Assembly (NCBI GenBank): GCA_016871855.1
Contig: VHBQ01000022.1
Coordinates: 1 to 43,654, forward strand
Source: Gemmatimonadota bacterium
GTDB taxonomy: Bacteria; Gemmatimonadota; Gemmatimonadetes; Gemmatimonadales; Gemmatimonadaceae
Length of the DNA stretch: 43,654 nt
Reading direction: 5' to 3'
This document shows positions 1-43,654 of the stretch, piece after piece; position 1 is the stretch's first letter; each line of letters opens with the position of its first letter. Under the pieces are notes generated by a model. The model was not told the origin of the DNA, did not search any database, and was given only the letters and a program-made list of their open reading frames with translations. A program made the translations under genes and the position numbers.

Positions 1-1839
1 ATCATCACGAACCACCACTGCGTGCGCGGCAACGTGAACGCCCTGAGCAAGCCGGGCGAGCACCTGCTCGACTCGGGCTTCGTGGCCGCGACGCCCGCAG
101 ACGAGCGGCGCATGCCCGGGATGGTGGCGGATCAGCTGCTGGCCGCGCTCGACATCACCGACGAGGTGAACCGCGCGGGGGATGCCGCCGCCGAGGGAGC
201 CGCACGTGAGGCGGCCCGGCGCACGGCGATCGCCGCGGCGCAGTCGCGGCTCAAAGCGCAGCACGCGTCGCCCGGCGACTCGGTGTGGGTGCAGGTCGTG
301 CCGCTGTACAACGGCGCGCGATCATCTGCGTACGTGTTCCGCCGTTACACCGACATTCGCCTTGTCGTCGCCGCCGAACTCGGCGTCGCCAATCTCGGCG
401 GCGACTGGGACAACTTCACCTTCCCACGGTACGCGCTGGATTTTGCGATTCTGCGCGCGTATGGCGCCGATGGAAAGCCAGTCAAGAGCCCGGCGTACTT
501 CGCGTGGGGCGGTGTGAACGGCGCGAAGGAGAACGACGTCGTGTTCGTGATCGGCAACCCGGGCGCCACCCGCCGGCTGACGACCATTAGCCAGCTGGAG
601 TACCAGCGTGACGTTGCCCTGCCGGTCACGGAACGGTTCTTGTCGTCGCACCTGGCAGCGCTCAAGGCGTTCCGCGACGCGAGCAAGGATGATCGCGAAC
701 GCGCCGACGCGATGGTCGCGATGCTGGGCCTGTCGAACCGGTGGAAGCCGATTCCCGGCCGGCTTGAGGGACTCCGCGACGCGAGCATCATGAACCGCCG
801 CGCGGCCATCGAGCAGGAGCTGGCGCAGGCCATCCAGCAGAAGCCGGAGCTGAAGGCGAAGTACGGCAAAGTGATCGACCGGATGGCCGAACTGCAGCGC
901 CAGCGTCTGCGGTCGCGCACCACGCTGGCCGCGTTCTCGCAGATCGTGAGTCCGGCAGCCAGCAGTGCCACGCTGCAGCTGGCATACTGGGCCTGGCGCG
1001 TGCAGCGCGGCCCAGCGGATTCGGTGGCGCTGTTCCGCCAGCGGCTGGAGCGCGTGCGCACGCAACCGCGGGAACTCGAGCGACGTTACCTGGCGATCTC
1101 GCTCGACGACATCGCCTCGGCGTACGGTGCCGGGCACGCGTTCACCCAAGCGGCCCTCAAGGGCCAGGCGGCGCAGGCGGCGGCGGACGCGCTGTTGGCC
1201 GCCACGGCGCTGACGACGGCGGACGGCGTACGGCGGGCCGCGGCCGGCGAGCTCGCCAACGATCCGGCGATGCAGATGATCAACACGGTGATGCCAACGG
1301 TCCTCGGATTCGAGGCGGAGCAGGCGCGCCTCGACGCCGAAGAGGCCGTGCTGTCCGCGCAGATCGGGCGGGCACGCTTCGAGCTGTACGGCCCGAGCAT
1401 TCCACCGGACGGGTCATCGTCGCCGCGCATCGCGGATGGCGTCGTGAAGGGGTATGAATACAACGGCACGCTCGCCGCGCCGTTCACGACCTTCTACGGC
1501 GTGTACGACCGCAACCGCAGCCACGGTCTGGGAAGCGACTGGAACCTGCCGCATCGCTGGCGCGTGCCGCCGAACGGACTGGATCTCGGCACGCCGCTGA
1601 ACTTCGTCTCCACGGCGGACAGCTACGGCGGCAACTCCGGCTCGCCGGCGGTGACGAAGGACCTGCGCATCGTCGGGCTCAACTTCGACCGGAACATCAA
1701 TGCGCTGGTGCGCGACTACATCTACCTGCCCGAGCGCGGTCGCAACGTGATGGTGGACGTGCGCGCCATTCAGGAGTCGCTGGCGTATGTGTACCGCGCG
1801 CACCGCGTCGTGCGAGAGCTAACGACGGGACGAATGTAG
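1..1839 (+). CDS. S46 family dipeptidyl-peptidase (DPP7/DPP11-like), 5' end outside window
   Basis: Exported serine exopeptidase of family S46, which releases dipeptides from peptide N-termini in the periplasm. The frame is open from base 1, so the start and signal peptide lie upstream; 612 codons remain of a family usually about 700 residues long. The first visible residues include NHHC (bases 10-21), the motif holding the catalytic His. GDWDNFTFPR followed by DFAILR carries the catalytic Asp, and GGNSGSP carries the nucleophile Ser (codon 1636-1638). Shortly after the Ser the sequence reads NFDRN. An Arg here is the residue associated with acidic-P1 preference in DPP11, where DPP7 has Gly, so DPP11-like specificity is inferred. 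The next gene follows after 26 bp on the same strand. Confidence 0.93.
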   Translation: MITNHHCVRGNVNALSKPGEHLLDSGFVAATPADERRMPGMVADQLLAALDITDEVNRAGDAAAEGAAREAARRTAIAAAQSRLKAQHASPGDSVWVQVVPLYNGARSSAYVFRRYTDIRLVVAAELGVANLGGDWDNFTFPRYALDFAILRAYGADGKPVKSPAYFAWGGVNGAKENDVVFVIGNPGATRRLTTISQLEYQRDVALPVTERFLSSHLAALKAFRDASKDDRERADAMVAMLGLSNRWKPIPGRLEGLRDASIMNRRAAIEQELAQAIQQKPELKAKYGKVIDRMAELQRQRLRSRTTLAAFSQIVSPAASSATLQLAYWAWRVQRGPADSVALFRQRLERVRTQPRELERRYLAISLDDIASAYGAGHAFTQAALKGQAAQAAADALLAATALTTADGVRRAAAGELANDPAMQMINTVMPTVLGFEAEQARLDAEEAVLSAQIGRARFELYGPSIPPDGSSSPRIADGVVKGYEYNGTLAAPFTTFYGVYDRNRSHGLGSDWNLPHRWRVPPNGLDLGTPLNFVSTADSYGGNSGSPAVTKDLRIVGLNFDRNINALVRDYIYLPERGRNVMVDVRAIQESLAYVYRAHRVVRELTTGRM

Positions 1840-1865
1840 GGACGACGAGCATCCGGGAGGGTCAG

Positions 1866-2408
1866 ATGCCGGGGCATCTCAGTCGATGGAGTCTGGTGCT
1901 CCTGTTTGCCGCCGGCCTCGCGAGGCCGGCGGTGGCGCAGGAGCGGAGCGCGCCGCCCACGCGCGAGCAGCTGCTGGTCGCTGCGCGCGAGATCATGAAT
2001 GCGGCGCGCTATTGCACGATGGTGACCAACGGCGCCGACACGCAGCCACAGGCGCGCATCATCGATGCGTTCAGCCCGGACGCGCAGTTTATGGTCTGGA
2101 TTGCCACGAACCGGGTGACGCGGAAAGTGGCCGAGCTCAAGGCGAACCCGCGCGTCACGCTGCTCTACTACCATGCGCCGACGTTCGAGTACGTGACGCT
2201 GCAGGGCACGGCCACCTTCTCTGACGCGCCCGCCGAGAAGGCCGCGCACTGGAAGCCGGAGTGGGCGAAGCTGTACAAGGATGAATACCGCGGCCCGGAC
2301 TACCTGCTGATCAAGATCGTTCCGTCGCGTCTTGAGATCGTCAGCGTCGCCCGCGGCATCGACAATGACGCCGTGACGTGGCGGCCCACGACGGTTAGCC
2401 TGCCGTAG
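1866..2408 (+). CDS. Exported pyridoxamine 5'-phosphate oxidase-like (FMN-binding split barrel) protein
   Basis: 180-residue protein with a signal peptide (about residues 1-25, ending AVAQ) followed by a split-barrel domain of the pyridoxamine 5'-phosphate oxidase/general stress protein type. Visible family features are the pattern of varied termini, the segment MVTNGADTQPQARII, WIATNRVTRKVAELKANPRVTLLYY (the strand-helix block seen in this fold) and VTLQGTATF. Members bind FMN, F420 or heme; which cofactor applies here cannot be read. The ATG has a good GGGAGG site 5 bp upstream. Export of this fold is unusual, since most relatives are cytoplasmic. The 3' end overlaps the convergent lutC by 14 bp. 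Confidence 0.85.
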   Translation: MPGHLSRWSLVLLFAAGLARPAVAQERSAPPTREQLLVAAREIMNAARYCTMVTNGADTQPQARIIDAFSPDAQFMVWIATNRVTRKVAELKANPRVTLLYYHAPTFEYVTLQGTATFSDAPAEKAAHWKPEWAKLYKDEYRGPDYLLIKIVPSRLEIVSVARGIDNDAVTWRPTTVSLP

Positions 2409-2922
2409 CGGCGTTCTCGTCGGCGTCGAGAATCACGTAGTGTGCGCGCGACCCCTGCGCGCCGAACACGAGCGACTGCTCGATGTCGGCCGTCTTGGAC
2501 GGACCGCTCAGGAACCAGCCGCATCCGGGACCGGCCGGGACGAGTCGCATGGCTTCGTGCATCGTGGGCACGACCGCGTCAGCCGGGACGATCACCACCA
2601 TCCGCTCTTCGCGGACGATGTCGTTGCGCTGCGCGAGATCGGCGGCGTCCACATAGACCGCGGCGTTCTCGGCAACGGCGAACCGGCCGCGCACGATCAT
2701 CGTGTGCGCGCGGTTGGCGCCAAGGAGCGTGTCGAGCAGGGCGTCCACTGACTGCCCAGTGAGGCGCATGGTGCCATGCCCGCCAACCTCAGTGAGCGCG
2801 CGCAGGAACTGCTCACGCAGCGTAGCGAGATCGGCCGACTGCTCGACTTTGGCCTCGGCGGGCGGCGCCGGTGGAACGCGGGCGGCCCGGATGGCAGTCA
2901 GGATGACATCGCGTGCGCTCAT
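2395..2922 (-). CDS. lutC: Lactate utilization protein C (LUD domain)
   Basis: 175-residue LUD-domain protein, third gene of the lutABC set needed for L-lactate oxidation to pyruvate. The C-terminal half shows the LUD pattern: GPGCGWFLSGPSKTADIEQSLVFGAQGSRAHYVIL, corresponding to the family's SGPSxTADIE(Q/G)xxxxGxHGP region. The start is placed at the ATG at 2922, which overlaps the lutB stop as ATGA; the open frame extends further upstream but only inside lutB. Translational coupling with lutB is likely. The gene's end overlaps the convergent gene at 1866-2408 by 14 bp. Confidence 0.93.
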   Translation of the reverse strand: MSARDVILTAIRAARVPPAPPAEAKVEQSADLATLREQFLRALTEVGGHGTMRLTGQSVDALLDTLLGANRAHTMIVRGRFAVAENAAVYVDAADLAQRNDIVREERMVVIVPADAVVPTMHEAMRLVPAGPGCGWFLSGPSKTADIEQSLVFGAQGSRAHYVILDADENAATAG

Positions 2923-4313
2923 TGATGCCGTCCCTCGCGCCGCGCCCAATCGCGGAACGACTCGTCGGCGAGCACGGGCAGCGCTCGACCAGGCCGCGTC
3001 CAGGGGTTGGCCCGTCCGCCGAGCAGGGCCGCGGGCAGCCAACGCTGCAAGCGTCGCGCGATACGGGCGCCCCACTCGAAGCGGTCCAGGCGCGACAGGA
3101 ACCAACCGAGCACCGGAAAGAGCACCCCGTAGCCTCGCGGCGCATGACCAGCCGCTGCAGCGCGCTCGCGCCAGGTGAGCAGTTGCTCGGGGATGTTGAT
3201 TCTCACCGGACAGACATCCGCGCACGACCCGCAGAGCGTGGAGGCAAAGGCGAGTTCGTGGTGCGCGCCGAGGTCTACACCTGGCGCGAGGATGGCGCCG
3301 ATGGGTCCTTGGATGACATGCCCATAGCTGTAGCCGCCGCTGCGCCGGTACACGGGGCAGGTGTTGAGGCAGGCTCCGCAGCGGATGCAGTGCAGGGCGC
3401 TGCGCATCGCTTCGTCCGCAAGCCGCGACGTCCGTCCATTGTTCACGAGCACGACGTGCATCGCGCCCCCCGGCTTGGGCGAGTTCACGTGCGTCGTGTA
3501 GGACGTCACCGGCTGTCCCGTGCCGCTGCGGGCGAGCAGGCGCAGCAGCACACCGAGGTCGTCGCGCGTGGCGACGATCTTCTCGATGCCGGCGCAGGCG
3601 ATGTGGATGGGCGCCGTATGCATGCCGAGGTCGGCGTTGCCTTCGTTGGTGCAGACCACCACGCCGCCGGTCTCGGCGACGAGCACGTTGGCGCCGGTGA
3701 TGCCTGCCCCCGCGGTGAGGAGCGTATCGCGCAGATGCACGCGCGCGGCGGCGGTGAGCCGGTCAGGATCGGATTCGCCGGCCGGGGTGCCAATGGTGCG
3801 GTGGAAGAGCGCCCCGATCTCCTCGCGTTTCCAATGGATGGCCGGCATCACGATGTGCGATGGCGGCTCCTTGGCCAGCTGGACGATGCGCTCGCCAAGG
3901 TCGGTGTCGACGACCTCGATGCCGTGCGCCTCAAGATACGGGTTCAGGCCGCACTCCTCGGTGAGCATCGACTTGCTCTTCGACACGCGCGTCACGTTGG
4001 CCTCGGCGAGGATGCCGAGCACGATGGCGTTGTGTTCGGCGGCGTCGCGCGCCCAGTGCACGCGAACGCCGTTGGCGGTCGCGGTGCGCTCAAACTGCTC
4101 CAGCAATGCGGCGAGCCGGCTCATCGCATGCGCCTTGAGCGCCGCGCCGGCATCGCGCAGCGCCTCCCACTCAGGGAGGGCTGTGGCACGGTCGCGCTTC
4201 TGCCGCACCAGCCACAGCGACTGGTCGTGCCACGCGGCGCGCTCGGCGTCGCCGAGGAAGCCGGCGGCGGCGCGCGCGTGGCCGGTGCGCGGTGACAAGA
4301 ATTCTCGGCTCAC
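2919..4313 (-). CDS. lutB: Lactate utilization iron-sulfur protein LutB
   Basis: 464-residue LutB/YkgF-type protein: an N-terminal LUD domain followed by a ferredoxin-like two-cluster region. The Fe-S ligands are visible as C309-x2-C312-x2-C315-x3-C319-P and C361-x2-C364-x3-C368-P. The LUD part contains the SKSKSMLTEE segment (about 111-120) and ETGGVVVCTNEGNADL (about 214-229), both typical. It should act in the cytoplasm, moving electrons in the LutABC L-lactate oxidation complex. It overlaps lutA by 4 bp (ATGA) at its start and lutC by 4 bp at its end, so the three are one operon transcribed lutA-lutB-lutC. Confidence 0.96.
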   Translation of the reverse strand: MSREFLSPRTGHARAAAGFLGDAERAAWHDQSLWLVRQKRDRATALPEWEALRDAGAALKAHAMSRLAALLEQFERTATANGVRVHWARDAAEHNAIVLGILAEANVTRVSKSKSMLTEECGLNPYLEAHGIEVVDTDLGERIVQLAKEPPSHIVMPAIHWKREEIGALFHRTIGTPAGESDPDRLTAAARVHLRDTLLTAGAGITGANVLVAETGGVVVCTNEGNADLGMHTAPIHIACAGIEKIVATRDDLGVLLRLLARSGTGQPVTSYTTHVNSPKPGGAMHVVLVNNGRTSRLADEAMRSALHCIRCGACLNTCPVYRRSGGYSYGHVIQGPIGAILAPGVDLGAHHELAFASTLCGSCADVCPVRINIPEQLLTWRERAAAAGHAPRGYGVLFPVLGWFLSRLDRFEWGARIARRLQRWLPAALLGGRANPWTRPGRALPVLADESFRDWARREGRHQ

Positions 4314-5050
4314 CGCGTGGCCTCCTCAAGGAGCTCAGCGATGTGCAGCGTGCGCAGTGCGTCGCCTCTGGCGCGGGCAACTGCCTCGAGATGGAGCAGG
4401 CACGATGGATCGCTGCTCACCAAGACGTCGGCATGGTGCCGCGCCACGTCGGCCAGCTTGTCGCGCCCCATCGAGACGGACACGTCCGGTTCGCCGACGG
4501 CGAACGAGCCGCCGAAGCCGCAGCACTCGTCGGGGCGGTCGAGATCGGCGAAGGTGAGGCCCTCGAGTCCGGCGAGCAGCGTGCGCATCGAGCCGTCGAC
4601 GGGTTGGTGCAGCTCGGAGGCTCCGCCGAGTCGAAGGCCGCGTTGGGCATGGCAGCCTAGGTGCATCGCCACACGATGAGGGAACCGGCCGCTGAGCGTC
4701 GGCCGGCCAAGCGGCCCAGCAATGAACTCGCACAACTCGTACGTGACGCGGGCCGCGTGCGCGGACGGGCGGGAATCGAGCAGCGCCGGCAGGTGATGCC
4801 GCACGTAGTGCGTGCAGCTGCCGGACGGCATCACGATCGCGTCGAAGTCGCTGGACGCGCGTGCCCAATTGTCAGCGGCGGCGCGCGCGGCGCGATGCTG
4901 GCCGGCGTTGTACATCGGCTGGCCGCAGCAGGGGGCATCGAACGCGAGCCGCACGTCGCAACCCAGCCGCTCGAGCAGGGCGAGCGCCGCCCGCGCCGCC
5001 TGCGGGCGGAACTGGTCAACGTAGCAAGGCACAGCCAACGCGACGCGCAT
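4310..5050 (-). CDS. lutA: Lactate utilization protein LutA, CCG-domain (Fe-S) oxidoreductase subunit
   Basis: 246-residue protein of the GlpC/HdrB/LutA family with two cysteine-rich CCG domains: CCGQP at residues 41-45 and CCGFGGSF at 176-183, each preceded by further conserved Cys (C9, C79, C133). Such domains bind an Fe-S cluster. It is the first gene of lutABC, which converts L-lactate to pyruvate. The length matches the family (about 240). It is divergent from the SSS transporter, with 186 bp between this start and the first plausible transporter codon. There is no recognisable lactate permease (LctP/LldP) or FadR-type regulator beside it. Confidence 0.95.
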   Translation of the reverse strand: MRVALAVPCYVDQFRPQAARAALALLERLGCDVRLAFDAPCCGQPMYNAGQHRAARAAADNWARASSDFDAIVMPSGSCTHYVRHHLPALLDSRPSAHAARVTYELCEFIAGPLGRPTLSGRFPHRVAMHLGCHAQRGLRLGGASELHQPVDGSMRTLLAGLEGLTFADLDRPDECCGFGGSFAVGEPDVSVSMGRDKLADVARHHADVLVSSDPSCLLHLEAVARARGDALRTLHIAELLEEATR

Positions 5051-5121
5051 ACGCGGAGGATAAGGTAGCGCCGGCGGCCGCGCGCCGCCGCGAGCGGAGG
5101 CGCCGCGCCCGCGTGCATTTC

Positions 5122-5153
5122 TTGACGCTGTCGACCCCCGGCACGACTATAGT
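5122..5153 (+). promoter_or_regulatory. Possible promoter of the SSS transporter locus
   Basis: In the gap between lutA and the transporter there is TTGACG (5122-5127) and TATAGT (5148-5153), reading toward the transporter. Both hexamers resemble sigma-70 boxes, but the spacer is 20 bp, longer than the usual 16-18, so the assignment is weak. Confidence 0.3.
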
Positions 5154-5236
5154 GCCTGTCCGGTTCGTGGGGCGGCGCGACGGCGCCGTCAGTCCGGGCT
5201 CATCGCCACCGCGCGTGGCCTGCCGGGAGCGTTCCC

Positions 5237-5305
5237 ATTCCAATCACACAGAGCATCCAACTCAGCACCGTCGACTGGCTGATTCTCCTCATCTACTTCG
5301 CCACG
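5237..5305 (+). other. Probable N-terminal extension of the SSS transporter with non-canonical start
   Basis: The transporter frame is open upstream of its first canonical start (GTG 5306) and encodes a hydrophobic stretch, STVDWLILLIYFATVIG, that looks like SSS transmembrane segment 1. No in-frame ATG, GTG or TTG precedes it as far back as about 5160. An ATT codon at 5237 sits 7 bp after GGGAG (5225-5229), a well-placed ribosome binding site. Either initiation occurs at ATT/ATC or an upstream base is missing. Confidence 0.5.
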
Positions 5306-6979
5306 GTGATCGGGATCGGCGCGGCGCTGAAGCGCGGCATGAAGAGCTCGAACGACTTCTTCATGTCGGGACGCAACATCCCGGCGTGGATTGCCGGCCT
5401 CGCCTTTCTGAGCGCCAACCTCGGTGCGCAGGAAGTGATGGGCATGGCGGCCTCGGGGGCGAAGTACGGGATGATGACGTCGCATTTCTACTGGGTTGGC
5501 GCCGTCCCGGCGATGGTCTTCGTGGGCGTCTTCATGATGCCGTTCTACTACGGCTCCAAGGCGCGCAGCGTCCCCGAGTACCTGAAGCTGCGCTACGACG
5601 AGAAGACGCGGACGTTTAACGCCTTCAGCTTCGCGGCGATGACCGTGTTCTCGAGCGGCATCTCGATGTACGCGATGGCGAAGATCCTGAACCTGCTGCT
5701 CGGCTGGAACTTCGACGTCGCGCTGTGGGCCAGCGCGGCGATCGTGCTCGCCTACATCTTCCTGGGCGGACTCACCTCGGCGATCTACAACGAGGTGATG
5801 CAGTTCTTCCTGATCGTGCTCGGCTTTGCGCCGCTTGTCTTCCTCGGACTGCGCGATGCGGGCGGATGGTCGGGGCTGGTCGCCCGGCTCGATCTCGTCG
5901 CCACGTCGAACCAGAACGTGGCCGGCCAGCCGTTTGAGGCCGGGGCGTGGGTGAGCGCGTGGAGCCATATGGGCTCGTCGGGGGGCAATCCGATGGGCGT
6001 TGAGTGGTTCGGGATGGCCATGGGACTCGGCTTCGTGCTGTCGTTCGGCTACTGGTGCACCGACTTCCTGGTCGTGCAGCGGGCGATGGTGGCGGAGAAC
6101 GAGCAGGCGGCGCGCCGCGTGCCGTTGATTGCCGCCGTGCCGAAGATGCTCTTCCCGTTCCTCGTGATCCTGCCGGGGATGATCGCCATCGCGCTGACCT
6201 ATCAGGCCGGCCAGACGGGGTTCTCGTTGCCGGTGAAGGGGAACGCGTACGACTACGACATGACCATCCCGTTGATGCTCAAGCACTATTTCCCGTCGGG
6301 ACTGCTTGGCTTGGGGCTCACGGCGTTGATGGCGTCGTTCATGAGCGGGATGGCGGGAAACGTCACGGCGTTCAACACGGTCTGGACGTACGACATCTAC
6401 CAGAGCCACATCGCGCCGAACAAGAGCGACGGGCACTACCTGTGGATGGGGCGGATGGCGACGGTGTTCGGCATCGTGCTGTCCATCATGACGGCGTACA
6501 TGGCGCAGCACTTCAACAACATCATGGACATGCTGCAGCTCGTGTTCGCGTTTGTGAACGCGCCGCTGTTTGCGACGTTCCTGCTGGGGATGTTCTGGAG
6601 GCGCACCACCGGACACGGCGCGTTCTACGGCCTGCTGTCTGGTACCGCGGCGGCGGCACTGCACCACGGGTTCACGGTGCCGGTGGGAGCCGAGAGCCTG
6701 TTCAAGGGCGGGTGGATCGGCCCGATCCTGCACACGTATCCCAGCGAGATGGCGCAGAACTTCTGGACGGCCATCTGGTCGTGGACGACGTGCTTCACGG
6801 TGACGATCCTCATCAGCCTGCTGACGAAGCGGCTGAAGAGCGACGAGGAACTCCGCGGGCTCGTCTACTCGCTGACCGAGCGGCACTCCGAGGGGCACCT
6901 GCCCTGGTACCAGCGGCCCATCTACCTCGGCGCGCTCATCCTGCTGGGCGTGACCGTCCTCAACCTTGCCTTCCTCTGA
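5306..6979 (+). CDS. Sodium:solute symporter (SSS family, SglT-like)
   Basis: At least 557 residues, multi-spanning inner membrane protein of the solute:sodium symporter family (LeuT-type inverted repeat fold). Recognisable elements are the N-terminal FFMSGRNIPAW, the family signature region GYWCTDFLVVQRAMVAENEQAARR (about residues 245-270), and long hydrophobic segments throughout. The SSS members it most resembles are sugar transporters, and the following isomerase-like and galactosidase genes support sugar uptake, though substrate is an inference. GTG 5306 is the first canonical start but would lose TM1; see the entry at 5237. A 66-residue membrane protein begins 9 bp downstream. Confidence 0.92.
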   Translation: MIGIGAALKRGMKSSNDFFMSGRNIPAWIAGLAFLSANLGAQEVMGMAASGAKYGMMTSHFYWVGAVPAMVFVGVFMMPFYYGSKARSVPEYLKLRYDEKTRTFNAFSFAAMTVFSSGISMYAMAKILNLLLGWNFDVALWASAAIVLAYIFLGGLTSAIYNEVMQFFLIVLGFAPLVFLGLRDAGGWSGLVARLDLVATSNQNVAGQPFEAGAWVSAWSHMGSSGGNPMGVEWFGMAMGLGFVLSFGYWCTDFLVVQRAMVAENEQAARRVPLIAAVPKMLFPFLVILPGMIAIALTYQAGQTGFSLPVKGNAYDYDMTIPLMLKHYFPSGLLGLGLTALMASFMSGMAGNVTAFNTVWTYDIYQSHIAPNKSDGHYLWMGRMATVFGIVLSIMTAYMAQHFNNIMDMLQLVFAFVNAPLFATFLLGMFWRRTTGHGAFYGLLSGTAAAALHHGFTVPVGAESLFKGGWIGPILHTYPSEMAQNFWTAIWSWTTCFTVTILISLLTKRLKSDEELRGLVYSLTERHSEGHLPWYQRPIYLGALILLGVTVLNLAFL

Positions 6980-6988
6980 GGCGCCGCC

Positions 6989-7189
6989 ATGAAATTCGAC
7001 TTGCGGCTTCCGATTGGCTTCCTGTTCTCGATCTTCGGCGGGATCCTGGCGATCTACGGCGTGCTCACGCCGCCGGAAACGTACACGCAGTCGCTCGGCA
7101 TCAACGTGAACCTCTACTGGGGAGTGGTGCTGTGTGCGTTTGGGGGGGTGATGCTGGGGTTTGCTGTGCGAGGGAGGAGGGAGGGGTAG
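6989..7189 (+). CDS. Small two-TM membrane protein coupled to the SSS transporter
   Basis: 66-residue protein with two hydrophobic segments, about residues 9-26 (PIGFLFSIFGGILAIYGV) and 41-60 (NLYWGVVLCAFGGVMLGFAV), and a short basic C-terminal tail (RGRREG). I do not recognise a named family. Its position 9 bp after the symporter stop suggests co-translation and possibly an accessory subunit or stabiliser of the transporter. No strong Shine-Dalgarno is seen, in keeping with coupling to the upstream gene. The last codons enter a G-rich tract that runs on into the tandem repeat. Confidence 0.75.
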   Translation: MKFDLRLPIGFLFSIFGGILAIYGVLTPPETYTQSLGINVNLYWGVVLCAFGGVMLGFAVRGRREG

Positions 7190-7263
7190 GTGCAGGGGAA
7201 GGGAGCAGAGTGGGGTGCAGGGGAACGGGGCAGAGTGGGGTGCAGGGGAACGGGGCACAGTGA
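7189..7263 (+). repeat. Three tandem 25-bp G-rich units with G-quadruplex potential
   Basis: Three consecutive 25-bp units (7189-7213, 7214-7238, 7239-7263) share the core GGTGCAGGGGAACGGGGCAG; the first and third differ from the second at a few bases, and a degenerate fourth unit follows. The G4 runs at 7212-7215, 7220-7223, 7227-7230, 7237-7240, 7245-7248 and 7252-7255 have loops of 4, 3, 6, 4 and 3 bases, which fits a G-quadruplex on the coding strand. It lies between two same-strand genes, ending 21 bp before the next start. Confidence 0.9.
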
Positions 7264-7284
7264 AGTGCAGAGCAAGGGGGAGGC

Positions 7285-8124
7285 GTGAGGCGCAGAGAAT
7301 TCGTTCAGGCCGCGGCCGTCGCCGCTACGGGGTGCTCGCTCCCCGCGCCCTTCGCGCGCAGCGGGCGCGCGGTGCGGCGCATCAGCCTCGAGCTCTACTC
7401 CGTCCGTAACGAGATGCGGAAGGATCCTGAGGCGACGCTCGCCGCGGTGCGGGCGATGGGGTACGAGGACGTCGAGTTGCTCTGGTCGTTCGGGAACTTC
7501 GGGCGCACGAACGAGCAGGTGAAGACGGCGCTCAAGAACACGGGTCTCAAGGCGTCATCGGCGCACATCGCACCAGAGATCCTGACGAAGGACTGGCAGA
7601 AAAGCGTGGACGCGGCGGCGTATCTTGGGCAGGAGTACCTTTTCGCGCCGAGCCTCCCCGCGGAAACCAACAGGTCGCTCGACAGCTGGAAGAAGTGGGC
7701 GGACATCTTCAACGCAGCCGGCGCGGTGGCGCGCAAAGCCGGGGTCTGGGTGGGATTTCACAACGAACCCAACCACCAGAAGCTCCTTGATGGTGTGGTC
7801 CCGCTCGAGCTGTTCATCGAACGCACCGATCCGACTGCCGTGCGACTCCAGCTGGACGCGGGCAACATGCGGATGGGCGGGGCCGATCCCGCCGCGTACG
7901 TGCGCAAGTATCACGACCGCTTCTGGTCGTTCCACGTGAAGGACGTGGTGGCGGACAATACCAAGGACACAGACCTGGGGACGGGCACGGTGGACTTCCG
8001 CGCGCTGTTCGGTCTCGTGCGCGACGTGGACGAGAAGCTCTTCGTGGTGGAGCAGGAAGGGTCGTCCGCGCCGCTGGAGAGCGCCAAGCGGAACTTGCAG
8101 TTCATGCGGACGCTGCGCGTCTAG
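7285..8124 (+). CDS. Exported sugar phosphate isomerase/epimerase-like TIM-barrel protein
   Basis: 279-residue protein of the xylose isomerase-like TIM barrel superfamily (AP endonuclease family 2 fold). Visible features: RRISLELYSVRNEMRKDPEATLAAVRAMGYEDVEL near the N-terminus, HNEP (metal-ligand region) in the middle, LQLDAGNMRMGGADP, and FWSFHVKDV. The N-terminus RRREFVQAAAVAATG resembles a twin-arginine signal, pointing to export in folded, metal-loaded form. GTG 7285 is chosen because it is preceded by GGGGGAGG and gives the complete signal; no ATG fits. It probably acts on a sugar or polyol with the neighbouring transporter and galactosidase, but the substrate is unknown. Confidence 0.85.
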   Translation: MRRREFVQAAAVAATGCSLPAPFARSGRAVRRISLELYSVRNEMRKDPEATLAAVRAMGYEDVELLWSFGNFGRTNEQVKTALKNTGLKASSAHIAPEILTKDWQKSVDAAAYLGQEYLFAPSLPAETNRSLDSWKKWADIFNAAGAVARKAGVWVGFHNEPNHQKLLDGVVPLELFIERTDPTAVRLQLDAGNMRMGGADPAAYVRKYHDRFWSFHVKDVVADNTKDTDLGTGTVDFRALFGLVRDVDEKLFVVEQEGSSAPLESAKRNLQFMRTLRV

Positions 8125-8141
8125 CCCTCGGAGGACAGGCC

Positions 8142-9440
8142 ATGCGGGGAATCCTCGGCGCCATCTGCTGCGCAACATTGCCAGCGGTCGCGGCGCACGG
8201 CGTCGACGCACAGAGCGTTCGCCCGAGTCCAGCGACGCGCGGCGGCGCGGTCAACGCGACGGCGGTGTCCGCCCCGCCAAACGCCCCCGCACAGGTGGTC
8301 CTCAGTGACGGCGCGATCGTCCTGCGCTACAATGGCGCGACCATCTTCACCGGCAGCCTGAGCGCCACACGCGGCACCCCACGCGTGCGGCAGCTCGTGG
8401 ACACCTCGGGCGGACGGATCACGCAGGTGGTCAGCTGGGTCTCCGGCGCCGGTCGCTACGCGCTGCGCGGAACAGTGCGCGCCGCGGGCGAAGCGTTCGC
8501 GGTGGAGGCCGATCCGCGCGAGGACGGCGTACCGATCGTGCGGCACAGCGTAGGGCCGAGCCACAACCTGCTGAACCGCGCCGTGTATGCGCGCGACCGC
8601 GACTGGCTGCTGAGCGTGGACTTCCCGGCCAGCGCCCGGTTGACCCCCGTGGTCCACGGTGACTCGAGTGCCCACGAATTAGTAGCAGAAGGATACGAAA
8701 TAACCCTGCGCTTCCGCCCCCGCTTCTACCAGCGGCACCGCGCCCTGGCGCACTACGAGCCGTGGACCTTCCGGCCGTGGACAGGCGCGGTGCAAGGGTG
8801 GACGTCGTGGTTCGCGTTCAAGGACAAGGTGACCGAGGAGGACATCCAGCGCGCCGCCGACGTGATGGCGTCGCAACTGAAGCCGTACGGGTACGACGTG
8901 CTGCAGATTGACGACGGCTTCCAGCAGAACCCGATCTCGGTGCCGGACCACTGGCTAACCACGAACGCGAAGTTCCCTGGTGGGCTCTCGGAGCTGCAGG
9001 CGTACATCGCCGGGCGCGGGCTGACGCCGGGACTGTGGACCAACACGGCGTTTCACGATTCGGCGTGGGCGGCGGGTCACCCGCAGTACTTCATTCGCGG
9101 CGCCGACGGTAAGCCGTCGCGCGGCAACTGGGTGGGGTACGTGATGGACGGCAGCGCGGCGACGATGCGTGACCTCGTCCTGCCGGTGTACAAGGAGCTG
9201 CGGCGGCAGGGGTGGCGCTACTATAAGGTGGACGCCCTGCGGCACACGCGGTACGAGGGGTTCAACAGCCACGCCGGATACTTCACGCAGCGGAAGCTGG
9301 ACCGCGAGCGGGTGTTTCGCGACTTCGTGCAACAGATTCGCGCGACAATCGGGCGGGAGTCGTTCCTGCTCGCGTCCTGGGGGCCGCGCCCGGAGCTCAT
9401 CGGAATCATCGACGCCACGCGGCTCGGCGACGCACCGTGA
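8142..9440 (+). CDS. GH36-like alpha-galactosidase (melibiase-type TIM barrel), 3'-truncated
   Basis: 432 residues: signal peptide (about 1-23), a beta-rich N-terminal domain, then the start of a TIM barrel with QGWTSWFAFKDKVTEEDI, YGYDVLQIDDGFQ and YYKVDALRH, where the Asp of KVD is the expected nucleophile. Good GGAGG 7 bp before the ATG. The sequence breaks at IIDATRLGD, just where the acid/base region of the barrel would follow, and ends two codons later. Full GH36-type enzymes are considerably longer. From about 9427 the DNA encodes, in another frame, the C-terminus of an NtrC-family regulator. The product as written should be inactive. Either a deletion or an assembly chimera explains it. 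Confidence 0.85.
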   Translation: MRGILGAICCATLPAVAAHGVDAQSVRPSPATRGGAVNATAVSAPPNAPAQVVLSDGAIVLRYNGATIFTGSLSATRGTPRVRQLVDTSGGRITQVVSWVSGAGRYALRGTVRAAGEAFAVEADPREDGVPIVRHSVGPSHNLLNRAVYARDRDWLLSVDFPASARLTPVVHGDSSAHELVAEGYEITLRFRPRFYQRHRALAHYEPWTFRPWTGAVQGWTSWFAFKDKVTEEDIQRAADVMASQLKPYGYDVLQIDDGFQQNPISVPDHWLTTNAKFPGGLSELQAYIAGRGLTPGLWTNTAFHDSAWAAGHPQYFIRGADGKPSRGNWVGYVMDGSAATMRDLVLPVYKELRRQGWRYYKVDALRHTRYEGFNSHAGYFTQRKLDRERVFRDFVQQIRATIGRESFLLASWGPRPELIGIIDATRLGDAP

Positions 9441-9963
9441 CCTCGAACAGCTGGTGCATGAGGGGAAGTTCCGCGAGGACCTGTACTATCGGCTCCACGT
9501 CTTCCCCATCGAGTTGCCGCCGCTGCGCGAGCGTCGTGAAGACGTCCCGGCGCTCGTTCGGCATTTCGCCCGCCGGTTCCGGACCGAACTCGGCGTGGAA
9601 GAGCGCGACTTCGACCGGGACGCCATGGACGTGCTGTGCCGCTACGACTGGCCGGGCAATGTGCGCGAACTCGAGAACGTGGTGCAGCGGGCGTTGGTCT
9701 CACGCCGTCAGGGACCCATTGGCGTCGAGTCGCTGCCGCCCAAGCTCGTGATGCGCACGATGGGCATCGCCGCGGGTTCGAGAACGGAGGCACCCGCCGC
9801 CAGCCAAGGCGTCGAGCCGCTCGACGTCATCGAGCGCCGCGCGATCGAGCACGCGCTGTTCGTCCTCGAGGGCAATGTCTCGCTGGCCGCGAAGCAGCTC
9901 GGCATCGGCCGCGCCACGATGTACCGGAAGCTGGCGCAGTACGGACTGGTGAAACCCGAGTAG
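9427..9963 (+). CDS. C-terminal fragment of an NtrC-family sigma-54 activator (5'-truncated)
   Basis: About 178 residues beginning ATHRDLEQLVHEGKFREDLYYRL, the end of a sigma-54-interacting AAA+ domain. They continue through PLRERREDVPALVRHF and WPGNVRELENVV (sensor II) to a Fis-type helix-turn-helix: GNVSLAAKQLGIGRATMYRKL. The receiver domain, Walker A/B and GAFTGA loop are absent because the upstream DNA belongs to the truncated galactosidase. There is no natural start; GTG 9454 is the first in-frame candidate. Without Walker motifs it cannot act as an ATPase, so it is probably a gene remnant or one side of a misjoin. The frame stops at 9963, followed by a shared terminator hairpin. Confidence 0.88.
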   Translation, partial: ATHRDLEQLVHEGKFREDLYYRLHVFPIELPPLRERREDVPALVRHFARRFRTELGVEERDFDRDAMDVLCRYDWPGNVRELENVVQRALVSRRQGPIGVESLPPKLVMRTMGIAAGSRTEAPAASQGVEPLDVIERRAIEHALFVLEGNVSLAAKQLGIGRATMYRKLAQYGLVKPE

Positions 9964-9988
9964 CGGCTTCACAGCGGCCGCAATGCAA

Positions 9989-10017
9989 CGAGCGCCCCGG
10001 CCAGACCGGGGCGCTCG
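9989..10017. terminator. Hairpin terminator between convergent genes
   Basis: Perfect 12-bp inverted repeat CGAGCGCCCCGG / CCGGGGCGCTCG (9989-10000 and 10006-10017) with a 5-base loop, between the NtrC fragment (ends 9963) and argG (ends 10033 on the minus strand). No long T-run follows on either strand, so it may act as a weak bidirectional terminator or mRNA end-protecting hairpin. Confidence 0.65.
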
Positions 10018-10032
10018 TCATTTGATGCGTGG

Positions 10033-12100
<2,068 letters not shown>

Positions 12101-12149
12101 CAATTCGTCAGATTCGACGGTGATTCCTCCTGAACGCGCGAGGGCTGTG

Positions 12150-13124
12150 ATGCGACTTCGTCCCCTGGGACTCATTGTTGGCGCCATCCTTCTCGGAAGC
12201 GGGGCCTACGTCGTCAGTGTCTGGGCGCCGGACGTTCCCGTGGAGGCGCTGACCGCGCGCTGGGCGCCTACCCCCTCGCAGTTCGTCCGCCTCAATGGCC
12301 AGGCGTTCCACCTTCGCGACGACGGCCCGCGCGACGATTCGCTGCCCGTGGTGCTCGTGCACGGCACCGGGGCGAGCCTGCACACGTGGGATGGTTGGAC
12401 CGACTCGCTGCGCACAACGCGCCGCGTCATTCGCTTTGACTTGCCAGGATTCGGGCTGACCGGCCCGTCGCCGGACGGTGACTACCGGATGGAGGCGTAC
12501 GTGCGCGCGGTCATCGCCGTGCTCGATACGCTGGGTGTGCGGCGCGTGGTCATCGGCGGCAATTCGCTCGGCGGCGGCGTGGCCTGGCATGTAGCCGTCG
12601 CGCATCCCGAGCGTGTGTCTCACCTGATCCTCGTGGACGCGGTGGGTTATCCATTTGAACCCGAGTCCATGCCGATCGGCTTCCGGCTCGCGCGCATCCC
12701 CGTGCTGAACGTGCTGATCCAGCGCCTCCTGCCGCGTTCGGTGGTCGAGGCCAGCGTACGCAATGTGATGGGCGATCCGGCGCGCGTGACGCCGGCGCTC
12801 GTCGACCGCTACTACGATCTCACCCGCCGCGAGGGCAATCGTGCGGCGCTCGTGGCCCGGTTCCGGCAGTCTGGCGGCGATAGCGACACCGCCGCCATTC
12901 GCACGATTCGTCAGCCCACGCTGGTGCTGTGGGGCGAGCGCGACCGGCTCATTCCACTCCGGTTCGCCGCGCAGTTCGGGCGTGACATTCCCGGCAGCCG
13001 CGTCGTGACGTATCCCACGCTGGGCCACGTGCCGCACGAGGAGGATCCCGTGGCCACGTTTGCGGCGGTGCGTGCGTTCCTGATGCCCGTCTCGGGTGCC
13101 GCCGCGTCCTCAGCCGTTCGCTGA
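12150..13124 (+). CDS. Alpha/beta hydrolase, membrane-anchored or exported
   Basis: 324-residue alpha/beta-hydrolase fold protein. An N-terminal hydrophobic stretch (about residues 5-24) acts as signal or anchor. The oxyanion segment VLVHGTGASLHTW (69-80), nucleophile elbow GGNSLGGG (S139), catalytic Asp in LWGERDRLIP (D265) and catalytic His in TLGHVPHEEDP (H293) form a complete triad. It resembles the meta-cleavage-product hydrolase/haloalkane dehalogenase-like branch, but the substrate is unknown. ATG 12150 is preferred over earlier in-frame starts that overlap the MBL gene and lack a signal. The 3' end overlaps convergent rsmD by 15 bp. Confidence 0.9.
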   Translation: MRLRPLGLIVGAILLGSGAYVVSVWAPDVPVEALTARWAPTPSQFVRLNGQAFHLRDDGPRDDSLPVVLVHGTGASLHTWDGWTDSLRTTRRVIRFDLPGFGLTGPSPDGDYRMEAYVRAVIAVLDTLGVRRVVIGGNSLGGGVAWHVAVAHPERVSHLILVDAVGYPFEPESMPIGFRLARIPVLNVLIQRLLPRSVVEASVRNVMGDPARVTPALVDRYYDLTRREGNRAALVARFRQSGGDSDTAAIRTIRQPTLVLWGERDRLIPLRFAAQFGRDIPGSRVVTYPTLGHVPHEEDPVATFAAVRAFLMPVSGAAASSAVR

Positions 13125-13667
13125 TGGCGGCGCCGGGCGCGATACAGCCGGCGCGCGGTAGACGGTGACGGCGGTGTCGCCGTACTCGTAGCGTCGGCCG
13201 CCGCCGGGGAGCGGATGGGCAGCCGCATGCTCGGCGACAAAGATCCGGGCGAAGTGTGTGGCCTGCCAACTCTCGATGACGCGGTCGAGCATCCGCGATT
13301 CATATGGTGGGTCGCAGAAGCAGATGTCGTACACGCCCGTCGTGGTGAGGGCCGCCGCAAAGGGGAGCGCATCGCGCTTGAAGATCCGGGTGCCATCGCG
13401 CGCCCGAAGCGCGGCCACGTTGGCCTTGAGGGCGTGCAGGCTGGCCGGGCGCGTCTCGACGAAATCGGCGCTGCGCGCGCCACGCGAGAGCGCCTCGAGG
13501 CCCAACGCGCCGGTCCCCGCGAACAAGTCCAGCACCCGCGCGTCCTTCAGGTCACGCGCGAGCAGGTCGAGCATCGCGGCGCGCACCTTCTCTGCCGTCG
13601 GGTGCACGCGGAAGTCGTTCGGCGACGTCAGGTCGCGCCCCGCCCACTTGCCGGCGACGATTCTCAT
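13110..13667 (-). CDS. rsmD: 16S rRNA (guanine966-N2)-methyltransferase
   Basis: 185-residue class I SAM methyltransferase that modifies G966 of 16S rRNA. It begins MRIVAGKWAGRDL, typical of RsmD. The SAM-binding motif LDLFAGTGALGLEALSRGA lies at about 47-64 and the catalytic DPPY at 119-122. Length fits the family (about 180-200). Its ATG overlaps the stop of the upstream serine hydrolase as ATGA (13664-13667), so it is expressed from the upstream gene's transcript, an unusual partner for an rRNA modification enzyme, which is more often next to coaD. The end overlaps the convergent alpha/beta hydrolase gene. Confidence 0.95.
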   Translation of the reverse strand: MRIVAGKWAGRDLTSPNDFRVHPTAEKVRAAMLDLLARDLKDARVLDLFAGTGALGLEALSRGARSADFVETRPASLHALKANVAALRARDGTRIFKRDALPFAAALTTTGVYDICFCDPPYESRMLDRVIESWQATHFARIFVAEHAAAHPLPGGGRRYEYGDTAVTVYRAPAVSRPAPPSANG

Positions 13668-15385
13668 GGTTTGCTGAGCGGCACCAAGCCGCCCGGAGTG
13701 ACGGCCGCTGCGCTGCCGGCGAAACTCAGGTGCGCGCCCACACCGCCGCGGGGATCGAAAGTTCGATACTCACCGCGCCCCGTCGGGATGAGTTCGATGG
13801 CGACATACGGGCGTGCGCCGAGGTCTTCTATCCGCCGGCTCCGATTGAACGTGTAGATGTTCGTGGCTCCACCGCGCTCGAAGTTCAGCCGCACCGTGGT
13901 GCGGAGGCCCCCCTCGGGCCCGCGCAGCGACCCAATGACCTCGAACGACTGGAAAGCGCCGAGTCGCTGGCGACGCCCCTCCATCAGCGCCCCCTCCTGG
14001 CGCGCCACCTCCGCGGAGTCGGGTGCGCCCTCGCCAAGTGCCGCGAGCAGCGGCCCCACGTTGCCCGCGACGAGTCCCTGGACGATTCGATGGGCGCGGG
14101 CGTTAGCTTCCGCCGCTCCCGGTGGGGACACCGTGTCGCCGGTGGAGAGCAGGCTGTAGGCGTGCTGGCCGGCGGCCTCCGCGAGCAGGCGGCCATTGGC
14201 GACGCGCAGCACCAATCGGCTGCCGTCGGCGAGGCGGTAGGTGCCGGCGATCGCTGCCAGTGATTCGGCGGGGACGCGCACCCGCTCCGGCGGCAAGGTA
14301 TACGGTTGGCCGAAGAGGATGCGGTCGAGCACGCGCAGGGTCTGCGTGGCCGTGAGCTCCGACACCGTGGACGTCAGGAAGACGGACAGGCCTTCGTCCA
14401 CGAAACGCAGGTACTCCGCGACGTAGACGCCATTGCCACCATTGTGTGTCACCAGGCGCGTGCTGCGCGGCGTCTTCATCACGGCCCAACCGTACGCGTA
14501 TTGCGATTCGCCGTCGGGGCCTTCGTTCACATATCCCGTCGTGAATTTTCGACGGCTGGAGTCGGTGAGCACGCGCGCGTCATTGAGCGCCGCATCCCAC
14601 CGGGCCATGTCACCGAGCGTGGTGTGCAGGCCGCCATTGCCACGCAGGGCCCAATACGGCGCGTCGTCCGCCGCGATGCGGTCCACGATCGTCCCCCAGT
14701 CACGGTCGTTCTGGTACCCATGCGCGAGACGCGCCGCGGGCCATCGCGGCGCCTTGTATCCGGTCTCGCGCATTCCGGCGGGCGTCAGCACCAAGTCGCG
14801 CAGCGCCGTTTCATAGTCGCTGCCGGTGACGAGCTCGATGATCGCCGCGAGCAGCGAATAGCCGGCGTTCGAGTAGAAGTGCGTGGCGCCGATCGGGTTC
14901 CGCAGGGGCGTCTCGAACATCCGGCGCACGTATTCATCGCGAGACGTCGGTTCGTAGTCCGTTGGTGAAAAGTCGGACTTGAACCCTGCGGTATGCGTGA
15001 GCAGCTGGTGCAGGGTGATCGCGCGCTTGTCTGCGGGCGCGTCAGGGAAGAAGCGTGCCAGCGAATCGGTGGTCCGCAGGCGGCCGCGTTCCTCGAGGCG
15101 CAGGATGGCGGCGGCGGTGAACTGCTTGGTGATGGACCCGAGGTTGTACACCGTGGCGGTATCGGCAACGATGCCGGCGGCGCGGTCGGCCATGCCGTAG
15201 CTGCGCGCGATCACCGGGCGCCCGTCGCGGATGACGAGGACGCCACCGGTGTAGCCGAGGTTCTCGAGCGTGAGGAAGTACTCGTGCACACGCGCCGCGA
15301 GTTGCGCGTCCGTCGGGGCCTGGGCGGTCACGGCGCCGGCGAACAGCGAGAGAGCGGACAGGAGCGCGACACGACGACCGTGCAT
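13664..15385 (-). CDS. Exported serine hydrolase, beta-lactamase class C/DD-peptidase family
   Basis: 573 residues. Signal peptide about 1-22 (ends TAQA). The penicillin-binding/class C fold spans about 30-370 with S84-x-x-K87 (SITK), Y171-S-N173 and an HNGGN motif serving as the KTG-like box. A C-terminal beta-rich domain (about 370-573; GTYRLADGSRLVLRV) resembles the DUF3471/lipocalin-like extensions found in many such enzymes. Relatives include D-aminopeptidases and esterases, so true beta-lactamase activity should not be assumed. It is first in a two-gene unit with rsmD (4-bp overlap). GAGG lies just before the ATG, within the inverted repeat at 15391-15426. Confidence 0.9.
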   Translation of the reverse strand: MHGRRVALLSALSLFAGAVTAQAPTDAQLAARVHEYFLTLENLGYTGGVLVIRDGRPVIARSYGMADRAAGIVADTATVYNLGSITKQFTAAAILRLEERGRLRTTDSLARFFPDAPADKRAITLHQLLTHTAGFKSDFSPTDYEPTSRDEYVRRMFETPLRNPIGATHFYSNAGYSLLAAIIELVTGSDYETALRDLVLTPAGMRETGYKAPRWPAARLAHGYQNDRDWGTIVDRIAADDAPYWALRGNGGLHTTLGDMARWDAALNDARVLTDSSRRKFTTGYVNEGPDGESQYAYGWAVMKTPRSTRLVTHNGGNGVYVAEYLRFVDEGLSVFLTSTVSELTATQTLRVLDRILFGQPYTLPPERVRVPAESLAAIAGTYRLADGSRLVLRVANGRLLAEAAGQHAYSLLSTGDTVSPPGAAEANARAHRIVQGLVAGNVGPLLAALGEGAPDSAEVARQEGALMEGRRQRLGAFQSFEVIGSLRGPEGGLRTTVRLNFERGGATNIYTFNRSRRIEDLGARPYVAIELIPTGRGEYRTFDPRGGVGAHLSFAGSAAAVTPGGLVPLSKP

Positions 15386-15390
15386 GGCAA

Positions 15391-15426
15391 TATCCTCAGG
15401 GGGGCTGGCAGGGCATATTGAGGATA
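15391..15426. promoter_or_regulatory. Inverted repeat in divergent control region (possible operator)
   Basis: TATCCTCA (15391-15398) and TGAGGATA (15419-15426) form a perfect 8-bp inverted repeat with a 20-bp spacer, between the divergent serine hydrolase and Hpt genes. One arm includes the Shine-Dalgarno sequence of the serine hydrolase. It could be an operator for a dimeric regulator, but nothing identifies the protein. Confidence 0.4.
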
Positions 15427-15483
15427 AGCGCCCCCCGCCGGTTTGAACCAGCGCGGGGCATCTGGGTTTCCACCGGAGAGTGA

Positions 15484-15819
15484 ATGTCCGTCATCGATGC
15501 CGTCGTTCTCGGCCGCCTGCAGCAGGAGCATGACGCCGAGGTGCTCGGGGCGGTCATTGACCTGTTCGTGGAAGACGTGCCCGTCCTGCTGACCGCGCTT
15601 GACGCGGCGCTCGCGGCCGGCGACGTCGAGGCGTTTCGGCGGCACGCACACACGATGAAGTCAAACGCCGACACGTTCGGGGCGACGACGCTCGCCGCGC
15701 TGGCGCGGGAACTCGAGGAAATCGCACGCACGGGCAGCCTGCGCGTCGATGACCGGCTCGCCCCGTTGGGCGCGGCGTCTCGCGAAGCCGTCGAGGCACT
15801 CCAGAGGCTGCATCCATGA
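15484..15819 (+). CDS. Histidine phosphotransfer (Hpt) protein
   Basis: 111-residue stand-alone Hpt domain, a four-helix bundle that relays phosphate between a histidine kinase and a response regulator in the cytoplasm. The phosphoacceptor H56 lies in RRHAHTMKSNADTFGA, matching the family pattern HxLKxxxxxxGA. The ATG is preceded by GGAGA. It overlaps the downstream response regulator-cyclase by 4 bp (ATGA), so that protein is the obvious phosphoryl partner. No histidine kinase is encoded nearby; the donor must lie elsewhere. Confidence 0.92.
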   Translation: MSVIDAVVLGRLQQEHDAEVLGAVIDLFVEDVPVLLTALDAALAAGDVEAFRRHAHTMKSNADTFGATTLAALARELEEIARTGSLRVDDRLAPLGAASREAVEALQRLHP

Positions 15820-16871
15820 ACTACATCGCCCCGCCGCACAAACTGCTTCTCGTGGACGACAACCGGGTGAACCGACTGCTGATCGCGAAGACGCTGCAGC
15901 AACTGGGTCACCGCATCGAGACGGCGGACAATGGGCGCGAGGCGCTGGCGCGGCTGCGCCGGGAGCCGTTCGACCTCATCCTGGCCGATGTCGAAATGCC
16001 GGAGATGAATGGCTACGAGCTGCTCGATGCCTGCCTCCGAGACCCCGAGCTGCGGCACATCCCGATCATAATGACGTCCGCCGTGGACGCGGTGGACAGC
16101 ATCATCCGCTGCATCGAGCTGGGCGCTGAAGACTACCTGACGAAGCCGGTGAACCCGGTGCTGCTGCGGGCGCGAGTGAACGCCAGCCTCGAAAAGAAGA
16201 AGCTCCGCGACGAGCATCGGCGGCTCATTCGCACCTTTGCCGACCGGGGCGTCGCCGCGCAACTGATGCGCGAGGGGTTCGCGCTGGGCGGCGAGTACGC
16301 GGTGATCACCGCGATGTGCTGCGACATCCGCAACTTCACCACGCTCACGGAGCTGCACGGGCCCGCGGCGGTCATCGAGCTGGTCAACGGCTACTACCGC
16401 ATTGTCATCGAGACGGTCGAGTCCTACGGCGGCAACGCCAACCAGATGATGGGAGATGGCGTGATGTCGTTCTTCGGCGCGCCCGTGCACCACCCGGACC
16501 ATGCGCGGCGCGCCGTCGAGTGCGCCATCGAACTGGTGCGCCAGACCGAGGCGTATGACCGCGAGCAGGAGCGCAAGGGGAAGCTGCGGCTCTCCATCGG
16601 GGTCGGCATCGCGACTGGCCAGGTCATCGCCGGGTACGCCGGCACGGAGACACGTGCAACGTACCTCTGCATCGGCGACACGGTGAACCTGAGCGCACGG
16701 CTTGAGTCGCACACCAAGGAGGTCGGCCGCACGATCGTTCTCGACGACGCGACCCGGGCAATGCTCGGCGACTCGATCGAGTTGGAGCCGCTGGGCGAGC
16801 ATCTCTTCAAGGGCAAGACCAAGCCGGTGGCCGTCTTCGCGGTTCGCCGGCCGGGCGAAGGGAAGGCGTAA
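15816..16871 (+). CDS. Response regulator with class III adenylate/guanylate cyclase output
   Basis: 351 residues. Receiver domain (about 8-125) with acidic pair D14/D15, phosphoacceptor D58 (ILADVEMPEMNG), and K110 (LTKP). A helical linker about 125-160 likely mediates dimerisation. The class III cyclase domain (about 163-345) has metal-binding D170 (CCDIRNFT) and D214 (MGDGVMSFFG), and VNLSARLE carrying the transition-state Asn and Arg. The purine-specifying positions are not the classical Lys/Asp: Gln occurs four residues before D214, and the Asp position in YLCIGD is Leu. Cyclase activity is plausible but cAMP versus cGMP cannot be called. Translation is coupled to the Hpt gene. Confidence 0.93.
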   Translation: MNYIAPPHKLLLVDDNRVNRLLIAKTLQQLGHRIETADNGREALARLRREPFDLILADVEMPEMNGYELLDACLRDPELRHIPIIMTSAVDAVDSIIRCIELGAEDYLTKPVNPVLLRARVNASLEKKKLRDEHRRLIRTFADRGVAAQLMREGFALGGEYAVITAMCCDIRNFTTLTELHGPAAVIELVNGYYRIVIETVESYGGNANQMMGDGVMSFFGAPVHHPDHARRAVECAIELVRQTEAYDREQERKGKLRLSIGVGIATGQVIAGYAGTETRATYLCIGDTVNLSARLESHTKEVGRTIVLDDATRAMLGDSIELEPLGEHLFKGKTKPVAVFAVRRPGEGKA

Positions 16872-16894
16872 CTACCACCGGACTTGGAGGATCG

Positions 16895-17332
16895 ATGCGC
16901 ACTGTCTCGTTTGCGCTGGCGGCTCTGGGTGTGCTCAGCGCCTGCTCCTTGCACGTCCGCCGCGGCGCGCCGGCGCCGTCCGCCGCCGAAGGCACGATCG
17001 CGCAGATCTACTACTGGCGCGCGAAGCCGGGGAAGTTCGACGAATACACGCGCTACGTCCGCGAGCACGCGGAGCCGATTGACGAGGCGGGACGGCGCGA
17101 CGGCGCGTTCCTGTCGGTGACGACCTTCATGACGCGCGACACGACCAGCGCCTGGACCCACATGCGCGTCTTCGTGCTGCGCGATTCGACGCAACTCGGC
17201 GAGTTGAGCGCAAAGCTCAGCGCGGCGGGCGCGCGGCTCGAGCCGGACAGCGTGAAGCGGCGCCTGGCGGGCGAGTACTCGGCGACGCTACGGGACGCCG
17301 CTGGCCGCGCGACCGTGGCGATCCTGCGCTAG
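16895..17332 (+). CDS. Predicted lipoprotein of unknown function
   Basis: 145 residues with a lipoprotein signal: basic start MRTVSFALAALGV and lipobox LSAC, giving lipidated Cys17. The mature part contains TIAQIYYWRAKPGKFDEYTRYVREH and SVTTFMTRDTTSAWTHMRVFVLRD, reminiscent of a dimeric alpha/beta-barrel (NIPSNAP/ABM-like) but not clearly assignable. GGAGG precedes the ATG by 4-5 bp. It follows the cyclase gene by 23 bp on the same strand and may share its transcript. Its stop TAG and the stop of the convergent S51 peptidase overlap within the four bases CTAG. Confidence 0.75.
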   Translation: MRTVSFALAALGVLSACSLHVRRGAPAPSAAEGTIAQIYYWRAKPGKFDEYTRYVREHAEPIDEAGRRDGAFLSVTTFMTRDTTSAWTHMRVFVLRDSTQLGELSAKLSAAGARLEPDSVKRRLAGEYSATLRDAAGRATVAILR

Positions 17333-18045
17333 CTGATCCGCTCCGGCTCGAGCACCTGCTCGACCACCTCGCCGTCGATGGCCTGCACGTAGTAGCAGCG
17401 TGCGCCTTCCTTGGCGGCAACTGCCCGCTTGAGCGTCGTCCCCTCGAAGTACAGCCCGGCTTCGTTGTCGCACGCGTAGCCGGGCTTGAGATACCCGGTC
17501 TTGACGAGCTCGTGGTACAACGGACGCCGGCCGGGTTCGGCGTCGTAGTGCGGGGAATGGCTGCCGGGCAGGAAGCCGAGGCACTTGACCACAGACAGCG
17601 TCTTGGGGCGCGAGTCGGTGGTCCCTTCCTCGAACCAACAGAGCGAGCCGGCGCTGGCCCCGCCGAGTACGATGCCGCGCTCCCACGCCTCGCGGAGGAC
17701 GAGGTCAATGCCCTGGGCGCGCCAGATCGCCTGCTGGTTGAGCGTGTTGCCGCCCGAGACGACAATCGCATCAGCCGAGAGGAGCACCTCGTCCCACCCC
17801 CTCGTCTGGGTCAGGCTCTCGATAAAGACGTCCTGCACGAACGGTTCGACATTCAGCGGCGCACAGTAGCCGTAGAAGTTGAGCTTTGCGTCGGGATGAT
17901 CGCCCATCGCGGTCGGCAGATAGCAGATACGCGGGCGCGTCTTGCCCGTCAGTTGGGCCATGTACCGGATGAACGGCGTCATGAAGCCGCCGCCGGCGAT
18001 CAGGATCTTTCGGATGGGAGGTGAGGACTCGTGCGAGGAACGCAT
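17329..18045 (-). CDS. Peptidase E-like protein (family S51)
   Basis: 238-residue cytoplasmic serine peptidase of the S51 (peptidase E/cyanophycinase) family, related to enzymes that cleave Asp-Xaa dipeptides. The start region RKILIAGGGFMTPFIRYMAQLTGKTRPRICYLPTA is typical. DAIVVSGGNTLNQQAIWRAQGID precedes the nucleophile elbow GGASAGSLCWFEEGTTDS (S131), and a catalytic His candidate is in LPGSHSPHYD. The start at 18045 is chosen as the ATG closest to the fold; a slightly earlier in-frame start adds nine residues. It is convergent with the lipoprotein gene and divergent from the acylase at 18246. Confidence 0.9.
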   Translation of the reverse strand: MRSSHESSPPIRKILIAGGGFMTPFIRYMAQLTGKTRPRICYLPTAMGDHPDAKLNFYGYCAPLNVEPFVQDVFIESLTQTRGWDEVLLSADAIVVSGGNTLNQQAIWRAQGIDLVLREAWERGIVLGGASAGSLCWFEEGTTDSRPKTLSVVKCLGFLPGSHSPHYDAEPGRRPLYHELVKTGYLKPGYACDNEAGLYFEGTTLKRAVAAKEGARCYYVQAIDGEVVEQVLEPERIS

Positions 18046-18245
18046 AAACCAGGCAAGGGACCGCGGGCACAACGCCGGTCGAGCGAACGGCGTTCATCAG
18101 GTAGAATTTGGGTCCGTTCCGCGCGGCGGACAATGGCAAATCACCGCGTGGCAGAACGGGCTGCGCGCACATCTATTATATGCACGCATAACCCGGACCA
18201 GACGCTGGCCGTCTGGCCCGCACCGGCCACTCCAAGGTACCCGAC
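18046..18245. promoter_or_regulatory. Divergent control region between S51 peptidase and acylase operon
   Basis: 200 bp without a gene. An AT-rich spot at 18174-18181 reads TATTAT on the plus strand and TATAAT (18175-18180) on the minus strand, candidates for -10 boxes in either direction; no convincing -35 box is seen for either. Downstream, toward the acylase, a 7-bp hairpin CCAGACG/CGTCTGG (18198-18216) lies in the presumed leader. Confidence 0.4.
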
Positions 18246-20438
18246 ATGAAGAAGCTTGCGCTCGCGCTCCTGCTGTTTGTCGTTGCCGACCTGCCGGCGC
18301 AGTCGCGCGCCGAGATCCGTCGCTGGGAGCGGCAGGCACAGGCCGTCACCATCGTCCGCGATACCTGGGGCATCCCGCACGTGAAGGGGAAGACCGACGC
18401 GGACGCGGTTTTTGGGGTGATCTATGCCCAGGCTGAGGATGACTTCAACCGCGTCGAGACCAACTACCTGACGGCGCTGGGTCGCATGGCCGAAGCCGAG
18501 GGAGAAGGCGAGCTCTGGCGCGACCTGCGCATGCGGATGTTCGTGGACACGACCGAGCTCAAGGCGCTCTACACGGCCAGCCCGGAGTGGCTGCGGAAGC
18601 TGATGAACGCTTGGGCCGACGGACTCAACTACTTCCTGTACACCAACCGGCAGGTGAAGCCGAAGGTGCTGACGCGGTTCGAGCCGTGGATGGCGCTGTC
18701 CTTCACGGAGGGGAGCATCGGCGGCGACATCTCCTCGGTGCCGGTGCGTGGCATCGAGCTGTTCTACGGCGCGCAGAGGGGAGGGACTCCGGCACGCGAC
18801 CTTGATGCTGCGTACGGCGCCGAGGAGGCCGAAGCGGCGCTGGCCGTGCCGATGGGCTCGAACGGCGCGGCCATCGCTCCAACGAACGCCAAGAACGGGC
18901 GGGCCCTGCTGCTCATCAATCCGCACACCTCGCACTACTTCCGCGAGGAGGCGCAGATGACGAGCGACGAAGGGCTGAACGCCTACGGCGCCATCACCTG
19001 GGGGCAGTTCTTCATCTATCAGGGGTTCAACGCGACCGCGGGCTGGATGCACACCTCCAGCAACGCCGATGTCGCGGACGAGTACGCCGAGACGGTGACG
19101 AAGGCAGGCGACGGCTACGTGTACGCGTACGCGGGGGGCACGCGGCCGGTCACGGCGAAGCGGGTCACGATCCGCTACAAGACCGCCGAGGGCCTCAAGA
19201 CGCGCGACTTCACCCTCTACTTCACGCACCACGGCCCGGTCGTGCGCGAAACGAACGGCAAGTGGATCACGACGCGGCTGATGAACGAGCCGATCAAGGC
19301 GTTGACGCAGTCGTACACGCGCACCAAGGCGCGAAACTACCGCGAGTTCCGCGCCACGATGGACCTGCACACGAACTCGTCCAACAACACCATCTACGCC
19401 GACGCCGAAGGCAATATCGCCTACCTGCACGCGAACTTCGTGCCGAAGCGCGACCCGAAGTTCGACTGGTCGCGGCCGGTGGACGGCAGCGATCCGGCGA
19501 CCGAGTGGGGGGCGCTGCACGGCGTGGAGGAAAGCCCGCACCTGCTGAACCCGCCCAACGGCTGGCTCTACAACACGAACAACTGGCCGTACACCGCCGC
19601 GGGCGAGCATAGTCCGCGCAAGGGCGACTATCCGGCCTACATGAACCCCGGGGGCGAGAATCCGCGTGGTGTGCACGCCATCGCCGTCCTCGCCGGCAAG
19701 AAGGACTTCACCCTCGAGTCGCTGCATGCGGCGGCGTACGACAATTGGATGCCGGCGTTCGCGGCGCTGGTTCCACGCCTCGTCTCGGCGTGGGACAATC
19801 TGGCGTATTCCGACGCGCTGAAGGCGAAGCTGGCCGAGCCGATCGCGCTGCTGCGCGCCTGGGACCATCGGTGGGGCGTCGGTTCGGTGCCGACGGCGCT
19901 GGCCATCTTCTACGGTGAGGAACTCTGGCGCCTGCCGCGCGAAGGCGCGGCGATGGACGCGTACGAGTTCATCAACACGCGCCCACCCGAGCAGCAGCTC
20001 CAGGTCTTCTCGCGCGTCTACGACCGGTTGACTGCCGACTATGGCACCTGGAAGACGCCCTGGGGCGAGATCAACCGCTTCCAGCGCTTCGCGCCGGACA
20101 TCGCTCCGCGCTTCAGTGACGACGCCCCGAGCGTGCCAGTAGGTTTCGCCTCGGCACGGTGGGGATCGCTGGCGTCGTACGATGCTCGCGCGACGCGCAC
20201 GACGAAGAAGCTGTACGGTACGTACGGCAACAGCTTTGTGGCGGTGGTCGAGTTTGGCGACCGCGTGCGGGCCCGTGCGGTGATGGCCGGCGGCCTCAAC
20301 GCCAACCCCGCGTCGAAGCACTTCGCCGACCAGGCGAAGACGTACGCTGACGGACAGCTGCGCGATGTGTACTTCTATCCGGATGAGCTGCAGGGCCACG
20401 TGGAACGCACGTATCGGCCCGGCGCCAAGCAGGACTGA
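18246..20438 (+). CDS. Exported penicillin acylase/acyl-homoserine lactone acylase family protein
   Basis: 730-residue Ntn-hydrolase of family S45. Signal peptide about 1-21; alpha-subunit region to about 204; autocatalytic cleavage expected before S205 in PMGSNGAAIAP, the conserved G-S-N of the family; beta subunit from S205 to the C-terminus. Further family features are RDTWGIPHVKGKTDADAVFGVIYAQAEDDF near the start, LLLINPH after the nucleophile, and FTHHGPVV. The family hydrolyses amides such as penicillins, N-acyl amino acids, aculeacin or acyl-homoserine lactones; the substrate here is not readable. It is first in a same-strand run of four exported proteins, with 22 bp to the next gene. 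Confidence 0.93.
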   Translation: MKKLALALLLFVVADLPAQSRAEIRRWERQAQAVTIVRDTWGIPHVKGKTDADAVFGVIYAQAEDDFNRVETNYLTALGRMAEAEGEGELWRDLRMRMFVDTTELKALYTASPEWLRKLMNAWADGLNYFLYTNRQVKPKVLTRFEPWMALSFTEGSIGGDISSVPVRGIELFYGAQRGGTPARDLDAAYGAEEAEAALAVPMGSNGAAIAPTNAKNGRALLLINPHTSHYFREEAQMTSDEGLNAYGAITWGQFFIYQGFNATAGWMHTSSNADVADEYAETVTKAGDGYVYAYAGGTRPVTAKRVTIRYKTAEGLKTRDFTLYFTHHGPVVRETNGKWITTRLMNEPIKALTQSYTRTKARNYREFRATMDLHTNSSNNTIYADAEGNIAYLHANFVPKRDPKFDWSRPVDGSDPATEWGALHGVEESPHLLNPPNGWLYNTNNWPYTAAGEHSPRKGDYPAYMNPGGENPRGVHAIAVLAGKKDFTLESLHAAAYDNWMPAFAALVPRLVSAWDNLAYSDALKAKLAEPIALLRAWDHRWGVGSVPTALAIFYGEELWRLPREGAAMDAYEFINTRPPEQQLQVFSRVYDRLTADYGTWKTPWGEINRFQRFAPDIAPRFSDDAPSVPVGFASARWGSLASYDARATRTTKKLYGTYGNSFVAVVEFGDRVRARAVMAGGLNANPASKHFADQAKTYADGQLRDVYFYPDELQGHVERTYRPGAKQD

Positions 20439-20460
20439 CCCTTTTCCCTCGGTGACTCCT

Positions 20461-23400
20461 GTGCGTTTTTCGACCCTCTCTCAAGCGACTCTCGTCGCGC
20501 TCGCGTGTGCGTTTCTCACCGAGTGCCTGCCCGCGCAGGCGACGTCGCCGTCGTCGGCGATGGAATGGCGGCAGATCGGCCCCAACCGCGCCGGCCGCGG
20601 CCGCAGCGCGGTGGGCGTTCCGAGCCAGCCCAACGTAGCCTACGTGGGCTTCGACAACGGAGGCGTCTGGCGCTCGACCGACTACGGCAACAACTGGGAG
20701 CCGATCTTCGACAAGGAAGCCACCGGCTCCATCGGCGCCATCGCCGTGTCGCCGTCGCACCCCAACGTCATCTACGTGGGCACGGGCGCGGGGATCATTC
20801 GTCCCGACCTCGCCACGGGGCTGGGCCTCTACAAGTCCACGGACACGGGGAAGACGTGGACGCACCTCGGGCTCTTCGACAGCCAGATGATCGCGTACAT
20901 CGAGGTGGACGCGCGCAATCCCGACCGGTTCTTCGTCGCCGTCTTGGGGCACCCGTACGGCCCGAACGCCGAACGCGGCATCTTCCGCTCGCTGGACGGC
21001 GGAAAGACCCTCGAGAAGGTGCTCTACAAGGACGAATACACAAGCGCCAACGAAGTGCGCATCGATCCGTCGGACCCGAACGTCGTGTACGCGACGCTTT
21101 GGCAGCAGCAGCAGATGTTCTATGAGGGGCAGACGTTCGGTGGTGGCGGCAACGGAATCTTCAAGTCCACCGACGGCGGCACCACCTGGCGGCAGTTGAC
21201 CTCAGGACTGCCGGAGAGCGTGCTGCAGGCGAACATCGCCATCGCCCCGAGCAATCCCAGTCTCCTCTACGCGATGGTCGCGTCGGCGATGCCAAATGGC
21301 GCCTCCGGGCCGGTCAGCTTCTACCGGTCCGCCGACAAGGGTGAGCACTGGGAACTCGCGGTCAACGGACCGGATGGAAAGCCGCACCGCACACCCGATC
21401 CGCGCCCGCTCGGTCGCATCGGCGGCGGCGACCTGCCGCCCGTCGTCGTGGATCCGAAGAACGAGCAGGTGGTCTACAGTGCCTCCACCGTGATGTGGCG
21501 CACCGAGGACGGCGGACTTAACTGGTCGGCCGTGCGCGGCGCGCCGGGCGGCGACGACTACCAGCGCATCTGGATCAATCCCAACGATCCCAAGATCCTT
21601 ATTGCCATTGCCGACCAGGGCGCGGTGATCTCGGCGAACCGCGGCGAGACGTGGAGCAACTGGTACACGCAGCACACCGCGGCGATGTTCCACGTCACCG
21701 CCGACAACGCCTTTCCGTACCGCCTGTGCGCCGGCCAGCAGGACAGCGGCTCGGCTTGCGTGGACAGCCGGTCGATGGACGGGCAAATCACGTTCCGTGA
21801 CTGGACGCCGGTGAACACGCAGGAGTACGGCGTCGTCGCCCCCGACCCGCGCAACCCGGACATCGTGTTCGGCAGCGCGCGGCAGGGCGTGTCGCGCTGG
21901 GACCGCCGCACGCGGCAGACGACGCAGGTGGGGCCGGACATGTCAGCACGCGGGCCGAAGGGCGAGGCGTACAATCGCAACGTGCGCACGATGCCACTGA
22001 TCTTCTCGCCGGTGAACGCCGACCTGCTGTTCTACGCCTCAAACGCTGTTTGGCAAACCACCGACCGCGGCATCACGTGGAAGCGCATCAGCCCCGACCT
22101 GACCCGCGGCGACCAATGGGCGGTGCCGGCGAGCGCGGGCAAGTATGCCACGACGGTGAAGCCGTCCGCGCTCGGCGCGATCACGGCGCTTGCCCCGTCG
22201 TACAAGGACGCCAAGGTGCTGTGGGCCGGCACCGACGACGGCCAGGTGCAGGTGACGATGGACGGCGGCGCGACGTGGTCCAACGTCACGCCGGCCGGAA
22301 TCAAGCCGTGGACGCGCATCTACAACATGGAAGCGGGGCGCCACGACCGGCTCACCGCCTACATCGCCGCCAACACGCTGCGCATTGATGATCACGCGCC
22401 GCACTTCTGGAAGACGCACGACGGCGGCAAGACGTGGACCGAGATCAACGCGGGTATCGCAACGAACTACCCGGCGAACTCCATCCGCGAGGACTCGCGG
22501 GTGAAGGGGTTGCTCTACGCGGCGACGGACGCGCAGGTCTGGGTGTCGACCGACGATGGCGCACGCTGGCAGTCGCTGCGCAACAACATGCCGGCCATTT
22601 CGGTGCGCGACATCAAGGTGAAGGACGACAGCGTGTGCCAGTGCGCCGACCTCGTGGCCGGCACGCACGGGCGCGGCTTCTGGATCCTCGACAACTTGAC
22701 GCCGATCCGGCAGGCGGCCGAGGTCGCGCGGGCCGCCGCGTCGCACGGCGCCTACCTGGTGAAGCCATTGCCGGCACTGCGCATTCGTTTCGGCACCAAC
22801 GAGCCGACGCCGCTGCCTCCGGAAGTTCCCGCCGGACAGAATCCGCCGAACGGCGCGATCCTGGATTACTTCCTGCCGCATCAGGCGGGCGAGGTGCGCG
22901 TCGAGATCCTCGACGCGAAGGGCATCGTGGTCCGCGCGTATTCAAGCAAGGATCCAGTGGTCACGCCGCACCCGGCGCTTGACCGCGCGGCCTACGACAG
23001 GATCTGCCAGCAGAACGTGTCGAACACGTTCTGCGGCTTGCCGCTCTACTGGCCCGAGCTGCCGCAGGTGTTCGGCACGTCCACGGGAATGCACCGGGTG
23101 ACGTGGGACATGCGTCTGCAGTCGGCGCCGGTGGACGACGTGAACGCGGCCGGTGACGTCGACGCGACGGGAGCCGTGGCCGGACGCGCCTGGCTCTCCG
23201 CCACGGCGCCGTGGGCCCCGCCCGGAGCGTACACGGTACGGCTCACCGTCGACGGCGCATCGGTCACGCAGCCCATCGCCGTGAAGCTTGATCCGCGGGT
23301 CAAGACGCCGGCAGCGGCCCTCGCGCCACTGCATACGCTGTCACGCCAGATGTGGGACGGCGCCAACGTGGCGCGCGCGGAATTCGCCGCGGCGCGCGCC

Positions 23401-23748
23401 CTCGCCGCGAAGCTGTCGGCGGAATCCGGCGCCGACGAACTCAGAGCGGCGCTCGATTCCATCGCCCCCGCGCCGGTGCGCGGGCGCGGCCGAGGCCCGG
23501 GCGGGCGCTTCGGCGCGCCGGCGGGACCGCCGACTCTTTCCAGCGTGAGTGGCACTCTGCTCAGCGCCGCCATGGCGATGCAAGGCGCGGACGTGCCGCC
23601 CACCGCGCGTCAGGTGGCGGCCTGCGCCAGCGCGGGCCGACAGCTCGAGGAAGTCATGGCGCGGTGGACTGCGCTCAAAACGACGCGCCTCGCGGCGCTC
23701 AATGCCGCGCGCAAGACGGCGGGGCAGGGGGCGATCACACTGCCATGA
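20461..23748 (+). CDS. Exported VPS10/BNR-repeat beta-propeller protein (sortilin- or sialidase-like fold)
   Basis: About 1095 residues. Signal peptide about 1-27. Roughly residues 35-780 contain many Asp-box (S/T-x-D-x-G-x-x-W) repeats: RSTDYGNNW, KSTDTGKTW, KSTDGGTTW, RTEDGGLNW, QTTDRGITW, THDGGKTW and STDDGARW, consistent with one or two VPS10-like propellers. A C-terminal beta-sandwich region (about 800-950) is followed by a helical tail with a Gly/Arg/Pro-rich linker near 1010-1025. Asp boxes are structural, so sialidase activity is not implied. GTG 20461 begins directly at the signal peptide; GTG 20452 is an alternative. The stop overlaps the DUF305 gene start by 4 bp. Confidence 0.9.
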   Translation: MRFSTLSQATLVALACAFLTECLPAQATSPSSAMEWRQIGPNRAGRGRSAVGVPSQPNVAYVGFDNGGVWRSTDYGNNWEPIFDKEATGSIGAIAVSPSHPNVIYVGTGAGIIRPDLATGLGLYKSTDTGKTWTHLGLFDSQMIAYIEVDARNPDRFFVAVLGHPYGPNAERGIFRSLDGGKTLEKVLYKDEYTSANEVRIDPSDPNVVYATLWQQQQMFYEGQTFGGGGNGIFKSTDGGTTWRQLTSGLPESVLQANIAIAPSNPSLLYAMVASAMPNGASGPVSFYRSADKGEHWELAVNGPDGKPHRTPDPRPLGRIGGGDLPPVVVDPKNEQVVYSASTVMWRTEDGGLNWSAVRGAPGGDDYQRIWINPNDPKILIAIADQGAVISANRGETWSNWYTQHTAAMFHVTADNAFPYRLCAGQQDSGSACVDSRSMDGQITFRDWTPVNTQEYGVVAPDPRNPDIVFGSARQGVSRWDRRTRQTTQVGPDMSARGPKGEAYNRNVRTMPLIFSPVNADLLFYASNAVWQTTDRGITWKRISPDLTRGDQWAVPASAGKYATTVKPSALGAITALAPSYKDAKVLWAGTDDGQVQVTMDGGATWSNVTPAGIKPWTRIYNMEAGRHDRLTAYIAANTLRIDDHAPHFWKTHDGGKTWTEINAGIATNYPANSIREDSRVKGLLYAATDAQVWVSTDDGARWQSLRNNMPAISVRDIKVKDDSVCQCADLVAGTHGRGFWILDNLTPIRQAAEVARAAASHGAYLVKPLPALRIRFGTNEPTPLPPEVPAGQNPPNGAILDYFLPHQAGEVRVEILDAKGIVVRAYSSKDPVVTPHPALDRAAYDRICQQNVSNTFCGLPLYWPELPQVFGTSTGMHRVTWDMRLQSAPVDDVNAAGDVDATGAVAGRAWLSATAPWAPPGAYTVRLTVDGASVTQPIAVKLDPRVKTPAAALAPLHTLSRQMWDGANVARAEFAAARALAAKLSAESGADELRAALDSIAPAPVRGRGRGPGGRFGAPAGPPTLSSVSGTLLSAAMAMQGADVPPTARQVAACASAGRQLEEVMARWTALKTTRLAALNAARKTAGQGAITLP

Positions 23749-24338
23749 ACATGTCCTTGCTTCGCGGCCCCGCCGCGTCGCGCGTGTTGAGGGCGATGGT
23801 TGGCACGGCACTCGTCGCCCTCAGCGCGTCGGCGCAGTCCGCGTCGCCCGCCGACGTCGCGTTCATGAAAGGGATGATCCATCACCACGCGCAAGCCATC
23901 GAGATGGTGGTGCTCATCGCCGACCGCACCACGTCCGCCAGCCTGCGGACACTGGGGGAGCGCATCGACATCTCGCAGCGCGACGAGATCGAGATGATGC
24001 AGCAGTGGCTGCGGGCGCGCCGCGAAGAGGCGCCCGACCCGCTGCCGCATCTGGGCATGGACATGGGGGATCACGACATGCCGATGATGGCCGGCATGCT
24101 CACCAAGGCACAAATGGCCGCGCTGAAGGACGCGCGTGGCCCGGCCTTTGACCGCCTCTTCCTGAGCGGGATGATCCAGCACCACGAAGGAGCCCTGACC
24201 ATGGTCCGGGAGCTCTTTGCCACTACCGGAGGAGGCCAGGAGACTGCCATCTTCCGGTTCGCTTCGGACATCGACGCCGACCAGCGGGCGGAAATCGCCC
24301 GCATGCGCACGATGCTCCGGGCGTTGAATCCGCCGTAA
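23745..24338 (+). CDS. DUF305 family protein, exported, His/Met-rich
   Basis: 197 residues with an N-terminal signal (about 1-31, ends ASAQS). Two DUF305 half-repeats are seen: FMKGMIHHHAQAIEMVVLIADRT and FLSGMIQHHEGALTMVRELF, each a helical unit with paired His. Between them lies LGMDMGDHDMPMMAGM, a Met/His/Asp-rich segment typical of copper-handling proteins. DUF305 is often found with copper and other metal-resistance genes, but direct function is unproven. The ATG at 23745 overlaps the upstream stop as ATGA; a second ATG six bases later is possible. Translational coupling to the propeller gene is likely. Confidence 0.92.
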   Translation: MNMSLLRGPAASRVLRAMVGTALVALSASAQSASPADVAFMKGMIHHHAQAIEMVVLIADRTTSASLRTLGERIDISQRDEIEMMQQWLRARREEAPDPLPHLGMDMGDHDMPMMAGMLTKAQMAALKDARGPAFDRLFLSGMIQHHEGALTMVRELFATTGGGQETAIFRFASDIDADQRAEIARMRTMLRALNPP

Positions 24339-24370
24339 CCCGAAGCACCGCGTTCACCCACGAGGTAGAC

Positions 24371-26134
24371 ATGCCCCCCGCAGTTCTCCGCCACGCGGCC
24401 CGTGCGGCCGCGTGCATGCTCGCCGTGTTGTCCATCGCTGCGAGCGCCGGCGCCCAGGGCGCCAGCACCAGCGATCCGCGCGCCGCGCTCGCCGCCGGCT
24501 GGAAAGACGCCGCCATCGCGATCTCGAACCTGAAACTGGTATCCACCGCTTGGCGGCCGGCTGGCATGAGCGACCCGAGGAACGCCGGCAACTTCGAGTT
24601 CATGAACTCCGACCTGGCGTTCGCCGGTCCCTATGTCTTCCAGGGGAATTTCAACGGCGTTCAGGTCTGGGATGCGTCGGACGTGGCCAACCTGAAGCTG
24701 AAGACGCTCTTGCCCTGTCCGGGCGGGCAGGGGGATGTCTCGGTGCTCGGCAACCTCATGTTCATGTCCGTCGAGGAGACGCGCGGGCGCGTGGATTGCG
24801 GTTCGGGGGGCGTGCGCGACAGCGTGAGCGCCGAACGGTTCCGCGGCATCCGGATCTTCGACATCACCGACATCGAGCGCCCGAAGGTCATCACGCAGGT
24901 GCAGACCTGCCGCGGTTCGCACACGCACACGCTAATAGAAGACCCGAAAGACAAGGGCGTCGTCTACGTGTACGTCCAGGGGACCAGCATCGTCCGGTCA
25001 CCGCGTGAGCTGGCCGACTGCTCCGGCCGCGCGCCGGAGATGGACGCCAACACGTCGCTGTTCCGCATCGAGATCATCCGCGTGCCGCTGGCCCGGCCGG
25101 CGGAAGCCCGCGTGATCAACGCGCCGCGCATCTTCTCCGACTCCGCCGGGCGCATTGCCGGACTCTGGCGCGGCGGAAAGCAGGGCGAGGGGACGCAGGA
25201 GACGGCGGAAACGGATCAGTGCCACGACATCACGGCCTACCCGGAACTTGGCCTCGCCGCGGGCGCCTGCTCCGGCAACGGCATCATCCTCGACATCTCC
25301 GACCCGGCGAATCCCCGCCGCATCGCCGAGACGTTCGATCCGAACTTCGCCTACTGGCACTCGGCCAACTTCAGCAACGATGCCTCCAAGGTCCTGTTCA
25401 CCGACGAATGGGGCGGCGGCATGGCGCCGCGGTGCCGGGCCAGCGACAAGATGACGTGGGGCGCGAATGCGATCTTCACCCTGCAGGGGCGCTCGATGCG
25501 CGCGGCCGGGTACTACAAGCTCCCCGTCGCGCAGACGAGGACCGAGAACTGCGTGGCGCACAACGGAGCGATCATCCCCGTCCCGGGACGCGACATCATG
25601 GTCCAGGGGTGGTATCAGGGCGGCATCTCGGTGTTTGACTTCACCGATCCCGCGAAGCCGTTCGAGATCGCGTACTTCGACCGTGGCCCGGTCAGCGCCG
25701 ACACGCTGCACCTTGGAGGGTCGTGGTCGGCGTATTGGCACAACGGCCGCATCTGGAACTCGGAAATCTCGCGCGGGCTCGACGTTCTGGAGCTGACCCC
25801 GAGCGAGCAGCTGTCGGCCAACGAGATCGCCGCCGCGGCGCTGGTGCGCTTCGAGGTGAACAACCCGCAGACGCAGCGGCGCAACGTGTGGCCGGCGCAC
25901 CCGGCCGTGGCGCGTGCGTACGTGGACCAGCTCGAGCGCGGACGCGGGCTGGGCGCCGCCCGCATCGCCGCCGTGCGCGCGGCGATCGATGCAGCGGAGT
26001 TGCGTTCGGGCGCCGCGCGCCAGTCGGCCTATGCCGCACTGGCCGCGTCTCTGAAGGACGACGCGGGCAGCGCCGGCGACTCGGCGCGTGTGCGCGCTCT
26101 CGCGGACGTGGTGGGGCAGCTCGCCGCCCGCTGA
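24371..26134 (+). CDS. Exported LVIVD-repeat protein
   Basis: 587 residues with signal peptide (about 1-28, ends ASAGAQ). The body is a propeller built of LVIVD-like repeats: VFQGNFNGVQVWDASDVANLKL, RGIRIFDITDIERPKVI, GNGIILDISDPANPRRI and GGISVFDFTDPAKPFEI, each of the form G-(V/I)-x-(V/I)-x-D-(I/A)-(T/S)-D-x-x-x-P. Several Cys are scattered through the exported region. The C-terminal about 90 residues are Ala-rich and helical. The molecular role is unknown; such proteins are extracellular or periplasmic. It lies 32 bp after the DUF305 gene and is the last gene before a strong hairpin, so it likely ends the operon that begins at 18246. Confidence 0.88.
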   Translation: MPPAVLRHAARAAACMLAVLSIAASAGAQGASTSDPRAALAAGWKDAAIAISNLKLVSTAWRPAGMSDPRNAGNFEFMNSDLAFAGPYVFQGNFNGVQVWDASDVANLKLKTLLPCPGGQGDVSVLGNLMFMSVEETRGRVDCGSGGVRDSVSAERFRGIRIFDITDIERPKVITQVQTCRGSHTHTLIEDPKDKGVVYVYVQGTSIVRSPRELADCSGRAPEMDANTSLFRIEIIRVPLARPAEARVINAPRIFSDSAGRIAGLWRGGKQGEGTQETAETDQCHDITAYPELGLAAGACSGNGIILDISDPANPRRIAETFDPNFAYWHSANFSNDASKVLFTDEWGGGMAPRCRASDKMTWGANAIFTLQGRSMRAAGYYKLPVAQTRTENCVAHNGAIIPVPGRDIMVQGWYQGGISVFDFTDPAKPFEIAYFDRGPVSADTLHLGGSWSAYWHNGRIWNSEISRGLDVLELTPSEQLSANEIAAAALVRFEVNNPQTQRRNVWPAHPAVARAYVDQLERGRGLGAARIAAVRAAIDAAELRSGAARQSAYAALAASLKDDAGSAGDSARVRALADVVGQLAAR

Positions 26135-26154
26135 GCGATCGACGGCACCACGCG

Positions 26155-26190
26155 CGAGGGGCGCCACCAAGGCATCGGTGGCGCCCCTCG
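26155..26190. terminator. Strong bidirectional hairpin between convergent genes
   Basis: Perfect 14-bp inverted repeat CGAGGGGCGCCACC (26155-26168) / GGTGGCGCCCCTCG (26177-26190) with an 8-base loop, placed between the convergent LVIVD gene (ends 26134) and class V aminotransferase-fold gene (ends 26207). No T-run follows on either strand. Confidence 0.75.
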
Positions 26191-26206
26191 ACTGTCGATG
26201 GCAACC

Positions 26207-27454
26207 CTACGCGGCGATCGCGCGCAGCGCCTTCACGAAGGCGTCGAGCTCCGCCGTAATCGTGTACACCTGCGGTGTCACCCGCACGCCGTGCACCCCC
26301 GCGCCGTTGATGGCCACCGTCCAGATCCTGTGTTTCTCGAACAGCGTCTTCATCAAGTCGGCAGGTGTCACGCCGGCGACGCCGACGTTGGCGATGCCGC
26401 ACGACCGCCCGGGCTCGGCGGGCGTGTTAAGAACAATGCGGGGCTGGCCTCGCACCTGGTCGCTCCAGTAGCGCTGGAGGTAGCGCAGGCGCGCCTCCTT
26501 GCGGGCGCCGCCGATCGCCTCGTGGAAGACGATGGCGTCCTCGATGCCGAGGTCCGTATGGCACGGGTGCGTGCCCGTGTGGTTCAGCTTGCTGATGTCG
26601 TCATCAGGCGCGGGATCGCCGTAGACGGGCCACAGCCCCGCGATGCGTTCCTTCTTCACGTACAGGATCCCCGCGCCGAGCGGCACGGAGAGCCACTTAT
26701 GCAGTGACGCGCCGTAGTAGTCGCAATCGAGGTCGGGGATCTTGAAGTCGAGGTGGGCGAACGCATGCGCGCCGTCCACCATGACCTGCATGCCGCGCGC
26801 GTGCGCCATGTCGCAGATCTTCCGCACGGGGAGCACGTGCCCCGTGATGTTGATCATGTGGCAGACCATCAGCAGGCGCGTCTTTGGCGTGATGGCGTTG
26901 GCGTACACCTGCACCACGTCGTCGTCGCTGGCCGGATGCAGCGGCACGTCCACGAACCGGTTGACCATGCCGTGGCGCCGCGCCATCAACCGGAACTGGT
27001 CGAGCATCGCGCCGTAGTCCTGGTTGGCCATCACCGCCTCGTCGCCCGGTTTCCAGTCGAAGCCGGCGATCACCGTGTCCAGCGACTCGGTGGTATTGCG
27101 CGTGATGATCAGTTCGGCCGGCGAACACCCGGCCATCGCGGCGAGCTTCGTCCGCACGCGCAGCTTCTCGTCGTTCTTCACGGTGCGCATGTAGCGCGAG
27201 CCCATGTAGTTGATGCGCCTCACATGGCTGAAGAACCCTTCGAGCACCGGCTCGGGCTGGAAGCAGTAGTACCCGTTCTCGAGATTGATGTACTGGGGGT
27301 CGAGCCGGAACTTCGCCCGCACCGCGGCCCAAAACGCCTCATCCTCGGCGAGCTCGACGGGCGGAACAGACGCGTACTGGGCCAGCAGTTCAGGGCCGAA
27401 GACGAGGCCGGCCGATACGCCGCCCATCGTGCGAAGAAACTCACGCTTGTTCAT
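26207..27454 (-). CDS. Class V aminotransferase-fold PLP enzyme with Tat-like N-terminus
   Basis: 415 residues, fold type I PLP enzyme of the class V group (cysteine desulfurase/isopenicillin-N epimerase-like). The N-terminus NKREFLRTMGGVSAGLVFG resembles a twin-arginine signal (KR in place of RR) with a hydrophobic stretch, suggesting export of the folded holoenzyme. Key residues: TRNTTESLDTVI (phosphate-binding), D227 and H230 in VDGAHAFAHLDF (pyridine N and ring), and K253 in ASLHKWL as the PLP lysine. No catalytic Cys loop of a desulfurase is evident, so an epimerase, lyase or aminotransferase is more likely. ATG 27454 has AAGGAG 7 bp upstream. It is divergent from the TPR-kinase operon. 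Confidence 0.88.
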   Translation of the reverse strand: MNKREFLRTMGGVSAGLVFGPELLAQYASVPPVELAEDEAFWAAVRAKFRLDPQYINLENGYYCFQPEPVLEGFFSHVRRINYMGSRYMRTVKNDEKLRVRTKLAAMAGCSPAELIITRNTTESLDTVIAGFDWKPGDEAVMANQDYGAMLDQFRLMARRHGMVNRFVDVPLHPASDDDVVQVYANAITPKTRLLMVCHMINITGHVLPVRKICDMAHARGMQVMVDGAHAFAHLDFKIPDLDCDYYGASLHKWLSVPLGAGILYVKKERIAGLWPVYGDPAPDDDISKLNHTGTHPCHTDLGIEDAIVFHEAIGGARKEARLRYLQRYWSDQVRGQPRIVLNTPAEPGRSCGIANVGVAGVTPADLMKTLFEKHRIWTVAINGAGVHGVRVTPQVYTITAELDAFVKALRAIAA

Positions 27455-27614
27455 CTCGGGACTCCTTGCGGGTCGGATGCCGTGCCCGCCAATTGCCCGG
27501 TGCCGGGGCCGGTGGCTGGATGCTCGGTTCCTGTGAAGCGAGTATATAGTAGCGGCCAAAGCCGGCCACGGTCAGTCGACCCTCAGTCGAACAGCTCACC
27601 CGCCAGGAGTGCGC

Positions 27615-28484
27615 ATGCGCATCAGCCCCCACTTCATTGCTCTCGTTCTTCCGCTGGCGCTGGTCGCGCAGGATCCGCCGCGTCCGCAGCAGGCGCCGTC
27701 GCCACGCGCCGACAGCACGCGGATGGCCAACCGGCTGGACGCCGAGGGCCAGACGACGAAGGCGCGCGAGATCTTCGCCGCGCTCATCGCTGGCGCACCG
27801 ACGCCCGCCGCGCGTGCCGCGTCGCAGCGCGCGATGGCCATGTCGTACGCGTTCGACGGCGACTGCGCCAACACGGTGAAGTACGAAGAGATGGTGATCG
27901 CGTACCAGAAGACGCGCGAAGCCGAGGCGCCACAGGATGCCTTCTACCAGCAGGGGGAAATGGCGAACGAGGCGGCGCGGGTGTGCATCGATGCCGGCGA
28001 TCTGAACACGGCGGAGAAGTACTACCGGCTGGGATCGGAACTCGGCAACAGGGAGCCGGAGCCCCGCACGCATCCTAAGAGCCTCTGGGACTTCCGCCTT
28101 GAGCATGCCTTGGCGCGTTTGGCCGCGCGCCGTGGCGACAAGACGCTGGCCGCTCGTCACGTGGCCGCCGCCCGCCGGGCGCTGGACAGCGACACGGCGA
28201 TGGCCCGACAGCAGGAGCGCTTCTTCCCGTATCTCACGGGCTACGTGGCGCTCTACACGGGCGATCTCGCCACGGCCGAGGCGGATCTCACGAAGGCCAT
28301 CGCCACCCGCGGCAACGAGCGCGATCCCTTCTTCCACGCGCTGCTCGGGATGACGCATGAGAAGAAGGGCGACGCGGCGAAGGCGAAGGAGATGTACCAG
28401 AAGGCGTACGAGCTGGCCGGGAACGCCCACAACCCGCCGGCGGCGTTCACGCGCCCGTTCGCGCGCAAGAAGCTCGGGATGTAG
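27615..28484 (+). CDS. Exported TPR-like repeat protein
   Basis: 289 residues. Signal peptide about 1-19 (MRISPHFIALVLPLALVA), then Ala-rich helical repeats of TPR character: LDAEGQTTKAREIFAALIAG, CIDAGDLNTAEKYYRLGSELG, ALYTGDLATAEADLTKAIA and MTHEKKGDAAKAKEMYQKAYEL. No catalytic domain is visible; a scaffold or sensing role is likely in the periplasm. ATG 27615 is preferred to the GTG six bases earlier because CAGGAG lies 5 bp before it. It is the first gene of a run ending at 30790, and its stop is separated from the kinase start by only 2 bp. Confidence 0.82.
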   Translation: MRISPHFIALVLPLALVAQDPPRPQQAPSPRADSTRMANRLDAEGQTTKAREIFAALIAGAPTPAARAASQRAMAMSYAFDGDCANTVKYEEMVIAYQKTREAEAPQDAFYQQGEMANEAARVCIDAGDLNTAEKYYRLGSELGNREPEPRTHPKSLWDFRLEHALARLAARRGDKTLAARHVAAARRALDSDTAMARQQERFFPYLTGYVALYTGDLATAEADLTKAIATRGNERDPFFHALLGMTHEKKGDAAKAKEMYQKAYELAGNAHNPPAAFTRPFARKKLGM

Positions 28485-28486
28485 GG

Positions 28487-29872
28487 GTGGCGATCGACAC
28501 GGAAGGGTTGAGGCCGCGCCTTCAGGCGGCACTTGGTGACACCTTGGAAGTCGGCGAAGTCCTCGGCGTCGGGGGCTTCGCCGCCGTCTTTCGCGCGCGC
28601 GACCCGTTTCTCGAGCGCGACGTCGCCGTGAAGGTGCTCGACCCTTCACTGGCGCTGAGCGAGGAGCTTGAGGCGCAGTTCCTCGACGAGGCCCGCATCG
28701 TGGCGGGCGTGGAGCATCCGCACATCGTGCCACTCTACGATGCCGCGGCGAAGGGCGGGTTGCTCTATCTCGTGATGCGCCTGCTTCCGGGGCAGTCGCT
28801 GGCCGACCGGCTGTCGGCTGAAGGACGGCTCGCGCCGCCGGACGCCGCCCGCCTGGCGCACGAAGTAGGGATGGCGCTCGCCGCGGCGCATGACCGGGGC
28901 GTCGTGCACCGTGACATCAAGCCCGACAACATCCTGCTCGATGCCTCGGGTCACGCGACCGTCACGGACTTCGGCATCTCACGGGTGACCGGACGGCCGA
29001 GCGCCGAACGCGCCGGCACGACAAGCGGCACCCCAAGCCATATGAGTCCGGAGCAGGCTCTGGGCGAAGAGGTGGACGGCCGCAGCGACGTGTACTCGCT
29101 GGGCGTGGTGCTGTTCGAGATGCTGACCGGGAAGCTGCCCTTCGAGGGAAGGTCGCTCACCGAGCTGATGGCCAAGGTCATCTCCGCGCCGCCGCCGGCG
29201 GTATCCGAGCTCGCCCCAGAGACGCCGACGGCGCTTGTCGCGCTGGTGCGGCGAATGCTGTCGAAGGAGCGGGAGCAGCGACCTTCAGCGGCGGAGGTGG
29301 TGCAGTTGCTGTCCCAGGCGCGGGCGCCGGAAGCGCTGCTCACGCCACGGCAGGCCGCGTGGAAGAAGCGCCGGCGTCGGTTCGCGATGCTGGGGATCGG
29401 CGTCGGGAGCGCCGCCCTCGTGCTCTACGGCGTCTGGCGCGTGGCGGCGTTCGTCTGGCGCATCGCCATGGTCGATCCGGGACAGGAGCCGACGATCTTC
29501 ACCGATTCGGTGTACATGCCGGCGGCGCTGATCGCGGCGGCTCGCGAGGAAGGGTCGCTGCAGCCCGACGAGCCGGTGCTGCTGGTGTTCATCCCGGGCG
29601 GGCGCACCGAAGCGGACGCGACGATCTTCACCGACTCATTCGTCGTGCGGCGATCGCCGAAAGGAGCGAGACGCATCCTGCTGCGCGGCGCCGACCTCGG
29701 CGTGAACCGTGCCAAGCGGCCTGATGAAGCGAAACTCCGCGGGTACCTGATCGTGAGCCGCGGGAAGCAGCAGGCCGACACGCTCTATAACGACCTGGGC
29801 GGGCTCGACTTTGGCCGGCTGCTGCTGTCGCTGGCCACCAACCGGGAAAAACTGAGAGGCGAGAAACCGTGA
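28487..29872 (+). CDS. Membrane-anchored Ser/Thr protein kinase (PknB-like) with extracytoplasmic C-terminal domain
   Basis: 461 residues. The kinase domain (about 18-280) is complete: glycine loop LGVGGFAAVF, K49 (VAVKV), Glu in DEARIV, HRDIKPDN (D143, K145, N148), DFG 161-163, activation segment AGTTSGTPSHMSPE. A basic patch (KKRRRR, 293-298) precedes one transmembrane helix (about 299-325). The C-terminal about 135 residues lie outside the membrane, contain two TIFTDS-like segments (PTIFTDSVYMP and ATIFTDSFVVRR) and have no recognised PASTA or other standard sensor domain. The GTG start lies 2 bp after the TPR stop; the stop overlaps the DUF3224 start (GTGA). Confidence 0.94.
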   Translation: MAIDTEGLRPRLQAALGDTLEVGEVLGVGGFAAVFRARDPFLERDVAVKVLDPSLALSEELEAQFLDEARIVAGVEHPHIVPLYDAAAKGGLLYLVMRLLPGQSLADRLSAEGRLAPPDAARLAHEVGMALAAAHDRGVVHRDIKPDNILLDASGHATVTDFGISRVTGRPSAERAGTTSGTPSHMSPEQALGEEVDGRSDVYSLGVVLFEMLTGKLPFEGRSLTELMAKVISAPPPAVSELAPETPTALVALVRRMLSKEREQRPSAAEVVQLLSQARAPEALLTPRQAAWKKRRRRFAMLGIGVGSAALVLYGVWRVAAFVWRIAMVDPGQEPTIFTDSVYMPAALIAAAREEGSLQPDEPVLLVFIPGGRTEADATIFTDSFVVRRSPKGARRILLRGADLGVNRAKRPDEAKLRGYLIVSRGKQQADTLYNDLGGLDFGRLLLSLATNREKLRGEKP

Positions 29873-30279
29873 CCCACTATTCCATGACCGCGCGCGGCAG
29901 CTTCGAGGTCACGATGACGCCGCAGGCGAGCAACACGCACGACGGTGTCACCGAGTCGCGCGTCGCGCTGGACAAGCGCTACCACGGGCACCTGGAGGCG
30001 GCGGGGTCGGGGGCGATGCTGAGCACAACGACCGCCGTCAAAGGGTCGGCCGGGTACGTGGCGATGGAACGCGTGTCCGGCACGCTGCACGGCCGCGCGG
30101 GGAGCTTCGTGCTCCAGCACTCGGGGATCATGACCCGCGGCACGCCGCAGCTGATCGTGACGATCGTTCCTGACTCAGGCACCGGCGAGTTGGCCGGCAT
30201 CAGCGGAGAGTGCGGCATCACGGTCACGCCTTCGGGGCACACGTACGAGTTGCACTACACGCTGACCGGCGCGCGGTAG
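29869..30279 (+). CDS. DUF3224 domain-containing protein
   Basis: 136-residue protein that fits DUF3224 (allene-oxide-cyclase-barrel-like small proteins) over its whole length: ARGSFEVTMTPQ, SRVALDKRYHGHLEAAGSGAMLS, GYVAMERVSGTLHGRAGSFVLQHSG and SGTGELAGISGE are all characteristic. There is no signal peptide, so it is cytoplasmic. Biological function is unknown. GTG 29869 overlaps the kinase stop by 4 bp (GTGA), implying coupled translation. As a neighbour it may be a kinase substrate or partner, but that is inference only. Confidence 0.9.
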   Translation: MTHYSMTARGSFEVTMTPQASNTHDGVTESRVALDKRYHGHLEAAGSGAMLSTTTAVKGSAGYVAMERVSGTLHGRAGSFVLQHSGIMTRGTPQLIVTIVPDSGTGELAGISGECGITVTPSGHTYELHYTLTGAR

Positions 30280-30301
30280 CCGCGCGGCCGCGGGGCCCAC
30301 T

Positions 30302-30790
30302 ATGCGATTCATTCTTCGGCAGAAGCTGTTGGCGTGGGGCAATGACTTCGTCGTGCGCGACGAGGCCGGCAACGATGCCTTTGTCGTGGACGGCCGCGCC
30401 ATCAGTCTCGGCAACAAGGCCTCGTTCCAGGACACAGCCGGCAACGAGCTGGCCTTCATCAGCCAGAAGTTCCTGTCGCTGGTTCCGGTCTACGAGATCT
30501 TCATCGGCGGCGTGCTGGCCGCCGTGGTGCGGAAGGACGTGTTCAAGCTGTTCCACCACACGTTCAGCGTGGACGTGCCCGGTCCGGACGATCTGACCGC
30601 CGAAGGCGATCTCACACAGCACGAGTATGCGTTCCGACGCGGCACGCAGCCGGTGGCGCACGTGTCGAAGAAGTGGTTCACGCTTGCCGACACCTACGGA
30701 GTGGATGTCGGCGAGGGTGAGGATGCGGTGCTGATCCTCGCTTGCGCGGTCGTCATCGACCTGGTCTGCCACGACCAGCGGCGGCGGTAG
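30302..30790 (+). CDS. LURP-one-related (tubby-like fold) protein
   Basis: 162-residue LURP-one-related/YxjI family protein, a 12-stranded tubby-like barrel. Typical features are MRFILRQKLLAWGNDFVVRDEAGNDAFVVDG, LSLVPVYEIFIGG, and AHVSKKWFTLADTYGVDV, with a C-terminal hydrophobic helix (ILACAVVIDLVCHD). Tubby-like folds often bind phosphoinositides or act as membrane-tethered scramblase-related modules; in bacteria the role is unknown. It follows DUF3224 by 22 bp on the same strand and appears to be the last gene of the TPR-kinase operon. Confidence 0.9.
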   Translation: MRFILRQKLLAWGNDFVVRDEAGNDAFVVDGRAISLGNKASFQDTAGNELAFISQKFLSLVPVYEIFIGGVLAAVVRKDVFKLFHHTFSVDVPGPDDLTAEGDLTQHEYAFRRGTQPVAHVSKKWFTLADTYGVDVGEGEDAVLILACAVVIDLVCHDQRRR

Positions 30791-30814
30791 TCGTTCGCGA
30801 CGTCGTTGCGCGAC

Positions 30815-30836
30815 TCGCCGCCGCGTCGGGCGGCGA
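30815..30836. terminator. Hairpin between convergent genes (possible terminator)
   Basis: TCGCCGCC (30815-30822) and GGCGGCGA (30829-30836) form an 8-bp stem with a 6-base loop between the LURP-one gene (ends 30790) and the convergent DUF2177 gene (ends 30851). No T-run follows, so it is only a candidate. Confidence 0.4.
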
Positions 30837-30850
30837 CCGCAAGACGCGCG

Positions 30851-31264
30851 CTAGCCTGCCTGCATCCAGCGCCCGACGGCGGCGGTAAGGCCAGCCACCG
30901 ACCCCGTGAGCACCGTCCCCCAGATGAGGTCCACGACGGCGCCCTTGACCGGGAAGTCCTTGAGCAGGGCGAGCGACGTCAGGTCGAAGGCAGCGTACGC
31001 GGCGAGCCCGAACAGCGCGCCCAGCGCCACGGCATAGCCCACCGACTCGCGTTCAAGCGCGGGCTTCACGCAGAGCACGACGATCGCGGCCACGTAGATG
31101 AGATAGAACAGGATGGCGGGCCCCCACTGCACGTCGGGGCGCAGCAGGTGTCCCATCTGCTCAGCGTAGAACTTCTTCGCGACCACGCCGAGCCAGGTCA
31201 GGTCGATGGCGAAGAAGATGACAATGGCGGCGGCGTAGAGCTTGAGGAACTGAACGGCGGGCAT
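30851..31264 (-). CDS. DUF2177 family integral membrane protein
   Basis: 137 residues with four predicted hydrophobic segments (about 8-27, 47-66, 77-95, 105-130). It matches DUF2177: LKLYAAAIVIFFAIDLTWLGVVAKKFYAEQMGHLL at the start, then WGPAILFYLIYVAAIVV and DLTSLALLKDFPVKGAVVDLIWGTVL. No function is established for the family. It is divergent from the SGNH hydrolase; the 92-bp gap between them contains the candidate promoter at 31340. Confidence 0.92.
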   Translation of the reverse strand: MPAVQFLKLYAAAIVIFFAIDLTWLGVVAKKFYAEQMGHLLRPDVQWGPAILFYLIYVAAIVVLCVKPALERESVGYAVALGALFGLAAYAAFDLTSLALLKDFPVKGAVVDLIWGTVLTGSVAGLTAAVGRWMQAG

Positions 31265-31339
31265 TGGCAGGTGTCCGTTGAGGTACCGAGCTAAACATTC
31301 GCCGCAAGACAGATGTTCCCACTGCGGTGTGCGGTGCGG

Positions 31340-31345
31340 TATATT
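31340..31345 (+). promoter_or_regulatory. Candidate -10 box for a leaderless SGNH hydrolase transcript
   Basis: TATATT at 31340-31345 lies only 11 bp before the ATG at 31357, with a loose TTCCCA 18 bp upstream (31316-31321). If it is a -10 box, transcription would start at or next to the ATG, giving a leaderless mRNA; consistent with this, there is no Shine-Dalgarno sequence. Confidence 0.35.
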
Positions 31346-31356
31346 CTCGGACCCGA

Positions 31357-32154
31357 ATGACCAGCCCCTCCCCCCGACACTTCGCCCGCTACGTCGCCCT
31401 CGGCGACAGTTCCACCGAAGGGCTCGACGATCCGGACGGCCGCGGCGGTTATCGCGGCTGGGCGAATCGCCTGGCCGCGCACGTCGCGGCGGCCCAGCCG
31501 GGCGGCCTGCTGTACGCGAACCTCGCGGTGCGTGGGCGGAAGACGCGCGACGTGCGGCGCGAGCAGCTCGCCCCCGCGCTGGGGATGCACCCGGACCTGG
31601 TGACCGTCTTCTCGGGGGTCAACGACATCGCCCGACGAAACTGCGACGTCACCGCGGTGGCGCGCGAGATGGAGCGCATGTTCGCGGCCTTCACCGACAC
31701 CGGGGCCACGGTGCTCACCATCACGATGCCCGACCTCAGCGACGTCACGCCGGTCGCGCGGCTGCTGCGCGATCGGCTGCTGAGACTCAACGAGAGAGTC
31801 CGCGAGGCATGCGCGCGCACTGGCGCAACCTGCGTGGATCTGGCGCGGGCGCCGGTGACGGGCGACCTTCGCTTGTGGAGTGACGACCGCCTGCACGCGA
31901 ACAGCGAAGGTCACGCGCGCATCGCCGCCGCGCTCGCGCACGCGCTCGGGCTTCCCGGGCACGATGGATCATGGGCCGAGCCGCTTCCGGCCGCTCCCGC
32001 GTCCTCAATCGTGTCCCGACTGAGCACCGAGGTGCGGTGGACCGGCGAGCACCTGGTGCCGTGGCTGTGGCGGCATGCGCGCGGCGTCTCGTCGGGCGAC
32101 GGTCGGACGGCCAAACGGCCAACGCTCGAGTCGGTGAGCGAGGACAACGTGTGA
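31357..32154 (+). CDS. SGNH/GDSL hydrolase family protein
   Basis: 265-residue SGNH-hydrolase. Block I is VALGDSSTEG (S18 nucleophile), block II the Gly region near NLAVRGRKT, block III SGVNDI (oxyanion Asn), block V SDDRLHANSEGH with catalytic Asp and His, so the catalytic set is complete. The family covers esterases, lipases and acetylhydrolases. No signal peptide is seen. The C-terminal about 60 residues after HALGLPGHD are an extra, probably disordered or amphipathic tail. No Shine-Dalgarno precedes the ATG; see the candidate promoter at 31340. Confidence 0.9.
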   Translation: MTSPSPRHFARYVALGDSSTEGLDDPDGRGGYRGWANRLAAHVAAAQPGGLLYANLAVRGRKTRDVRREQLAPALGMHPDLVTVFSGVNDIARRNCDVTAVAREMERMFAAFTDTGATVLTITMPDLSDVTPVARLLRDRLLRLNERVREACARTGATCVDLARAPVTGDLRLWSDDRLHANSEGHARIAAALAHALGLPGHDGSWAEPLPAAPASSIVSRLSTEVRWTGEHLVPWLWRHARGVSSGDGRTAKRPTLESVSEDNV

Positions 32155-32246
32155 TGCGGTAGGGAGGGGGCGTGGCGCGTCATCCCGTGCGGGACCCCCA
32201 AGACGAACAGCGCGTGCGCGACCGGTCGAGCATCGCGGACTGAGCC

Positions 32247-32735
32247 ATGCGTCAGCTCCCGCTCTCGCTCCGCGCCCTGCTGGCAACCGCGATTCCCGTC
32301 ACGGTGGCGGGAGTGGTGCCGTGGCTGATGCTGGGCGGCGCACTGCCGCGCGTGCCTGCGTGGCGCTACGGGCTGCTCGTGCCCATGTTGGGCGGACTCG
32401 CGCTCGCCCTGTGGGGCATCGTGCTCTTCGCGACGCGCGGCCGCGGCACGCTGGCCCCAGTGAGTCCACCCACGCAGTTCGTCGCATGCGGCCCGTACCG
32501 TTTCACGCGCAACCCGATGTACGTCGGCGTCACATGCTGGCTGCTTGGCTTGGCGATGTTCACCGGCGCACGCGCCCTGCTCTGGTACGCCGTCCTCGTG
32601 CCCGTCGGCTTTCACATGTTCGTTCGCTTCGTCGAGGAACCAAAGCTGCGCCGCCGCTTTGGCGCGGAATACGAGGCGTACACGCAGCGCGTCCCGCGCT
32701 GGCTGGGACGCCGGCGCGGGACGCGCGAGGCCTAG
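32247..32735 (+). CDS. Isoprenylcysteine carboxyl methyltransferase-like membrane protein
   Basis: 162-residue integral membrane protein of the ICMT/phospholipid methyltransferase superfamily. Hydrophobic segments lie at about 11-30, 42-62 and 90-120. The C-terminal SAM-binding signature is clear: GPYRFTRNPMYVGV followed by FVRFVEEPKLRRRFGAEYEAYTQRVPRW, matching the RHPxYxG and EExxLxxxFGxxYxxYxxxVPR patterns. Bacterial members methylate small molecules or lipids, not prenylated proteins as a rule; the substrate is unknown. It ends 6 bp before the convergent amidohydrolase gene. Confidence 0.9.
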   Translation: MRQLPLSLRALLATAIPVTVAGVVPWLMLGGALPRVPAWRYGLLVPMLGGLALALWGIVLFATRGRGTLAPVSPPTQFVACGPYRFTRNPMYVGVTCWLLGLAMFTGARALLWYAVLVPVGFHMFVRFVEEPKLRRRFGAEYEAYTQRVPRWLGRRRGTREA

Positions 32736-32741
32736 CAGCGA

Positions 32742-34715
32742 CTACGGATCGAAGTGCGCGCCGCAGCCGTCGAGGCCATCAGCCGCGCCGGTGTTGCGCA
32801 CCGCGCTGCGGGCGTTCACCGCGGCCATCAGGTCGCTCACCTTGTAGTATCGCCCGCCGCGGATCACCACCTCGAGTTTCTGCAGGTCGCTGATCTTCTC
32901 AAGCGGATTGCCGTTGACGACCAGCAGGTCGGCCACCTTCCCCTCGCGAATGCTGCCGTACTGCGCGTCGTCCTTCATGAAGCGCGCCGCATCAATGGTC
33001 GCGATCTGGAGGATCTTCGCGCGGGGGATGCCGGCGCGTTCGTACATCTCCAGCTCGCGGCGATAGGTCGCGCCCGCGGCGTTATCGGTGCCGGCCACCA
33101 GCGGCACGCCGGCCGCGTACAGGCGGCGGATCAGCTTCATGTACGCCGAGTCCGCCTTCTCTTGATTCCCCGAGCCGCCGGCGCCCACCACCGACGCGCC
33201 GCCGCCAATCCAGAGGTTGAACGTGCCGTCCACCACGGTGCGGCGTTGCGCCAGGAACTCAATGAGCGACGTCATCGCCGGCGAGTCCACATCGAACGTG
33301 GGAGCCACCGCGGTTGCCACCTGCGAGTAGGCGCGCATCTGCGGCAGGTACAGCGAATCCGGAAAGAAGTTCGAGAAGAAGAACGCCGCGTGCTGGATCT
33401 CGTCGTAGCCAAGGGCCACGGCCGCCTGCATGGACATGCCGCGCGGAATGTGCCCGCTCAGGATCATGCCACGCTTGCGCGCTTCGGTGGCGATCACCGG
33501 GACCAAGTCCGGGTGCGTGATGTTGTACAGCTTGATCTGCCGGTACCCGAGCGAGTCGTAGCGCGCCACCCACGCGCGCGCCTCCGCCTCGGTGGACACC
33601 AGCACCTCCGTGGGGCCGGCCCACGCGAGCGGCCCCTCCATAAAGCCGCCGAGGATAATGCGCGGCGAGGCGAGCTTGCCCGCGCGCTCGCGGTCGCGCT
33701 GGGAGACGGCGACGTCGATGTCTGACGCGAGATCGCGCGCAGTGGTGAGTCCCTGGGCCAGCTGCATCGCGCCGAAGACGGACTGACTGGCCACTTGCAG
33801 GTGCGTGTGCATCTCCCACATGCCGGGCATGATGGTCTTGCCCGTGGCGTCGATGACCGTCGCGTCCGCCGACACGGCGGCGGTCGCGTCCGGCCCGACG
33901 CTCACAATGCGGTCGCCGCGCACCACCACGGTCTGACTCGGCACCATCACGCCGCGTTCGCTGTCGAAGAGACTGCCGTTGCGGATCACGAGGTCGCCGC
34001 GCAGGGGCGTCACCACCCGCTTGGCGACCGCCTCCCCCACCGCGTTGCGCCACTTCAACTCGATGGCGCGAAACGACGGAAGGAGCGGGCGCAGATCGGG
34101 ACGCACCGTGATGAACCACTGCACATCGGTGGCGAGCAGTTGTCCGCGCTCGTCCAGCCAGACGCCGGTCGGAGTCGGGGCTCCGTTGCGATAGACCATC
34201 ACGAGGCGCGCGCGCTGGCGGCGGCTGCCAAGCCGCAGGGTCGTGTCGGCGATCACTTCGGCGCGCGCGGATCCCGTGCCCATGACCGATGCCGCGCGAC
34301 TCGGTTGCGCCAGGAGGAAGCGCGCGAGGGCCGCCTGCTCCCACGGCGTGCCGCCGCGCGCTCCGACATACGACGTCGGGTTGCGTTTCACGGCCATGCG
34401 TCGCGGGCTGCCGGGGGTGCCGTACCAGACCGAGTCGGCGCCCACCTCGAAGCCGTCCGTGGGCGTCCCTGCGGTGCCGTCGGCAAGCACGGGGCGTTGC
34501 TCCCCGCTGACTGGCTCGCCGTTGGCGTTCAGCCGGTAGCGCATCTCCACGCGCGTGCCGCGGTTCCGGTCGGTGAAGACCCAACGGACGATCGCCGAAT
34601 CGGCCGTGCGCACCACCACCAAGTCGCCCGCCTCGCGGCCGTGATTGGAGACGATCCAGCGCGTGGAGTCGGTGGGAAGGAGCGCGCCGGCGAGCGCGAG
34701 CAGAGGGAGCAGCAT
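32742..34715 (-). CDS. Exported amidohydrolase family protein with long N-terminal domain
   Basis: 657 residues. Signal peptide about 1-13. Residues 20-235 form an N-terminal beta-rich region found in some exported amidohydrolases. The metal-dependent hydrolase domain spans about 240-640: entry GKTIMPGMWEMHTHLQ (H303, H305), candidate carboxylated K395 (QIKLYNI), H422 (SGHIPRG), H442 (IQHAAFF) and D544 (AGTDNAAG), a full binuclear set. Relatives include imidazolonepropionase-like and Xaa-Pro/Xaa-Arg dipeptidase-like enzymes. ATG 34715 is chosen over an earlier in-frame start because it begins the signal peptide directly. It is divergent from ridA. Confidence 0.9.
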   Translation of the reverse strand: MLLPLLALAGALLPTDSTRWIVSNHGREAGDLVVVRTADSAIVRWVFTDRNRGTRVEMRYRLNANGEPVSGEQRPVLADGTAGTPTDGFEVGADSVWYGTPGSPRRMAVKRNPTSYVGARGGTPWEQAALARFLLAQPSRAASVMGTGSARAEVIADTTLRLGSRRQRARLVMVYRNGAPTPTGVWLDERGQLLATDVQWFITVRPDLRPLLPSFRAIELKWRNAVGEAVAKRVVTPLRGDLVIRNGSLFDSERGVMVPSQTVVVRGDRIVSVGPDATAAVSADATVIDATGKTIMPGMWEMHTHLQVASQSVFGAMQLAQGLTTARDLASDIDVAVSQRDRERAGKLASPRIILGGFMEGPLAWAGPTEVLVSTEAEARAWVARYDSLGYRQIKLYNITHPDLVPVIATEARKRGMILSGHIPRGMSMQAAVALGYDEIQHAAFFFSNFFPDSLYLPQMRAYSQVATAVAPTFDVDSPAMTSLIEFLAQRRTVVDGTFNLWIGGGASVVGAGGSGNQEKADSAYMKLIRRLYAAGVPLVAGTDNAAGATYRRELEMYERAGIPRAKILQIATIDAARFMKDDAQYGSIREGKVADLLVVNGNPLEKISDLQKLEVVIRGGRYYKVSDLMAAVNARSAVRNTGAADGLDGCGAHFDP

Positions 34716-34754
34716 AGGGGGTCCTGTTGGAGGGCGACGAGCGCCTGAATAATG

Positions 34755-34778
34755 CCTGCGCCGCGGCAGCGGCGCAGG
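34755..34778. promoter_or_regulatory. Hairpin in the amidohydrolase/ridA divergent region
   Basis: CCTGCGCCG (34755-34763) and CGGCGCAGG (34770-34778) form a perfect 9-bp stem with a 6-base loop, 40 bp from the amidohydrolase start and 68 bp from ridA. It could be a leader structure for either gene or a binding site; nothing more can be said. Confidence 0.35.
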
Positions 34779-34846
34779 GGTGGGCTGGCGCGAAAGCCGC
34801 ACGGCGCCGAAAATCCCCGGATCCCGTTCCTCGTCCGTGAGCCCGC

Positions 34847-35257
34847 ATGAGCCGCAAGCTGATCAGCACTGAGTCGACGTTCGAGAAGGCCATCGGCTAC
34901 TCCCGCGCCGTCGTCGACGGCCGCTGGGTCTTCGTCTCCGGCACGACCGGATTCGATTACAACACCATGACCATCAGCGATGACGTCGTGGTGCAAGCCG
35001 ATCGCTGCCTCCAAAACATCCAGCGGGCGCTGGCCGACGCCAAATGCCGGCTCACCGACGTGGTGCGCGTCACGTACATCCTGCCCGACCGCGACGACTT
35101 TCCCAAGACGTGGCCGGTGCTCCAGCGCTACCTCGGCAACATCCGCCCGGCCGCCACGATGCTCGTCGCCGGCCTGTCGGACCCGCGGATGAAGATCGAG
35201 ATCGAGGTCACGGCCCGGCGGCAGAAGCGGGCCAAGAACGGCAAGTCAGAAGAGTAG
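34847..35257 (+). CDS. RidA family protein (YjgF/YER057c/UK114)
   Basis: 136-residue Rid-superfamily protein. RidA hydrolyses reactive enamine/imine intermediates of PLP enzymes, protecting targets such as other PLP enzymes in the cytoplasm. The active-site Arg is R100 in NIRPAATMLVAGLSDPRMKIEIEVTA (R105 in canonical RidA), with E120 nearby; both are kept, so deaminase activity is expected or at least possible. It has an unusual start (KLISTESTFEKAIGYSRAVVDGRW) that places it in a RidA-like subfamily. It lies close to two PLP-linked genes (class III aminotransferase, DDAH) and is convergent with the latter, with 14 bp between stops. Confidence 0.92.
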   Translation: MSRKLISTESTFEKAIGYSRAVVDGRWVFVSGTTGFDYNTMTISDDVVVQADRCLQNIQRALADAKCRLTDVVRVTYILPDRDDFPKTWPVLQRYLGNIRPAATMLVAGLSDPRMKIEIEVTARRQKRAKNGKSEE

Positions 35258-35271
35258 CGGCCGCCCCGCGG

Positions 35272-36045
35272 CTAGCCGCGCAGGAGCAGCGAACAGCAGG
35301 TCACCGCTCCCTCGGCCTTCGCCAACTCGGAGACGTCCACCGTGTGCACCACGGCGCTGTGCGCCTCCAGGCGCTGCCGCGTGCGTGCGTACGCGGAACT
35401 GGCGACCAACACGGATCCGACCCGCAGAACGTTCGCGGCCATCGGTTCCTGCTCGTCCACGGTGATCACGCGATACGCCCGGAAGACGGCGGAGTCGACC
35501 CACGCCGGATTGATCAACACGGTATCGTCGCTGACCGCGGTGACGGCCGTCTTCAGGTGCAGGCAGCCGGACACCGCGATGCCGTGCACGACATACCCGT
35601 GCGGTTCCGTCGCGGCGCGCAGCTGCGCGATGCCGTCTTCGTTCGTGCGCCCCGACCGCCCCACAAAGATCGTGCGTCCCATGACGAGCACATCGCCGCC
35701 GTCGAGTGTCGCCGGCGCCTTCAACCGAACGAGCGGACGCTCGGGCGCGAGCGCTGACGCCACGGCGGTAACCTCCGCACGACGGGCCTTCGCCCCCGGA
35801 CGCGTGATGACCGCCAGCTCGTCGAGCACGACCGCGGTGTCCTCGATGAAGACGGCATCGGGGTGCTCCGGCGCTGGCGCCACGCGCCGCAGTTCGCAGC
35901 CGAGCGAGACCAGCAGACGCTCATAGCCGCGATGCTGCGCGCGCGCGACGTCCACGCGAATGGGCGCGCGCGGCACGTGCGTCAGTTCGCAGGCCGCCAA
36001 GGTCGGCGACACGTCGCGTGTGAAAGCGATCAAATGAACGGTCAT
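35272..36045 (-). CDS. Dimethylargininase (DDAH)-like amidinohydrolase
   Basis: 257-residue protein of the guanidino-group-modifying superfamily, most like N(omega),N(omega)-dimethylarginine dimethylaminohydrolase, which makes citrulline and dimethylamine from methylated arginines. Features: HPDAVFIEDTAVV (substrate Asp/Glu), ATLDGGDVLVMG, catalytic H163 in GCLHLKTAV, and near the C-terminus EGAVTCCSLLL, where C250 (or C251) is the nucleophile. The tandem CC resembles animal DDAH more than Pseudomonas DDAH. ATG 36045 is used; a TTG 12 bases upstream is possible. Citrulline produced could feed ArgG, encoded at 10033. Confidence 0.9.
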   Translation of the reverse strand: MTVHLIAFTRDVSPTLAACELTHVPRAPIRVDVARAQHRGYERLLVSLGCELRRVAPAPEHPDAVFIEDTAVVLDELAVITRPGAKARRAEVTAVASALAPERPLVRLKAPATLDGGDVLVMGRTIFVGRSGRTNEDGIAQLRAATEPHGYVVHGIAVSGCLHLKTAVTAVSDDTVLINPAWVDSAVFRAYRVITVDEQEPMAANVLRVGSVLVASSAYARTRQRLEAHSAVVHTVDVSELAKAEGAVTCCSLLLRG

Positions 36046-36312
36046 GGTCCGTGCCAAGGATGCGCGCTGGGCCCGCCGCGCGCCACCAACCTGGTGCGTC
36101 CTGCGCTTTCGGCCTCAAAACGGCCGGTAAGGGAAAAGCTGGCAATTCCCGTCCACCGTAGAGGACATCTGCCGACACCGAATTGGGCACGAAAGGGGTC
36201 ACGTGGCATGGCGCGGTTGGCCATCTTTAAGGACGATGACCGGCAGGGCCGCAGCGCGGTGTGGCGAAGCAGCGCCGCGCGCGCCGTGCGTTTTTTTCCG
36301 AGGACCGATTGT

Positions 36313-37647
36313 ATGACCGCCATTGCGACCAAGCCCCCGCGCATCATCACCGAGCTTCCCGGCCCAAAGGCCAAGGCGATCATCGCCCGCGACGCGGACG
36401 TGGTGTCGCCATCCTATCCGCGGGGCGTGCCTTTCGTGATGCACCACGGCAAGGGCGCCGACGCCTGGGACGTGGACGGCAACCGCTTCCTCGACTTCTG
36501 CGGCGGCATCGCGGTGTGCAACACGGGCCACGCCCATCCCGCCGTGGTGCAAGCGATCAAGGACGCGGCCGATCAGTTCCTGCATATCTCCAGCGACTTC
36601 TGGCATGAGAAGTGGGTGCTGCTCGCCGAGCGCATCAACGCCCTGAAGCCTATGGGCAACGAGCCGGTGATGAGCTTCATGTGCCAGAGCGGCGCGGAGG
36701 CCGTGGAGAGTTCACTCAAGCTGGCCCGCTACGTGACCGGACGCACGCGCTTCATCGGCTTCCTCGGCGGCTTCCACGGCCGCACGATGGGCGCGCTGGC
36801 GTTCACGGCCAGCAAGTACACGCAGCAGTCCGGCTTCTTTCCCACGATGCCGGGCGTCACGCACGTGCCGTATCCCAACCCCTTCCGCCCGCTCTTCGCG
36901 GGACAGGACCAGGGCAAGGCTGTGCTCGACTATATCGAGCGCTACCTGTTCCAGAACAACGTGCCGCCCAAGGATGTCGCGGCCATTGTCGTCGAGCCCA
37001 TCCAGGGCGAGGGCGGCTACATCGTGCCGCCTGACGGGTTCCTCGCCGGCCTGCGCGCGCTCTGCGACAAGCACGGCATCCTCCTGGTCTTCGACGAAGT
37101 GCAGGCCGGCATCGGGCGCACGGGCAAGATGTTCGCGTCCCAGCACTGGGGCGTAGTGCCCGACATCATGGCGCTGGCCAAGGGGCTCGGGTCCGGCATC
37201 CCCGTCGGGATGTGCGTGGCCAAGAAGTCCATCATGTCGCAGTGGAAGAAGGGCGCGCACGGCAACACGTACGGCGGCAACCCGGTGGCCGCCGCGTCAG
37301 CGCTCGCCACGCTCGACCTGGTCGAGCACGGCCTGATGCAGAACGCCGCCACCGTCGGCGCGTACTTCATGGATCGACTGCGCGTACTGCAGGCGACGCG
37401 CACGTGCATCGGCGAAGTGCGCGGCAAGGGGCTGATGATCGGGTGCGAGTTCGTGAACCCGGACGGCTCGCCGGCGCAGAAGCTCTGCGACGACATCATC
37501 GTGCGCGCGTACCACCACGGCCTGCTGCTGCTGCCGTGCGGGTTGAGCACGGTGCGCTTTATGCCGCCGCTGCTGATCACCACGGCCGAGGTGGACGAGG
37601 CGATCGAGATGCTCGACGCGGCCATTGGCGAGGCGGCCAGCGCCTAG
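36313..37647 (+). CDS. Class III aminotransferase (acetylornithine/GABA aminotransferase-like)
   Basis: 444-residue fold type I PLP enzyme of class III. PLP contacts: SGAEAVESSLKLARY (phosphate cup), GGFHGRTMGAL, D261 in FDEVQAGIGRTGKMFA, and K290 in ALAKGLGSG as Schiff-base lysine. It fits the family that includes 4-aminobutyrate, acetylornithine and ornithine aminotransferases; which substrate is used cannot be decided, but the neighbourhood (DDAH, amino acid permease) supports an omega-amino acid. GAGGA lies 9 bp before the ATG. A classic intrinsic terminator follows at 37657. The 267 bp upstream of the start contain no recognisable gene. Confidence 0.94.
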   Translation: MTAIATKPPRIITELPGPKAKAIIARDADVVSPSYPRGVPFVMHHGKGADAWDVDGNRFLDFCGGIAVCNTGHAHPAVVQAIKDAADQFLHISSDFWHEKWVLLAERINALKPMGNEPVMSFMCQSGAEAVESSLKLARYVTGRTRFIGFLGGFHGRTMGALAFTASKYTQQSGFFPTMPGVTHVPYPNPFRPLFAGQDQGKAVLDYIERYLFQNNVPPKDVAAIVVEPIQGEGGYIVPPDGFLAGLRALCDKHGILLVFDEVQAGIGRTGKMFASQHWGVVPDIMALAKGLGSGIPVGMCVAKKSIMSQWKKGAHGNTYGGNPVAAASALATLDLVEHGLMQNAATVGAYFMDRLRVLQATRTCIGEVRGKGLMIGCEFVNPDGSPAQKLCDDIIVRAYHHGLLLLPCGLSTVRFMPPLLITTAEVDEAIEMLDAAIGEAASA

Positions 37648-37656
37648 CGAACCGCG

Positions 37657-37686
37657 AAAGGCCCCGGGATCTTTCCCGGGGCCTTT
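37657..37686 (+). terminator. Intrinsic terminator after the class III aminotransferase
   Basis: 13-bp perfect stem AAAGGCCCCGGGA (37657-37669) / TCCCGGGGCCTTT (37674-37686), four-base loop, followed by TTCCTTTT. It is the clearest Rho-independent terminator in the window, and it separates the aminotransferase from the permease transcript beginning at 37711. Confidence 0.92.
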
Positions 37687-37710
37687 TCCTTTTCCCCCAG
37701 CCCCCCACTC

Positions 37711-39051
37711 ATGACTGAAGCGCCCATCGCGCGCCGCAGGATCGGCTTCTGGATGGCGACGGCGCTCGTCGTCGGCAACATCATCGGCTCCGCGATCTTC
37801 ATGTTGCCCGCGAGCCTGGCCCCCTTTGGCTGGAACGCCGTATCGGCGTGGCTGGTGACGCTGGTGGGCGCGCTGTGCCTCGCGTGGGTGTTCGCCGTGC
37901 TGTCCGGGGCCCTCCCAGAGGCCGGCGGCAGCTTTGGATTCATGCAGCGCGGTGTCGGTGCGGAGGCGGCATTCATCGGCGCGTGGGGCTACGTGGTGTC
38001 CATCTGGGCGGCGAACGCCGCCATCACGATGGCGGGGGTGAGCTACCTCACGCGGCTCGTGCCGTGGCTGGGGACGACACCCGGCGCTTCGGTGGGCGTG
38101 GCGCTGGCGGTCATCTGGACGCTGGCGTGGGTGAACCTGCACGGACTACATGCCGCCGGCGGCGTGCAGTCGGTGACCACGGTGATCAAGCTGCTGCCGT
38201 TCGTCGGCGTGATTGGCCTAGCCGTGTGGCGTCTTGGCACAGACGGCATGGCGGCGCTCCCACCACTCGGCGACGGCACCTTCACCCTGGCGGGCACCAC
38301 CGGCGCCGTTGGCCTGACGCTCTACGCGATGACCGGACTCGAGAGCGCCACCGTGCCGGCCGATGCGGTGGAACGGCCGGAGCGCAATGTGCCGCGCGCG
38401 ACAATGGTGGGCACGGCACTCTCCGCGGTGGTGAGTCTCGTCGCCACGTGCGCGGTGGCCCTCATGCTCCCCGCAGCCGCAGTGACGTCTTCGAGCGCGC
38501 CCACCTCTGATTTCATCGCCGCGGCCTTCGGCGGCGGCGCCGGCGTGGTCGTTGCCGCCTGCGCCGTCGTGAGCGCGTTCGGGTGCCTGAACGGTTGGCT
38601 GTTGCTCAGCGGCGAACTGCCCGCGGCGATGGCGAAGGCGGGGACACTGCCCGCGTGGTTTGGCCGCGTGAACGCGCATGGCGCTCCCTCGCGCAGCATC
38701 CTGCTCGGCGCCGTCATTTCCTCAGTGTTGACGCTGCTTGCCGCCACCAAGGTCGGCATCGCGGCCTACAACTTCGCGATTCTCATCGCCACGGCCACGA
38801 ATCTCCTGTTGTACCTCTTCTGTGTGCTGGCCGCGCTGCGCTTCATGTGGGACGGACGCGTGCGGCGATCCGCCGCGCTCGGTGTTGCGTCCGCGCTGGC
38901 GCTCATGTTCGTCGTGTGGGCGTTCCACGGCGCCGGATGGGAAGCGCTCGCGTGGGGGGCGGCGCTCACGGCGGCCGGATGGCCGCTCCATCGTCTTGCG
39001 CGCCGCGCAGCGGCGGGCGCCGTCACTTCGGACGCGGCGCCAACCGGCTGA
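37711..39051 (+). CDS. APC-family amino acid permease (AdiC/basic amino acid antiporter-like)
   Basis: 446-residue membrane protein with about 12 hydrophobic segments. The N-terminus ALVVGNIIGSAIFMLPASLAPFG contains the G-S-A/G-I-F loop of TM1 that binds the substrate carboxylate/amino group in APC transporters, and resembles AdiC/CadB-type antiporters. LYAMTGLESATVPADAVERPERNVPRA is the conserved TM6-7 region of the family. A basic amino acid or amine is a reasonable guess given the DDAH and aminotransferase neighbours, but the substrate is not proven. Its 3' end overlaps the convergent GH1 gene by 29 bp. Confidence 0.92.
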   Translation: MTEAPIARRRIGFWMATALVVGNIIGSAIFMLPASLAPFGWNAVSAWLVTLVGALCLAWVFAVLSGALPEAGGSFGFMQRGVGAEAAFIGAWGYVVSIWAANAAITMAGVSYLTRLVPWLGTTPGASVGVALAVIWTLAWVNLHGLHAAGGVQSVTTVIKLLPFVGVIGLAVWRLGTDGMAALPPLGDGTFTLAGTTGAVGLTLYAMTGLESATVPADAVERPERNVPRATMVGTALSAVVSLVATCAVALMLPAAAVTSSSAPTSDFIAAAFGGGAGVVVAACAVVSAFGCLNGWLLLSGELPAAMAKAGTLPAWFGRVNAHGAPSRSILLGAVISSVLTLLAATKVGIAAYNFAILIATATNLLLYLFCVLAALRFMWDGRVRRSAALGVASALALMFVVWAFHGAGWEALAWGAALTAAGWPLHRLARRAAAGAVTSDAAPTG

Positions 39052-40408
39052 ACTCCTCCGCGCCCGGCGCCGGCGTGCGCGCCAGTGTCTTCAGGTCGAG
39101 GCGGTAGAGCCCGAAGCGCCAGCCGTATCCCTCCGCCCACTCGAAATTGTCCATGAGCGACCAGTGGAAGGCCCCTCGCACGTCCACGCCCTCGTCAATC
39201 GCTTGCTTGACGGCGTACGCGTGCTGCCGGATGAACGCGGGACGATGCGCACCCGTCGAGTCGGCCACGCCATACTCCGTGATCACGATCGGCAAGCGAT
39301 AGCGCTTCCACCCTTCGCGCACCAAACCCAGAAGGCCTTCCGGGAAGATCTCGACCTTGGCGTCACTCACCGTCCCCGGGCCGTTGCCGATCTCCACCAT
39401 GCCCGGTGAGCCGGGGCTGAACGTCACGGTGTTGCGCCGGTAGTAGTTGATGCCCACCCAATCGACGGAGCCTTTCAGCGCCGGCGCCTCGACGTCAAGC
39501 GACGGGAACCCCGGCAGGCTGAACGACTGCCGGCCCTGCCGGATCGACTCATAGAACGACCAGTTGAACCCCTCGGCCACGGTGTTCGACACGAACCACT
39601 CGAGCAGATTCCAGCGGTTCGCCGGTTCGAACCAGATCATGTTCGACGCCAGGCCGATGAAGGCGTCGGCATCGCCGGCGCGCAACGCCGCCGCCGCCGA
39701 TGCGTGCGCTGCGAGCAGACCGGCGAACGCGCGCACGGCCAGCGCGTGGTCCTTCACTCCCGGCGGCCAGTAGCCGGTGACGTAGCCGTTGTACATCTGC
39801 ACCTGCGGCTCGTTCACCGTGCACCACCACTTCACCTGTGGACCGAACCGGCGCGCCGCCTCGGCGGCGAAGCGCCCAAAACGGTCGGGGAAATCCGGTG
39901 CCGTCGCGCCGCCGCGATCCGCGATCCACGCCGGTAGCGTGAAGTGCAGGAGCGTCACCACGGGCTCCTGCCCGGCGGCACGGAGCTGAGCGATCTCGTC
40001 GCCATAGTGAGCCCAGGCCGTCTCGTCCCACTGTCCTTCCACGGGCTCCAGCCGACTCCACTCGAGTGAAAAGCGGTAGGCGGTCGCGCCCAGCGAGCGC
40101 ATCAAGCCGACGTCCTCGGCGACGCGCTCCCAATGCCCGGCCGCGGCGCCGCTTCGATCGCCGTGCGCGATCTTCCCCGCCTGCTGTTCGAACCGCCACC
40201 AGTCGTTGTGGACGTTGCCGCCTTCCACCTGGTGCGCGGCGGTCGCCGTGCCCCAGAGGAACGCGGATGGCCACGCCGGTGTGAACGCCGTCGTCGCCGC
40301 CGCATCAAGCGTGGGACGCGGGTTGGTGCGCTGGAAATAGAGCGCGGCGCCGAGGTAGACGACGGCAAGGGCCGCAAGGACGTAGCCGAGACGACGCATC
40401 CACCGCAT
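39023..40408 (-). CDS. Membrane-anchored GH1 beta-glycosidase
   Basis: 461-residue glycoside hydrolase family 1 enzyme. Residues about 7-24 (LGYVLAALAVVYLGAALY) form an uncleaved anchor or signal. The barrel shows FLWGTATAAHQVEGG, FSLEWSRLEP, acid/base E200 in TVNEPQ, nucleophile E378 in VITEYG (the usual motif is TENG; the Asn position here is Tyr), and HWSLMDNFEWAEGYGWRFGLY. A retaining beta-glucosidase or galactosidase is expected. ATG 40408 has GGGAG 6 bp upstream. It is downstream of the sulfatase on the same strand with a 93-bp gap. Confidence 0.92.
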   Translation of the reverse strand: MRWMRRLGYVLAALAVVYLGAALYFQRTNPRPTLDAAATTAFTPAWPSAFLWGTATAAHQVEGGNVHNDWWRFEQQAGKIAHGDRSGAAAGHWERVAEDVGLMRSLGATAYRFSLEWSRLEPVEGQWDETAWAHYGDEIAQLRAAGQEPVVTLLHFTLPAWIADRGGATAPDFPDRFGRFAAEAARRFGPQVKWWCTVNEPQVQMYNGYVTGYWPPGVKDHALAVRAFAGLLAAHASAAAALRAGDADAFIGLASNMIWFEPANRWNLLEWFVSNTVAEGFNWSFYESIRQGRQSFSLPGFPSLDVEAPALKGSVDWVGINYYRRNTVTFSPGSPGMVEIGNGPGTVSDAKVEIFPEGLLGLVREGWKRYRLPIVITEYGVADSTGAHRPAFIRQHAYAVKQAIDEGVDVRGAFHWSLMDNFEWAEGYGWRFGLYRLDLKTLARTPAPGAEEFSRLAPRPK

Positions 40409-40501
40409 GCGTGACTCCCGAAAGAGGATCACCCGCCGGTTGGCCGCTGCCGCGCCCCCGGCCCGAATCGCCCTGAAGGTCGCGCCTCGTCGTCCGTCGC
40501 G

Positions 40502-41947
40502 CTACGGCGCTCTCGGCAGCGCGGGGTGCGCGGGGCGCCGGTCGGCGCTGTCACGAATGGCCGTCAACCGCAGCACGACTTCCGGCTGGAGCGGCGAGAG
40601 GTCCTTGGTCTCGCCCGGGTCGGCGGTCACGTTGAAGAGCCGCATCGTGTCGCGCATCCAGACGCCCTTCCATCCGCCGAACAGCACGGCCGACTGGTTG
40701 CGGTCCGGCGAGAACCAGACGAAGACATCGCGCGTCTTCACCGCCCCCTTGCCGACGAGCGCCGGGAGCAGTGACCGCCCGTCGATGCCCGTGGGGGCCT
40801 TGAGTCCGGCCGCCTCCACGATCGTGGCGTGCACGTCGGTGAAATCGGCGCGCACCGCCGAGGTGCTGCCGGGGCGAATCTTGCCGGGCCACGCGGCGAT
40901 GCCGGGGACGCGCAAGCCGCCCTCGTACAAGTCGCCCTTGTAGCCGCGATAGCCGAGCGTGCCGTTGAACCAGCGGCCGATCTGGTTTGTCGCGCCGTCG
41001 TTGGCGCCGCGCAGCATCGTGGCGCCGTTGTCCGACAGGAAGATGATCAGCGTGCGCTTGGCGATGCCCAGCGAGTCGAGGAGCGCACGGAGGTGGCCGA
41101 GGTCCTGATCGAGGCGCCAGACCTGCGCAGCATAGCTCTTCTTGGCGGTCGGCCAGGGCCGGTCAGCATAGGGGTCAAGCGACGTGACCTCGAAACCACC
41201 ATCATCCTGCCCGCGGGCGCCCTCGTTGTTGATATGGGGCAGGGTGGTCGCCCAGTACAGGAAGAACGGCTTCTTGGCGTTCGCGCGCACCCACTGAAAC
41301 GCGCGTTCGCCGATCAGGTCCGGTGCGTACGCCGTACGCACCGTCGCGCGTCCGGTGCCCATTCGACCCGGGTTCGGCACGACATTCCCCGTCTTCACCG
41401 AGTCCCGATTGCTCAGCAGGTACTCAGGGAAGTAGTTGTGCGCGTGCCTCTGGTCGCGGAAGCCGAAGAACGCGTCGAAGCCCTGCGCGTTGGGCCAGCT
41501 CTCCGGCTGGCTGTCCCAGCTAAGGCCCCATTTCCCGAAGAGTCCGGTCGCGTACCCCTTGGCCTTCAGTCGTTCCGCGAGGGTGAGGTCGGCTGTCCGC
41601 AGGTAGTCATTGTCATTGTCATCGAGCCGGCAGTGCCCGTTGTGCAGCGCGGTCATCAGCGAACAGCGCGCGGGCCCGCACACGGCGGCGCTCGAGCGCA
41701 TCTCGGCCAGCTTCATTCCCTCGCGCGCCAGTCGGTCGATGTGCGGAGTGAGCAACTCGGTCTGCCCCCACGCCCCGATCTCGCCGATACCCAAGTCGTC
41801 GGCGAGGAAGATGACGATGTTCGGGGGCGGCTCGACCGGACGGGCGGGGGCTCGGCGGGCAGGCGGGCGCTGCTGCGCCCCGCAGATGTCCACCGGACCA
41901 AGAGACATGGCGGCGAACAAGACGGTCAGGAGGAAGTGGCGAGCCAT
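40502..41947 (-). CDS. Type I (formylglycine) arylsulfatase, exported
   Basis: 481-residue sulfatase. Signal peptide about 1-24 (MARHFLLTVLFAAMSLGPVD). Metal-binding ADDLGIGEIG (D50, D51) lies near the start. The maturation motif C90-G-P-A-R94 in AAVCGPARCSLMTA supplies the formylglycine after conversion; the usual S or T between P and R is A here. Further family sites are GKWGL, LPH, and LSDNGA (metal-ligand Asp/Asn). It hydrolyses sulfate esters, perhaps on glycans together with the adjacent GH1 enzyme. No formylglycine-generating enzyme is seen in the window, so maturation must use a gene elsewhere. Confidence 0.94.
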   Translation of the reverse strand: MARHFLLTVLFAAMSLGPVDICGAQQRPPARRAPARPVEPPPNIVIFLADDLGIGEIGAWGQTELLTPHIDRLAREGMKLAEMRSSAAVCGPARCSLMTALHNGHCRLDDNDNDYLRTADLTLAERLKAKGYATGLFGKWGLSWDSQPESWPNAQGFDAFFGFRDQRHAHNYFPEYLLSNRDSVKTGNVVPNPGRMGTGRATVRTAYAPDLIGERAFQWVRANAKKPFFLYWATTLPHINNEGARGQDDGGFEVTSLDPYADRPWPTAKKSYAAQVWRLDQDLGHLRALLDSLGIAKRTLIIFLSDNGATMLRGANDGATNQIGRWFNGTLGYRGYKGDLYEGGLRVPGIAAWPGKIRPGSTSAVRADFTDVHATIVEAAGLKAPTGIDGRSLLPALVGKGAVKTRDVFVWFSPDRNQSAVLFGGWKGVWMRDTMRLFNVTADPGETKDLSPLQPEVVLRLTAIRDSADRRPAHPALPRAP

Positions 41948-42096
41948 TCAAACTCCCACGCTTGAGAGCGGCGAGCATCGGGACCCCAGCGGCCCCCGCG
42001 CGCCGTCGAAACGTAGTCAGGCGTCCACGGAGGCGAAAAGCTCGGCGAGTGGCTAACGTATGCCCAGACCACTGGCCGCCCGCCCCGGGAGACTCG

Positions 42097-42669
42097 ATGA
42101 AGCAACTGTATGCGCTTGCCGTCCTGATCATCACCGCTGCCGTCCTGCCGTCCGTTTCCGACGCACAGGCAGGTCCAGACAAGCTCGTCTTCATCGTCCG
42201 CCACGCCGAGAAGGCGAACGCCACCGATCCGGACGTCTCGCTCAGCGATGCCGGGAGGGCGCGTGCGCGAGCGCTCGAGGCGGCGTTGCGCGACGCCAGC
42301 GTCACCGACGTCCTGGTCACGCCGCGCAAGCGCACGCACGAAACCGCTTCGGCGGTCGTCGCCGCGCGTCAACTCACCGCGCACGTGGTTCCTTTCGGTG
42401 CGAACACCGCAGAGCACGCCGCGCTAGTCGCGGCCGCGGTGCGCGCCGCCACGGGACGCAGCGTACTGGTGGTCGGCCACAGCAACACCGTGACGCACAT
42501 CATCGCCGCCCTGGGCGGACCGCGGCTCCCGGAGTTGTGTGACCCACAGTACGCCGGGCTCTACATCATGCGGGTGCCGGTCGACGGCGCGCCGACGCTC
42601 ATCCGCGCGCAGTATGGCGCCGCAGACCCGCCGGACGCGGCAAACTGCGCGGCGAACTCAATGCGGTAG
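42097..42669 (+). CDS. Exported histidine phosphatase superfamily (SixA/phosphoglycerate mutase-like) protein
   Basis: 190-residue protein with signal peptide (about 1-24, ends SDAQA). The phosphatase motif IVRHAEKAN (R35, H36) supplies the phosphorylated His; T75-P-R77 and H128 in VVGHSNTVTHII complete the pocket. The size and compact fold recall SixA-like or periplasmic phosphatases. Export makes phosphoesters or phosphosugars in the periplasm the likely substrates. ATG 42097 is chosen for GGGAG 5 bp upstream and because it starts the signal peptide; longer in-frame extensions lack one. The next gene starts 45 bp downstream. Confidence 0.9.
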   Translation: MKQLYALAVLIITAAVLPSVSDAQAGPDKLVFIVRHAEKANATDPDVSLSDAGRARARALEAALRDASVTDVLVTPRKRTHETASAVVAARQLTAHVVPFGANTAEHAALVAAAVRAATGRSVLVVGHSNTVTHIIAALGGPRLPELCDPQYAGLYIMRVPVDGAPTLIRAQYGAADPPDAANCAANSMR

Positions 42670-42714
42670 CCTCGCCCCGCTTTCCCCCGCACGACTCCTC
42701 CGCTCACCGCACCC

Positions 42715-43359
42715 ATGCCTCTTCACTCCCTCTTCGACAACAACCGCCGCTGGGCGGAGCGCCTCGCCGCCGAGAACCCGGGCTTCTTTTCCACGTTGCA
42801 GGCGCAGCAAGCCCCGGGGTACCTGTGGATCGGCTGCTCCGACAGCCGCGTGCCGGCCAACGAGATCGTCGGCCTGCTGCCTGGCGAGCTCTTCGTCCAC
42901 CGCAATGTCGCCAACGTGGTCGTGCACACCGACCTCAATTGCCTCTCCGTCGTGCAGTACGCAGTGGACGCGCTGCAGGTGAAGCATGTGATCGTCTGCG
43001 GGCACTACGGATGCGGCGGTGTGCGCGCCGCGCTGGAAGACGCGCGCATGGGGCTCATCGACAACTGGCTGCGCCACGTGCAGGACGTGAAGCAGAGGTA
43101 CGCCCCGCAACTGGCGGCCCTGGACGGCGACGCGCGCCTGCAACGGCTGTGCGAACTCAATGTGGTGGCGCAGGTGCGCAACGTCTGTGAGACAACCATC
43201 ATGCGCGATGCCTGGGCGCGCGGACAGGCGGTCACGGTGCATGGCTGGATCTACGGGCTGTCCGACGGCCGGCTCAAGGACCTCGGCCTCGCGGCGCGCT
43301 CATGGGACGAGTGCGAGGCGCAGGTGGCGACGGTGACCGGGGTCGGTGCGCCGCGCTGA
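42715..43359 (+). CDS. can: Beta-class carbonic anhydrase
   Basis: 214 residues; reversible hydration of CO2 in the cytoplasm. The zinc ligands C41, D43, H97 and C100 appear in WIGCSDSRVPANEI and VCGHYGCGGV, the same arrangement as E. coli Can (C42, D44, H98, C101). The catalytic dyad D43/R45 is kept. The length is close to Can (220). Conserved beta-class segments ELFVHRNVANVV and CELNVVAQVRNV are present. It is on the same strand as the histidine phosphatase, 45 bp apart. Immediately downstream begins the large palindromic element at 43362. Confidence 0.96.
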   Translation: MPLHSLFDNNRRWAERLAAENPGFFSTLQAQQAPGYLWIGCSDSRVPANEIVGLLPGELFVHRNVANVVVHTDLNCLSVVQYAVDALQVKHVIVCGHYGCGGVRAALEDARMGLIDNWLRHVQDVKQRYAPQLAALDGDARLQRLCELNVVAQVRNVCETTIMRDAWARGQAVTVHGWIYGLSDGRLKDLGLAARSWDECEAQVATVTGVGAPR

Positions 43360-43361
43360 GG

Positions 43362-43617
43362 GGGACGAGGGACGGGAACTGCCTTCACGACGGAGCGCAC
43401 GAAGCACGACAACGGCCTCACAGGAGAGCACGGAGATCACGGAGAACGGCGACTACAACACCTGGGGTTAACGACTGAACGCCACGCAGACTTTTGCGTG
43501 GCGTTCGCAGTTCCCCCAGGGTTTACAGTGGCCGTTCTCCGTGATCTCCGTGATCTCCTGTAGAGCAGTTGCGGTGCTCAGTTGCTCCGCGGTGACGCCG
43601 TCCCCGTTCCTCGTCCC
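43362..43617. repeat. 256-bp imperfect palindromic element with terminal and nested inverted repeats
   Basis: Starts 2 bp after the can stop. The ends are 18-bp inverted repeats with two mismatches (43362-43379, GGGACGAGGGACGGGAAC; 43600-43617). Inside, 43420-43450 and 43531-43561 pair over 31 bp with one mismatch. These arms include CACGGAGATCACGGAGAACGG. At the centre, GAACGCCACGCA (43477-43488) and TGCGTGGCGTTC (43495-43506) pair perfectly with a 6-base loop. The intervening parts are also partly complementary, so nearly the whole element can fold into one hairpin. No coding sequence is seen in it. Confidence 0.85.
43477..43506. terminator. Central perfect hairpin of the palindromic element (possible terminator of can)
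   Basis: 12-bp perfect stem, 6-base loop, 117 bp after the can stop. Because it is symmetrical and lacks a following T-run, it may serve as a terminator in either direction, but its position at the centre of the palindrome suggests its structure is primarily part of that element. Confidence 0.4.
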
Positions 43618-43654
43618 TTGCTTGCTACGCCCCCCACCGCGCCCGCCAGCGCCG

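Follow-up and report, generated by a model that had tools for sequence, protein, structure and literature searches.

A dispersed hairpin repeat and a small putative nuclease gene suggest an undescribed kind of small mobile DNA

Structure and surroundings of the palindrome

What is the long foldback sequence that follows the carbonic anhydrase gene can at the end of this contig, and how did it come to lie there? The window, i.e., the whole stretch of DNA analyzed here (43,654 nucleotides), is the complete contig C22 of a Gemmatimonadota genome (G000). An earlier note had described a near-complete palindrome of 256 bp at positions 43362–43617, and all of its described arms were recovered by reading and by computation. 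The outer arms of 18 nt are complementary at 16 positions; as a computed inverted repeat they extend to 21 nt, with the left arm (GGGACGAGGGACGG..., 43362–43382, plus strand) 86% complementary to its partner on the right (43597–43617, minus strand). The inner arms, at 43420–43450 on the plus strand and 43531–43561 on the minus strand, match at 30 of 31 positions and consist of CACGGAG iterons with a 2-nt spacer (dialect 1), inverted on the right. A 65-nt arm pair (43403–43467 versus 43514–43578) is 82% complementary. A perfect central stem (43477–43488 versus 43495–43506, 12 of 12) lies in the core hairpin (43462–43521, no strand assigned), whose left/right asymmetry (GGGGTTAACGAC... / ...GCAGTTCCCCC) is conserved according to a 36-copy alignment and pair counts. 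The arms are inverted arrays of approximately 9-bp units, each made of CACGGAG and a spacer. As the note had also claimed, a meaningful open reading frame (ORF) is absent; one open frame of 61 amino acids crosses the right half.

The 256 nt fold into a single hairpin both as RNA (−183.1 kcal/mol, z = −16.3) and as DNA (−102.9 kcal/mol, z = −14.8), and none of 200 shuffled sequences was as stable in either case. An Rfam scan of the window gave no match above the gathering score.

The palindrome is tightly enclosed by genes. The stop codon of the beta-carbonic anhydrase gene can (42715–43359, plus strand; Pfam PF00484) ends 2 nt before it. Downstream, a fatty-acid desaturase gene converges on can, its 3′ end occupying positions 43625–43654 on the minus strand; it was recognized from a contig overlap, its ORF, and PF00487. 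The window contig ends 37 nt past the palindrome, and contig C117 has its last 127 bases in identical form and then runs into the desaturase gene; hence the palindrome fills the gap between the two stop codons. The overlap, of exactly 127 nt (43528–43654), lies in the right half of the palindrome and extends past it, a pattern expected from either a strain variant or a graph break at a repeat. The nearby contig end and the overlap would suit an assembly foldback, but we rejected this explanation as having next to no chance of being correct: the overlap runs on into a real neighboring gene, a palindrome of the same type with a similar core occupies this junction in the related genome G001, the arms do not match perfectly, and the genome holds 38 other matching places.

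A dispersed family in the genome and genus

Motif repeats in the arms had earlier hinted at a dispersed family, and this proved correct. A genome search with the palindrome returned 85 matches that grouped into 39 places, window included, of the CACGGAGA family; in a few of these (e.g., L068 and L070) the core alone matched. Copies are about 130–260 bp long with 9-bp sub-repeats, and arm modules such as TTCACCACGGAGACACGGAGGGCACGGAGAACTGCAACTGC are repeated a variable number of times among them. In a 36-row core alignment (A4, which omits L063, L068, and L070), median pairwise identity was 73% and 4 of 630 pairs were at least 90% identical; the copies are, on the whole, old. The closest pair, 95% identical in the core, lies on two contigs and shares a stretch of only ~165–173 bp between unrelated flanks. 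Pairing was kept in 94.7% of the paired cells of this alignment (standard pairs), and compensatory change was above every one of 500 shuffles by four of five measures and above 499 of them by the remaining one. Part of the compensatory signal could come from relatedness or from self-templating of the palindrome instead of selection on RNA.

Two other arrangements resemble the BIMEs made of REPs. At L050 (1572–2062 on contig C107 of the same genome), three palindromes stand in tandem, and in the relative G005 CACGGAT pairs recur at regular intervals over positions 267412–267829 of contig C21.

Gene calls from a simple in-house caller placed 17 of the 39 copies between convergent genes, 17 between codirectional genes, and 2 between divergent genes, with 3 left without assignment; the excess of convergent over divergent settings was significant (17:2, p = 7e-4). 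Core orientation was random relative to the codirectional genes (8 same, 9 opposite), and on this ground we rejected a strand-specific role as RNA. No target-site duplication had been recognized at the window copy, and this extends to the whole family: among 50 ORF-bearing and 41 solo elements, none stood out above permuted flank pairs. Neither a target-site duplication nor a fixed end was found that would mark movement at base level.

The family was present in 6 of 10 genomes of the same genus, by a single weak match in G007; among 49 more distant genomes, one showed it weakly. The orthologous can–desaturase junction could be read in eight genomes of the genus, four of them occupied, in three dialects, and four empty. 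CACGGAG palindromes with a similar core occupy it in G000 and G001, a CACGAAG palindrome in G007, and a CACGGAT palindrome in G004; no palindrome of such kind is present in G002, G003, G005, or G008. In a tree of the two proteins flanking the junction, G000, G001, G002, and G005 group together as a clade (100/98). Within it, genomes with an occupied site are mixed with genomes whose site is empty, which implies several gains, or a gain with losses; the other dialects at the G007 and G004 sites imply separate arrivals or changes of dialect. The earlier proposal of a non-autonomous mobile element, MITE- or REP-like, is therefore borne out in part. Dispersed copies in genome and genus, the occupied and empty orthologous site, and the unrelated flanks of the closest pair agree with it, but the target-site duplication of a MITE and the short palindrome and HUH-type RAYT of a REP were not found.

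GxxExxY genes between inverted unit arrays

A full-length relative encoding a transposase between the same terminal inverted repeats had been envisaged; the partner looks like a PD-(D/E)XK protein, GxxExxY, instead. GxxExxY ORFs occur among CACAGAG-type repeats, which prompted a search with TIGR04256. This search found three GxxExxY genes in the genome: the first has a family palindrome directly upstream, the second lies between inverted CACGAAG arms, and the third is downstream of a CGCGGAT palindrome. In G001, the orthologue of the first sits between two full palindromes of the window's family.

We then scored arm complementarity across the gene at the loci of the own genome and at the best locus of each relative (29 loci, L103–L131; 45 of 99 genomes matched, own included), dropping L121 for its short flanks. 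The cut-off score of 33 was chosen after a first look at these loci, and controls were scored identically; 16 of 31 GxxExxY loci reached it compared with 11 of 288 controls, although L111 and L120, two of the 16, scored no higher than their own shuffles. Counting hairpins within a single flank as well gave 25 of 31 and 19 of 308; domain ends served as gene ends and are approximate for some loci in this second count.

The association extends far beyond the genus. GxxExxY genes (TIGR04256/PF13366) of many bacterial phyla are framed by the motif CRCVRAG, most commonly in the form CACAGAG. A scan of named genomes used the best 80 of at least 552 relatives (at least 593 stretches), mostly metagenome bins, from Gemmatimonadota, Cyanobacteria, Chloroflexota, Planctomycetota, several proteobacterial groups, Acidobacteria, Verrucomicrobia, Bacteroidota, Armatimonadetes, Bacillota, and others. 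Its query (A2) was built from members with CACGGAG, CACAGAG, and CACGGAA arms, so the scan leans to that type. After four loci with short flanks were dropped (L201, L228, L232, and L264), 49 of the 76 scored loci passed the arm cut-off versus 5 of 335 other ORFs of the same loci. Unit pairs were scored with a pattern (C[AG]C[ACG][AG]AG) that was set after the arm scan and applied identically to controls: 51 of the 76 loci had pairs on both sides of the gene, 16 on one side, and 9 on neither, compared with 1, 31, and 304 of 336 control ORFs. Among the 67 loci with units, the commonest forms were CACAGAG (29), CGCAGAG (14), and the window's form CACGGAG (9). Solo inverted unit pairs away from the gene, mostly clean palindromes, were found at 14 of the best 80 loci (738 kb). 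Presence in archaea is uncertain: of two loci from archaeal bins, one (L210) is flanked by unit pairs left and right, but its matched frame contains a stop codon, and the other (L254) has a unit pair on a single side and failed the arm cut-off.

Within the genus, the unit dialect tracks the enzyme. Fifteen GxxExxY proteins fall into groups A, B, and C. Two of these, A and C, form supported clades (100/100); the three proteins of group B share one locus and are placed between the other two groups, but the tree does not unite them. Group A, at the AraC–pyrE locus of G000, G001, G006, and G007, is accompanied by CRCRGAG units, group B by CACGAAG/CGCGAAG-type units, and group C by CRCGGAT units. 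With labels read by eye, dialect and group agreed at all 12 loci with readable units, an agreement that is partly trivial because orthologous loci are inherited together with their flanks. The three other loci either lack a palindrome (G007_C157) or have different flanks (G003_C68 and C64).

Genome-wide counts, which are of unit pairs as opposed to palindromes and come from genomes 78–99% complete, largely follow the genes. Genomes with an intact group A gene contain 135 (G000), 79 (G001), 82 (G006), and 25 (G003) CACGGAG pairs. G007 contains 4, and in its group A protein the ExK motif has become AxK and the conserved glutamine a proline; G004, with an empty AraC–pyrE junction, contains none. 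CACGAAG pairs number 26 in G000, 13 in G007, and at most 2 elsewhere, and CACGGAT pairs 47 in G004, 29 in G005, 8 in G006, and at most 2 elsewhere. In G008 and G010, where no GxxExxY gene was found, there were no CACGGAG pairs and at most 2 of the other dialects. A control with the pattern written backward gave 0 to 5 pairs per genome. There are exceptions: G005 and G009 have 23 and 14 CACGGAG pairs with no group A gene found, and G009 has a group B gene yet only 1 CACGAAG pair. G002 has 105 CACGGAG pairs and no GxxExxY gene found, but its contig breaks inside pyrE at that locus, so that a gene may have been missed there.

The G007 gene (L308; contig C157, 57900–60100) itself stands at the AraC–pyrE locus with both the ExK glutamate and the conserved glutamine replaced and no adjoining palindrome, in a genome 81% complete. 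It offers a natural broken-enzyme case, ready for comparison.

The GxxExxY protein matches PF13366 (E = 7.5e-39). G26, G28, E31, Y34, D71, E81, K83, and Q95 are among the residues invariant in 39 named relatives from the best matches listed, and E31, D71, the ExK motif, and Q95 are also invariant in an alignment of 22 GxxExxY proteins, so that the catalytic residues are kept in the aligned members. Foldseek searches with an AlphaFold2 model (pLDDT 91.2) gave only weak matches, none at E ≤ 0.001 (best E = 1.3e-3), led by 3ijm (a restriction-endonuclease-like protein), SSO0001 (4ic1; a Cas4 protein), RecE, and lambda exonuclease. A PDB sequence search with the GxxExxY profile returned nothing at E up to 10. 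From the conserved aspartate, the ExK motif, and the modeled fold, GxxExxY belongs to the PD-(D/E)XK family, and nuclease activity is predicted.

GxxExxY was carried by 8 of 72,556 plasmids, was absent from the phage set, and was not confirmed in viral contigs; this distribution indicates that it is no active hitch-hiker. PADLOC and PHROG families had no match to one GxxExxY protein and one four-helix-bundle protein. In open-access PMC text, we found no description of the repeat or its link to GxxExxY; six longer unit strings turned up in no paper, in a search that strings split over lines or in supplements would escape, and the short motif CACGGAGA occurs in many papers, those listed being by title unrelated to bacterial repeats. 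Titles and one passage of open-access text yielded no study of the function of GxxExxY/PF13366; the name GxxExxY occurs in two papers, in one of them for a gene beside a reverse transcriptase, and PF13366 in one on Arctic algae.

The survey for such arms covered GxxExxY and one other family, the four-helix-bundle genes (TIGR02436/PF05635). These too are framed by inverted arrays of short units, often of 7 bp (GAGAGTT, AGGTGTC, GACGGTA), and appear to be elements of parallel design built around another small protein. The arm cut-off was passed by 31 of 35 loci (L097–L102 and L132–L161, with L140 dropped for short flanks) versus 11 of 288 controls; the 30 loci from relatives are the best one per genome, with matches in 51 of 60 genomes. 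In the own genome five of six loci passed, and the sixth, L102 (G000, contig C21, 19561–20220), has a CACGGAG palindrome ~200 bp upstream of the gene, which indicates that the two element types can be neighbors. In the legend to one figure panel, a CRISPR survey (PMC10910872) lists the 23S rRNA intervening-sequence protein among newly associated partners of CRISPR adaptation modules, and the inverted unit arrays beside four-helix-bundle genes might be mistaken for CRISPR arrays.

Candidate explanations and known systems

We propose that the palindrome is probably a solo, non-autonomous copy of a hairpin element that carries GxxExxY in its full form, and that the nuclease recognizes the unit arrays and supports their copying, a reading we favor with some reserve. 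The full-form element would carry this one gene, encoding a predicted PD-(D/E)XK nuclease. The protein would bind the inverted CACGGAG-type arrays, or the hairpins or cruciforms that they form, and cut at or near the hairpin; repair or replication could then copy the hairpin unit elsewhere. Copying, both in cis and in trans, would reach new sites and leave no target-site duplication, and new copies would mostly survive where they are harmless, i.e., at gene 3′ ends and most of all where two genes converge. Arm dialect and cognate enzyme would co-evolve in the manner of REPs and RAYTs.

The main competing explanation is that the hairpins serve the host independently of GxxExxY. They would be two-way transcription terminators or RNase III processing sites that arose, or were recruited, repeatedly between convergent genes, and GxxExxY would simply sit in them. 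We rate this as unlikely. It fits the rarity of copies between divergent genes against 17 each in convergent and codirectional settings, the conserved pairing of the core, the repeated occupation of the can junction by hairpins of different sequence, and the ordinary GC hairpin that the empty AraC–pyrE junction of G004 holds. It fits less well with the four of eight orthologous can junctions that lack such a palindrome and with the random core orientation, and it leaves unexplained both the cross-phylum unit motif and its tie to one nuclease family.

Known transposition systems account for the family less readily. Inverted repeats, lack of an ORF, and dispersed copies would suit a classic MITE moved by an unseen DDE transposase, with GxxExxY as a passenger, and such an enzyme may be present, as the transposase search covered Y1_Tnp only. 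We nonetheless find this improbable: flanking duplications are missing throughout, the arms are variable arrays as opposed to fixed ends, and they accompany GxxExxY far beyond control ORFs. A REP or REPIN mobilized by a RAYT (HUH, Y1) transposase would similarly account for dispersed intergenic palindromes, tandem clusters as at L050, and the lack of duplications. This is highly improbable, given that the copies with their 9-bp sub-repeats far exceed the 20–40 bp given for REP palindromes (PMC3733652). We also rejected a RAYT as the driver, because the sole Y1_Tnp match of the genome has an internal stop and its locus (L096, 2,345 bases) contains neither a palindrome match nor a unit pair.

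Taken together, the repeat and its small putative nuclease gene suggest an undescribed kind of small mobile DNA. Tentatively, and short of thinking it likely, we extend the solo-copy reading to a class of mobile DNA spread over many bacterial phyla, and perhaps archaea too, whose single PD-(D/E)XK protein of ~120 amino acids, GxxExxY, would recognize inverted CACAGAG-type arrays and copy hairpins without transposase, recombinase, or reverse transcriptase; the S23/IVS four-helix-bundle proteins would be a second, parallel branch. GxxExxY (PF13366) is an uncharacterized putative nuclease family, found here in many bacterial phyla, and its tie to a recognizable repeat makes its substrate guessable and testable. 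If the proposal is true, it would account for the origin of many intergenic palindromes that lack an explanation, and the task of REPs and RAYTs would have been solved a second time by different chemistry.

The palindromes share features with several known systems. They are short, ORF-less, and dispersed with terminal inverted repeats, as MITEs are, and likewise are proposed to be the non-autonomous form of a gene-bearing element; the family differs in its lack of target-site duplications, fixed ends, or a transposase found by the Y1_Tnp search, and in having GxxExxY as the gene between its arms. In the foldback (FB) transposons of Drosophila, short tandem sub-repeats build up long inverted repeats, which may or may not enclose an ORF. 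This arm design is alike, but FB elements are eukaryotic, and we know of no protein common to them and the palindrome elements. Intervening sequences of 23S rRNA, as described in PMC4990558, enclose an S23 four-helix-bundle ORF in inverted repeats that pair into a stable stem, and the discussion there hypothesizes that they are a remnant of transposition or a mobile element. The likeness lies in a small ORF between stem-forming inverted repeats; protein and site differ, since the palindrome here lies between can and the desaturase gene. The family of that S23 protein (TIGR02436) is nevertheless framed by inverted short-unit arrays at the four-helix-bundle loci surveyed here as well.

The closest parallel is with REPs and RAYTs. 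REPs occupy intergenic positions, form tandem clusters, lack target-site duplications, and often carry a GTAG or CGTC tag. REPtrons (PMC8266576) combine dispersed REP or REPIN palindromes with a dedicated small RAYT (TnpA_REP) gene beside them and co-evolution of enzyme and repeat. Dispersed palindromes in intergenic positions, tandem clusters, the lack of duplications, and a small enzyme gene beside the palindromes are common to both systems. Co-evolution may be a further likeness, as dialect and GxxExxY group agree at 12 of 12 labeled loci, although many of these loci are orthologous and one group is not a clade. They differ in that the enzyme here is a predicted PD-(D/E)XK protein and not an HUH protein, that the repeats are arrays of 9-bp units spanning ~130–260 bp, and that the unit motif is recognizable across phyla.
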